From Methanosaeta sp. PtaU1.Bin060 (GTDB taxonomy: Archaea; Halobacteriota; Methanosarcinia; Methanotrichales; Methanotrichaceae): 44,290 nt of DNA. The stretch lies in the NCBI GenBank assembly GCA_002067365.1, contig MVRK01000002.1, forward strand, positions 1 through 44,290, written 5' to 3'. The notes beneath the pieces were generated by a model. The model had not been told where the DNA came from and made no database searches. It saw nothing but the letters and a program-made list of their open reading frames with translations. A program made the position numbers and the translations under genes. How positions within the stretch are numbered: position 1 is the first letter of the stretch; each line of letters begins with the position of its first letter. Shown one piece after another: positions 1 to 44,290 of the stretch.

Positions 1-2
1 TA

Positions 3-539
3 AAAATTTCCAAAACCTATAAGGAATCAGATTTCTTAATCTCGGTTGCGAAATTGAAGACACATACAATGACCGGAATAACCTGCAATCTTAAGAACAT
101 ATACGGTTCAAATCCAGTAAAGAACAAGGCGCAATACCATGCGAATTTGGATGATGTGATCTTTGATTTAAATAAAACGAGACTGCCCGATCTATGTTTA
201 GTTGATGGTGTCATTGCTATGGAAGGAGCGGGGCCCGTAGTCGGAGAGCCAAACCCTATAGGCTTATTGATCGCGGGAAACGATGCGGTGGCTACTGATC
301 ATGCATGTGCAAGGGCTATGGGATTCAATCCAAATAAAATCTCGCATTTGAGGATGGCTGCGAAACAGATGTTGGGCAGCTTCGACTACGAGGTTTTTGG
401 AGAACGAATCGAGGAAGTTGGAACAAAGTTCAAGTTTGTGCCAAATTGGAAAAGAATAGTACTTAAAACATATAAAAGCGGATTTATAAATAGGCTTCCA
501 CTTTGGAAAAGCCTGCTTACAAGGCTATTTGGGGGATGA
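3..539 (+). CDS. DUF362 domain protein, C-terminal part (5' end outside window)
   Basis: The frame is open from the left edge of the window, so the TTG at 54 is not the real start. The visible part begins with a typical DUF362 segment (LISVAKLKTHTMTGITCNLK) and continues with the family's VDGVIAMEGAGP motif and the GNDAVATDHACARAMG motif. DUF362 proteins are poorly characterised and often associated with iron-sulfur clusters; no cysteine cluster is visible in this part. The gene ends in TGA at 537-539, and the next gene's ribosome binding site overlaps this stop, so the two are probably co-transcribed. The true length cannot be judged here. Confidence 0.85.
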   Translation, partial: KISKTYKESDFLISVAKLKTHTMTGITCNLKNIYGSNPVKNKAQYHANLDDVIFDLNKTRLPDLCLVDGVIAMEGAGPVVGEPNPIGLLIAGNDAVATDHACARAMGFNPNKISHLRMAAKQMLGSFDYEVFGERIEEVGTKFKFVPNWKRIVLKTYKSGFINRLPLWKSLLTRLFGG

Positions 540-543
540 TAAA

Positions 544-1602
544 ATGGACAAGCTCAGCATAGGTATCGTTGGACTTGGTACGATCGCTAAGAAAATGCAT
601 GTTCCAACGCTATCCTCTTTTAAGGATGTTGCTGTAAAATCTGCTGCGGAGGCAAATGTTAAGAGAGGCGAAAGATTTGCCAAAAAATGGAATATTCCAG
701 AGGTGCATGGCGACTATACAAAGATGTATGATAATGCCGATTTAGATGCTGTGTTTATTTGCCTTCCAAATTTTCTGCATTACAATGCCGTAAAAAATGC
801 ATTGGAACATGATTTGCATGTATTTTGTGAAAAGCCAATGGGCTTAAATGCTGATGAGGCTTACGAACTCGTTAAGATCGCAAAGAAAAGGAATTTGGTT
901 TTAGCGGTTGGATACAACAGAATGCTCGAGAAGAACTACGAAAAGGCAGCAGAGATCGTTAAATCGTTAAGATTGGGAACTATCTTGCAGGCACATGGAA
1001 TACTCGTGAATCCTGGACCATATGCGGGCTGGATACCGAGCAGCGATTGGTTCTTTAACGATAAATATGGCGTTTTATACGATTCTGCACCTCATTTAAT
1101 AAGCATAATGATGCACATATTGTCCGATCAGATTACAGATGTTTCAGCAAAAGGAATAAGCACGATGCATGGATTTGGTCTTTTTGATAACATTGCATGT
1201 ATCTTTATGACCAAGACAGGGATAGTTGGAACATTAAATGTTGGCTGGAAAACAGCTGCGAGTTATGATTCAATTCAGTTACACGGAACAGGGAGTTCGG
1301 TCTTTGCGAATCCATCGGAGGTTGAGGTTCGACACGGGAGCTATGGACCACTGGAGAAGATTGCAGAGAATATCAAATTAACAAAGAATATCATAAGCGC
1401 TCAAGTAGGAAGAATGAATGAGAATAATGCTCCAAATGATACATACTTTAAAGAAGACAGGGCATTTATTGACGCGGTGCTCAAAGGTGATAAGCCGCTC
1501 GTATCCGGCGAAGACGGACTGAGAGTGCTTGAAGTGCTGGAAGCGATTAAAAAATCGTTAGATGATGAGACAGGAATAAGAGTTAGTCTCCATGAGCGGT
1601 AA
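544..1602 (+). CDS. Gfo/Idh/MocA family NAD(P)-dependent oxidoreductase
   Basis: A 352-residue protein with an N-terminal Rossmann fold (GIVGLGTIAKKMHVPTL, a GxGxxA-like nucleotide site) and the family hallmark CEKPMG near residue 95, followed by the GYNRM strand and the C-terminal alpha/beta substrate domain (APHLISIMMHIL). Such enzymes oxidise or reduce sugar hydroxyls, often on nucleotide sugars for surface glycans, which fits the glycan genes downstream, but the substrate cannot be read from sequence. I chose ATG 544 over TTG 529 because a GGGGG stretch at 531-535 lies 8 bases before it. The gene starts 4 bases after the upstream stop. Length is normal for the family. Confidence 0.9.
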   Translation: MDKLSIGIVGLGTIAKKMHVPTLSSFKDVAVKSAAEANVKRGERFAKKWNIPEVHGDYTKMYDNADLDAVFICLPNFLHYNAVKNALEHDLHVFCEKPMGLNADEAYELVKIAKKRNLVLAVGYNRMLEKNYEKAAEIVKSLRLGTILQAHGILVNPGPYAGWIPSSDWFFNDKYGVLYDSAPHLISIMMHILSDQITDVSAKGISTMHGFGLFDNIACIFMTKTGIVGTLNVGWKTAASYDSIQLHGTGSSVFANPSEVEVRHGSYGPLEKIAENIKLTKNIISAQVGRMNENNAPNDTYFKEDRAFIDAVLKGDKPLVSGEDGLRVLEVLEAIKKSLDDETGIRVSLHER

Positions 1603-1612
1603 AGCATTCTAA

Positions 1613-1828
1613 AGTCAAGAACCTAACTATAGTCAAAAACTAAACTTTTTATACCAATCATCTCCACCAAGAAAGCGTTCTATCCAATATCCTGCAAAGC
1701 TTAGCTTTGAAGCGTTTTCGAGAAAAGAATCTCGAATTATAGTGCAACACCTAAAGATTGAAACTAATAATCCACATGCATTGGCGTCATAACATGGCAA
1801 ATAAGCATCAATCTTTGGGTTCTTGACT
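1613..1828. repeat. Possible small non-autonomous element with inverted ends
   Basis: AGTCAAGAACC at 1613-1623 is inverted as GGTTCTTGACT at 1818-1828. Inside it, CCTAAAGATTG near 1751 is partly inverted as CAATCTTTGGG near 1809. No open frame of useful length lies between. This resembles a short inverted-repeat element or a decayed IS end. No target-site duplication was found, so it stays a weak call. Confidence 0.3.
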
Positions 1829-1898
1829 ATAGTGCCCTCATGTGATCGATATCACGGACAAAGCTTCGAGAGATTACTCTTTTTGGCTCCTCGCTGTT

Positions 1899-2118
1899 TC
1901 ATGTGGGTAAATTGAATTTGAGTTTCCCGGTCCTAAGATAAATAGTAGTAATGAAATTTTTTGTTGATCTGAAACCTCTGGCGCTGTCCTTTGCAGCCTG
2001 GATCAGACTATTTGTTCCTTCCAGGATACCATTATCGATTTTGGTTTTAATATAATTAGTTACGCCTCTTGGAGATTCAATGCAAGTTTAAGCAGGTCTT
2101 CCTGAGATAGAGCCATAG
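1899..2118 (-). pseudogene. ISL3-family transposase, C-terminal remnant
   Basis: Read on the minus strand, this gives NYIKTKIDNGILEGTNSLIQ, then AAKDSARGFRSTKNFITTIY and a GKLKFNLPT ending at TGA (1899-1901). The NG-hydrophobic-EGTN-LIQ-K-ARG-R pattern is the conserved end of the ISL3 transposase catalytic domain. The rest is lost: the frame breaks just upstream, and only short unrelated open stretches remain up to about 2231, one of which begins with ATG at 2231 and soon stops. It is a dead fragment, with no intact partner in this window. Confidence 0.7.
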
Positions 2119-2346
2119 ATAATAATTTAAGAAAGGATATTATTAAACTTTGCCCCTTGTCCACTTAGAACAGCGAGGAACCGTTCTTTCTCTACGATAT
2201 CTTTCCCTATTTGTGAGACTCCTTTTGCCATGCTAATCCCTTTAATTTAAATTAGGTTTCACATATTCTATATAAATCTTATTAAATGAGCTATTTCTGC
2301 GGAATAATCCGGGCACATCTATAAAGATTCTGCTATGAATGATCTG

Positions 2347-3143
2347 CTAACCGAAGACACATGATTTGCATTTAGCATAGGCCAAATTCATCTTTAAAAC
2401 TCCAAGGATGGCCCGCGTTGCCTTTTTTCATTGCTGCATCGTATCCTTTTGTCTTTGCTCCAGATTATCCTTTTTCAGCATATCGAACCTCTCCTTTATG
2501 GGCTAGATCTACTTGACTATCGTGAACATTGGCAGCTGTGGCCTCTATCCTCCCAACCAAGCCAAATTTCTCATTCATGGCATCATTCATCTTGTAACCG
2601 AAAAAAGACTTGGCTCCTTTTTTCTCTCATGCCCCATCTTTGCTTCGGCGGGTTCGGGCCTCATTGCCACGAGTTGTATTTGCTTTAGCATGGCCAAGAT
2701 CAGATGTTATGAAAGTGGCATCTTGCATGATTCCCTTTTTGCACTTTTAGGTTCATCGTATCAAGTTGCCTTTGCATCTCAGCCCATACTTCCTTGTCTG
2801 CACCGGTCTCGGCAAGACGTTCTCCGAATTTCCATATTGTTGTGGAATCAGGAACGACCTCTGTTGTGCCAAGGAACACTCTAAAAGAGATGCGATCAGC
2901 CAATTCGTGCTTAAGCTGCTCATCGGAGAGATTGTAAAGCTGTTGAATGACCAACGACTTTAGCATCACAACCACATCGAGGTTCGGTCGACCGCCGCGA
3001 TCCGTATTATTCTTGAACATGGCTTCAAGTTTTGGCCTGAAGCCTTCCCAATTTATTCTACTCCCAATCTCGACAAGTCTGTCTCCAAGCTTTTTAATGC
3101 GCTCATACTCTTGCAGAATAGCAAAATCGGTGAGGTTCCTCAT
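2347..3143 (-). pseudogene. IS5-family transposase, degenerate copy
   Basis: The first 137 residues from ATG 3143 match the transposase at 9050-9994 closely (RNLTDFA, GGRPNLDVVVMLKSL, ADRISFRVFLGTTE). The frame then shifts after KVQKG. The remaining DDE domain can be followed in another frame through TRRSKDGA, FFGYK and HDSQVDLA, with at least one internal stop. About 150 bases that should encode the SPVER glutamate region are deleted, leaving a short tail ending in TAG at 2347-2349. The gene cannot make active transposase. Confidence 0.85.
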
Positions 3144-3207
3144 TTATTGTATTATAATATTAATAATATTTAAATATTTTGATTTAACTAGGTTTTTCGG
3201 AATCCTC
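2347..3207 (-). mobile_element. Decayed IS5-family insertion sequence
   Basis: This is the body of the element carrying the broken transposase. Its transposase-proximal end is recognisable: TTTTTCGGAATCCTC at 3193-3207 is the reverse complement of an end very like that of the intact copy at 8986 (GAGAATTCCGAAAAA). The other end is not recognisable. The element faces opposite to the intact copy, so the two related elements flank the glycan genes as inverted copies. Confidence 0.7.
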
Positions 3208-3263
3208 TAAAAAAAAATTGCCCCGCGAAATTCCATATCATAAAATTTTAACCTATTAGCAAC

Positions 3264-4694
3264 TCATGCCCCTCGTTTGAGCAAGTGTCTAATTAGATCC
3301 CAATCCTCTCTATCAAATCCTTTCATACATGCAAATAGGATAAAGTAGAGAATTAATGCGGCAAATCCTAACACAAAAAAATTAATTTCTTGAAAATAAT
3401 AAATAAAGGCTCCAATGAATCCGCATGCTATCAATGATCTCCAGCCAAAACTAAACAATGGCAATTTACATAAATATTTTGATACAAAATACAGGTCGAT
3501 CGCAAAAATACCAGACTGAGCGATCATCGTTGCTATGATTGCCCCCGTATAGCCCAAAGTTGGTATTAAAACAAGATCTAATGCTATATTTAATAGTGCA
3601 AATATTCCCAGTATATATGTTACTATTTCTTGCTTGTCTATGGAAGCTAATATCATTTCTAGATAGCGAGCTAAGGTAATTGGGATTATTAGCCAGATTA
3701 AAATTTTGAAAACAAATATAGAATTAGCAAATTCGTCTGTAAATAAGACTAGTATCAAATTATCCGCCAGACCATATAAAATAAATGGGATGGGTGCAAT
3801 CAATATCAAAATATATTTAAATGTTTTTTTATATGCGTATTTTAGCGATTCTTCAGAAGAATTATAAAATTTCGAAAACGTTGGAAAGATAGCAAATGAA
3901 ATTGTATAAAAAAATGTAATTAAAACACCAAGAATATACCTGGGCATAGAATACCATCCCGCGGCAGCATCACCTATAACGCGGGAAATTATAACAATAT
4001 CAAAATTAAAGAATATATTATTGAAAGCAATGGCCAATCCGAAGGGAAGGGCCATCATGATTGCTCGTCTGCAAAAATTTAAATCAATATCAAATTTAGG
4101 CTTTGGGAAATTTTTAATATAGATCGTATAATTAAGTGACAGAGCGAATGCATTTCCAATCAAAAAAGCAAACACTACTTCTCCTACCCCATAGCCAAAA
4201 AATAAAAATATGCACGCCAATATCGTTGTTATCACCTTCCCAGCGGTAATTGTTAGCGTGCCATATTCCATTTTCTCAAATGCATAAAAAATAGATCTGA
4301 ATGCATCAGAAAATGAGTTTAAAATTAGACTTAAGCTCATAATAAATACAGCAATTTGAATAACTTTTGAATAGCGCCAAATATTTATAATAACAAGAAT
4401 TGATACGAACGTGACAATCGATGAAATAAGCTTTATAATTAATATATTATTTAAGTATTTTTCTGTTGTACTTTCAACTCTGGAAACTTCTCTAATCGTT
4501 AAAGAACGTAGGCCCAAATCCAAGAATATACTAAATAACACTGTGAACGAAATCACAAAACTATATTGTCCAAAACCGGTATCCCCCAAATAACGAGGTA
4601 TGATCAATGCTAAAATAAGCAAAGACAACTGACTCACTATTTCTATTGTTATCAGAGATACAATATTCTTTGATACACGCTCTATTACGCCCAT
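3264..4694 (-). CDS. Polysaccharide flippase, Wzx/RfbX (MATE-like) family
   Basis: A 476-residue, very hydrophobic protein with about 12-14 predicted membrane segments. It starts with the family's amphipathic region (RVSKNIVSLITIEIVSQLSL) and has the early motif LGDTGFGQYSFVISFT, with the charged helix RSLTIREVSR near residue 65. Members flip lipid-linked oligosaccharides across the cytoplasmic membrane, here probably for S-layer or cell-surface glycans. It lies 6 bases after the stop of the DUF2206-like gene and has a GGGG site before ATG, so the two form an operon. Base composition is clearly AT-rich compared with the viral block, as is common for exchanged glycan genes. Confidence 0.88.
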   Translation of the reverse strand: MGVIERVSKNIVSLITIEIVSQLSLLILALIIPRYLGDTGFGQYSFVISFTVLFSIFLDLGLRSLTIREVSRVESTTEKYLNNILIIKLISSIVTFVSILVIINIWRYSKVIQIAVFIMSLSLILNSFSDAFRSIFYAFEKMEYGTLTITAGKVITTILACIFLFFGYGVGEVVFAFLIGNAFALSLNYTIYIKNFPKPKFDIDLNFCRRAIMMALPFGLAIAFNNIFFNFDIVIISRVIGDAAAGWYSMPRYILGVLITFFYTISFAIFPTFSKFYNSSEESLKYAYKKTFKYILILIAPIPFILYGLADNLILVLFTDEFANSIFVFKILIWLIIPITLARYLEMILASIDKQEIVTYILGIFALLNIALDLVLIPTLGYTGAIIATMIAQSGIFAIDLYFVSKYLCKLPLFSFGWRSLIACGFIGAFIYYFQEINFFVLGFAALILYFILFACMKGFDREDWDLIRHLLKRGA

Positions 4695-4700
4695 AGACCC

Positions 4701-6953
4701 CTACTTATAGATAACACTTGCTCCATTTGAGTATATTTTGCGTTTCCCTTCAAAAAGATGATAAATTTCATTCATGCTGTAGATAGTTCCCTGATACCAG
4801 TCGGTTCCAACTCCTTCGATAACATTTAAACGCTGTAGATAAATGTAGGATTCTTCGTCAATATCATTAGTGGTGTTGGTCAATATTGGCGTTTCGCTTA
4901 TTGGCACGATGCCATAACTTGTTAGTGCATGTACTCGAAAATCGTTATAGGTTGCATATATTTTTTCTTTATAGTCCCTCTTATTAGATATCCAAATTGC
5001 ACTAAATACCTCTTGCTCGGGTGTGACGGTGGTGTAAAATGAAACTATTGTATTTATATCACTACATTCACTAATGCTCTTCTTGCTCAATGCAATCGAA
5101 TTTGGATGATCCTTTGCAATCTCATAAATCCACCCGGAATTGAATAGCAGAAATATGACTAAGAACGCAGATAGTACTTTCAACGAATTTTTCTCGCGCA
5201 ATTCCATCCGAGAGTTTCCTCCAAATCCGACTAACTTAGTGAAAATTTTTATCCATCCAATTACAAAAAAAGGTGATAGAATTATGAGAGTCATCGCATA
5301 CAATCTTGTTGTTCTAAGTGAACTTGCAAAGTGCGGCAAAGCAATAGCAGCAAAACATATTGCAAGATTTAGCAGAACAAATGCTTCATACTCTCGTTCA
5401 AACTTCATCTTGTTATTCTTCATTACCAATGTGACCACACCTATAACGATGAAGAATTGAGAGATTAGGTGAAGATATTTGGCTGCATTATGAAGGGGTG
5501 ATGCTGTTTGGCTGAATATAATATCTAATCCCTGCACAGCTTGGGGATTTAGAAATTCTGCAAAAATGCTGGTTGCGATTTTATTACCTATGTTTACTAT
5601 TTCGTTCAATGCTGAAGAGTTTGAAACATACATATACCATGCTATGGAAAATGTGATCACTATTAGGACAAAAGTCGAACTGATTGTTCCATCTATATTC
5701 AAAGAAATTGGATGCTCAAAACTGTTATATATTTTGCCACCAAACGTTGAATAGAATTTTTTCATTATTTTTTGTATTAATTGATTTTCACCTAAAGCCA
5801 ACATTAGCCATGCAGAGAACAGACAGAACATGTAGATGTAATTGAGTCCGTAATGAGATACTGCCAAGGAAATTCCAAAGGCAATGAGCATAAATGATCT
5901 CTTTGTCTTATCTATGTTCTTATCTACCATTAAAAGGACCAATAACGTGAGAAATAGCTCAGCTATCTGTTGGCGTGCGAGCGCAAGCGTTTCGGTATAA
6001 AAAGTAAAAATTGACATAAAGAATACGCAAGATAAAAATGCAATCTTATCATTTGTTTGTATTTGAAATATTCGGTATAAGCAAAGAGGCACAAGAGCAA
6101 ATAGCAATGGATAAATTATCTTGAACACCCATGTGAGGCTCATGCTGCATATATTAGAATAAATAGGTGCAAGTATTACAGTGCTCAACATAGCATTAAT
6201 ATTAGAAGGAATTGTTGCATCCCACTGAAAGTCCCTCATTACTATCTCTGAATAATAAATCTCACTATGGATATCATATCCCCATACATACATTGATATT
6301 AAAGATGTATGATATAAGAGCGATATAGCAACTGTAATAACTGCTAATGGATACAAATTTTTTGGAATGAATTTATCAAACGCGATTAGCAAAGCAACTA
6401 CTGCAATTTCTACAATCATAAACATCAAAAAAATATTATTATCATAGAAATTAATTAAATAAGTGCCAAATATAGCTGCAAAAGGAATGGAGCATAAGAA
6501 TAACACTGGTGCAGATAAAACCTCACTAAGGTCAATAAGAGCAGGATTGGCATACTCATTATCACTTAAATAGCTTAAAACACATAACACCAATATGACC
6601 GCGCTTATTATGATCATCAATGGAAAGAGCGAGATTGTCCTTTCAATGCCAAAAAATGGAAAGGCCGTATTCATTAACAAGCCAGTGAACATTAAAGCTG
6701 AGATACTCAGACCAATCGAGTATAACAACGTCCTGATATTGCCGAGCTTATGTAGCTTGAGGATTCTAAGAAGGAGAATTCCTGGTGAAAAGGTGATATA
6801 AATAAAACCGATGAACTGTCTAATAATTGGTATTTGTATATTAATGAGATCTAAGCCTATCACGCCCCACATTGTGAACTGAATAGCTAGTACTAATTTG
6901 AGAAAATCTTTAATTCCCCAGTCGTTCATCTGGATTGGATTAGTTAGTTGCAT
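4701..6953 (-). CDS. Large multi-pass membrane protein, DUF2206-like
   Basis: A 750-residue protein with around 15 hydrophobic segments, then a soluble C-terminal part of about 130 residues beginning near SDINTIVSFYTTVTPEQEVFSA. This layout, with a YNDFRVHALTSYG-type motif near the end, resembles archaeal DUF2206 proteins and more loosely GT-C glycosyltransferases or polymerases of surface glycans. A role as oligosaccharide polymerase or transferase acting with the flippase is inference. The start could be ATG 6953 or ATG 6929 (MNDWGIKDF). An IS630 remnant ends only 12 bases upstream, so the native promoter may have been replaced. It ends in TAG. Confidence 0.75.
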   Translation of the reverse strand: MQLTNPIQMNDWGIKDFLKLVLAIQFTMWGVIGLDLINIQIPIIRQFIGFIYITFSPGILLLRILKLHKLGNIRTLLYSIGLSISALMFTGLLMNTAFPFFGIERTISLFPLMIIISAVILVLCVLSYLSDNEYANPALIDLSEVLSAPVLFLCSIPFAAIFGTYLINFYDNNIFLMFMIVEIAVVALLIAFDKFIPKNLYPLAVITVAISLLYHTSLISMYVWGYDIHSEIYYSEIVMRDFQWDATIPSNINAMLSTVILAPIYSNICSMSLTWVFKIIYPLLFALVPLCLYRIFQIQTNDKIAFLSCVFFMSIFTFYTETLALARQQIAELFLTLLVLLMVDKNIDKTKRSFMLIAFGISLAVSHYGLNYIYMFCLFSAWLMLALGENQLIQKIMKKFYSTFGGKIYNSFEHPISLNIDGTISSTFVLIVITFSIAWYMYVSNSSALNEIVNIGNKIATSIFAEFLNPQAVQGLDIIFSQTASPLHNAAKYLHLISQFFIVIGVVTLVMKNNKMKFEREYEAFVLLNLAICFAAIALPHFASSLRTTRLYAMTLIILSPFFVIGWIKIFTKLVGFGGNSRMELREKNSLKVLSAFLVIFLLFNSGWIYEIAKDHPNSIALSKKSISECSDINTIVSFYTTVTPEQEVFSAIWISNKRDYKEKIYATYNDFRVHALTSYGIVPISETPILTNTTNDIDEESYIYLQRLNVIEGVGTDWYQGTIYSMNEIYHLFEGKRKIYSNGASVIYK

Positions 6954-6965
6954 GGTTTATCATTG

Positions 6966-7735
6966 CTATGCACATATTCTTATAGTCATGATTTCGATAA
7001 CCTCAATTACAATTTTGCTCTTATGGGATGAGAAGATATCTATAATGGCTACAATTGCCTTATATGTGTTATTTGAACGTTTTATATCGTCTAAAAATCC
7101 AGCAATTGATGGTGCTTTTGAATCAGTAAGAAATATGCTTACGCTTTTTCCTTTTATTGCATAGAACCCGATTGTATTTGTATTAAATTTTGTTGAATTC
7201 TTTATAGATCTCACTTTTTCAAAACTCCAAACTTTTACGGTATTCGCAGTATTTTGAGGTCTAGCCTCATCGATAAAACCAAGAGCGATCTCTTCTTCCT
7301 TGATTCCTTTCTCCTTTAGCAAAGACAATACAAGATTCAGTTGATTCTCAAGTATTTCTTCCGCATTTGCAGGCCTCCTAAAGTCCATTGGGTAAGGCTT
7401 TGAAAAAAGCATTTTATATTTATTTCTTAAAATTTTTATAACTTGATCATCCGATAGGTCTACGTCAAAATGCCTTTTTATCTCGCTGACAACTTCTTTT
7501 GTGGTCCAATAGCTCTTACCTTTTAAAATTTCCTGGAGTTCGATCATATTGGCTTCGCTGAGCCTTGGTGGTCTTCCTGTTCTTGTTTCCTTATCAATCA
7601 GGGCTTCATAACCGTCCTTATTCCATTTGCGTATCCAAACGTAGCCAGTCGATAAGCTCAGCCCACAGATCTCACTTGCCTTATCATAGCTGATACCATG
7701 AAATGCCATATAAATAATTTATGCGCATCACATAG
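6966..7735 (-). pseudogene. IS630-family transposase, broken at both ends
   Basis: The readable frame has the helix-turn-helix of the family (GISYDKASEICGLSLSTGYVW), the RTGRPPRLS linker, a second winged-helix region and the first DDE aspartate (IALGFIDEA). The stretch AIVAIIDIFSSHKSK matches the second catalytic segment, but soon afterwards the frame ends at TGCTATG-side stop 6966, without the usual YLPPYSPDLNPIE segment carrying the last acidic residue. The N-terminus is also shifted: codons for DAHKLF lie just upstream in another frame. The copy is inactive. It abuts the start of the membrane-protein gene. Confidence 0.8.
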
Positions 7736-7778
7736 ATAATTAGACAGAAGCATCTTGTGCGAAGGTTGTGAGATCAGG

Positions 7779-8933
7779 CTAAAAACAAGTCTCATACGCA
7801 TCATGAAGAGGTTTCCGGTATATCTCCCAATCATATTTGTGCTGGATGAGCTGCTGAGCATTTTTACCAAGTTGTTCCCTCATTGCACGGTTCTCCAGAA
7901 GGCCGGCAATCCTTTCTGTGAATTTTTTATAATCATCTTCTATAACGATATCCTGATAGTTGGTATAATCGATGCCTTCTGCTCCTTTAGAGGTTGAAAC
8001 GACTGGCTTACCCATTGCCATATATTCCAAAATTTTGAGCCTAGTTCCACTACCATAGCGCAATGGAGCAATGCAGATATCACTATTAAGGATATACTTC
8101 TTTACATCTTCTACGTATCCCAAGAACCGAACGTTCGCCGGTTTCGAGATGTTAGGTGGGTTCTGCCCTATGATTAAAAACTGTACTTCTTTCCCAAATT
8201 TAGGAGCTATTCGGGAAGAGATAATTTCAACGGCATCACGATTTGGAGGATATGTGAGAAGGCCAATAAAGATGACAGCGAACAATGATTCTGACTCATC
8301 TCTAACGCGAGGATGGTCTATCTGAAAACTCAAATATTCTTTAAAATTGACGCAATTTGGTATAATAGTAATTTTATTCTTAACCTCTGGAACCTTGTCG
8401 ATCAGGACATGTGCGTCTCTATCAGAACAAGCAAGAACATGTGCGGCATCTTTCAATGCCTTAATCTCGAGAGATTTGTTCCTCTTGGAAGAAAGCCTTG
8501 AAAATATAATATCTTTAATATTAAATAGAGGATTTTGACCAAACTCCCAATAAACATTATGTTCATTTAAAATAAATTTTTTAATACCATTTTTCTTTAG
8601 CGCATTGTAAAAATACGGCCCTTCGATTTGAAATATAGTCAAATCGTTTAAATAGGGTTCTATAAAAGGAGTCTTTAAACTGAAATTGGGTGAAAAGGCT
8701 CCATCAAAATAATACTTCAATTTATCAAATGGATCTCTGAATTTTTTTGCTTGTATTAATTGAACATTATCTAATTTTCTTTCGTAAGTTTTTTTTCCGT
8801 CTACCGTTAAAACTGATACCTGGGAGAACATATCTGTTCCCAATTTTGCGATATTAAGGGTGCGATGCGTTCCTCCATTCTGCAAAGGATAAACGGAACC
8901 TGGGTATAAAATACATAACCTATTATTAATCAT
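7779..8933 (-). CDS. GT4-type (glycogen-synthase-like fold) glycosyltransferase
   Basis: A 384-residue GT-B enzyme. The N-terminal acceptor domain starts at LCILYPGSVYPLQNGGTHR; the C-terminal nucleotide-sugar domain has FIGLLTYPPNRDAVE, LRYGSGTRLKILEYMAMGKPVVST with the EX7E-like region, and SKGAEGI. It should transfer a sugar to a lipid- or protein-linked glycan at the membrane face. I chose ATG 8933 rather than ATG 8945 because GGAGGAG lies directly in front of it and would otherwise be inside the gene. It ends in TAG and is followed by the IS630 remnant. The IS5 element begins about 50 bases upstream. Confidence 0.88.
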   Translation of the reverse strand: MINNRLCILYPGSVYPLQNGGTHRTLNIAKLGTDMFSQVSVLTVDGKKTYERKLDNVQLIQAKKFRDPFDKLKYYFDGAFSPNFSLKTPFIEPYLNDLTIFQIEGPYFYNALKKNGIKKFILNEHNVYWEFGQNPLFNIKDIIFSRLSSKRNKSLEIKALKDAAHVLACSDRDAHVLIDKVPEVKNKITIIPNCVNFKEYLSFQIDHPRVRDESESLFAVIFIGLLTYPPNRDAVEIISSRIAPKFGKEVQFLIIGQNPPNISKPANVRFLGYVEDVKKYILNSDICIAPLRYGSGTRLKILEYMAMGKPVVSTSKGAEGIDYTNYQDIVIEDDYKKFTERIAGLLENRAMREQLGKNAQQLIQHKYDWEIYRKPLHDAYETCF

Positions 8934-8985
8934 AGACTCCTCCATTGGGTTGACGAGAATCGCGCCCCGCCATTATTACGCTCAT

Positions 8986-10136
8986 GAGAATTCCGAAAAA
9001 TCTCATTTAATCGATAACTACAAATACTATTATTAGTATATAATAATGCATGAGAAACCTCACCGATTTTGCCCTTCGTCTGGAATACGAACGGGTCAAA
9101 GATCTTGGAGATAAGCTGGTCGATATTGGGAGTAGACTAAATTGGGAAAGCTTCAGACCGCCGCTTGAAGCTATGTACAGTAACAATACCGAATGCGGCG
9201 GCCGACCGAATCTCGATGTTATCGTGATGCTCAAGTCGCTTTTCCTTCAACAGCTTTACAGCCTATCCGATGAGCAGCTAGAACGCGAAATTGCCGATCG
9301 CATTTCGTTTAGAGTGTTTCTTGGGACAACGGAGACTGTTCCAGATTCCACAACGATATGGAAGTTTAGAGAACGCCTTGCTGAGAAAGGCGTAGACCAG
9401 AAAATATGGGCTGAAATGCAGCGGCAGCTTGATGCCATGAAACTCAAGGTGCAAAAAGGAATCATGCAGGATTCCACTTTCATAACATCGGATCCTGGCC
9501 ATGCTAAAGCAGATACTCCTCGTGGCGATGGAGCCAAGACCAGACGAAGTAAAGATGGAGCGTGGGCAAAGAAAGGAACCAAATCCTTCTTCGGCTACAA
9601 GCTGCATGATGCCATGGACGAAAAATTTGGTTTGGTTAGAAGGATCGAGGTCACAGCTGCCAATGTCCATGATAGTCAAGTAGATTTAGCAGAAGAAGGC
9701 GAAGTTCGATATGCAGATAAAGGATATTTCGGAGCCAAGACAAAAGGATATGACGCTGCCATGAAAAAGGCAACGCGGGGCCACCCTCTAAGTTACAAAG
9801 ATGAAATGCGCAACAAGCGGATCTCCAGCAAAAGATCGCCTGTTGAGAGGTTCTACGCTTTCATCAAGTGTGTCTGCAAGGCAGGGCATGTCGCTGTTAC
9901 CACGATTCCAAGGGTTAGAGTCAAGATGATAATCACAGGTATCGTTTTCAATGCTTATCATTTGGCCTCAGCCAAAAGCAAATTGGAGGCATAGCGTTAG
10001 CTGTCGAAAAAATATGGATAAACTGATGAAAATAATGGATACCGGAGGCGAGAACGGGGAAAATTAGAGCGAAAACGTCAAAATATTGACGGAGTTCGTT
10101 AGGGGGACCATCGACCCTAAGTTAATCGGAATCCTC
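8986..10136 (+). mobile_element. Intact IS5-family insertion sequence (copy A)
   Basis: The ends are GAGAATTCCGA (8986-8996) and TCGGAATCCTC (10126-10136), inverted repeats of 11 bases with one mismatch. One complete transposase gene lies between. No clear target duplication is seen: the bases flanking the ends differ. The left flank is host glycan DNA, and the right flank is the inside of an ArdC-like gene. A missing duplication together with unlike flanks suggests that recombination or deletion has occurred at this element since insertion. Confidence 0.85.
9050..9994 (+). CDS. IS5-family transposase (DDE)
   Basis: A 314-residue full-length transposase. It has the N-terminal DUF772-type region (GGRPNLDVIVMLKSLFLQQLY, DRISFRVFLGTT), then the DDE domain: DSTFI aspartate near residue 143, DKGYFGAK aspartate near residue 224, and the SPVERFYAFIK glutamate near residue 264. 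The basic TRRSKDGAWAKKG segment is typical. It starts at ATG 9050 with a very short leader behind an AT-rich TATA-like stretch (AGTATATAATA), so it is probably leaderless or nearly so. It ends in TAG. Confidence 0.92.
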   Translation: MRNLTDFALRLEYERVKDLGDKLVDIGSRLNWESFRPPLEAMYSNNTECGGRPNLDVIVMLKSLFLQQLYSLSDEQLEREIADRISFRVFLGTTETVPDSTTIWKFRERLAEKGVDQKIWAEMQRQLDAMKLKVQKGIMQDSTFITSDPGHAKADTPRGDGAKTRRSKDGAWAKKGTKSFFGYKLHDAMDEKFGLVRRIEVTAANVHDSQVDLAEEGEVRYADKGYFGAKTKGYDAAMKKATRGHPLSYKDEMRNKRISSKRSPVERFYAFIKCVCKAGHVAVTTIPRVRVKMIITGIVFNAYHLASAKSKLEA

Positions 10137-10602
10137 AATAGTAAGCCTGCCTTGTGTCGGTGTCAATGCAAGGACCTCTAATCCTCATCAGCTCTTCGGC
10201 GCTCTGTATCTGCTGGTGATCCCTCTCTGGTGGGATCTTCTCAGGCAAGCCTTTTGTCTGGCACCAGTTGAAGACGGTATAGTATTTGAGGAAATAAACG
10301 GGCTTGATAACGACTTGCCCTTCCTTGTTCGTCTCCTCCTTGATCATGCGGTCCACGAAGACTATTGGGCTACCCTTCTCACCTGCCCTGATTGATCCTC
10401 CCATCTTCTGAGCCTGGCGGAAAGTGAGCCAATAGGGGCTCTCGTAATTCGACTGCAGGAGAATCGTATTGATTCCCTGGTACTCCTTGTTGGTAACGTA
10501 AGACGTCGGGCCGTTGGTCGTCCAAGGCCTGCGCCATGGCACAATGCCCGCTTCCAGCTGCTTTACGATCTGGTCGGTTACGACCTTGAAGACATCCTTC
10601 AT
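10135..10602 (-). pseudogene. ArdC-like antirestriction protein, truncated by IS copy A
   Basis: The N-terminal ArdC ssDNA-binding domain is complete: FKVVTDQIVKQLEAG, VPWRRPW, SYVTNKEYQGIN, PYWLTFRQAQKMGGSIRAGEKG and VFNWCQTKGLPE. ArdC proteins normally continue into a zinc metalloprotease-like domain with an HExxH motif, which is absent. The frame ends where the IS begins: the stop TGA at 10135-10137 is made at the IS boundary. The start is ATG 10602, since GGAGG lies 8 bases upstream; the longer frame to 10662 overlaps the upstream gene. It would have protected incoming DNA from restriction. It is the third gene of the SWIM operon. Confidence 0.85.
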
Positions 10603-10619
10603 CTTGAGAGCCTCCCGCT

Positions 10620-10802
10620 TCAATCCTCGTACCCAAGGGCTTGCAGCTCTCCCAAGATGCAAAATGTAAGTTTGTTGGCTAACTCCTCCTGAGCCGAAAG
10701 AGGAAGCTTGAGAGCCTCCTCCAGGATCTCTTTAGAATTCAAAGCCTCCACCTCCCGGCAGATGCCAGAATAAAAAGAATGTATGTCATTTTGAGCCCTC
10801 AC
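10620..10802 (-). CDS. Small protein of unknown function (60 aa)
   Basis: A short, mostly helical protein with an acidic centre (SKEILEEALKLPLSAQEELANKLTF). I do not recognise a family. It starts at ATG 10802, overlapping the stop of the SWIM-domain gene in an ATGA arrangement, and ends 17 bases before the ArdC-like start, so three genes form a tight operon. The coupling and coding-like composition support that it is translated. Confidence 0.6.
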   Translation of the reverse strand: MRAQNDIHSFYSGICREVEALNSKEILEEALKLPLSAQEELANKLTFCILGELQALGYED

Positions 10803-11479
10803 ATATTGGAGATGTATATTTCGACATCAGGCGCGGCTGCCTGGGCTGCTGCTCGCATCTCCCGCACCTGGGCATCCTCGGCCGGGGTGTACTCCTCTTT
10901 GTAAGCAATCCGCAGGGTTATAGAATCCATCATCTCGCCGCTACGGACATACTTAAACAACGGATACTTCCCTTTCAGGGCCTGAGTGACGGCCTCCTTT
11001 GCCTGCTCCGGCGAGAGCTTCTTTGCTGCCTTCGGCTTGGGCTTTGCAGCCTTGGGCGAGGCTTTGGCCTTGACGGCATCTCTCTCGGCAGCCAGCTCGG
11101 GGAATGCTAACTTGTAGTGCCTGCAGTTATTTCGGTAGGCATAACCCTTACAGGTGCATCCTTGAGGGGTTACTCGATAGTAGAATTGGCCTGTGGAGCT
11201 GAGCACTAAAACGATGCGCTCGTAAATCGTCTCCGGCATCTTGACCATATCCGGCTTTCCCGTTGTTGGCCTGCCGGTCATGACCTCGATAAGGGCCTGA
11301 ACGAACCGGGCCTCAAACTTGCCTTCAGACTCCGCAAGCGGCAGGGGCATCTTTTCCTTTATCCTCTGGGCCTCGGCCTGAGCATTGGCCGCGGTCTCGT
11401 CTACCGCTTGCTTGATCCTCTGCTGCTCGGCAAGCATCTCCTTAACCATCCAGCTTGCCTCCTTGGTTTTTGTTTCCAT
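10799..11479 (-). CDS. SWIM zinc-finger protein (226 aa)
   Basis: Residues about 115-140 read VTPQGCTCKGYAYRNNCRHY, a CxC...CxH SWIM zinc-binding motif, which usually binds nucleic acid or mediates partner contacts. It is preceded by an amphipathic helix rich in Ala, Glu and Lys, and followed by a basic Ala/Lys/Pro linker (KAKASPKAAKPKPKAAKK) and a small alpha/beta C-terminal part. SWIM proteins like this are common in plasmids and viruses of methanogens and bacteria, but the exact role is unknown. GGGAGG precedes ATG. A TATA-like TTTAAATA lies near 11527, and an inverted TAGCTA repeat lies just upstream of it, so the operon is probably regulated. Confidence 0.75.
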   Translation of the reverse strand: METKTKEASWMVKEMLAEQQRIKQAVDETAANAQAEAQRIKEKMPLPLAESEGKFEARFVQALIEVMTGRPTTGKPDMVKMPETIYERIVLVLSSTGQFYYRVTPQGCTCKGYAYRNNCRHYKLAFPELAAERDAVKAKASPKAAKPKPKAAKKLSPEQAKEAVTQALKGKYPLFKYVRSGEMMDSITLRIAYKEEYTPAEDAQVREMRAAAQAAAPDVEIYISNM

Positions 11480-11550
11480 CTTTCGAACCTCCCAAAGTTC
11501 TTAGTATTAAGTAGTCTTTGTTGCTATTTAAAGATAACTCTAGATAACAT

Positions 11551-11573
11551 TAGCTAGCTAAAAAAGCTAGCTA
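11551..11573. promoter_or_regulatory. Inverted repeat operator upstream of the SWIM operon
   Basis: TAGCTAGCT (11551-11559) and AGCTAGCTA (11565-11573) form a perfect inverted repeat with a 5-base spacer, about 20 bases upstream of the probable TATA box of the leftward SWIM operon. The same GCTAGC/TAGCTA words occur in the repeat before the RHH gene at 12503, so one regulator may bind both. This is inferred from sequence only. Confidence 0.55.
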
Positions 11574-11696
11574 AAATGAGCGTAAAAACCCGAAAATAGA
11601 GCGCTGCTTCGCGACGATCAGCTCCATAAAATCGATCTATGATATTTTAGAACGTAGCTTACAGAATGTCATAGAACAACTCCGTCACCAGGCTCA

Positions 11697-12050
11697 GGGA
11701 GTCCGACCGTCGTCCCTGGGTGTGGGTTGGCTCGGAGGGAGAGGGGGGGTGGGTCCCGCTTGCGGGGGGACCCCCCTTTCCCTATCCGCCGTGGTACAGC
11801 AATTGAGATGGGGGACCGCCGACAGGGCAACAGAGGTCCCCCGTCCATCTGGTAGCACTCGCCGGTCCGCTGGCGCGTAAGCGGCAAGAGTGGGGTCGAG
11901 CACGACCCCACCTGAAGGGTCAAGGCGAATTTCGCCTTGTGATGTTTCATGCCCAGGCCAGAGCACTCATGCCCGGTAGTTACTGGCAGCCAGAGCCCCT
12001 GTGCCCCCCGGTAACTGAGCGCCTTTGCTGCCCTCCCGCCCGGTGGTTTC
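11697..12050. other. Palindrome-rich non-coding region
   Basis: Several perfect stem-loops follow one another: GGGTCCC/GGGACCC (11751-11773), GGGGGACC/GGTCCCCC (11810-11842), TGGGGTCG/CGACCCCA (11891-11910) and CAAGGCGAA/TTCGCCTTG (11921-11939), with a partial pair GTTACTGG/CCGGTAAC near 11979-12015. The stretch is strikingly GC-rich and carries G- and C-runs. Small open frames across it look like chance. It could be a replication or transfer origin, or a structured RNA; the sequence alone does not decide. Confidence 0.5.
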
Positions 12051-12069
12051 GGATTAAACTAAGCGGTTT

Positions 12070-12170
12070 AGATTATTCAGGTTTATCTGTTAACTCTTCA
12101 GTATGAGGTTAAGACTGAAGAGTTAAATCTTCAGAAGATTCAGGTTTGACTCTTAAGTTACTTCGCCTCA
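12070..12170 (-). repeat. Decayed copy of the TTAAG-repeat segment of the 39.2-40.2 kb gene
   Basis: About 90 bases here (CAGG-TTATCT-TTAACTCTTCAG, then GAGTTAAATCTTCAGAAG, then TTCAGGTTT and CTAAGTTAC-like words) align with 39867-39955 inside the ParA partner gene, at roughly 80% identity by eye and in the same orientation. In this copy the reading frame is broken by several stops. It is therefore either a remnant of a paralogous gene or a DNA site whose sequence itself matters. Confidence 0.65.
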
Positions 12171-12250
12171 AAAATCCCTTTTTGCCCGATGCAACGATTG
12201 GTCGTTATAGACACTTGGGACATTTGGACTTCTTGCGGCCCCTCTCCCGG

Positions 12251-12427
12251 AGAGGAGTTGGAGGCAGCCCGCGCGGCGATTGAGCGCGCCCCCAACTCCT
12301 CTCGCGCGAGAAGCCAGGCAACGCGCGGGATCCCAGAAGAACCTGCAGCACCAACATAAGCAGCAGTTAGGAGGAGAGGCCCCATCGGGCCCTCTTCAAA
12401 AGGGCCGGAACAGGCCCTCCTCCTAAC
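12251..12427. repeat. Two long stem-loops in non-coding DNA
   Basis: AGAGGAGTTGG (12251-12261) pairs with CCAACTCCTCT (12292-12302), and GTTAGGAGGAG (12366-12376) pairs with CTCCTCCTAAC (12417-12427); both are perfect 11-base inverted repeats. They extend the palindrome-rich zone that begins near 11.7 kb. A 94-residue minus-strand open frame covers both, but its composition and the paired structure argue against a real gene. Confidence 0.5.
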
Positions 12428-12461
12428 TCCGTTGTAATCCACAAAGGGTTAAATATCTGGC

Positions 12462-12486
12462 TAGCTTTAATAGTTAGCTAAAGCTA
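12462..12486. promoter_or_regulatory. Operator-like inverted repeat before the RHH gene
   Basis: TAGCTTTA (12462-12469) and TAAAGCTA (12479-12486) are perfect inverted repeats with a 9-base spacer that itself contains TTAGC. The repeat ends just before the ribosome binding site (TTGGAGA) of the RHH gene at 12503, a position fit for autorepression. TAGCTA words are shared with 11551-11573. Confidence 0.55.
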
Positions 12487-12502
12487 TTGGAGATTTGCAG
12501 AT

Positions 12503-12688
12503 ATGGGAAGAAGCCGAATATCCGTAACGGTCTCTGAAGAGGCCAAAGAGGTCCTGGTTGGCTACCAGATGGACCACAGGATCAAGACAAGGGATGATGC
12601 CATGGAGAGCTTACTGCGGGACTACGGAAAGCTATCCCAGAGAGTGAAGGAGCTGGAGGCCCAGCTGGCGGAAAAGGGTAGCAAATAA
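12503..12688 (+). CDS. Ribbon-helix-helix (CopG/Arc-like) regulator, 61 aa
   Basis: The first 40 residues fit the RHH fold: beta strand RISVTVSEEAKEVL, then two helices (EEAKEVLVGYQMDH and TRDDAMESLLRDY). A short coiled-coil tail (LSQRVKELEAQLAEK) may stabilise the dimer. Such proteins bind inverted repeats, often near their own promoter, and the repeat at 12462-12486 is in the right place. It heads a rightward run of small genes and is divergent from the SWIM operon. Confidence 0.8.
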   Translation: MGRSRISVTVSEEAKEVLVGYQMDHRIKTRDDAMESLLRDYGKLSQRVKELEAQLAEKGSK

Positions 12689-12760
12689 TTCCCAACGTTT
12701 AAAATACGACCGAGCAGTACCTCCGACCTGAGAAGATGTATAGAGGAGAAAGGACCTGAA

Positions 12761-12841
12761 ATGCCCAAGCCTCCTGAAGGCTGGCGGCTGCTTTCTGGGC
12801 GAGGTCCTGCCAAAAAGAGAAGGCACTTCATGCCAAGTTAA
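12761..12841 (+). CDS. Possible very small basic protein (26 aa)
   Basis: ATG 12761 follows a purine-rich site (GAGGAGAAAGGA) and opens a short frame, PKPPEGWRLLSGRGPAKKRR and a few more residues, ending in TAA. The composition is strongly basic. It lies in the gap between the RHH gene and the next open frame in the same direction. The size is too small for family recognition and the call is weak. Confidence 0.35.
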   Translation: MPKPPEGWRLLSGRGPAKKRRHFMPS

Positions 12842-12863
12842 TCAAGAACCTGGAGGTGGTAGC

Positions 12864-13133
12864 CTGAATATCGAAAGATGGGAAGATCCCAAGACCTCAA
12901 CGCTTACGGTTACTATTACTCTGACCCGAGATGAGCTGGTTCGGGCGAGCGACGAGATGACCCCAGTCGAGCGGCAGGCAGTCTACCTCATGAGCCAGAG
13001 CCCTTTGCTATCCACCCAGCTCTGCTCCCTGTTAGAGATCGTATCCGCCCTGGAGAAGGTCGAAGCCAGGGATGCCATGGGAAAGCTGGAGTTCATTGAT
13101 GACCTCGAGGATCCGGAGGGCTCCGATGAGTAA
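12864..13133 (+). CDS. Unknown 89-aa protein, apparent CTG start
   Basis: The frame reads NIERWEDPKTSTLTVTITLT, then RDELVRASDEMTPVERQAVY and an acidic end (DDLEDPEGSDE). It is not on any family I recognise, but it looks coding and its end overlaps the next gene (ATGAGTAA). There is no ATG, GTG or TTG before residue 29 or so. A strong Shine-Dalgarno sequence, GGAGGTG (12852-12858), sits 5 bases before CTG 12864, so a CTG start is the best reading. An alternative is that the start codon has mutated. Confidence 0.6.
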   Translation: MNIERWEDPKTSTLTVTITLTRDELVRASDEMTPVERQAVYLMSQSPLLSTQLCSLLEIVSALEKVEARDAMGKLEFIDDLEDPEGSDE

Positions 13134-13368
13134 CAATTGCCCTCGCTGTCAAAGTGAAACAATGGAGAGGTAGGTCAGGCTCGACGGCCTCCCGATGTTC
13201 TTCTGCCCCAGCTGTAATTGGGCCGGAGATGAGTGGACTATCCAGACAATATCGAAGCTCTATACTCAGATCGAGGAGCTGCAGGGGCATATCAAGGCCT
13301 ACCAGACTAAGTGCGGGCTTAAATGGATTGACAGACCAGCCACATATGAAGAGTGCAACCATTTTTGA
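13126..13368 (+). pseudogene. Zinc-ribbon protein with an in-frame amber codon
   Basis: ATG 13126 opens NNCPRCQSETMER, then TAG at 13171-13173, and the same frame continues VRLDGLPMFFCPSCNWAGDEW to a TGA at 13366-13368. The two CxxC pairs are the halves of one zinc ribbon, so the amber codon splits a single domain. In the full reading the protein has 80 codons. Either the gene is a nonsense mutant, or TAG is read through. TAG ends many other genes in the window, so I favour a mutation or sequencing error. It overlaps the preceding gene's stop. Confidence 0.65.
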
Positions 13369-13460
13369 CTGTGCAATTATGGCGGCCGGCGAAGAGGTGT
13401 GAAGTGGATGGCTCGCCATATTAATTTGTGCTATAATGGTCGTGAATTTTCTTTTTAGCA

Positions 13461-13571
13461 ATGGGCTTATTCCTAATTTCCAGCACAAAGAAAGATGCTG
13501 ATAAGAGCAGAGAGCTTAAAGAGTTTCGTGATCATGGCACGGTTAATGGAATCAAGGCAAAACAGGTTTAA
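13461..13571 (+). pseudogene. 3' remnant related to the 13945-14364 membrane protein
   Basis: The frame ends KSRELKEFRDHGTVNGIKAKQV-like, which mirrors the C-terminus of the neighbouring opposite-strand gene (KKAELIEFKNYGTINSIKAEKV-like). Only about 36 residues remain, and the membrane part upstream is frameshifted. It seems to be the tail of a decayed paralogue. Confidence 0.5.
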
Positions 13572-13605
13572 GGCCGTTAATATCCTTCACCAGGCGGCTT
13601 AACTA

Positions 13606-13923
13606 ATGCTCTTCAAGCCCGAACACGTAGATCTCATCCTCACCGGCCGCAAGACCCAAACCAGGCGCATATGGAGGAAGCCCAGGGCAAAAGCAGGATC
13701 GACTCATAAGGCCAAGACGGTTCTCTTTTCCAAGGAGTACTTTGCCCTGATCAGGATAACCGATATTAGAAAGGAGAGGCTTGGCGATATCTCTCTTGAG
13801 GATGTAAGGCGAGAAGGCTATGAAACTCTGGAGGCATTCAAGGAGGAGTGGATCAGGATAAATGGGGCCTGGGAGCCGGAGCTCGAGGTCTATGTGGTGA
13901 GCTTCGAGCTAACTGCCAAGTAG
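13606..13923 (+). CDS. ASCH-domain protein (PUA-like fold), 105 aa
   Basis: The start MLFKPEHVDLILTGRKTQTR is the signature of small phage and archaeal ASCH proteins, followed by KTVLFSKEYFALIRIT, the RLGDISLEDVRREGY helix, FKEEWIRINGAWEP and VYVVSFEL. The ASCH fold binds RNA or modified nucleotides, and some members are amidohydrolases of modified cytidines; the role here is not known. Length is typical. It ends in TAG. Confidence 0.85.
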   Translation: MLFKPEHVDLILTGRKTQTRRIWRKPRAKAGSTHKAKTVLFSKEYFALIRITDIRKERLGDISLEDVRREGYETLEAFKEEWIRINGAWEPELEVYVVSFELTAK

Positions 13924-13944
13924 CTTGCCTACTTTGTAAACGAC

Positions 13945-14364
13945 TTAAACTTTCTCAGCCTTTATGCTGTTGATGGTCCCATAATTCTTGAATTCGATAA
14001 GTTCCGCTTTCTTCTTGTTATTTTTATAATCTTTATCTCTAGATATCCATAAGGGTATACCTATTAAAATGCCAATTATACCGAACAGTGCCATAGAGTC
14101 GTGGGCGATAATTCCGCTAATTAAAATCAGCAGGCTAATTAAAATCATTAACCCTGCCCCCATCCTCTGATCCTTGGCATTGAATTCTGCAGCGTATATC
14201 GCACAATCGATGTGTTCGCACTCTTTATCCGATGGCGTCAAAAGCTGCCGCCGCCTTCCGCATTTGGATTCCTGGTAACCGCCCCATTCAACCCCAACAT
14301 CTCTATCACACCAGGTGGTGTATTTCTTGATATCCCCAGTCTCAAGACGCAGCTTCACTGCCAT
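13945..14364 (-). CDS. Small membrane protein (139 aa), unknown function
   Basis: The first 70 residues are polar, with five cysteines (WCDRD, KCGRR, EC, DC), possibly a metal site. Two hydrophobic helices follow (GLMILISLLILISGIIAH and MALFGIIGILIGIPLWIS), then a basic cytoplasmic-type tail. I recognise no family. A decayed relative of the tail lies at 13461-13571 on the other strand. It follows the beta-propeller gene's promoter-side boundary and is the last leftward gene of the viral block. Confidence 0.6.
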   Translation of the reverse strand: MAVKLRLETGDIKKYTTWCDRDVGVEWGGYQESKCGRRRQLLTPSDKECEHIDCAIYAAEFNAKDQRMGAGLMILISLLILISGIIAHDSMALFGIIGILIGIPLWISRDKDYKNNKKKAELIEFKNYGTINSIKAEKV

Positions 14365-14401
14365 TCAACACACCTTTAAAGTTTTAAGCAGTTCATTGTA
14401 T

Positions 14402-16243
14402 TTAGTCTATCGATTGTCGAACTTCAACGCCTCCGCATTCAAAAGAACAGGCATTATCTTCCCCCGTCCACTCCCCACCACCTCGAACAGCATATATGAA
14501 CCTCCAAACCCGCGATGCACTGAACCCCGTCTGCGTCAGCGTAGCCAGCAGTCCCGTCCTTTCTGCATCAGCATAAATCTTGAGCTGAACCGTGTCAAGG
14601 CTCGCCGCCTCTCTTATGAGCGTGCAGTAATAGTCTGTATCTATAGCTATCTCGAATCTCGGCCCCTCTCCTCCATTCAGCCTGTCCAACTGAATATAAG
14701 AATGCTGAACCACTCCAGAGAGAAAGTCCACCCTGAGCTGAATAGCCAGATCATCCGTATCAAGCGACTCCCTCTGCCCAGCCCTCTTGTTCGAGAAGCA
14801 AAGCGTCCCGTGCTTGATGGTCCTTTGTTCAGGCAACGGCTCGTAGCTGGCCTCAAGGAGCTTGACCTCGAAGTCCACCTCCAGCTCCCTGAATGCCCCA
14901 AACCCATAGCACTTGTAGAGATACTCATCATCGCCGAGCCTGGTCCCAATAACCCGCACCCTGCTGCTGGTGATGTCAAATGTACCGTACCCAGGCTCCT
15001 CAAGATAGTACGTCGTGAGGTTCTCGACCCCGGGCACGGGCGGCGACTGGTTCACACAGAGCGGAACTCGACAGCGCATGGCGAGCCCGTGAACTATCAG
15101 GGCATCGTTCTCAGCCGGCGAGAAATAGAAGTACTGATCGTCTGCGGCTACGCCCCTGTAGCCGAAGGAATGCATCTCCCCGTCTGAGTTTGCCACATCC
15201 CGAACCGTCCAAGCCGCATGATCCGAAAAAGGCTTCTCCGTATCGTAAGCCAGGAGATCGTTGTTGTAGGCCCCGAAGAGCACGTACTTCCCATAGAAGA
15301 AGCAAGCTGCGTGTGCCTGTGGGTAGGGCTCCAGGTTCCTAAGATCGAAAAGGTCCCAGGCAGCAGGGTCGGTGAACGGCTTAGATTTGTTATAACGAGC
15401 TATGAAAAGGGCGTAAGTTCTGAACATGCGCTCGCCTGGCGAGAAGTAGACGAAGTTCGCATCAGCAGCAGGCGAGGCGAGGTTCACACAGTTGGCGTTG
15501 ATCGCTGCCAGGTTGATGACATCCCAGGAGCTGGCCTCTTTGAAGGGCCTGATGATGTTGTACCTCAGCGCCCGCCCATGGTCTGCATACCAGTTGTAGG
15601 GTGCAAAGTAGAGATAGTCACCATCCAAGACGCCGCCCCAGTAGCCCTTATTCGGGCCGCCGCCGATATTCTGGGCATCAAAGGCCGACCAGGAGCTTGC
15701 GTCCTTGAAGGGAGCCTGAGTATCGTACCGCAAGAACACGGCATGAAACCCCCAGCTGTCATCGTTTCTGTAGGGCACGAAATAGACATACCGGCCATCG
15801 AAGACGGCTCCCCTATAGCCCCGGCAGATCAGCCCATCCGTGGCCTCGGCATCGTATGCCGCCCAGGAGGATGCAGCTTTCAGTGGAGCTTGAGTATCGT
15901 ACCTCAAAATTTTGCCGTGAGCATAAGGAGCGACCCTACACTTAGATGGCGCAAAATAGATGAAGCGCCCATCGAAGGCCATCCCCCAGTAGCTCTTTGT
16001 CCTCAGCCCGTCGGTATTGCCGGCATCATAGGAATCCCAAGAATTGGTATCTTTGAATGGCTTGGCCGTGTTGTAGCGCAGCACCACGCCGTGATCCGCA
16101 GCCTGGTCGTAGGGGCAATAATAGATGTACTGGCCGTCAAAAATGACGTCAGAATATCCCTCGCAGTAGAAATCCGGATGCTCATCCAGATCGATCTCTT
16201 TTGCATTAAAGACCTGTAGGCGGCCAAAGTAATTAGAGGTCAT
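14402..16243 (-). CDS. Seven-repeat beta-propeller fibre protein with C-terminal jelly-roll domain
   Basis: A 613-residue protein. Residues about 20-400 hold seven repeats of 50-60 residues, each with a G-Y-x-G-x-x-F-D-G-x-Y-x-Y-F-x-P core and an R-Y-D-T-x-x-P-F-K-x-x-x-S-W linker (GYSDVIFDG, SYWGMAFDG, GYRGAVFDG, GYWGGVLDG, then three more diverged ones). Seven blades are the usual propeller number. The remaining 200 residues look like a lectin-type beta sandwich (LCFSNKRAG, IQLDRLNGG). It is last in the leftward late operon, next to other fibre genes, so a virion receptor-binding or glycan-binding role is likely. The start overlaps the preceding gene. Confidence 0.7.
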   Translation of the reverse strand: MTSNYFGRLQVFNAKEIDLDEHPDFYCEGYSDVIFDGQYIYYCPYDQAADHGVVLRYNTAKPFKDTNSWDSYDAGNTDGLRTKSYWGMAFDGRFIYFAPSKCRVAPYAHGKILRYDTQAPLKAASSWAAYDAEATDGLICRGYRGAVFDGRYVYFVPYRNDDSWGFHAVFLRYDTQAPFKDASSWSAFDAQNIGGGPNKGYWGGVLDGDYLYFAPYNWYADHGRALRYNIIRPFKEASSWDVINLAAINANCVNLASPAADANFVYFSPGERMFRTYALFIARYNKSKPFTDPAAWDLFDLRNLEPYPQAHAACFFYGKYVLFGAYNNDLLAYDTEKPFSDHAAWTVRDVANSDGEMHSFGYRGVAADDQYFYFSPAENDALIVHGLAMRCRVPLCVNQSPPVPGVENLTTYYLEEPGYGTFDITSSRVRVIGTRLGDDEYLYKCYGFGAFRELEVDFEVKLLEASYEPLPEQRTIKHGTLCFSNKRAGQRESLDTDDLAIQLRVDFLSGVVQHSYIQLDRLNGGEGPRFEIAIDTDYYCTLIREAASLDTVQLKIYADAERTGLLATLTQTGFSASRVWRFIYAVRGGGEWTGEDNACSFECGGVEVRQSID

Positions 16244-16863
16244 GTAATGGTGTAATCCAGAATTAACTCCCTGCCTTCGGTGTCTGCATCATCCCAAAGC
16301 TGGGGGTCATCGACTACCTGCACCTTGACCTGGTTCAATCCTGTGTCGCAATACAACGTCCTCCAGGCCCAGGAGTTCGCCCTTTGCCAGCCCGTCTTAT
16401 CCTGCCACTGGTTGGCTGTGGCCGGACCCTTCAGCCAAAAGCGGTAACGGATATTGGCCGTCTTGTTTGCTACAGCCACAAAGGAGACGGTGGTCTCGTT
16501 TGGAACGGGGGAGGCGATCGATGGAGTAACTGAGATCAGGGATGCTCTGGATATCGTTATTGTGGCTGTAGCCTCGGCATCGAAGCTATTCTCAGGAGCA
16601 TGAAGATCATCCCTGACCTGGCACTTGACTTGCAGGCTAGGATAGTCCAGCTTGTCGAGCTTGTAGGAGATCCAATTCTCCTTCTGCCAATCGCATAGCG
16701 TTTCCCATAGTGCCGCACCTGTTCTTTTGATGAAGAACTTGTAGAGGATTTGGTCCCCATTGACATCGGCCGCATCGGCTATGATGTGCACCCGCTGATC
16801 GATGAAATAGGGGCTCGCCTCCTCAAAAGAGAGGCTGATGATGGTCGGCGGGCTGTTCGACAC
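16240..16863 (-). CDS. Virion protein with two Ig-like domains (207 aa)
   Basis: Two related beta domains: residues about 5-105 (PTIISLSFEEASPYFIDQRV to ATATITIS) and 110-207 (SVTPSIASPVPNETTVSF to ELILDYTIT). Both contain Y-x-F-W/I-x-x-x-G/R-x-x-x-W-Q motifs (YKFFIKRTGAALWE and YRFWLKGPATANQWQ). They resemble secreted or virion Ig-like modules. It overlaps the propeller gene by ATGA-type coupling and probably acts with it as a fibre or adaptor. Confidence 0.6.
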   Translation of the reverse strand: MSNSPPTIISLSFEEASPYFIDQRVHIIADAADVNGDQILYKFFIKRTGAALWETLCDWQKENWISYKLDKLDYPSLQVKCQVRDDLHAPENSFDAEATATITISRASLISVTPSIASPVPNETTVSFVAVANKTANIRYRFWLKGPATANQWQDKTGWQRANSWAWRTLYCDTGLNQVKVQVVDDPQLWDDADTEGRELILDYTIT

Positions 16864-16871
16864 GTTCCACC

Positions 16872-17288
16872 TTAATCCAGGGTAAACCCTAGGTCGCCCG
16901 CATCGAACTGCAGAGTATCACCCGACCCGATGACCTTGGATTCGTCCAGGGTGGCAAAGGCCAGAATGTTCCCGCCAGATGCGGCATCGGCCAGGAAGAC
17001 ATCAGTGATAGTTCCCCAGCTCCCCGATGCCTCAGGGAAAGTTACTGCAGCGTGGTTCTGGATCTTTGAAAGACCCGCCACCTGAGAAAAGTCCCAGCCA
17101 GTTGCGTTATTGGTAACTGCCACTCTGGCATATCCATTCCCGGCCGGTTCTCCGGTAACTGTCCCATCCTCAGTTACACCGCCGGTGCAGACACCTACGT
17201 ACAAAGTCGCAAGGGCGCTGTATGTGGCTAATCCAAAAATATGCTTTAATATTTTCTCCTCCCAGTAATTCGCAAAACTCCCTGTCAT
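16872..17288 (-). CDS. Phage tail-fibre/head-fibre associated protein (138 aa)
   Basis: The pattern NYWEEKILKHIFG, ATLYVGVCTGG, NGYARVAVT, VTFPEASGSWGTITDVFL, SGGNILAFATL and a final GDTLQFDAGDLGFTLD matches a small beta-rich protein family often coded next to phage fibre genes (the 'N-ilnhil-tlyvglft...' family). Its role is thought to be structural, at the virion surface. Length is normal. It lies between two other fibre-type genes with short gaps. Confidence 0.7.
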   Translation of the reverse strand: MTGSFANYWEEKILKHIFGLATYSALATLYVGVCTGGVTEDGTVTGEPAGNGYARVAVTNNATGWDFSQVAGLSKIQNHAAVTFPEASGSWGTITDVFLADAASGGNILAFATLDESKVIGSGDTLQFDAGDLGFTLD

Positions 17289-17303
17289 TTAATCCTCCAT
17301 AGT

Positions 17304-17588
17304 TTACTCATACGGCCGATATACTTTCAGCATCACGCTTTCGCCCAGATGTCTACTGGCGTTCCCCCACTCGACAGAGGATTGCAGGATGTAGTTCCCG
17401 CTCTCGGCCAGGTCTCCGTCTACGGTTACGTAATAGATCATGGTCGAATTGTACTGTGCCGCCATCCACTCTGCTTCAGCTCCGTCCGGCTTTTGCACCA
17501 TGATTTTCATCGAGGTGGCACCAGCGAGGTCCTGGCAGGTATCAAGCCGGATCTCCAACCCTACGACCCCCTGGTAAATTTTCGTCAA
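17304..17588 (-). CDS. Small Ig-like structural protein, BppU-N-like (94 aa)
   Basis: The sequence IYQGVVGLEIRLDTCQDLAG, then MKIMVQKPDGAEAEWMA, YYVTVDGDLAESGNYILQS and VMLKVYRP follows the pattern of short phage proteins that adopt a BppU-N/Ig-like fold near receptor-binding modules. It overlaps the preceding gene by an ATGA-type junction. No catalytic residues are expected. Confidence 0.65.
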   Translation of the reverse strand: MTKIYQGVVGLEIRLDTCQDLAGATSMKIMVQKPDGAEAEWMAAQYNSTMIYYVTVDGDLAESGNYILQSSVEWGNASRHLGESVMLKVYRPYE

Positions 17589-18169
17589 AGCTTCGACCTC
17601 ATCGATCTGACCTTCTCGATCTCTGACCTGAACGAGACCATCAGCTCTACCTGAGACTCAAGAGATACCACAATCCTATTCTCTGCAGTCTCAGCCCCTG
17701 CAAAGGACTCGCCACAAAAAATCGCACTAACAGCCCTGATCCTCCCGGCGTTGGCCGCCATCCGAGTCTCTGCCCTGATCAGAGCGCAAACGAGTTTCCA
17801 GAAGCTGGCCGAGGCCTGGCCGGAAGACTCAGATTCTATCAGAACTGACGCTGACTTCAAAGCACCCGATGCTACGTCAAAGCCTGATGCAGCCTCGGCC
17901 AGGGCCGAAGCCCTTTCGATAGCTTTTACACGAGCATAAGCGAGGGACACAGCCTCTGCAAGAGCCGAGATAGTCTTTATGGTGCCGGCTGTACCCTGAG
18001 CTGAAGTTCCTGCATCTACCAAGGCGGAGGCCTTGACGATACTTCCTCCACCTCCTGATGTAAGGTGAGGGGTCCACACAGGAGAGCCGTCCCAATAATC
18101 GTCGAAGCCCCCCAGGTCCTCGGTGACAACAGCCTCTCCGTCCCAGTAGATATCGAAGCTCCCGTCCAT
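17585..18169 (-). CDS. Ala/Ser-rich repetitive fibre or assembly protein (194 aa)
   Basis: After a short start containing two F-D-x-Y-W-D-G units (SFDIYWDGEAV and GFDDYWDGSPV) the protein repeats a 25-residue helical unit built around a [hydrophobic]-x-x-x-SALAEA/ICAESxx core (IVKASALVDAG, IKTISALAEAV, IERASALAEAA, LKSASVLIESE, FWKLVCALIRAE, IRAVSAIFCGES). Such repeats suggest a long helix or trimeric stalk. It lies between the beta-helix protein and the small Ig-like gene, so a fibre stalk is a fair guess. Confidence 0.55.
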   Translation of the reverse strand: MDGSFDIYWDGEAVVTEDLGGFDDYWDGSPVWTPHLTSGGGGSIVKASALVDAGTSAQGTAGTIKTISALAEAVSLAYARVKAIERASALAEAASGFDVASGALKSASVLIESESSGQASASFWKLVCALIRAETRMAANAGRIRAVSAIFCGESFAGAETAENRIVVSLESQVELMVSFRSEIEKVRSMRSKL

Positions 18170-18173
18170 CGGA

Positions 18174-19571
18174 TCAGCTCAGGTCGTCGATGTAAACTGA
18201 TCCTGTTGTTCCCCTAACTCTGATCCACAGCTCCAAAACACCGGCCTCATCGATATCTGCGGCCTGGGCTGTCAGGCTGAACTGCTGATATGCCTCAGTC
18301 ATCTCCCAGATGACAAAATCGGCAAGGAATCGCCCCTTGAACATAAGAGCGGCCTCGACGACCCCGTCGAAATCGACGGACCTTTTCATGTACACGCTAA
18401 CCGTTTTTGATGAGGAGGCAGATGCCACCAGCTTAAAGACCTGCTCGAATGGTATGAACTCATCGTAGGGGTAGATACAAATGCAGGCCCCTGACCTCGC
18501 CTCTGCTGTGTCCTTCTGGGCATAGCCAAAAGCCTGGTGTGCCTGTTCGTCCGTTGCTCCATCCACATTTTTTATAGTCACGTAATGAGGCCCCATCACC
18601 TCATTTTGAACGGCAACGCTGACAATTCCAGATACATTATAAAGCCTGCAAGGTGCGTATGCGTTGAGATTGATCATGTCCCCAGAGACACCGCTTGTAA
18701 TGCTTCCGACATCAGCCCATAAATCTGTATTTCTGGCAACCAGTGAAGTCGTGCGCCCGTAGCAGCGGACCTGTCCGTTTATGCACACTATGTTATCTGC
18801 AACCAGCCCGTGACTGATGCCGTACCCAAGCCTCAGAACACCGTTGCTGGTAATATGCGAAAACACCACGTCCGATAGCGTAGAACCGGAGTAGAGGGCA
18901 ACGCTTCCTGCCCCCAGCAGCTGGCAATACTCTATCGTCCATCCTGTCTCAGAGTAGATGTATAAGCAATAGTTGTATCTCAGGAAATGGCACTTCGAGA
19001 GCTTTATAAAATCGTTGCCGCTGGCGTTCAGGCCGTTGCCGTACTTGGTTGAGCCCGTCTGCCTAAACCAGGTCTCTCCGTCTTGAGTTTCTGTCGAGAG
19101 ATCCCACCCTCCGCTGATCTCTATCGGCGTTGCAGTATCGTCTCCGGAGGATGATACCAGCTGGACATTTTGGCCGCTGGTGGCCACTCCCGTGTCCGTT
19201 GTCCCCAGTCTCTGAGATGCGCAGGACTCTGAGTACCCTCGAAACGCCTGAACTAGCGTGATCGTCGTGGAGGTGACGCCTGAAATCTCCCACCAGATAT
19301 CATAGTCACCAGCGTTGAGGCTCGTCTTACGGATGAAATCCTTGGCCGCCAAAACTGCCGTCAGATCTGCGCTGGTGGTAACCGAAGCGCTGCCATTGGT
19401 CCAGGTCAGCGTACCTGACAAAGCAGAAGGGGCAGGGCTTTTAGCGCAGCGTACCTCATCACCACCCATCAAGCCCTCGCTGGCCTTGGTTATGGTTTTA
19501 AAGGGATTTGCTGCTGATCCGTCGCCGGCCGAGTCGTCACCAGCGACGAAGTCGCAATAGTTGACGGTCAT
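18174..19571 (-). CDS. Pectate-lyase-like beta-helix spike protein (465 aa)
   Basis: The start TVNYCDFVAGDDSAGDGSAANPFKT is the classic opening of a right-handed beta-helix domain (G-D-D-x-x-x-G-x-x-x-NPFKTI). The central part has short turns typical of a beta helix (LSKCHFLRYNYCLYIYSETG, ILVADNIVCINGQ-type). The last 120 residues look like a carbohydrate-binding beta sandwich (FEQVFKLVASASSSKTVSVY). It probably binds or cuts a surface glycan as a tail spike or side fibre. The 3' end of the upstream holin overlaps by 4 bases. Catalytic residues cannot be assigned. Confidence 0.7.
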   Translation of the reverse strand: MTVNYCDFVAGDDSAGDGSAANPFKTITKASEGLMGGDEVRCAKSPAPSALSGTLTWTNGSASVTTSADLTAVLAAKDFIRKTSLNAGDYDIWWEISGVTSTTITLVQAFRGYSESCASQRLGTTDTGVATSGQNVQLVSSSGDDTATPIEISGGWDLSTETQDGETWFRQTGSTKYGNGLNASGNDFIKLSKCHFLRYNYCLYIYSETGWTIEYCQLLGAGSVALYSGSTLSDVVFSHITSNGVLRLGYGISHGLVADNIVCINGQVRCYGRTTSLVARNTDLWADVGSITSGVSGDMINLNAYAPCRLYNVSGIVSVAVQNEVMGPHYVTIKNVDGATDEQAHQAFGYAQKDTAEARSGACICIYPYDEFIPFEQVFKLVASASSSKTVSVYMKRSVDFDGVVEAALMFKGRFLADFVIWEMTEAYQQFSLTAQAADIDEAGVLELWIRVRGTTGSVYIDDLS

Positions 19572-20002
19572 TTATTCTCTTGCTTCTCGAACGTGTGCTG
19601 TTTATGCAGCTTCTCCAGAGCCTGCTTGAGGATATCAGGTAGGGGAACACCCAGGCGGCCGGAGTTCTCCAAGATGCTCAGGCCCTCATTTGCTATAAAG
19701 AACATAACTACCGCAGTACGCAGGAACGGTTCGTTAAGGCCCGAGGAGGAATCAAGGAGGGTAGACATTGCCACTAGTAGAAAGATGCAGATCTTCTTGG
19801 CGATTCCCTTGAAACCCACCTCCGAGTTCAACCGCTTTTCAAAGTACGCAGCCATTACGCCGGTTATGTAATCGATAATAACCAGCATCACCAGAGCGGA
19901 CAGTATAGCGTCCCACCCCCCAAATAAGTATATACCCAGCGTTCCCATGCCAGCCAGCCCCAGTCTGAAGGCCTCCGGCAAGTTACTCATCGATTGAACC
20001 AT
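19568..20002 (-). CDS. Phage holin, phage_holin_4-like (144 aa)
   Basis: The core IYLFGGWDAILSALVMLVII, then DYITGVMAAY, the charged KRLNSEVGFKGIAKK and KICIFLLVAMSTLLDSSSG match the Cph1/TcdE-type holin family, with three or four membrane segments and the conserved D-Y-x-T-G motif. Holins form membrane lesions at the end of infection. No endolysin is seen nearby, so release could also depend on fibre-type glycosidases. The start is ATG 20002, supported by GAGGGG 8 bases upstream. It overlaps the connector gene by 20 bases. Confidence 0.85.
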   Translation of the reverse strand: MVQSMSNLPEAFRLGLAGMGTLGIYLFGGWDAILSALVMLVIIDYITGVMAAYFEKRLNSEVGFKGIAKKICIFLLVAMSTLLDSSSGLNEPFLRTAVVMFFIANEGLSILENSGRLGVPLPDILKQALEKLHKQHTFEKQENK

Positions 20003-20387
20003 ATCCGATACCCCTCATAAACAGTCTGGTTCTATTTAGAGCCGCAGAGCTGAAACCCGGACCTGGCGGCGAGTCCTCGGCCTCCTCTTCTTCGTTCTCC
20101 TTTTCCTCCGCCCTCAGCTTCTCCGCCAGGGAGAGGAACACCTTTGCCCGATCGGTTGCCGGGTTCTTGGTATCCATCACGCTGCTGGGCTTCTGTGCTG
20201 CGAACTTGGCTGCCAGAGCCAGGCAGCCAGCAATCGCAGCCTTGAGAACGTCGTTATCGCTCTCGTCCAGCAGCTTATCACATTGGGCATCGGTCAGGAG
20301 TGGATCATCCTCGTTGGTGTCGCCGACCTTGAACCGCAAGGCATCCCTGGGGCTGCCCAGGGGATTGTCAGAATAGGTCCAGCTCAC
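19983..20387 (-). CDS. Head-tail connector (gp6/adaptor-like), 134 aa
   Basis: The opening PRDALRFKVGDTNEDDPLLTDAQCDKLL is the usual pattern of phage head-tail adaptor proteins (R-D-x-V-R-x-x-I-G-D-T-x-x-x-x-x-x-L-x-D-E-x-I), followed by the helix AAIAGCLALAAKFAAQ and an acidic Glu-rich region. It would sit as a ring under the portal. It follows the capsid gene. The next gene is the holin: no tail terminator, tube or tape measure is present. Confidence 0.75.
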   Translation of the reverse strand: MSWTYSDNPLGSPRDALRFKVGDTNEDDPLLTDAQCDKLLDESDNDVLKAAIAGCLALAAKFAAQKPSSVMDTKNPATDRAKVFLSLAEKLRAEEKENEEEEAEDSPPGPGFSSAALNRTRLFMRGIGYGSIDE

Positions 20388-20422
20388 GGCCTCAATTCTC
20401 CAAAAAATTTGGTTGGACAGCC

Positions 20423-21397
20423 TCAGGCGATCACGTTTGCAGCATAAAGCCCCAGGTCGGCTGCCACCTGCTTGCAGTCGAAGGCTATTTCCCCTTCGAT
20501 CCTGTCGGATTCCACGTTCTCCATCCGGAACTTCTTGATGCGTGCGCCGAATTTGTCTGCTCCAGCATACCCTTTCCAGGAGAATATGTATCCCGCAGAT
20601 GGCGTCAGCAAAGAGGGCTTCTCGGGAGCGTAGCAGAGGAGGAACTTCTTGCTCACAATGCGAGTGAAGGCTCCGGTCTTGCCCTTGGCCGCGGTATTGA
20701 CGACACCACGAGGCACAAGGAACTTATCGACGCCGAAGAGCTCAGCTAGCAGCTGCTCTGTCACGACGCCCCGTTGGGTGTACTTTATGGTATCCTTGAT
20801 CTCTGCACTCACTTTGAGAGTAGCAAGAACGTCAGGAGCACAGACGATGATGTTCGGCTCATAGCCAGTAGTTGAGGCGATGAGTTCCTTCCAGTCCTCG
20901 ACGTTTTTTAGGATGGTCGCTGTCGAGTTATCCCACTGCTTGAACTCTCCGGCACCAGGAGTTCCCGATACGCCTACCAGGTTAACCCCCCAGATGTTAG
21001 TCATGTAATTTGAGGCCCAGATTCTCTCCCTCTTGAGAAGCATCTTCTGTGAGACGAAGAGCGTGCCGTCCCGATCGGCATCCAGGGGTTTATCCTGATT
21101 CGCCCGAGTGTCATCATCGATATCCTTATGAAACGCATACTTGCGGCAGAAGAAGCTGGGTGTAGTATCTATTTCGTAGCTACCGCCCGCAGATTCAGTT
21201 CCAGGAGCCCTCTCCTGAGCCTCATCCCGCAGCCAGTCCTCCTTGCTGTAGCTAGGATATCTGTCGCTCTTGTTATCCACGGACACTACGGGGAATGCCC
21301 CGGCGGCTATGAAGGCGGTCTGCTTCTGGATATATGCTGTAGAGATGTTCCCAAGCAAACGGTTAACGTGGACATCGCCGGCTGTTGGCTGTGTCAT
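20423..21397 (-). CDS. Major capsid protein (HK97 fold), 324 aa
   Basis: Characteristic features: an N-terminal arm (VHVNRLLGNISTAYIQKQTA), the FPVVSVDNKSDRYPSYSKED region, KYAFHKDIDDDTRAN, the spine-like helix LFVSQKMLLKRERIWASNYM, then the P-domain segment ILKNVEDWKELIASTTGYEP with NIIVCAPDVLATLK, and the C-terminal SWKGYAGADKFGARIKKF. This is the typical gp5/E-like phage capsid layout. It follows the decoration gene, with GGGGGTG in front of ATG. No processing site can be read with certainty. Confidence 0.9.
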   Translation of the reverse strand: MTQPTAGDVHVNRLLGNISTAYIQKQTAFIAAGAFPVVSVDNKSDRYPSYSKEDWLRDEAQERAPGTESAGGSYEIDTTPSFFCRKYAFHKDIDDDTRANQDKPLDADRDGTLFVSQKMLLKRERIWASNYMTNIWGVNLVGVSGTPGAGEFKQWDNSTATILKNVEDWKELIASTTGYEPNIIVCAPDVLATLKVSAEIKDTIKYTQRGVVTEQLLAELFGVDKFLVPRGVVNTAAKGKTGAFTRIVSKKFLLCYAPEKPSLLTPSAGYIFSWKGYAGADKFGARIKKFRMENVESDRIEGEIAFDCKQVAADLGLYAANVIA

Positions 21398-21415
21398 TTT
21401 TCAATTCACCCCCTC

Positions 21416-22141
21416 TTACCCTAAAACGATTAGCAGCACGCCTTCGCCCTCCGCAAAGGCTGTCACTCCGCTGGCTTCAATGCTGATTGTATCATCGGCG
21501 TCGAAGACGTTGTTCCCTGTGATGGCCGTTGCATTTACCACCGCCCCCAGAGTGGCGCAGTTAGCGCTGGTGAGGGCCAGAACTCCGCCCGAGACGTCGG
21601 TGGAGTTAATCTCCAGGTTGATCGAGGCGGACTTGTCAGCGGTGGTCACGGGATCGGTAACCACAAGAGAGGCCTTCACGATCCTTCCCGGAAAGCCCGG
21701 GGTGAAAGCGGTCAGCAAGTCGCCGGTGGCGATCTTGGAGAGCTTCACTGGGATGGATAGGATGCTCTTCTGGATGGCTCCCGATGTGGCACGGGAGACT
21801 AAATAGACGCTCCTGATCTCGCCATCCGACCCGGACTCGGCTGCCACAGCCACAACGGCATCTGAACCTGTTGCCGGGACGAGCCTGCCGTTGGCATCCG
21901 GTGTCAGATTCTGCCCAGCGGTCACTTCAGCGCCGTAAATGGCCATGCTCTTCCCCAGACAGCAGACTGAGCTCACCTGGCCAGAGGCCGGCTTGTCCTG
22001 CAGGATGCCAAGGGCGTTCTCTCCGGCTCCGGATAGGACCATCTGCCCGGATGAGTTGAGCTTGACGCAGTAGAACTGCTTTGCCGAGAGGTCGGCGCCG
22101 GCAATGACGCTGGTGTTGTAGATGATCTCCTCGACAGCCAT
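21416..22141 (-). CDS. Capsid decoration/cement protein, DUF2190-like (241 aa)
   Basis: Residues 1-115 match DUF2190-type capsid cement proteins: IAGADLSAKQFYCVKLNSSG, ALGILQDKPASGQVSSVCCL, IYGAEVTAGQNLTPDANGRL. The last 120 residues form a second beta domain (KLSKIATGDLLTAFTPGFPG to VLLIVLG), probably exposed on the capsid surface. The ATG follows directly after the scaffold gene stop (TAG then ATG). This position, between scaffold and major capsid genes, is standard. Confidence 0.8.
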   Translation of the reverse strand: MAVEEIIYNTSVIAGADLSAKQFYCVKLNSSGQMVLSGAGENALGILQDKPASGQVSSVCCLGKSMAIYGAEVTAGQNLTPDANGRLVPATGSDAVVAVAAESGSDGEIRSVYLVSRATSGAIQKSILSIPVKLSKIATGDLLTAFTPGFPGRIVKASLVVTDPVTTADKSASINLEINSTDVSGGVLALTSANCATLGAVVNATAITGNNVFDADDTISIEASGVTAFAEGEGVLLIVLG

Positions 22142-23068
22142 CTATTTACCCCCCCTCTTGACGGCCTCCTGACGCTCTTCCTCATACCTTGAGTAGAGCT
22201 CAGGATCATCCTCGAGGACCTTGCTCACCGCTTCTTCGAGGGTTAGTTCTCCGTCCTTGGCTACCAGGCTTCTGGCCTTGGCGTAGACCTGAGCCTCGGC
22301 GCTGGTCTCGCTCGAACCTGACTTGCCGATCTCCCGGAAGAGCTCCGACGTCTCCAAAGCGGCATTGGCAGCCTTGAGAACCCTGTAGATCTCTTTGAAC
22401 TCGGCTGGATGATCCTCGCCCAGGGCCTTCAGAACAATACCGAATTTCAGGGGCTCGATTGGTAGATGAGGGAGGCCCTCGGCCTTGGCCACGTACTCCT
22501 TCAGGATCTTCTCTTCTCTGAGCTCTTTGGCAACATTCTCAGCAGCCTCAGCCCGCTCCTTGGCTATCCGGGCCTCGTCCATGGACTTCTGAATGAACGC
22601 CCGCAGATCGGGGTCCATCTTCTCCAGCTGCTCTTTGGTCAGATCGGCTGCTGCTGGCTCTTTCTTTTCTTTTCCGGTTTGGTCTGGCACATCTTTCTCA
22701 GACTTGGGCATGGCGAGGCCCGTGCATTTTGCCAGGAACTCAAGCGTGTTCTCCGGCAGGGCGTCCTTGTAAGCCTTCAGGACCTTGGACGCTCCCACAA
22801 GCGCCTCGGCACCCTCGCCCTCCAGGCCTGCCTCCTTGAGAGCTTTTGCCAGTTCCTCGTCCGGCGTCTCAAGGATAGTCTTGACTATATCTTCTCGCAA
22901 CTCTTTCACCACTGCTAAGTACTCTTTTTTGTTCGCCCCACGAGGAACGAAACTGATGAATTGCACCTCGACATCACGCAAATCGTACTCTTGGGATTCG
23001 AACACCCTTTCCTCCGATGCTGAAACCTTTGTAAAGACCTGACAGAACTTTCTGCCAGATCCTGTCAT
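22142..23068 (-). CDS. Scaffold protein with prohead-protease C-terminal tail; frame-shifted from the protease gene
   Basis: The first well-conserved segment, YDLRDVEVQFISFVPRGANK, is the end of an XkdF-type protease domain (I-x-x-V-S-x-V-D-x-x-A-N pattern). It is followed by a helical, charged scaffold region (AKERAEAAENVAKELREEK) and a tail of the type EAQVYAKARSLVAKDGELTL with DDPELYSRYEEE. The preceding protease gene ends in another frame just where this segment should follow. The first ~30 residues from ATG 23068 are therefore probably not native. Reading must shift by +1 between about 22974 and 23040 to give one protein. Ends in TAG. Confidence 0.75.
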   Translation of the reverse strand: MTGSGRKFCQVFTKVSASEERVFESQEYDLRDVEVQFISFVPRGANKKEYLAVVKELREDIVKTILETPDEELAKALKEAGLEGEGAEALVGASKVLKAYKDALPENTLEFLAKCTGLAMPKSEKDVPDQTGKEKKEPAAADLTKEQLEKMDPDLRAFIQKSMDEARIAKERAEAAENVAKELREEKILKEYVAKAEGLPHLPIEPLKFGIVLKALGEDHPAEFKEIYRVLKAANAALETSELFREIGKSGSSETSAEAQVYAKARSLVAKDGELTLEEAVSKVLEDDPELYSRYEEERQEAVKRGGK

Positions 23069-24020
23069 CGAAGACCTTGACGCCGATAACCCACGAGACC
23101 GCTTTGATAAGCTGTCCGAACAGGGTCACATCCTCCCGGAAGACCCAGGACTCAACAGGCAGGGCCTCGACTGGCTTCCAGTTATGCCGCTCATCGAACC
23201 TTCGGAACCTTACCATAAAGTCGTGGGCCATGTCCTCGATAGTGCGGGCATTCATCACATCGCCCTGGGCGTCCACCATTCCGGACTCAGCGATCACGCC
23301 GTACACCAAGCGCCTCTCCTCATCGGCCTTGAAAATCGGGGCGTGAATCTCTTCTCCGACGACAGGAAATTCTTTGAGATTCCAAGTATTTAATACCTGA
23401 TCGGTGTTTTGGGCCTCTACAAGGGCTTCCTTAAGACGCTTGACCTTTCTTGCGATCTCCCCGGAGTCCCCATATCGCAAAACGGCATGGGGGTGGGGCA
23501 TCGTAATCTGGGCAAGGCCCTCGTCTGTTGCTGCTTTTCCCAGGGCTACTACTACCCTGGGGTTCATTGTCTGGAGCTGCTGCAATGTCCAGGGCCGCCA
23601 GGCATCTATTTCATAGGCGTTAGGTTCCCTGTTGAGGCAGCGGGGTACGAGATAGAGGAAGCCAGTCTCTTCTTCGGGGAGGCCAGCTGGCTCCAAAATG
23701 GATTTTCGAAACAGCCTGCGGCCTTCTCCGGCCAGGGGCACTCCCCGGCTGACCTCGATCCTGTTGGGTGACCCGGCGATGAAGACCGCCTTTGCGTTCT
23801 CTTTGCCTTGCGGCTGCATCTCGACCTTCAGGAGGACGGCTCTCTCAGCTCCGGTTGTGATGATAGTGGCAGCTCCAGCCCAGCGGTCGAGAATGCCAAG
23901 CTCACGCTTGGTGGAGAATTCCCTTCGCTCTCCTGCCTTCTCGACGTAGAGCTTAGAGCCTGTATCGAGAAGGCTCTTGCAGTGTACCCAAAGATCGTCA
24001 AAATTAGAGAAATATTTCAA
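22974..24020 (-). CDS. UDG-like domain fused to XkdF-like prohead protease (348 aa)
   Basis: Residues about 75-205 look like a family 4-type uracil-DNA-glycosylase fold: AVFIAGSPNRIEVSRGVPLA (the usual GEAPG motif altered to GSPNR), GRRLFRKSILEPAGL, FLYLVPRCLNREP, a PRVVVALGKAA strand and MPHPHAVLRYG in the place of the HPS motif. Residues 230-340 are an XkdF-type serine protease: RLVYGVIAESGMVDAQGDVM, DERHNW with the probable catalytic His, SWVIGVKVFD and KGFSIGGKGV with the probable nucleophile Ser. It would mature the prohead. The altered glycosylase motifs suggest a structural or binding use, not base excision. It ends in a frame shifted from the scaffold gene. Confidence 0.7.
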   Translation of the reverse strand: MKYFSNFDDLWVHCKSLLDTGSKLYVEKAGERREFSTKRELGILDRWAGAATIITTGAERAVLLKVEMQPQGKENAKAVFIAGSPNRIEVSRGVPLAGEGRRLFRKSILEPAGLPEEETGFLYLVPRCLNREPNAYEIDAWRPWTLQQLQTMNPRVVVALGKAATDEGLAQITMPHPHAVLRYGDSGEIARKVKRLKEALVEAQNTDQVLNTWNLKEFPVVGEEIHAPIFKADEERRLVYGVIAESGMVDAQGDVMNARTIEDMAHDFMVRFRRFDERHNWKPVEALPVESWVFREDVTLFGQLIKAVSWVIGVKVFDDRIWQKVLSGLYKGFSIGGKGVRIPRVRFA

Positions 24021-24141
24021 AGCTTTAACCTCCAGAGAAATTCTGCCAGGGTATCTGGCGGGGAGCGGATGCGATGATTAGAGGATGAGGGTGGGGGGCC
24101 GGGGGAGGGAGAAGGAGATGCATTTAGGAAGAAAAAGGAGA

Positions 24142-25536
24142 TCAAGCCTGAGCCTCCTGCCCGTTCTCGTCATCATCGCCTTCTTCATCTATCTCCGGAG
24201 TCTCCCCCTGCTGCGGGTTCTGTGTGGCCGACGCGGGCCTGGCCTCACCTCTTGTGGGGCCCTGCTTCGTATCTTTCAGAGGCATATCGGCTATGCCCCT
24301 GAGGTGATTTTCCAGCCGGTCGTCAAGCTTCATGCCTGCATCTATCAGCTTGTCAAGGAAGTTGCCCAAAGCCTCAAGGTTGACAGGCTCGGCCTTTCCA
24401 TGGGCGAGATACGGAAGCTCATCCAAGTCCCAGCCGTTAAGCTCGAAGAGTTCGGGAACAGCCTGGGTATTTATCGTCTCGGCGATATTATCAAGCAAGG
24501 ACATAAGCGACTGATAGAACATCTTGGCTTTAGTCTCGGAGAGAGCGTAGGAGCCCTGTTTCTGCTGGCCCAAGAGCAAGAAGTCGGCCATCACTGTGAG
24601 GGCGATGCGGGTATCGTAGCGGGTGATAACGCGGGTTGTGTCGAACTGGCGGGTCCCACTGCTAGATAGAAGCTTGAACTCGTAGAGCCTGTTGCCGCTT
24701 TTATCGAATACAGCAGGCAAAAGAATGCCCTCGGCTACATCCCTCCGGATGTTGGTTATAACATCCATGAATTTATTATAGGCTGTGATCGCAGCTTCGG
24801 TCTTCTGCTCGAAGATCTCCAGAGGGATGTAGAGGGTTGGATATCCAGCCAGATCCCTTTCAATGCCTATGCCCTCGAGGTCCTCGATCTGGGTCTTCAT
24901 ATACCAGCTTCTGTATGCGTTCCTCAGAATCGAACGGCCCTCGGGATTACCCTTGGCGCTTTTAGTAACGAAATGGAGGGACTTGGAGAGAGGAATCCTG
25001 CGCTCCTTGTACTCAGGGGCCGGTATCTGGCTCAAGCCGAGAAGCTCGTCTGTCTCTTCATCGTAGATCCATTCGTTCAGGCTTTCCTGAGCTCTTGGCG
25101 CCCACTTTGCCCAGCCGATCCTGCCATCGTTGTATTGACTGCGAAGTCTGGGATCCTTCTGCTTTGGGCCTCTGCGGATCTTGAAGACCTTCTCAAAATA
25201 TGACCAGCCAGGAGGCAGCATGCTCAGGATCTCGTCCAGAGTAGCGGGCCAAGGGGTGGACATATCATAGATGCAGGACTCAAGAAACTTAGCTGCCTCA
25301 AGGCCCTCCTGGCTGCTGTCCCCAGGAACGGCAAACCAAGGGACGGACTTGGCCAGCTGCTGAATGGCAAACAGGTAGCCGCCCACGATTGCATCGCCGT
25401 CGGCCATCTTCTTGTAGATCTCTGCACCTTTCCGTCCATGGAGCTCAGGGAGCCACTCTTCAGAGATGTAACCGCCAAAGCGGGTAAGGCCTGTGCGGCC
25501 CAGCTCGACCAGTTTAAGATTTCTCTTCTTTGCTAT
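24142..25536 (-). CDS. Phage portal protein, DUF935-like; apparent ATA start
   Basis: The conserved portal opening, ELGRTGLTRFGGYISEEWLP and ELHGRKGAEIYKKMADGDAI, lies upstream of the first ATG (25407), so the true start is further up. In this frame no ATG, GTG or TTG exists before the stop at 25540. ATA at 25534-25536, 6 bases behind a strong GGAGGGG (25543-25549), is the best start. Later features are VGGYLFAIQQLAKSVPWF, LPPGWSYFEKVFKIR, LSKSLHFVTKSAKGNPEGRS and ADFLLLGQQKQGSYALSETK. The C-terminal 70 residues are charged and low in complexity. The protein makes the dodecameric DNA channel. It overlaps the nuclease-domain gene. Confidence 0.85.
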   Translation of the reverse strand: MAKKRNLKLVELGRTGLTRFGGYISEEWLPELHGRKGAEIYKKMADGDAIVGGYLFAIQQLAKSVPWFAVPGDSSQEGLEAAKFLESCIYDMSTPWPATLDEILSMLPPGWSYFEKVFKIRRGPKQKDPRLRSQYNDGRIGWAKWAPRAQESLNEWIYDEETDELLGLSQIPAPEYKERRIPLSKSLHFVTKSAKGNPEGRSILRNAYRSWYMKTQIEDLEGIGIERDLAGYPTLYIPLEIFEQKTEAAITAYNKFMDVITNIRRDVAEGILLPAVFDKSGNRLYEFKLLSSSGTRQFDTTRVITRYDTRIALTVMADFLLLGQQKQGSYALSETKAKMFYQSLMSLLDNIAETINTQAVPELFELNGWDLDELPYLAHGKAEPVNLEALGNFLDKLIDAGMKLDDRLENHLRGIADMPLKDTKQGPTRGEARPASATQNPQQGETPEIDEEGDDDENGQEAQA

Positions 25537-26114
25537 CCTCTACCCCTCCATTTGCTTCTTCTCTTAGGAACGCCAGGCAAGACGATTGGGTTGGCCACCT
25601 GGAAGTTGTTCAAAAGCTCGACGCAGCCCGAAACTGCGTCCACAATGTCATCGTGATCGCCTCCGGGAAAATTCGTTAACTCGTAAACCAGGTCCTCGAA
25701 CCAAGCTGCGTTTTTGCGGTAGAACAGCTTGCCTGCAGCTCCTCGGGCCGAACAGAGCAAGGCACGGCTCACTTTGTCGGAGCTAACCGGAACAGGATAG
25801 AAGGCCACGTTACGAAGGCGGCTCTCTCTGACTAGCTCCTGGAAAGACGATAGCTGGAAGCCGTTGGTCTCCACCCCGGCCAGGCGCACTCCCTGGGCCA
25901 GGATCTCCTCGATGATCTTCTCCCTGGCATCCGGCCACTCCCACCGGCCCCGGAGGATGTTAAGGATGTAGATGTTCTCCTCTGAATCGATGCCGCAGGT
26001 GGCGATGACGGTGAAGTCGGCACGGGTCTTCGTAGAGGCGGCCAGGTCGATGAAGGTGCCGAGCTTGAGAGATGAGCGCTCGATGACTGGGAGTTCAGGA
26101 ATGGTTTGAGTCAT
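25533..26114 (-). CDS. Large terminase, C-terminal nuclease domain as a separate gene (193 aa)
   Basis: The sequence is the RNase H-like nuclease of TerL alone: FIDLAASTKTRADFTVIATC with the first catalytic Asp, NIYILNILRGRWEWPDAREK, VRLAGVETNGFQLSSFQELV with the acidic residue, PVPVSSDKVSRALLCSARGA, and FPGGDHDDIVDAVSGCVELL with the final Asp cluster. Normally this follows the ATPase in one polypeptide. Here it starts at ATG 26114, about 2 kb after the end of the ATPase gene, and the two catalytic clusters look intact. It would have to act in trans with the ATPase. Ends in TAG, overlapping the portal start. Confidence 0.88.
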   Translation of the reverse strand: MTQTIPELPVIERSSLKLGTFIDLAASTKTRADFTVIATCGIDSEENIYILNILRGRWEWPDAREKIIEEILAQGVRLAGVETNGFQLSSFQELVRESRLRNVAFYPVPVSSDKVSRALLCSARGAAGKLFYRKNAAWFEDLVYELTNFPGGDHDDIVDAVSGCVELLNNFQVANPIVLPGVPKRRSKWRGRG

Positions 26115-26379
26115 AACATGAAACGGATTGAAATGAAGAAGGAATCGTGGACAGCAACAGGATGGGGGACAAAGACAGGAACCAGATCAACCGAGATTTC
26201 GAGCAGGGCGGCCGGAAGGCTGCGGGGAAGGAGAGGGTGGGGTGGCGGGGAGGGGAGAAGGGCTGCGGAGAGAGCTAATGGGCTGGCGTTATTAAGAGCA
26301 ATTAAGAGCAAAAAGAAGAGGGCTTGAGATGCCGAGACGGCCTCTCTAAAGCCGATCTAAAATACGCTGACTTGAGCGC
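26115..26379. other. Low-complexity gap between terminase nuclease and cargo gene
   Basis: No gene I can support lies here. A 66-residue minus-strand frame (26111-26311) overlaps the nuclease start by ATGA and is Pro/Leu-rich; it is more likely chance. Purine-rich runs on the plus strand dominate. This gap is part of the insert that splits the terminase. Confidence 0.4.
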
Positions 26380-28008
26380 TTATTTAGCTATGCCTTGCTC
26401 AAAGGGCCCTTTATTTGAGGCGAAGTAGAGCCAGGCGGTAGGAGCAACGCCCTGCCACTGAGTATTCCAGATTCCAGCGCCCTTGAAATTGTCAGGGGAA
26501 CCAGGCATAGCGCCATCATCCCTCTGCTGAGAAATCAACTCCTGCAGCATCTGATTGCTACCTTCTCCACCGGCTACGATGTACTGGCCTGTGCATTCAT
26601 TGGACACCGACCACGGGCCAGCCTGATCTCCCATGCCGCTGACTTGCGAATCTGAGGACGAAACAGACAAAGCTTCTCGGGCATAGCTGAGGGCTCGCAA
26701 TGCCTTTTCCCTCTCACCTGTAGCTGTTAGCATTGCTGCACCCCAGGTCTGGACATCTGTGACCGGCTTCCAATCGTCTTTGCCTGCCTTGAACCGGCCC
26801 ATTTCCTCATCCCAGTAAGAGGATACTATGCAATCCATGAGGTTGTCAGCTTCTTCTGTCTTATCCAATGCCCACAGAGCCCACCATGTATCTATTGCTC
26901 CCTCTACAGGTCTATTCTGAAGGCAACCAGGGCTTAATTCAATTTGGCCTTGGAGCCATTTGGCTCCAGCATCCCTTGCCGTTTCAGCGAGGGGGTTATC
27001 TCCACCAAGTTCTATGTAGCGATCTAATGCGTAAACTGTCCAGGCCACATCTCCTATCCATATATCGTCAGTAACGCTTTTGTTGGTTGAATAATTGAAG
27101 GTCTTATTCCAGGATCCATCTCCATTTTGCAGTTTGACCAACGCATCCACAAGCTGAGTCGCATTCTCCGACATATTCTCCTGGCTGAAGATTATAAGAG
27201 CCAGCGCTTGATCATAGAGATGAGCCAGAGCATAGATTTCATCTTTCCAAGACTTTATCAGGCCGTTTGGTTGCTGTTGAGATGCAATCCAGTTTGCTGC
27301 TGCTTTTGAAGCGTTAGTATCGGGCTTGACTACTTCGAAATCAGAAGGAACTTTACGTGCACTGATATTGACAACTCTTAGATTATCGATAGCAATATTA
27401 CTGACGCCGCCCTCATCTTCATAATCAGTGGTATTCGAGTCGTTCTTGACTGAGATGAAGATTGTTCTCACTGTTGTGAGATTCAAATCGCTACCGATAT
27501 ACTTGAATGGGACGACCAATGGCCCCCACCAGGTCTTTTGAGTAACATGGCGATATAGAGGAGCAATTTTTTGCAGCTCTGTATCGTTCATTCCTACATT
27601 CAGCGAATTGGCAGTTTGATTCCCCCTCCAATCTATAACCAGATGATCATAGCTGGAAAGATCTATTGGAGGATCAAATGTAAAGACGACCTCGACATAG
27701 GAATTATTGCATTTATCCAGGCTGTATGTTAACTGCAACGCTTTGCCATCTCTGCCCTCAACAGGTTCCAGGCTCCTATTCAATTCCTTTGAGCAATTGC
27801 TGCCAAACCCTGTCGAAATATGGCAGTGGCGGGCGTTGCCCATATCATACACTATGGGCTCTCTATCGGTCAGAGATAAATTATCAAACGTGATAAGATC
27901 CAGGCTTGGGCTTGTACCCATGCCCTGCGCTAAGGCTAAAGTAGCGAAAACAATTATCAGAAACGCAATAGCTCCTTTAGAAGCGGATGCACATCTAGAT
28001 CTGAGCAA
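26380..28008 (-). CDS. Secreted protein with CBM-like domain and alpha/alpha-barrel (cargo gene), 542 aa
   Basis: The TTG start at 28008 has GGAGTGA 7 bases upstream. A signal peptide follows (GAIAFLIIVFATLALAQ). Residues about 40-210 look like a beta-sandwich carbohydrate-binding type domain (AIDNLRVVNIS near its end, with Asn-rich loops). Residues 230-540 form repeated helix pairs (NWIASQQQPNGLIKSWKDEI, LVKLQNGDGSWNK, DVAWTVYALDRYIEL, TWWALWALDK, WGAAMLTATGEREKAL) as in six-hairpin glycosidases and terpene-cyclase-like barrels. It is exported and may act on host surface glycans. It lies inside the split terminase, with its own TATA box at 28107-28114, and looks like a moron gene. Confidence 0.65.
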   Translation of the reverse strand: MLRSRCASASKGAIAFLIIVFATLALAQGMGTSPSLDLITFDNLSLTDREPIVYDMGNARHCHISTGFGSNCSKELNRSLEPVEGRDGKALQLTYSLDKCNNSYVEVVFTFDPPIDLSSYDHLVIDWRGNQTANSLNVGMNDTELQKIAPLYRHVTQKTWWGPLVVPFKYIGSDLNLTTVRTIFISVKNDSNTTDYEDEGGVSNIAIDNLRVVNISARKVPSDFEVVKPDTNASKAAANWIASQQQPNGLIKSWKDEIYALAHLYDQALALIIFSQENMSENATQLVDALVKLQNGDGSWNKTFNYSTNKSVTDDIWIGDVAWTVYALDRYIELGGDNPLAETARDAGAKWLQGQIELSPGCLQNRPVEGAIDTWWALWALDKTEEADNLMDCIVSSYWDEEMGRFKAGKDDWKPVTDVQTWGAAMLTATGEREKALRALSYAREALSVSSSDSQVSGMGDQAGPWSVSNECTGQYIVAGGEGSNQMLQELISQQRDDGAMPGSPDNFKGAGIWNTQWQGVAPTAWLYFASNKGPFEQGIAK

Positions 28009-28106
28009 TGGTTCACTCCCTTTGGTATTCTTAAGCCGGTTAAATCGTTAGGCCTATTAAAGATACCGATAAATTGGAGAAGCTATTGCATTTGGCTTTA
28101 AAATGA

Positions 28107-28114
28107 TTATATAA
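28107..28114 (-). promoter_or_regulatory. TATA box for the cargo gene
   Basis: TTATATAA lies directly behind the terminase ATPase gene and about 100 bases before the TTG start of the cargo gene at 28008. An AT-rich, otherwise gene-free leader follows. This suggests a separate promoter, as expected for an inserted moron gene. Confidence 0.5.
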
Positions 28115-28115
28115 C

Positions 28116-30143
28116 TTATTGGATAATATTTACTGGCCTGAAGTACTCCCTCCTGAACAGCGCCCCCTCCCGGCGGATGGGCGTCTGCTGGTACTCCGAG
28201 AGCCAGTTGTAGGGCCCGATGTCCTCTTTGATGGCCATTAAAGATGGCAGAGGATACCTCTCCGGCCAGAGAGCCTCTCCAGGCTGACGGCCCAGAGGAT
28301 CGTCCGGCTCGGCGATGGCCGGGAGCCGGTACTCGACCCAGGGAGGAGAATACCTCTGCCCGCCACCGGCTTCGGCGTCCACCTTGCGAGCTAAAAGCCG
28401 GCCAGTGAAATCATCCACATGCCAGCGGGTGGCCATGACTATCGCCACACCGAAAGGCGCCCAGGGCATTGGCTCCAAACGTTCACGGGCCGTGCCGGTC
28501 CACCAGTCCCAGACCTTCTCACGCATGGTCAGTGACTCGGCCTCGGCCCGGTCCTTGTGGGGATCATCTATGATGAGACAGTTGTGGGTGAGAACCTCTT
28601 CCGCAAAGAAATTGTTGCAGCCTTCCACCTGGAAGTCATAGACAGGGATTTCTCCACAGCGTAACTCCCGAACCACAGATATGGGGTCGATTTTGATTTG
28701 TGATGAATCATATGGCAGGGTTGACAAAGAGTTACAAGATTCTCGGGTGTATTGTCCAGCACAGCCTCGTTCAAATGGTGGATGACGAGATTCGACCTTT
28801 GCACATCCTGTCCGTTCCAGGTTATCCGAGTGAAGGCCTCCTGCAGTCCACAGACGACACACTTGTGGCCGTCCCGCTCCAGGATCAAAGGTCTCATTTG
28901 GGTGAACCACATTGCATAGCTCATCCCGTCCTGATAGTGAGAGTTTCCAAGTCCAACCATCCTCTCGGAATGGGCAGCGCTCGCACATTCCCGAGAGCAG
29001 AACTGGGCACGGGAAGAGCGAGGAATAAACTCTGCCTCGCAAATCGGGCAGATTTTCACTGGCCTTTTGGATAGCCTGGAAGCTGTACGACAGGTTTCTG
29101 AGCAATACTTGTTCCGGCGCTTCCCAGGCATTGGTTGGCCGCAATAGGTGCAGGATCTCGCATGCTTCACAGCATGATGCTTTTGAGAGCATGCCTTGGA
29201 GCAATAGAAGTCTTCTTGACCTCGATTCAGCGCTTTGCGGTAATCGTATAGGTATTTCTCGTGCTCCTTTCCGCAGAGAGTACAACGAAGAACTACCCGG
29301 ATCGACCGGAGCTTTTGATAGCAAGCTAGGCAAAGTAAGCCGTTGCCTCCCTTCGGATTCCCACAACGAACGCAGATCTTGTTGGACTTGGACTTCTGAG
29401 CTGATAAGCCGGTCGCCTGGCCGTAGACTATTCGCTTCTTGGTAGCCTCGTTCACAAGTGAAAAAACGATGCTCAGGGGTAGCTCTGACTTTATGGCCAC
29501 TAGCTGTTTCGATTTCAAGTAGTCTATTGCCATAGGTCACCCTTGCGGCGAGGATCTTCCTCCACTCAAAAAGATTCGACCGATGATTAAAGGCCAGAAC
29601 CCGAGGACGCAGTGGCATCTTCACTAAATCCTCAATTGGGATCTTACCCTTTTCAGTAGTTATGAGGGTCTTTCTATATAAACACTGTGCACCTTTTCCA
29701 GTTACCGCTCCCTGAGTTCCCACGGCGTTCATCCCGCCGCCCTCAGTTGTATCCCAGCGGTCGGCTGCCGAGGAGTCCCCTGAGATCTCGACCCTTAGCT
29801 CTGAAGGGTGCTCCTGGATGGTGTTGCGAACTTTGCGGCCCCAGCTGGCGGCATAGTCGGACTCGTATGAGGCCAGGATGACCCGGTACTGGGGGAAGAG
29901 GTCGAGAAACCAGACCGGAAACCAGTGAGACACAAGGGCCGACTTTCCATGCCGAGGTGGCATGCTGATAATCAGCCTGGGATACCGGCCGGCTACCGCC
30001 TGGGTTAAGAGAAAGGAAAGCTCACGAAGATGGCGGTAAAGCCTCCACCTCCGGCCCGAAAGCCTCTGGGCAAACGTCCCCGGCGTGGCTCTCCAGGCGT
30101 TCTGCCAGAGTTGCTGCGAGTCTAACGGCTTCAGGGTCGGCAA
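28116..30143 (-). CDS. terL: Large terminase ATPase domain, interrupted by an intein
   Basis: A 675-codon frame. Exteins: residues 1-153 with the packaging ATPase Walker A MPPRHGKSALVSHWF (residue 61) and residues 522-675 with Walker B CLIIDDPHKDRAEA, the coupling motif IVMATRWHVDDF and the end EYQQTPIRREGALFRREYF. The intein is residues 154-521. After splicing the ATPase would read GKGAQ-CLIIDDP. The frame ends in PVNIIQ-stop, exactly where the nuclease domain should follow; that domain is a separate gene at 25533-26114. The start is TTG 30143, overlapping the small terminase gene by 122 bases. It powers DNA packaging at the portal. Confidence 0.9.
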   Translation of the reverse strand: MPTLKPLDSQQLWQNAWRATPGTFAQRLSGRRWRLYRHLRELSFLLTQAVAGRYPRLIISMPPRHGKSALVSHWFPVWFLDLFPQYRVILASYESDYAASWGRKVRNTIQEHPSELRVEISGDSSAADRWDTTEGGGMNAVGTQGAVTGKGAQCLYRKTLITTEKGKIPIEDLVKMPLRPRVLAFNHRSNLFEWRKILAARVTYGNRLLEIETASGHKVRATPEHRFFTCERGYQEANSLRPGDRLISSEVQVQQDLRSLWESEGRQRLTLPSLLSKAPVDPGSSSLYSLRKGAREIPIRLPQSAESRSRRLLLLQGMLSKASCCEACEILHLLRPTNAWEAPEQVLLRNLSYSFQAIQKASENLPDLRGRVYSSLFPCPVLLSGMCERCPFREDGWTWKLSLSGRDELCNVVHPNETFDPGAGRPQVCRLWTAGGLHSDNLERTGCAKVESRHPPFERGCAGQYTRESCNSLSTLPYDSSQIKIDPISVVRELRCGEIPVYDFQVEGCNNFFAEEVLTHNCLIIDDPHKDRAEAESLTMREKVWDWWTGTARERLEPMPWAPFGVAIVMATRWHVDDFTGRLLARKVDAEAGGGQRYSPPWVEYRLPAIAEPDDPLGRQPGEALWPERYPLPSLMAIKEDIGPYNWLSEYQQTPIRREGALFRREYFRPVNIIQ
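28568..29533 (-). CDS. HNH homing endonuclease with zinc fingers, in the +1 frame inside the intein
   Basis: From about residue 45 the frame reads as a real protein: five CxxC-type zinc modules (CVRCGNPKGG, CTLCGKEHEKYLY, CTYCGQPMPGKRRNKYC, CPICEAEFIPRSSRAQFC) and a C-terminal HNH domain (ILERDGHKCVVCG, NLVIHHLNEAVLDNTPENLV, TLCQPCHMIHHK). This is a nicking/homing nuclease of the type found in introns and inteins. The recognisable part spans about 28694-29413, exactly between the two intein splicing halves, which are in another frame. The first 40 residues overlap block B codons and may not be translated. How it is expressed is unclear: internal start, frameshift or decay. Confidence 0.8.
   Translation of the reverse strand: MAIDYLKSKQLVAIKSELPLSIVFSLVNEATKKRIVYGQATGLSAQKSKSNKICVRCGNPKGGNGLLCLACYQKLRSIRVVLRCTLCGKEHEKYLYDYRKALNRGQEDFYCSKACSQKHHAVKHARSCTYCGQPMPGKRRNKYCSETCRTASRLSKRPVKICPICEAEFIPRSSRAQFCSRECASAAHSERMVGLGNSHYQDGMSYAMWFTQMRPLILERDGHKCVVCGLQEAFTRITWNGQDVQRSNLVIHHLNEAVLDNTPENLVTLCQPCHMIHHKSKSTPYLWFGSYAVEKSLSMTSRWKAATISLRKRFSPTTVSS
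28581..29684 (-). mobile_element. Intein in the terminase Walker B site (368 codons)
   Basis: It begins with Cys154 (CLYRKTLITTEKGKIPIEDL, block A), has block B GHKVRATPEHRFF with the TxxH-type TPEH motif, and ends with block F/G EIPVYDFQVEGCNNFFAEEV-LTHN. The +1 extein residue is Cys522. These are all the residues needed for protein splicing. The middle, residues about 250-480, has no recognisable domain in this frame. In the +1 frame the same DNA codes for a zinc-finger HNH endonuclease. The insertion point is the catalytic Walker B segment, a favoured site for inteins. Confidence 0.9.
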
Positions 30144-30678
30144 GGATCAGCTCCTGGATGTATCTGTACTCGATATAGTCCCGGGACTCTTTCACGTCCA
30201 GGACCTGCTTTGGCTTGCCCAAGCCCCGGTCGAGGATCTCCTTGGCAAAGGCCAGGATGAGCTCCGGCCGATCGTCTGGCAGGGCCTCGAAAATTCGAAC
30301 TAGCTTCTCGGCTACGCCCGGCGAGGCCTTCTCGAACTTAACTCGGGCCTGGCGCGTTGGTTTTTCAATCAGGGAACCTGCCGAATTTCCCCGAAGAAAT
30401 TTTCCTTTTTCGTCCCGCTGGGACGGCAGAAGTTTCTGAGCTGACAGCCTCGACGCCTCATGGTTTTCCCCTGCCAACGCACCTTGGCAGCTTTTCTCCT
30501 TTGGCAGGCCTGGATTCGGCACGCCGTGCCTGAGATAGTGCTGCAGGCTGGACCTTGGCAGGCCAACCTCTTTGGCAGCCCTGGCCTCGGAGAGACCGCC
30601 GGCCATCAGTTCTGACGCCTTTGAAACCTTGGCACGTATCTCTTCGTAATCCCTGGGCGGTCCTTTTCTGGCCTTCAT
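30022..30678 (-). CDS. Small terminase subunit-like protein (218 aa)
   Basis: Residues 10-55 hold a helix-turn-helix (DYEEIRAKVSKASELMAGGL then SEARAAKEVGLPRSSLQHYL), as in terminase small subunits and Mu-type regulators. The middle has a GKFLRGNSAGSLIEKP motif common in small terminases, and residues 140-200 are helical (VDKQVLDVKESRDYIEYRYI-type). It would recognise viral DNA for packaging. It starts at ATG 30678, overlapping the upstream small gene by ATGA, and it overlaps the large terminase start, a normal arrangement. Confidence 0.75.
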   Translation of the reverse strand: MKARKGPPRDYEEIRAKVSKASELMAGGLSEARAAKEVGLPRSSLQHYLRHGVPNPGLPKEKSCQGALAGENHEASRLSAQKLLPSQRDEKGKFLRGNSAGSLIEKPTRQARVKFEKASPGVAEKLVRIFEALPDDRPELILAFAKEILDRGLGKPKQVLDVKESRDYIEYRYIQELILADPEAVRLAATLAERLESHAGDVCPEAFGPEVEALPPSS

Positions 30679-30947
30679 AACTTGATGTCAGGAGGCAGAG
30701 GATGGCCCATGCGAGTGAACCAAACGATTGGGTCCACCTCCATGCCCAGCTCCCGAGACCAGGCCTTGTACTCCTCACGGGAAAGCCAGAGCTTTCCGTC
30801 TCCGGTACGGTACATCCTCTCTTTATCGACTGCCAGAAACCTCGAGCCGTTGGGCGTTACTTGATCTTCAAGGGCCTGGGAAATGCATTCGCAAGCCTGT
30901 TCACCCGATGGTTCTTCATCACAACAATCGAATCCTTTCTTTGACAT
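30675..30947 (-). CDS. Small protein (90 aa) upstream of the terminase genes
   Basis: An acidic N-terminus with four cysteines (DCCDEEPSGEQACEC) is followed by RMYRTGDGKLWLSREEYKAW and SRELGMEVDPIVWFTRMGHP. I do not recognise a family. It is coupled to the small terminase by an ATGA overlap and has a GGAGG-like site upstream (reverse complement of cctaaacctcc). The context suggests a packaging or early-late link gene. Confidence 0.6.
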   Translation of the reverse strand: MSKKGFDCCDEEPSGEQACECISQALEDQVTPNGSRFLAVDKERMYRTGDGKLWLSREEYKAWSRELGMEVDPIVWFTRMGHPLPPDIKL

Positions 30948-31028
30948 AACCTAAACCTCCAAAAAGCATGCCCAAGACATCATACCTATCCACAGGATCC
31001 TCCCAAAAACCGCGCCTAATCTACAGGT

Positions 31029-31547
31029 TCATGCCTCGAACCTCGTAGAGCTGTTGATCTGGAATGTACCGGCATGGTAGGTACTGGTAAGTTCTATAGG
31101 CCTTCCCTTTGGCCCTGCAGAGAGGACGTGCTCCCTGACTCTGCCCCGACCCGAAGCCTGGAATAGGGTATAGCTTGATTCCGAAGAGTTCTGTTGGAAG
31201 CTCTCTTTCTCCTCGCTGTTGTCGGCCCTGAACCTTATAACGGCCGTGGCACTGAGGTTACTGAGCTCAGATAGTCTCAGGAAATGTTCTGGACTTGCCA
31301 CCTGATAGCTGCCCAGGCCGTCAAACTCAAAACCCGAGAACATTGAGCAATCGGATCCAGAGAGAATTAGACTTCTGCCATATGCCATGTCTCCTTGGCA
31401 GGAGGACCTGTCCCTGGCAAGGTCGTAGTTTGTCAGTGTCTGGAATTCTCCAGCTCCTATGAAATCTTCCTTGATCTCGACCTTCCCATCAGCCGGAAGC
31501 ATCACGGAAAGGCAACAACAGATAGCGAATAGGAGCATAGCTCTCAA
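31029..31547 (-). CDS. Secreted protein of unknown function (172 aa)
   Basis: The N-terminus is a clear signal peptide (MLLFAICCCLSVMLPADG). The rest is beta-rich and polar, with motifs like GYQVASPEHFLRL and AVIRFRADNSEEKESF; no family recognised. Such secreted proteins in viral regions may modify the host surface. It is alone between the terminase group and the small early-type genes. Confidence 0.55.
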   Translation of the reverse strand: MRAMLLFAICCCLSVMLPADGKVEIKEDFIGAGEFQTLTNYDLARDRSSCQGDMAYGRSLILSGSDCSMFSGFEFDGLGSYQVASPEHFLRLSELSNLSATAVIRFRADNSEEKESFQQNSSESSYTLFQASGRGRVREHVLSAGPKGRPIELTSTYHAGTFQINSSTRFEA

Positions 31548-31818
31548 GATTATACTCGTCTTCTCACCTCTATATTTCTAGGATTTCCGTATCCCGAGCG
31601 CATTCAAACACAGGCTGCCAGCAAAGGCAGGTCTAAAGGTAAGACCGCTCCAAGAGAATGCTCCTCAAGGATGAAGGCGTGTCTTCCATAGGGCTGCCAT
31701 TTCCGCGCTGAGATCGGATCAAAATAAAGAAATCCAGGACGTGAGATAGGCTTTATCCTCTATCCTCACAGGAATCTACTGAATAGAATTTTCTGAAAAA
31801 CCGATATGCAATGACGCA

Positions 31819-32112
31819 CTACAAAGGCAATCCGCAAGCCCTGCGCAACTCTTCCCGATTTTGCTTATAGTGATCCATCAACATGGGATAGTAGATGCCC
31901 CTTCCCCACTCATTGTGGTACTTATGGTAATTGATTCTACGCCTGCCCTCAAACTTCAGTACTCCTTCAAGCGCCAGGGACTTGGCTATTCCCTGGCGAG
32001 GCAGGCCCAACTCTAGATAATCGGCTTTCTTCTTCTCGAGGATGAGCAGAGAGTCAGGGTCAATCCCAGCGTCCACTAGCTTTCGCAGAGTATCTCGTGG
32101 TCGAAATGACAT
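31819..32112 (-). CDS. Small helical protein, possible HTH (97 aa)
   Basis: The middle segment YLELGLPRQGIAKSLALEGV resembles a helix-turn-helix, and the C-terminal part is rich in Tyr and basic residues (RRRINYHKYHNEWGRG). It starts 8 bases after the stop of the next gene upstream and is likely co-transcribed with it. No family recognised. Confidence 0.5.
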   Translation of the reverse strand: MSFRPRDTLRKLVDAGIDPDSLLILEKKKADYLELGLPRQGIAKSLALEGVLKFEGRRRINYHKYHNEWGRGIYYPMLMDHYKQNREELRRACGLPL

Positions 32113-32120
32113 GAAAACCT

Positions 32121-32315
32121 CTATTTCTGGTTCGCTAACTTTGCAGCCCTAGCCCAATCTTCCTCAGTGGGAGCTCTCGGAAGGTAGACCACAGATCCTG
32201 GAGCTTCGCCAAGCTCCTCCAGGTAGATCTCTTCCAGATCGGGGTCAGAATCGATCATGGCCTGAAGCTCTCTATCGAGCTTGGCCATCTCCTTGAACAG
32301 CTCTTCATCCTCCAT
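32121..32315 (-). CDS. Small acidic protein (64 aa)
   Basis: A strongly acidic helical start (MEDEELFKEMAKLDRELQAM) is followed by GSVVYLPRAPTEEDWARAAK. No family recognised. It sits 8 bases before the 97-aa gene and reads in the same direction, so it is probably in one operon with it. Confidence 0.5.
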   Translation of the reverse strand: MEDEELFKEMAKLDRELQAMIDSDPDLEEIYLEELGEAPGSVVYLPRAPTEEDWARAAKLANQK

Positions 32316-32399
32316 CCCGGACCCGCCCCAAGAGAATGCTAGGCCGTCCCGAACTTCTAAGGCGGCCTGCAGCTCTTCATAGAAAGTATTTGAGTTTAA

Positions 32400-32714
32400 T
32401 CATTTATGTATTATTCTGCCCCTCTTTGCAGCCTTCAACCTCTTGTAGCGCTCTATCTCTGGCCTTGCTTTCCTCTTGGGCTGTGTCCTGATAGGCTCGA
32501 TGCCACATCTGGGACAGAATGGAACCTCTCGAAGGTCGAATACAGGGGCATCCTGCCTGCAGTGCGGGCACATTTTAGGCCGAAAGATCGTAATGTCCTC
32601 AAGCACTACTTTCTCAAAACTCCAGAACCTGCCTGCTTTGCCCCCATGGTGTTCGGTCGCAAATCTTGTCCCAGGCTCCTTCAATGGCTCAAGGAACATC
32701 GATAGAGCCCTCAT
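32400..32714 (-). CDS. Zinc-ribbon protein (104 aa)
   Basis: MCPHCRQDAPVFDLREVPFC and the following CPRCG give a CxxC-x14-CxxC zinc ribbon at residues about 48-70. The C-terminal tail is very basic (KRKARPEIERYKRLKAAKRG), fitting nucleic-acid binding. The family is unknown. It belongs to the leftward run of small genes upstream of the secreted protein. Confidence 0.6.
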   Translation of the reverse strand: MRALSMFLEPLKEPGTRFATEHHGGKAGRFWSFEKVVLEDITIFRPKMCPHCRQDAPVFDLREVPFCPRCGIEPIRTQPKRKARPEIERYKRLKAAKRGRIIHK

Positions 32715-32807
32715 AGAAGAATCTGCTCACGAGCAGAGAGGCCTGAGCATTGTGCATAACATTATTCCTTATTATATTTAAGGATTTGGCGTAAGGAATA
32801 GAAGGCA

Positions 32808-33077
32808 TCAGGAATGCACCCCTGACGCAGCTTCCAACAGATCGGCATGAAGCGGCTCCACCTGGTCGAGCACGGCCCGGGAGAGAGCCTCAATATCCCT
32901 GTCCAGATCGGAGAGGTGCATCGTCCTGGCCAGCTCTGCCAGGGCGTGGAAGCTGAGGCGCAGGTCCACGGGCAGGGAATGGATATCATACTCGTCGGCA
33001 CTCAGGCGGTCAGAGATCTCCTGCAGGGATGCCCTGGTGGACTCCACCGTCTGAGAGCATAGCCTGCACATACTCAA
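32808..33077 (-). CDS. Small protein with N-terminal CxxC (89 aa)
   Basis: A single CRLC pair near the start is followed by helices with regular heptad-like spacing (LQEISDRLSADEYDI, LSFHALAELARTMHLSDLDR). The start could be ATG 33077 or 33071 (a CAGGAGGTGC-type ribosome site lies just upstream). It is the first gene of this leftward run; its function is unknown. Confidence 0.5.
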   Translation of the reverse strand: MSMCRLCSQTVESTRASLQEISDRLSADEYDIHSLPVDLRLSFHALAELARTMHLSDLDRDIEALSRAVLDQVEPLHADLLEAASGVHS

Positions 33078-33954
33078 GCCTGCACCTCCTTTTTAGCACC
33101 ACGATTCAATAGACGTCCAGATGTCTCACTGCGGTCCAAGCTGTTGCTCAATTGGCACATCTCACTCACCACACTCTTGCAGATATCTTGTGAAACGCGA
33201 GTCTACAGGCATTCATCACTCATCGTCTCTGCTGCCGGGCAACTCGCAGCTATCCTGGCAAAAGGCAATCATTTTTGTCCCTTCCTAATGCGCCCACACG
33301 CATCAGCTGGGACCAGGATGCCTCTCGCCAGAACTGCACGCCTGTACGAACTCGCCTCACAACACAACGATAAGAGAGCGACTATTTAAATGTTGTAGAT
33401 TTATCTTCAGTAAACTAACTTTGATTATTGATCAAGTGAAATCGGACCTTAAATGTGATGAATATTGATTTAATTAGTTAACCTTTTTTAACCCTTTAGG
33501 GCTTCCGCGCTTTAACATGGCAAAACAATTTTATATTCATCAACCCCTTAGTCAGTAAGAATGGTACGAACAATAAGTACTTGTAAGAATGGTGTGAAAA
33601 AAGGCAGGAAAATCTAGTCTTCGCGACGGAATTGTGGGATATCCGTCGCGAAGATGACAAAGTCAGTGGTGAATGACTTTGTGATGTGCCGACCTGCCCG
33701 AGCTCCAGCGACAAGTCTACCAAGCCATGGCAAACCTAGAAGTAAAGAGGCAAGTCTTATGACAAGTTATGCTAAGCAGCATTATAAAAGGCTTTGCGCT
33801 TTGATTGGGCACATTGGGACGAGCTTTTTTGGAGTTGCTGCAAGTCGGTTAAAAAGAGCAAGTGTGATCACGGAGAGCTGCTCATGCTCTCCGAGGCCTG
33901 AATTGCGAATCTTTGGGAGGCTCGCAGAACCACAGCAATTGCTGGGCATCAGGC
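33078..33954. other. Non-coding/regulatory stretch between divergent gene sets
   Basis: I see no convincing gene in these 880 bases. Between 33390 and 33600 it is very AT-rich. It then carries direct and inverted repeats (separate entries) before the coiled-coil gene at 33955. Short frames at 33144-33389 and 33654-33962 show no domain and are probably chance, although a 23-residue coding-like stretch (DLPELQRQVYQAMANLEVKR) near 33694-33760 may be a remnant. Confidence 0.4.
33555..33682. repeat. Direct repeats and two tandem inverted repeats (origin or operator)
   Basis: GTAAGAATGGT occurs at 33555-33565 and 33583-33593. TCTTCGCGACGGA (33618-33630) is perfectly inverted at 33642-33654 with an 11-base spacer. 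ACAAAGTCA (33657-33665) is perfectly inverted at 33674-33682. Three ordered repeat types within 130 bases, beside an AT-rich tract, are typical of a replication origin or a complex operator. No promoter elements are certain. Confidence 0.6.
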
Positions 33955-34905
33955 ATGAATAAATTTCCTGGAAAGGATATAAACTCTTTTCGTACAGCTC
34001 AAGAGCTCGCCTCCTCGGAGCCTGCCCAGCTCAAAAGAACTATTGCAGAGCTCGAGGCCAGGATTCAGGAGCAAGATTCACTCATTGCCCAACAGAACGA
34101 AGGCCTCCAAAGCCTGGCACAGAAGCTCCAAGAAAGAGAAAGCCAGCTGGACGATGTGAAGGGTGGGAGCAAGCTGGACCATGGGCTTCAAGACATTCCT
34201 GATGGCTTCAAAGACCATGCGAAGATAAAGAAGCTGGAGAAGGCCAACCTCGTTATGGAAAAGCTCCTGGAGGAATTTGATGAAGGCTTCTGGACTCTTT
34301 TTTCCGAACAGCGCCATGGGCTGGAGGACTGCCTGAAGGCTCTGGAGCAGCTTCCGGCCACTCCTGAGACTAAGAGACTTTACTCTCGGGTGAAGAGAGA
34401 ATGGGCTTCGATAGAGTCGGCCAAGAAGAGAAACATAGTTTCTCCGGTCAATGCGCTGCGACAACTGGAAGACCTTGAAAGGGCTGTTATATCATACATC
34501 ATCCAGAGACCCAGGCTGACCCTCACAACCGCGGAAATCTTCAGGGCAGAGATCCTCATGGAGGCGTTCGTTACAGATCCCGAGCTAAAGAGCCTCTCGA
34601 CCAACGATTCCATAAGGATAATTTCTGCCAAGGAAGAAAAGAAGATCTACCGAGAGCAGGCGCTACGAGCAATGCGCCGGGCAGCTGGGCTGTTTCCTGA
34701 CATGGCCAAGTTTGAGAAGAGAGGCAAGGCCGCAAGGCTCATCAAAATCGATGGGACTAACTCTAAAACGAATTGGGCCTGCCGATGCATAATAACAGTT
34801 TGTTACATGGTTTTCCATTATAACAATTTGTTACAATCCTTCGATGATCTCCTGGATGGGAGAGAGATGATACAGTTTGCACTATTGGGGGAATTATTTA
34901 GATAG
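33955..34905 (+). CDS. Coiled-coil protein with helical C-terminal domain, possible replication protein (316 aa)
   Basis: A long coiled coil (ELEARIQEQDSLIAQQNEGL, LQERESQL) covers residues about 25-70. It is followed by helical segments and a basic region with RLTLTTAEIFRAEILMEAFV and EQALRAMRRAAGLFPDMAKF, then FEKRGKAARLIKI, which may be a winged-helix DNA-binding part. No known Rep motif is seen. The gene lies between two repeat clusters (33.55-33.68 and 35.04-35.09 kb), as plasmid initiator genes often do, so a replication role is a guess. The last 40 residues are oddly hydrophobic and coded by repeat DNA. Start ATG 33955 is preferred over 33913. Ends in TAG. Confidence 0.55.
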   Translation: MNKFPGKDINSFRTAQELASSEPAQLKRTIAELEARIQEQDSLIAQQNEGLQSLAQKLQERESQLDDVKGGSKLDHGLQDIPDGFKDHAKIKKLEKANLVMEKLLEEFDEGFWTLFSEQRHGLEDCLKALEQLPATPETKRLYSRVKREWASIESAKKRNIVSPVNALRQLEDLERAVISYIIQRPRLTLTTAEIFRAEILMEAFVTDPELKSLSTNDSIRIISAKEEKKIYREQALRAMRRAAGLFPDMAKFEKRGKAARLIKIDGTNSKTNWACRCIITVCYMVFHYNNLLQSFDDLLDGREMIQFALLGELFR

Positions 34906-35038
34906 AAATGGCTTTTTGAGATAAATCAAGCCTGGAAGAGGGCATGTAAAAGGATGTTATGTTAGCTTTGGCTGAATTTGTCTCGGGGTTTTAGGTCGGG
35001 GAGTCTGAGGGGTTCAGTGATAGAAGATGATTGTAACA

Positions 35039-35089
35039 GGTTGTTATATCACTGTTATATCAGACATTATATTACTGTTATATCAGACA
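35039..35089. repeat. Iteron-like direct repeats after the coiled-coil gene
   Basis: ACTGTTATATCAGACA is repeated exactly at 35051-35066 and 35074-35089 (23-base period), with a related GTTGTTATATC at 35039-35049. TGTTACA-type words also occur inside the gene end near 34790-34840. A period of 22-23 bases is usual for iterons bound by a replication initiator. Confidence 0.6.
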
Positions 35090-35156
35090 GTTTATCAAAG
35101 ATGGAGGCGGGCCTCAGAGCTCACGACTTCGCTCAGCCAGATCGAAACCCAAAGTT

Positions 35157-35741
35157 CTATGGAGGTTCTGATGCAATCTTCCTATAAGTTTCCTCCACCA
35201 CTGGCATTATCTCTCGCAGATAGTACCTGCCCGCCACGCCATGCAACCGCGTGTTCTTGGCCAGGATGCCTTTATCTCGTAGCAGCTGGCTGATCGCCTT
35301 GGACGGAATCCCAGTTTCCCTTTCGAGCTGCCTCGCCGTGACCTCCTCTTCATTCCTCAGGTGATCCAGCAGTTTTCCCAGAACCAGTTTAGTGTTTGCA
35401 AGGGCCTCTTCTGCGGACATTCCCTCGCGCTTCCCTCGCGATTTATTTGTCAGTGCCTTTGCTACAGGAGTTTCGAGGACTTCCTTTTCAGGTTCTATTT
35501 TATGATAATGTTCTTGCTGCGACAGGTGCATGGACTTTACATGCTCCAAAATAGCGTCATTTATGTCTTTCAGCGTCGCTGTCGCTGCGGTTGTCTTGTA
35601 GTGCGCTTTCAGAGCATCCCGAATCTCCTCAGAGAAGGTGCGACCATGCTCTTTTGCAGCCTCGGCTATGATGCTTTTCAGAGAGGACGGCAATCTTATC
35701 GTCGTGGACTCCAGGTTGGCCGCCTCTCTTGCAAGCTTCAT
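35157..35741 (-). CDS. RHH plus winged-helix regulator (194 aa)
   Basis: Residues 8-50 fit a ribbon-helix-helix (ESTTIRLPSSLKSIIAEAAK, then GRTFSEEIRDALKAHY). A Ser/Glu/Lys linker leads to a C-terminal winged helix (VLGKLLDHLRNEEEVTARQL, ERETGIPSKAISQLLRDKGI). The combination suggests a DNA-binding repressor. I chose ATG 35741 because the RHH strand follows directly; the track frame extends to 35777. It is divergent from the RHH gene at 35957. Stop is TAG. Confidence 0.7.
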   Translation of the reverse strand: MKLAREAANLESTTIRLPSSLKSIIAEAAKEHGRTFSEEIRDALKAHYKTTAATATLKDINDAILEHVKSMHLSQQEHYHKIEPEKEVLETPVAKALTNKSRGKREGMSAEEALANTKLVLGKLLDHLRNEEEVTARQLERETGIPSKAISQLLRDKGILAKNTRLHGVAGRYYLREIMPVVEETYRKIASEPP

Positions 35742-35905
35742 GTAAGACAATTGTATGCGCGAAGATATAAGAATCATGCCCTTTAAGACTTATGGGACGG
35801 CACAAACAAACATTTTACATCAGTTTAAAAATTATCTACAGATATAACCTGTCAGGCTTAATTGGTAAATCCCTGGGGCAGCTTTCAGAAATCGATATCT
35901 TACAT

Positions 35906-35926
35906 GGTTACTACAAAGTAGTAACC
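35906..35926. promoter_or_regulatory. Perfect inverted repeat operator
   Basis: GGTTACTAC (35906-35914), spacer AAA, GTAGTAACC (35918-35926): a perfect 9-base inverted repeat touching the TATA-like TATTTAAG at about 35928 of the rightward RHH gene. It also lies upstream of the leftward RHH/winged-helix gene. This is an excellent repressor site candidate. Confidence 0.65.
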
Positions 35927-35956
35927 TATTTAAGCTAAGAATTAGTTGAAATTTTT

Positions 35957-36124
35957 ATGGCAAAGACAGGGGTAAAGAAAGGGAATCGAATGAAGTTGTC
36001 CATATCAATAGGAGAGGACAATGTCAACTGGGTCGAATCCCTGGTTGAAACGCAAAAGTATCGGAGCGTGTCTCATGCCATAGATGCGATTCTCCGAGAA
36101 AAGCGAATCAGAGAATCAACCTGA
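35957..36124 (+). CDS. Small RHH regulator (55 aa)
   Basis: ATG 35957 opens AKTGVKKGNRMKLSISIGED, then NVNWVESLVETQKYRSVSHA and IDAILREKRIREST. The strand MKLSISI and the two helices around WVESLVE and SHAIDAILRE give the ribbon-helix-helix pattern. It lies about 30 bases after the operator at 35906-35926 and probably controls its own promoter. Too short for many gene finders. Ends in TGA. Confidence 0.7.
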   Translation: MAKTGVKKGNRMKLSISIGEDNVNWVESLVETQKYRSVSHAIDAILREKRIREST

Positions 36125-36287
36125 GGGGACTTGGAGCCGATTTCTTATATCCCTACCAGATAGCCTTTGCCATTATATAAAAATAGGTAAATAGAGGATA
36201 GTATAGTCATGTAAAAAATAGGTCTTCTGACGGGCTGCCACCCGCCAGGAGAAAAATGCTCCACTGTAGGAGCTAGGAGAATCCTAT

Positions 36288-36869
36288 ATGGTAGAAGTAG
36301 CTCAAGCTATATCAGTTTTTCCCACGGAAAAACTGCCGTTAGGCCAGAATGCAGCTATTTTGGTCCCTGTGGATACCTTGGAAGCAATTTTGAAAGGGCT
36401 CAAGAGCCTTTCTCAGGAAGTCCAGGACCTCAAGACCAGAATAAATAGTATAGAGGTCCTGGAGGAGATCTACCATGGCCCAGCTCCCCAGGCTGAAGAT
36501 ATCCCTCTCGTCCGTGAGGCTTGGACGACCAAGAGAGAACTCTTGGAGAGCCTGCCTTCTCGTGTTTGGGCAATTGAGGAAGATCTGACCACTCTGGAGA
36601 GGGAGGTTCACAGCAAAGAACCAAAAGCCCCAGGCAAGAAGTCTGCTGCCAGGATTGAGAAGCTCAAGACGATCCTGAAAGGCTATGGAGGCTCCGCGAC
36701 CTTCAAACAGCTTCAGAATGATTTAGACATGAACCCATCTCAATTCTCTCAGCTGGTCGCAAAGCTGGACAAGCGAGTTTTCGAGGTATCATTGCGTCCC
36801 AGGGGAAAGAAGGGCGAGAAGATTCTGAAGCTGAGAAAGAGGATCAATGACCCTCTTGTGGTGAGGTAG
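36288..36869 (+). CDS. Coiled-coil, winged-helix protein (193 aa)
   Basis: The N-terminal half is helical with a coiled-coil segment (AILKGLKSLSQEVQDLKTRI). The last 70 residues, ARIEKLKTILKGYGGSATFK, then QLQNDLDMNPSQFSQLVAKL and DKRVFEVSLRPRGKKGEK, form a winged helix-turn-helix. It may be a DNA-binding partner in the replication or control region. GGAGA lies 8 bases before the ATG and a TATA-like CATTATATAAAA near 36174. Three palindromic TTTTTACGTAAAAA-type sites follow it. Ends in TAG. Confidence 0.65.
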   Translation: MVEVAQAISVFPTEKLPLGQNAAILVPVDTLEAILKGLKSLSQEVQDLKTRINSIEVLEEIYHGPAPQAEDIPLVREAWTTKRELLESLPSRVWAIEEDLTTLEREVHSKEPKAPGKKSAARIEKLKTILKGYGGSATFKQLQNDLDMNPSQFSQLVAKLDKRVFEVSLRPRGKKGEKILKLRKRINDPLVVR

Positions 36870-37080
36870 TTTTTACGTAAAAACTAAAATCTCATGGAGG
36901 GAGAAGGCCGGTTAGCGCGTAATTTCTCAATTGGACCTTAGATCTAAGCCCGATTTGGCATAGATTTTACGTCAAGCTTAGCTTGGGATGTAAAAACAGA
37001 AGGTCAAGAGAAGGTCAAGAAACAGCATTCATAGGCCTTCTTTCTCAGAAGAATTGAGTTTTTACGTTTTACGTAAAAAC
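36869..37080. repeat. Repeated GTTTTTACGTAAAAAC palindromes
   Basis: GTTTTTACGTAAAAAC (36869-36884) is a perfect 16-base palindrome. GTTTTTACGT (37058-37067) and ACGTAAAAAC (37071-37080) repeat it with a 3-base insert. Between them, at 36964-37000, a weaker inverted pair is built on the same TTTTACGTCAAGCT / AGCTTG-ATGTAAAA words. This is an operator cluster, or a replication or partition site, between two DNA-binding-protein genes. Confidence 0.6.
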
Positions 37081-37192
37081 TTGCGATGCATAGCGATTTT
37101 GTTAATGAGCCGAAAGTCCTTTAGGTATTCGTCCAGAAAACATATTAGAATCGAAAATAGTTTTATATGACTTAAGATACTGATCTAAATTT

Positions 37193-37465
37193 ATGAAACG
37201 AAGTAGGGAGGAAGTCATAGAGAGAATCCTTGAAATCTGCAGAGAACCTTCTACAAAGACAAAAATCGTCTATCAGGTTAATCTCAATTTTCACACGATA
37301 ATTCCCTATCTCAGTTTGCTGGTAAAATCTGGGCTTCTAGAAGACTCTGGGGCTTCCATTATCATTTACAAGACCACTCCAAAGGGAATAAAAGCTCTGG
37401 AGCACATCAAAGCACTCAGGGCTCTGCTCAAGCCGATTGAAGGTTCGGAGGGAGGATCATGCTAA
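37193..37465 (+). CDS. Archaeal winged-helix regulator, HTH_45-like (90 aa)
   Basis: Residues 5-75 fit the small archaeal winged helix: REEVIERILEICREPSTKTK, IVYQVNLNFHTIIPYLSLLV, KSGLLEDSGASIIIYKTTPK, GIKALEHIKALR. This family includes virus and plasmid regulators. It starts at ATG 37193 with a short leader behind the AT-rich AATAGTTTTATATGAC stretch. The palindrome cluster upstream could be its binding site. A hairpin overlaps its end. Confidence 0.75.
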   Translation: MKRSREEVIERILEICREPSTKTKIVYQVNLNFHTIIPYLSLLVKSGLLEDSGASIIIYKTTPKGIKALEHIKALRALLKPIEGSEGGSC

Positions 37466-37500
37466 CAAAGATAATATTCCTCTCTCGGTTCCTCCCTCCG
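37446..37500 (+). terminator. Stem-loop at the end of the winged-helix gene
   Basis: CGGAGGGAGGA (37446-37456) is perfectly inverted as TCCTCCCTCCG (37490-37500), with a 33-base loop containing the stop codon. It may slow or end transcription between the rightward regulator and the converging nuclease gene. The long loop makes a classic terminator uncertain. Confidence 0.4.
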
Positions 37501-37555
37501 TTGTTCTTCTAACTGGTCTTCACGTATCCGGCCTTGAAAGATATCTTTTATGAGC

Positions 37556-38317
37556 TCATGGCGGGCTACATACCTTGCAGGGCACATATCCGTGTGCTCT
37601 GGCGTCCTCTGGGCTGGAGAACCATATCTCATTGCTCGGGTTGATCTTCTCGGCCCAGCGGCAGGATGGGTAGTGGTATTTGTCTGATTTTACTGAGCCC
37701 ACAAAGGATCCTGAAGAGCTGGCATAAGATGATGAACTGCTCTGATCTGAAGTATCCGACCCAAAGCCGCTGAATAATCCAGTGCTGACTGCAGCCGATG
37801 TGCCTTTCCAGTCGCTCGCTGAGGTCGAAGAATCGGATTTAATGCAGGCTGTAGCCGGTATGCCTTCTGTCCACCATTCGGCGGGCGAGAATTCATTATC
37901 TTCAAAGTCCCAGACACAGGCCTGATTAGCATCTACAAGCATGCGGTTGAAGTTCTTCGTGGTATCGATTGAGCCATCTGGACCAGCTAAGTAAATTACC
38001 GCTATCCAGCGGTCATATGGGTCTGTTCCCCTTTTATCATCAAGATCAAGATAGACTAAATTGCTCTGCAGCCATTTGGCCGTGTAGGCTTTTGCTGTCG
38101 GCCCTTGCATCGTATCCATTTCAGGGCAATCTACGTCTGCGATCCTGACCCTAATTAGGTCCTCCTGGATCCTGCTATCGTGCTCTTGAAGCTGCACATC
38201 AATGGTGTCGCCATCTATGACGCTCACTACCCTGCCCATCGCCTCGTCTGGCGCACATCCGGCCAGGGGAATCAGGGCTAGCAGCATCAGCAGAACCAAA
38301 ATGCTCTGTAACTTCAC
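37556..38317 (-). CDS. Secreted SNase-like nuclease lipoprotein with C-terminal Cys motif (253 aa)
   Basis: The start KLQSILVLLMLLALIPLAGC is a lipoprotein signal with a LAGC lipobox. The nuclease domain has GRVVSVIDGDTIDVQL (first metal Asp), RVRIADVDCPEMD (Arg and Asp), a YDRWIAVIYL segment and NRMLVDANQACVWDF. A Ser-rich linker leads to a tail KYHYPSCRWAEKI-type with DARAHGYVPCKVC, a His/Cys motif shared with Ada-like metal-binding modules. It should cut DNA or RNA outside the cell. I prefer GTG 38317, 7 bases behind GGAGG; ATG 38338 is possible. Confidence 0.8.
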   Translation of the reverse strand: MKLQSILVLLMLLALIPLAGCAPDEAMGRVVSVIDGDTIDVQLQEHDSRIQEDLIRVRIADVDCPEMDTMQGPTAKAYTAKWLQSNLVYLDLDDKRGTDPYDRWIAVIYLAGPDGSIDTTKNFNRMLVDANQACVWDFEDNEFSPAEWWTEGIPATACIKSDSSTSASDWKGTSAAVSTGLFSGFGSDTSDQSSSSSYASSSGSFVGSVKSDKYHYPSCRWAEKINPSNEIWFSSPEDARAHGYVPCKVCSPP

Positions 38318-38505
38318 AATCATCCCTCCTGGCCGCATTGATGTTTTTGTATATTGTCTTCCTTTCGGTTAGGAGACGGTGTAAACCATCATGGAAAATG
38401 ATCATCGCTTTTCTATGTTATTCATACTTTCTATATTGTAAAAATGGTTTTCTGATATCTTTTTCCGGCGAAACTGCTTATCCTTACACGTACTATAGGC
38501 ATACT

Positions 38506-38760
38506 ATGGCGGGAGTCTTGGATCAGATCAGATGGCCGTTTTCACGGAAGGAGGCGCTCTATGGGTCGTGCTTTGTCCCGGCTGATCCCCGGGCCCAGCA
38601 GCTGCAGGAGGCCAAGGAGATCCTGGCCGAGGTCTTCGGGGTGGGCATCTCGGAGGTGGAAGAGATGATTCAAAACCGGATGGAGGAGACGATCTGGCAG
38701 CACGATGTGGAGAAGAAGCTATGGCCCGAGATGCTTTGGGTAGAAGAAACCGATAGCTAA
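38506..38760 (+). CDS. Small unknown protein (84 aa)
   Basis: From ATG 38506 the frame reads AGVLDQIRWPFSRKEALYGS, then QLQEAKEILAEVFGVGISEV and EEMIQNRMEETIWQHDVEKK. It is helical and charged, and I recognise no family. The frame stays open upstream to 38338, but the extra N-terminus is hydrophobic and overlaps the nuclease promoter, so I chose the later start. It converges with the next gene after 6 bases. Confidence 0.55.
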   Translation: MAGVLDQIRWPFSRKEALYGSCFVPADPRAQQLQEAKEILAEVFGVGISEVEEMIQNRMEETIWQHDVEKKLWPEMLWVEETDS

Positions 38761-38766
38761 AGCATC

Positions 38767-39174
38767 TTAAAATTTGACGTCCACCTCTACCACCTGCGCC
38801 CCCATTCTTTGCGCCTCTTCAACCGCAGCCATATCCTTCATGAGGAATATACGTTTATCGAGGGTTTCGATATGAGCTACGGAGTTCTTCAGCACAGGGG
38901 CGTACTTGCTGTACTTGGGCAGCTTAACCACATATCCCTTCAGGTCCTCCACCAAGTCGATATCAAAGCCCCTTCTCTCCAGAAGCTTTAGGGCCTTGTT
39001 CCTCTCACCTATGGTATTGAATTCAAAGCGGTAGGAGTCCTTGTTGTAGTAATCGGCCAGCTCCTGGAATGTCTCCTTGTCGTCGAAGAAGTACTTGAAG
39101 ATCCAGTGTTTCCCCACTTTGAACATGGTGATGCGCCGGCGCTTTTCAGTCACGTCAAAGGTATTGGGCTGCAT
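38767..39174 (-). CDS. Conserved archaeal protein of unknown function (135 aa)
   Basis: The core FKVGKHWIFKYFFDDKETFQ, then ELADYYNKDSYRFEFNTIGE, RGFDIDLVEDLKGYVVKLPK and IFLMKDMAAVEEAQRMGAQV looks like a conserved methanogen chromosomal protein; I do not know a function. The real start may be ATG 39126, just before that core. Composition is closer to the host than to the virus, which suggests that the viral block has ended by here. Confidence 0.6.
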   Translation of the reverse strand: MQPNTFDVTEKRRRITMFKVGKHWIFKYFFDDKETFQELADYYNKDSYRFEFNTIGERNKALKLLERRGFDIDLVEDLKGYVVKLPKYSKYAPVLKNSVAHIETLDKRIFLMKDMAAVEEAQRMGAQVVEVDVKF

Positions 39175-39245
39175 GGAGGAGTCACCAGGCGGTTAATTAT
39201 AACGATAATTAGCTATAAAATTTATTGATGAGGGCTGCAACTCTC

Positions 39246-40214
39246 TCAAACAGCCCTCATTTTCTCTCTCAGTGCTTGGGATAATCCTGGATACTTTCTC
39301 GCCACCGCCTCATCCAGCAGAGAGCTGGCCTCCTGGCTCATTGAGAACTCTGGCATGGTCTTGCGCAGGTATTTGAAGACGGCATAGGCATAAGGTGACC
39401 AGACTGTGAGCTTTGGGTTCTTCATAGCTTCTATAGCTGCTCGATTCAAAATATCCATATCGAAATTGCCGCTGTTCGATTCGTTTGCTTCAGGTCGAGC
39501 CGTTCCCCTCTCGAATGCCAAATTCCTGGCCAGCTCAGGATATTTTCTTGCTACGGAATCTTCCAGCAACAATCGGGCATCGTCGCTTATTGAGAACTCC
39601 GGGATGGTCTTTTTATTGTACTTCAAAACTGCTGACGATATTGGTGAATAGATACCTATTCTCGGATTCCGCCTAGCGTCCTCGATGGCGGATTCCATTG
39701 CCTTCTCATTAAGACTTAAACCTCTTAAGTATTCAGGTTTTTCTGTGGTTAAGACTTTAGAGTCTTTACTTATCACTTCAGACTTAAGACTTAGTTCTGG
39801 AGTGTGTCCTGTCTTAACTCTTAAGTCGCCCTCTTCATTCTCTGAAGTTAAGTCTTGAGATTCTCCAGGCTTATCTATTAACTCTTCAGTCTTAACTTCA
39901 GACTTAAGAGTTAAATCTTCAGAAGGTTCAGGTTTAATTCCTAAGTTACCCTCTTTAGCCTCTTGACTAAAGACTTTAGTTTCTTTAGGTTTATCTATTA
40001 AGTCTTCAGTTTTTCCTTTAGACTTAATACTTAACTCTTCAGATAATTCAGCCTTAACTTTAGAATCGGCCTCTTTAGCCTCTGAACTTAATACTTCATA
40101 CTCTTTAGTCTTAACTATTAAGTTATTACTTAAACCATTTAAGTCGCCCCATTCCTCAGCATCTTCAGAGAACAGGTCCTCTGCCTTATCTCCCAGAGCC
40201 TTCTTGACGGTCAT
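39246..40214 (-). CDS. ParA partner protein with acidic repeats and a tandem C-terminal domain (322 aa)
   Basis: Translationally coupled to ParA by a TAATG overlap, so it is the likely ParB-like partner, though no ParB motif is present. Residues about 30-165 are acidic repeats of 38-42 residues (SEELSIKSKGKTEDLIDKP, SEDLTLKSEVKTEELIDKP and a third). Residues 170-230 and 255-315 are two copies of one domain: IYSPISSAVLKYNKKTIPEF-SISDDARLLLEDSVARKYPE and VWSPYAYAVFKYLRKTMPEF-SMSQEASSLLDEAVARKYPG. Their helix pattern resembles an archaeal histone fold (S-D-D-A-R before a long helix), which is only a suggestion. Function by context is DNA segregation. Confidence 0.7.
   Translation of the reverse strand: MTVKKALGDKAEDLFSEDAEEWGDLNGLSNNLIVKTKEYEVLSSEAKEADSKVKAELSEELSIKSKGKTEDLIDKPKETKVFSQEAKEGNLGIKPEPSEDLTLKSEVKTEELIDKPGESQDLTSENEEGDLRVKTGHTPELSLKSEVISKDSKVLTTEKPEYLRGLSLNEKAMESAIEDARRNPRIGIYSPISSAVLKYNKKTIPEFSISDDARLLLEDSVARKYPELARNLAFERGTARPEANESNSGNFDMDILNRAAIEAMKNPKLTVWSPYAYAVFKYLRKTMPEFSMSQEASSLLDEAVARKYPGLSQALREKMRAV
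39720..40140. repeat. TTAAG-type DNA repeats inside the ParA partner gene
   Basis: The acidic repeat region is coded by DNA crowded with CTTAAG/TTAACT words. The 13-mer ACTTAAGAGTTAA occurs at 39902-39914 and inverted at 39814-39826, and the same 13-mer recurs upstream of ParA at 40978-40990. Close variants (GACTTAAGACTTAG at 39781, TTAAGTCTTCAG at several places) follow. The clustering seems stronger than protein repeats alone need, so the DNA may be a binding site. Confidence 0.6.
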
Positions 40215-40963
40215 TATCCGATCACCTCATTGGCCAGTTGTTCGTAAGCCAAGGCTCCTGGAGAATCAGGCTCGTGCAGGGAGATGGGTTTGCCGTGGCT
40301 GGGGGCTTCGGCCAACTTCACGCTTCGGGGTATGATCGTCTTGTAGACCTCATCCTTGAAGTGTCCTCTCACCTGCTCAGCCACCTCTTTGCTGAGGTTG
40401 GTCCTGGCATCGTACATGGTCAATAGATAGCGCCGTTTTATGCTACTGCCTAGGAGCCTCTCCTCTACCATTTTGATGATCTTCAGGAGCTGGCTCATGC
40501 CCTCCATGGCAAAGTACTCGGTCTGCACGGGGATTATCAGGGTGTTGCAGGCCACGAGGGAGTTAAGTGTGAGTATGCCCAGGCTTGGCGGGGTGTCGAT
40601 AAGGATGTAGTCATAGCCGTTGAGTGCCTTCAGCTTCATCTTGATGATGGTCTCTCTTCCTGGTTGGCTAACCAGTCCCTGTTCGGCAGCAGAGAGATTC
40701 ATGTTGGCAGGGGCGATGTCTAGGCCGGGAGCGACCTCGGTAATGATGATCTCGGCCAATTCCAGGTCGTCCACCATGACGTTGTATATCGTTTTGTCCA
40801 GCTTTCTCTTCTTCACGCCCAAACTGGTGGTGGCAGCTCCCTGGGGGTCTAAATCAATTAGAAGCGTTCGCCTCCCTTTCTGAGCGAGATAGGCTGATAG
40901 GTTGACTGCAGTTGTCGTTTTCCCGCAGCCACCCTTCTGGTTCGCTACAGATATTACCTCCAT
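40214..40963 (-). CDS. parA: ParA/Soj-type partition ATPase (249 aa)
   Basis: The deviant Walker A KGGCGKTTTAVNLSAYLAQK (residue 10), the switch ALNGYDYILIDTPPSLGILT with Walker B-like Asp, and VQTEYFAMEGMSQLL define a Soj/ParA ATPase. Length is typical of chromosomal or plasmid ParA without an N-terminal DNA-binding domain. It forms ATP-dependent dimers on DNA and moves the partner-bound site. ATG 40963 follows an array of TTAAG repeats without a clear ribosome site, so the mRNA may be short-leadered. It is first in an operon with the partner gene. Confidence 0.92.
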   Translation of the reverse strand: MEVISVANQKGGCGKTTTAVNLSAYLAQKGRRTLLIDLDPQGAATTSLGVKKRKLDKTIYNVMVDDLELAEIIITEVAPGLDIAPANMNLSAAEQGLVSQPGRETIIKMKLKALNGYDYILIDTPPSLGILTLNSLVACNTLIIPVQTEYFAMEGMSQLLKIIKMVEERLLGSSIKRRYLLTMYDARTNLSKEVAEQVRGHFKDEVYKTIIPRSVKLAEAPSHGKPISLHEPDSPGALAYEQLANEVIG

Positions 40964-40965
40964 GG

Positions 40966-41075
40966 TATTAAGTGATGACTTAAGAGTTAATAGGCTTAAC
41001 TATTAACTGATCTCTCTAGGTCTTAAGACTTAAAACTTAATAGTTAAGAATGGTAAGTATTAACTGTAGGGTCTT
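40966..41075. promoter_or_regulatory. TTAAG repeat array upstream of parA (operator or centromere-like site)
   Basis: ACTTAAGAGTTAA (40978-40990), CTTAACTATTAA (40995-41006), TCTTAAGACTTAA (41021-41033) and ACTTAATAGTTAA (41035-41047) follow one another with few bases between, then TATTAACT. They share the 13-mer found in the partner gene. An array right before parA is a good candidate for the partner's binding site and autoregulatory operator. Confidence 0.6.
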
Positions 41076-41217
41076 AATTCTATCCGCTATAGTAGCTGGC
41101 GATTTGCTGTCCCTTCAGATAGAATTCGAGGATAACGCGGGCAATTATACCACCTCCCTTGCGAGATCTTCCTGGGAGCTTTGCCAAAGCTTTCGGCCGT
41201 CTCTGCGGCAAGATTGT

Positions 41218-41689
41218 CTATGATATCTCTTCTGTATGTCGAAGAATGTCATAGATCGCTTCTGTAGGACTAGTTGTAGCCTCTCCTCTGGTCTGCAGTT
41301 TTTCTCTTGGCCACTTCTCCCCCTCTCGCACCCATTCCCTAATCCCCATAGTCAGCGCTGCCATGGAGAGTTCGAGGGCGTTGAAGTCAAGGCCGCACAC
41401 ATAGGCACTCCCACAGACCTCTTCAAGCCCCTCTCAGCCTTCGCCAACCGCCAGGGTGGAGGCGTTTCTGCTCTTCGGCCTGGGTGAAGACGCCAGCTTC
41501 AAGGTCGTGGGCGTAGGCAATCCCCGCAAGCTCCAGGAGGACCTCAGCGGCCTGGCAGCCCAAATGGAGCCGCCTCTTCGCCCATGCTTCTCTATAAGAG
41601 GAGATCGAGGCCTTACTTTGAGCATTAAAATAATGCTGAAGACCATTCTTATACAACGTCGCCAAGCAAAAAATAGGAGTAATCCTCAC
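41218..41689 (-). pseudogene. Frameshifted gene of unknown function
   Basis: Two minus-strand frames look like parts of one protein: 41689-41423 (SSYREAWAKRRLHLGCQAAE, VLLELAGIAYAHDLEAGVFT, AEEQKRLHPGG) and 41400-41218 (VCGLDFNALELSMAALTMGI, REWVREGEKWPREKLQ, TEAIYDILRHTEEIS). One base lost or gained near 41425-41435 would join them. The product is not recognised. Its last codons (AIYDIL) have a decayed echo in DNA at 11636-11665. Confidence 0.45.
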
Positions 41690-42019
41690 TGAGGCTGTCT
41701 AATCGATCTATTTTGTAAGCCTGGGCTCTGGTAGCATATACTTCCTCAAATCCCTAACGCCGCCCTCTTGGGTCGTGAATCAGTTATAGGTTTGAATTTT
41801 GACCTACATGAAATTATAGCGTTATCAGGATGCTGATTATCTTAGGATGATCGTGAGTGGAGCGTGTCCATATGATCGCTCTCCACAAGTGAGTACCAAA
41901 AACTCCAACCTATTTTTGGATTACGACCGGCTATCCTGAAGAGTTCTTTCTGGGAGATTGACACAGGGCTTTATTTGAGAGAGGGTTATGATAAATGCTT
42001 ATCCCTTTACCCACAGAAT
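41690..42019. other. Intergenic stretch, no gene seen
   Basis: AT-rich DNA without a supportable open frame. A partial hairpin (GTGGAGCG near 41855 with CGCTCTCCAC near 41877) is the only structure I see; it could be a weak terminator between the frameshifted gene and the DUF655 gene, which reads toward it. Confidence 0.4.
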
Positions 42020-42311
42020 TTAGCGAGGAGCCTCTTTAGTAGTAAAAGTTCTATATTTTATCTCTTCATCCATCAGCTCCATCTCAATCCTTTTTGCAAT
42101 TTTTCCTTCTGGATCGCTAAGTCTTTTAACTCGGCTAGTCAAATCGTTGAAGCTTTTGAAAGGTTCTTTTTCTCGCTCCTTAATTATTGCACGAGATATC
42201 TCATTACCGATACCGTCTAAAAGTTGAAAAGAATTTCTCCGTCGCGAAATATATTTTGGATTATTAAAGAATTCAATAAAACTGGCTTCTCTATATATTA
42301 CTATTTTTCTT
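42020..42311 (-). pseudogene. DUF655 gene, 3' part, cut off by IS copy B
   Basis: Continuing the DUF655 frame past the IS gives IVIYREASFIEFFNNPKYIS, then SFQLLDGIGNEISRAIIKER, EKEPFKSFNDLTSRVKRLSD and PEGKIAKRIEMEL, ending at TAA (42020-42022). This is the FVEFFN and LLPGIGKK-type helix-hairpin-helix end of DUF655 proteins. The reading frame joins exactly to the 5' part when the IS and one copy of the 5-base duplication are removed. Confidence 0.88.
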
Positions 42312-43466
42312 GAGGATTCCTATAAACTTACCCTAGGCAACAATATGGAAAAGTTTATATACTAATAATACTATTTTATAGTATGGATTCTTTTACTACA
42401 TGGATACTGCGAGGGCTTAATGCTAAGCAGGAGAAGTCTAGGCTCTCACAGATATCGGATTTAATAGACTGGGCGCCATTTCGTCGTATCCTCGAAGAAA
42501 TGTATGACAATAAGAGCGAAAGGGGCGGAAGACCTAACTGTGACGTTATTCTGATGTTCAAAATTCTAATACTTCAACAGTGGTACGGCTTAAGCGATCT
42601 GGAAGTTGAAAGACAAATGGCTGACCGCATATCTTTTATGGCCTTTCTCGGTTTTCCAGATCCGTTCCCCGATTCCAGAACCATCTGGTTATTCAGAGAG
42701 CGAATGGCAAAAACAGGAACAGATAAGCAGGTATGGGTTGAACTTCAAAGACAGTTGGATGCAAAAGGTTTGAAGGTTAGACGCGGAATTGCTCAAGACG
42801 CTACATTCATTGAAGCAGATCCAGGATCATCAGAATCAAAGAAGCAACGCGGCAATGAAGCCAAGACACGTCGCAGCAAAGATGGTACTTGGGGCAAAAA
42901 GGGCAATGAATCCCACTTTGGATATAAGCTGCATCAAACGACGGATATTGATTATTGCTTAATACGCGATATAGAGACTTCTACGGCATCCTTACACGAT
43001 AGTCAGGTTGATCTGTCTATCCAAGGAATACCCGTTTTTAGAGATAGGGGCTACTTCGGCGTGAAGCCTAAGGGTATCGATTTTACAATGAAGCGCAGAA
43101 CCACTGACCAACCGCTTTCTGAACTCGATAAAGAACGTAATAGGTTGATCAGCAGTCTCAGATCACCTGTTGAGAGGCCCCATGCTATCATAAAGAGAGT
43201 CTTTGGGGCTGGGAGAGTGCTGGTTACCACAGTCAAAAGAGTTGGTGTCAAAATGATGGTTACGGCGTTCGCTTTTAACCTCTATCAGCTCTGCACGCTG
43301 AAAAATGCCACCATCATTTGAACCTAGCGGAAGCTATCAAAGAATGACCAAGAAAGATGACGAAAAAGGAAAAAATGGAGATAAACGTGATAATTAGTCG
43401 CATAATGTGTATTTAGGCGCAAATTTATAATAAAACCTTCTCACTGGTGAGTAAATAGGAATCCTC
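42312..43466 (+). mobile_element. Intact IS5-family insertion sequence (copy B)
   Basis: Terminal inverted repeats GAGGATTCCTAT (42312-42323) and ATAGGAATCCTC (43455-43466) are perfect over 12 bases. The flanks carry a 5-base direct repeat TTCTT at 42307-42311 and 43467-43471, the target duplication. It holds one complete transposase and lies inside the DUF655 gene. It is related to copy A (GAG-ATTCC ends) but clearly a different IS. Confidence 0.93.
42383..43321 (+). CDS. IS5-family transposase (DDE)
   Basis: A full-length 312-residue transposase with GGRPNCDVILMFKILILQQW, ADRISFMAFLGFPD, the DATFIEADPG Asp near residue 146, TRRSKDGTWGKKGN, the DRGYFGVKPKG Asp near residue 224 and the SPVERPHAIIKRVFG Glu. 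It is only moderately similar to the transposase of copy A. A TATA-like TATATACTAATAAT lies before ATG. Ends in TGA. Confidence 0.92.
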   Translation: MDSFTTWILRGLNAKQEKSRLSQISDLIDWAPFRRILEEMYDNKSERGGRPNCDVILMFKILILQQWYGLSDLEVERQMADRISFMAFLGFPDPFPDSRTIWLFRERMAKTGTDKQVWVELQRQLDAKGLKVRRGIAQDATFIEADPGSSESKKQRGNEAKTRRSKDGTWGKKGNESHFGYKLHQTTDIDYCLIRDIETSTASLHDSQVDLSIQGIPVFRDRGYFGVKPKGIDFTMKRRTTDQPLSELDKERNRLISSLRSPVERPHAIIKRVFGAGRVLVTTVKRVGVKMMVTAFAFNLYQLCTLKNATII

Positions 43467-44290
43467 TTCTTATCTCTAAATATAAGCGTTGTTTTGCAGC
43501 GTTGCTTAACTGATGGTATTTGATCCTGCGGTTGACATGGTCTATCACATCTCGCTCCCCAGTGCCTATATAGACCCTGGCGCCAACGGCAGGCACAACG
43601 CCCTCCTTGGGGGTCATCTCCATCAGGAAAAAGCAGGCTTCGCCTACTCCCTGGACCAGAGGTTGCTTCTTGGAGCTCTTTGATTCAGGAGCGCGTCCAT
43701 AGGGGAGGTAATCGAGAACTATAGCTACTTCTTCCTTCTTCGGAGGACTCACACAAGGAAAGGAAACAGAATCTATAGTTTCTGATTCGTTTATAACTTG
43801 TGATATTCTTTTGGCAGCACGTGCTTTCTGTACGTTGCCCAAAAGATAATCCAAATCGACATTTTTTTCGATATTGTCTGGATCCATTTTCGAAAAATTA
43901 TTTTTACTCTTTTGATTCATTGCGCCGTTAATTGGCTCTTCATTAACCTTATTCGTATTCGAAAAATTTATCTTATTATTTATATTACTACGTTCGATGT
44001 CAGAATAATTGAGATTATTGGCTTTTAGTTCTAAATGATTACTTACATATTCTTGTTTTATTTTATTTATCGATGAATTTTTAATGTAACTTATATTCTT
44101 TTGGATCGATTGAGGTGATCGATTTACCTGAACATCTAGTGAATGTTCGTTCTTCAAATTTATTAAATCTCTGCTAAGTTTATCCTCGTAGACGTCATAA
44201 TGTTTTCTAAAACTATCATAGGTAGGATATAAAACCTTCCAATATCTGTCCTCACGATTGTATTCAAATAAAAGAGCTTCTGTTTTCGAG
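43467..44290 (-). pseudogene. DUF655 gene, 5' part (open at the window edge), truncated by IS copy B
   Basis: The frame is open from the right edge (residues EYNREDRYWKVLYPTYDSFR at the edge side), so the TTG at 44157 is not the start. An Asn/Ser/Lys-rich, low-complexity stretch of about 120 residues follows. The last 75 residues are the DUF655 core: EVAIVLDYLPYGRAPESKSS, PLVQGVGEACFFLMEMTPKE, VYIGTGERDVIDHVNRRIKY. DUF655 proteins are archaeal, predicted nucleic-acid-binding proteins of unknown role, usually near 180-200 residues; this one is far longer at its N-terminus. The IS supplies seven foreign residues and a TGA. Confidence 0.85.

Follow-up and report, generated by a model that had tools for sequence, protein, structure and literature searches.

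The stretch of DNA analysed here (the window, 44,290 nt of a Methanosaeta sp. contig) carries a ParA ATPase gene, parA/segA, directly upstream of the gene for its partner protein, segB, the stop of the former overlapping the start of the latter by one base (TAATG). The coordinates of both genes, of the partner's domains and of the DNA arrays are given in Table 1. Pfam AAA_31 matched the ATPase at 4.8e-60, and comparison with the PDB placed it nearer to bacterial Soj (1wcv, 4e-59) than to SegA of the Sulfolobales (7dut, 1.9e-20). The neighbour gene beyond segB is a member of a shared module and lies outside the mechanism considered below.

Table 1. Features of the parA-segB locus and of its detached copy in the window
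Feature	Position	Strand	Residues	Description
parA/segA	40214..40963	-		249-aa Walker-type ParA ATPase, Soj-like (Pfam and PDB matches)
segB	39246..40214	-		322-aa partner: N-terminal peptide, ~150-aa low-confidence linker, two ribbon-helix-helix domains
N-terminal peptide MTVKKALGDKAEDLFS	40167..40214	-		At the position of the relatives' LG[KR]GxxAL(F/I) peptide; putative ParA-activating tail
First SegB ribbon-helix-helix domain	39510..39665	-	184-235	HMM positions; AlphaFold pLDDT about 93
Second SegB ribbon-helix-helix domain	39255..39416	-	267-320	
Upstream heptad array	40966..41080	.		11 TTAA cores, abuts parA start; putative operator and centromere
In-gene heptad array	39709..40145	.		22 TTAA cores, many spaced 7 bp, both orientations; also encodes SegB linker
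Neighbour gene	38767..39174	-		Beside the operon also in genome G003 (L022:5921-6433)
Detached non-coding copy of in-gene array	12067..12161	.		80/95 bases (84%) identical to 39855-39949; 3 sites at <=1 mismatch

Searches of the partner protein against Pfam and NCBIfam gave nothing at E<=1, and the nuclease-like and helix-turn-helix domains of canonical ParB are absent. A profile of its C-terminal repeat matched SegB of S. solfataricus (7dv2/7duv) with E=2.4e-13, the window sequence alone reached SegB by phmmer at 7e-6, and SegB was the sole match among solved structures searched by sequence. On these matches the two C-terminal domains are assigned as SegB ribbon-helix-helix (RHH) domains. The original prediction had raised an undescribed archaeal partition type; a new type was not supported in view of the profile match, the partner being a SegB-family RHH protein behind a Soj-like ParA. 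A histone fold for the C-terminal repeat was likewise discarded, given the SegB match and the RHH model. The earlier statement that the partner has no ParB motif holds for the ParB domain but not for the family's N-terminus, as many relatives (L023, L027, L028, L076, L077 and L147-L151) begin with an LG[KR]GxxAL(I/F) peptide, of which the window protein has a decayed version, ALGDKAEDLF. We take this peptide to resemble the ParA-activating N-terminal start of bacterial ParB, and its presence on an RHH protein of a different fold fits the Soj-like ParA.

AlphaFold modelled the C-terminal domain pair as helix-strand-helix-helix twice over, with a mean pLDDT of 89.6, and the two RHH domains may pair within one chain, an arrangement with which the model is compatible. 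Foldseek gave no significant match to this model in the PDB, the best being a weak one to a protein of the F-plasmid relaxosome (E=0.4, probability 0.92). Two RHH domains per chain were found in the window, L022 and L023 and one in most relatives; the two-RHH chain is a variant inside the SegB family, unlike the usual dimer of one-RHH chains. Residues 1-168 were modelled at pLDDT <50 with no strands and no beta-helix, but since the full-length model is poor overall this argues weakly against a fold in the linker.

Heptad arrays upstream of parA and within segB

The 13-mer ACTTAAGAGTTAA of the original prediction was located at all three sites claimed for it, upstream of parA (40978-40990, +), inside the partner gene (39902-39914, +) and inverted there (39814-39826, -), and these are its only exact copies in the 2.78 Mb source genome. 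Its many variants were also recovered: with <=2 mismatches allowed, the window held 20 matches (1.15 expected), a number reached in 0 of 100 shuffles. The sequence ASTTAAGASTTAA, at <=1 mismatch, matched the genome 23 times, with 19 matches on this contig, 16 of them at the operon and 3 at 12.09-12.16 kb. Apart from the small copy near 12 kb, no other word cluster was found in the genome.

The 13-mer is not itself the repeat unit but a sample of an array with a 7-bp period. The unit is the word ASTTAAR (S = C/G), in both orientations, upstream of parA and over the first 165 codons of segB. Base autocorrelation of the linker coding region was 0.42 at lag 7 (z +4.9) and was raised again at lags 14 (z +3.4) and 21 (z +3.5), adjacent lags being flat, and the lag-7 period is present both upstream and in the gene. 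The array units are strongly diverged in the window (73% over 229 bp), with the heptad core retained.

Word sharing was measured as the number of 9-mers (<=1 mismatch, both strands) that the 200 bp before parA have in common with the DNA coding for the linker, and was compared with permutations of synonymous codons that preserve the protein and the codon counts. The window gave 386 against 138.9 +/- 28.6 in the permutations, none of 20,000 being as high, a comparison in which selection is not fully separable from recent copying of array units at the DNA level. Such copying can inflate shuffle tests, and homogenisation of this kind is seen in segB of G003, which contains a 99-bp repeat and has a broken frame; at L022:7843-9395 this gene lies in two frames within the repeat, through a misassembly or a recent frameshift. 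The segA coding region, used as a control, had no excess of upstream words (p=0.46), and neither word sharing nor a 7-bp period was seen in 26 other window genes (maximum lag-7 z 2.2). Downstream of the linker segB had a small excess (p=0.003), which may arise because some words run past the linker cut-off. By these counts, codon choice in the window linker favours the upstream words beyond protein need.

The 7-bp period runs independently of the reading frame, so that the array crosses all three frames, in one of which ASTTAAR is a stop. In the window linker none of the 20 TTAA cores lies in the stop phase. Variants that differ by one base at the stop triplet (TGAA, TAAA and others) number 29 in that phase and 6 in the remaining two. 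These counts indicate that words stay intact wherever translation allows and carry a single-base change where a stop would arise. L022 has the same pattern, and operons with CTAG and CATGA words have analogous, less clean changes. One word read in three frames gives different peptides; as 7 bp is not divisible by three and the window units are diverged, protein-level duplication cannot yield the pattern. The earlier proposal that the acidic protein repeats and a DNA site are written in the same bases is strongly supported.

Co-varying words in related operons

Twenty-four operons in which a SegB gene comes after a ParA gene were collected from searches for relatives and from one genome-contig and one viral-contig scan. 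In most of them the region before parA and the linker-coding part of segB share words, and the words vary between operons. Sharing exceeded synonymous shuffles (p <=0.02) in 18 of the 24, and in 17 of the 19 outside the Sulfolobales, although several of the 18 are closely related and make fewer than 18 independent cases; it was below significance in L023, L150, L061, L062, L065 and L066. Two points put forward in the original prediction are answered by this set. Codon choice in relatives keeps words beyond protein need in those 18 operons, and relatives, rather than keeping the protein repeats without the DNA words, change the word, the upstream and in-gene words changing together, an outcome that favours the proposal of shared bases.

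The most frequent heptad, derived separately upstream and in the gene, was the same on both sides in the window (ASTTAAG), L024 and L026 (ASTCTAG), L025 (ASTCATG), L027/L028 (ASTTCGT), L067 (ASTCCTG) and L148 (ASTTATC). When 20 upstream regions were compared with 20 linkers, matches generally fell to the region's own linker or to one from its word class (z 8 to 11 in the best cases), and z was near zero for most unrelated word classes. With some upstream regions the linker of a related operon gave the better fit; the agreement is thus at class level and not one-to-one.

ChIP-seq of S. solfataricus SegB has yielded the motif TCTAGASTCTAGA (PMC12284271). In G017 (3.4 Mb) this motif has three exact copies, and all belong to the L024 operon, where two precede parA and the third is within segB. 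At <=1 mismatch 11 distinct sites were found, 10 of which are in or beside the same operon, 7 of them inside segB. This clustering links the in-gene words to an experimentally known SegB site. The Sulfolobales themselves were mixed, with an excess of motif sites in L063 and L066, a motif-like site present 13 times in L064, and none in L061, L062 and L065. The 14-aa unit of Metallosphaera javensis was tried as a heptad array and rejected, as it exceeded randomly chosen synonymous codons (p=0.001) but did no better than permutations of its own codons (p=0.51).

Multiple segAB-like systems were found in single genomes, L024, L028, L029 and L030 in G017 and L025 and L026 in G001, mostly with different words, as would be expected if the words set partition incompatibility. 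Position 3 of the RHH beta-strand seems to follow the word, being Gly with CTAG, Ser with CATG, CCTG or AATT, Thr with TTAAG or TTCGT and Val with TTATC, and is a possible specificity code. SegB-like RHH proteins with no adjoining ParA gene, some with two RHH domains, were seen at L069 and L072 (also L070, L071 and L073-L075), and these are possibly regulators derived from SegB.

Proposed mechanism, known systems and alternatives

We propose, with a probability of about 0.78, that the operon encodes a ParA-SegB partition system with a centromere/operator array embedded in the segB linker and co-evolving with SegB specificity. The RHH domains of SegB would bind arrays of 7-bp words, one at the parA promoter and a longer one inside segB, the latter doubling as coding sequence for the linker that joins the ParA-binding tail to the DNA-binding domains. 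Array-bound SegB would form the partition complex and repress the operon, and the N-terminal tail would activate nucleoid-bound ParA, as in the delta-omega plasmid system. The words in both arrays would change together because one SegB must read both as its specificity shifts, and coding constraint would confine word changes almost wholly to places where the word would create an in-frame stop. We infer binding by the window SegB, centromere and operator function and ParA activation; the sequences provide SegB homology, the heptad period, word excess, the stop-phase pattern, co-variation and, in the operon of one relative, an enrichment of the experimental motif. The same DNA very probably spells both a flexible protein linker and docking sites for SegB. 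Functional sites within segB are likely, and a centromere role for the arrays is favoured with less confidence.

The SegAB systems of Saccharolobus solfataricus and Sulfolobus acidocaldarius share with the window the SegB RHH domain and the segA-segB overlap; their sites are just upstream of segA, where the window has a site-like array. The known SegAB site TCTAGASTCTAGA is, like the window words, made of 7-bp units, being 13 bp with a central S and consisting of two half units, and in S. acidocaldarius SegB sites inside segAB have already been reported (PMC12284271). The window differs from these two systems in its two RHH domains, its long linker made of the site array, its TTAAG-type words and a ParA nearer to Soj; its word sites concentrate at one locus, whereas SegB sites there are scattered along the chromosome. 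In our literature search, which was incomplete, no paper was found joining SegB sites within segAB to SegB protein repeats. What sets the window apart is the site array composing the adaptor's own linker, an arrangement with a known parallel in phage lambda gene O; the SegB family and RHH heptad arrays are already known.

Phage lambda gene O contains ori-lambda, with its four iterons, and encodes a two-domain product with a flexible linker (PMC6022878). As in the window (there putatively), the sites of a DNA-binding protein lie inside its own gene, at the linker, but lambda O is a replication initiator with no partition role, and its sites are not known to vary together with any upstream array. 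B. subtilis also has a partition site inside its binder's gene, parS in spo0J, but this is one 16-bp site within conserved coding sequence and forms no linker array.

The delta-omega system of pSM19035 likewise pairs a ParA with an RHH adaptor, has contiguous 7-bp words in both orientations at promoters, with one RHH dimer per heptad, and uses the same heptads as operator and centromere (PMC9499535). The window resembles it in the ParA and RHH adaptor and in contiguous 7-bp word arrays adjoining the operon, but the delta-omega arrays, of the word WATCACW, are in promoters and absent from the adaptor gene, whereas the window array is also within segB. This dual role of the omega heptads bears on the alternative that the arrays are operators only, serving autoregulation by upstream repression and an in-gene roadblock while partition uses other sites. 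The upstream array does abut the parA start, and autorepression is general among RHH partition proteins (PMC9499535); however, the genome offers no further word cluster besides the small 12-kb copy, and we consider this alternative unlikely.

Still less likely is neutral expansion of tandem repeats, in which slippage or gene conversion would have carried upstream DNA into the gene with no function there, as suggested for Borg repeats. Borg elements, which are archaeal extrachromosomal DNA, have rapidly evolving in-frame gene repeats with units divisible by three, with neither proposed binding sites nor a tie to partition genes (PMC9879509), and their tandem-repeat proteins are like the window in that archaeal DNA repeats give disordered protein regions; the homogenised repeat in segB of G003 points the same way. 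The window unit, however, is 7 bp, word types vary by operon yet agree between upstream DNA and gene across an intervening segA that has no such sharing, and the window units have diverged while keeping the heptad core. The least probable alternative, that the repeats serve the protein as a beta-helix or extended spacer and the DNA words merely follow the amino acids, as proposed for large Metallosphaera SegB from AlphaFold beta-helix models of its 14-aa repeats (PMC12284271), draws on the Sulfolobales segB linkers that have no word excess, but is opposed by the synonymous preference for words (0/20,000), by a 7-bp period at lags 7 and 14 that is impossible from protein repeats, by one word giving different peptides in three frames and recurring in non-coding upstream DNA, and by a window linker modelled without confidence and lacking the confident beta-helix of the Metallosphaera type in a model that is poor overall.

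At least in the archaeal family of the window and in related elements, the SegB repeats are better explained as arrays of binding sites that the ribosome also translates. This account sets a DNA-level reading beside the published one of a protein fold, and the Sulfolobales evidence on it is mixed. It would be a clear case, in a partition system, of two codes on one sequence, and archaeal centromeres would gain a sequence signature predictable from the operon alone. We give even odds to the wider generalization that SegB linkers are DNA-encoded across archaea, the adaptor gene being the centromere, selection on sites shaping the linker, specificity and both arrays changing together and each element having a partition address; such an address of its own would avoid incompatibility between co-resident elements. 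Co-resident systems with different words are natural sets for the study of RHH-DNA specificity and incompatibility.

The detached copy and the mobile-element context

The copy of the array that had been placed, as a decayed one, in non-coding DNA near 12.07-12.17 kb was confirmed as a related segment with no open frame (Table 1). Its site number is slightly above that expected from random decay (p = 0.04); this is marginal support for functional retention, and that possibility was set aside.

A viral-contig scan with the RHH segment as sole query gave no matches, and a scan with ParA gave four further segAB-like operons. These viral-contig records suggest that mobile elements carry segAB-like operons, and the window operon is probably on a mobile or integrated element. 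In G003 the neighbour gene recurs next to the operon; terminase matches sit on a different contig. Between 10 and 31 kb the window has genes for a tailed-virus major head protein, portal and terminase (20-30 kb) and an anti-restriction-like gene, indicating a provirus beside or including the operon. The terminase large subunit gene (28116-30143, -) is split by an intein-like segment, with PHROG matches to residues 27-155 and 523-670, and is overlapped in another frame by a second long open frame (28568-29533, -) containing an HNH-like endonuclease. Inverted copies of a transposase gene (2387-3207 and 8986-9805; 79% identical over 822 bp) lie around glycan and membrane genes.
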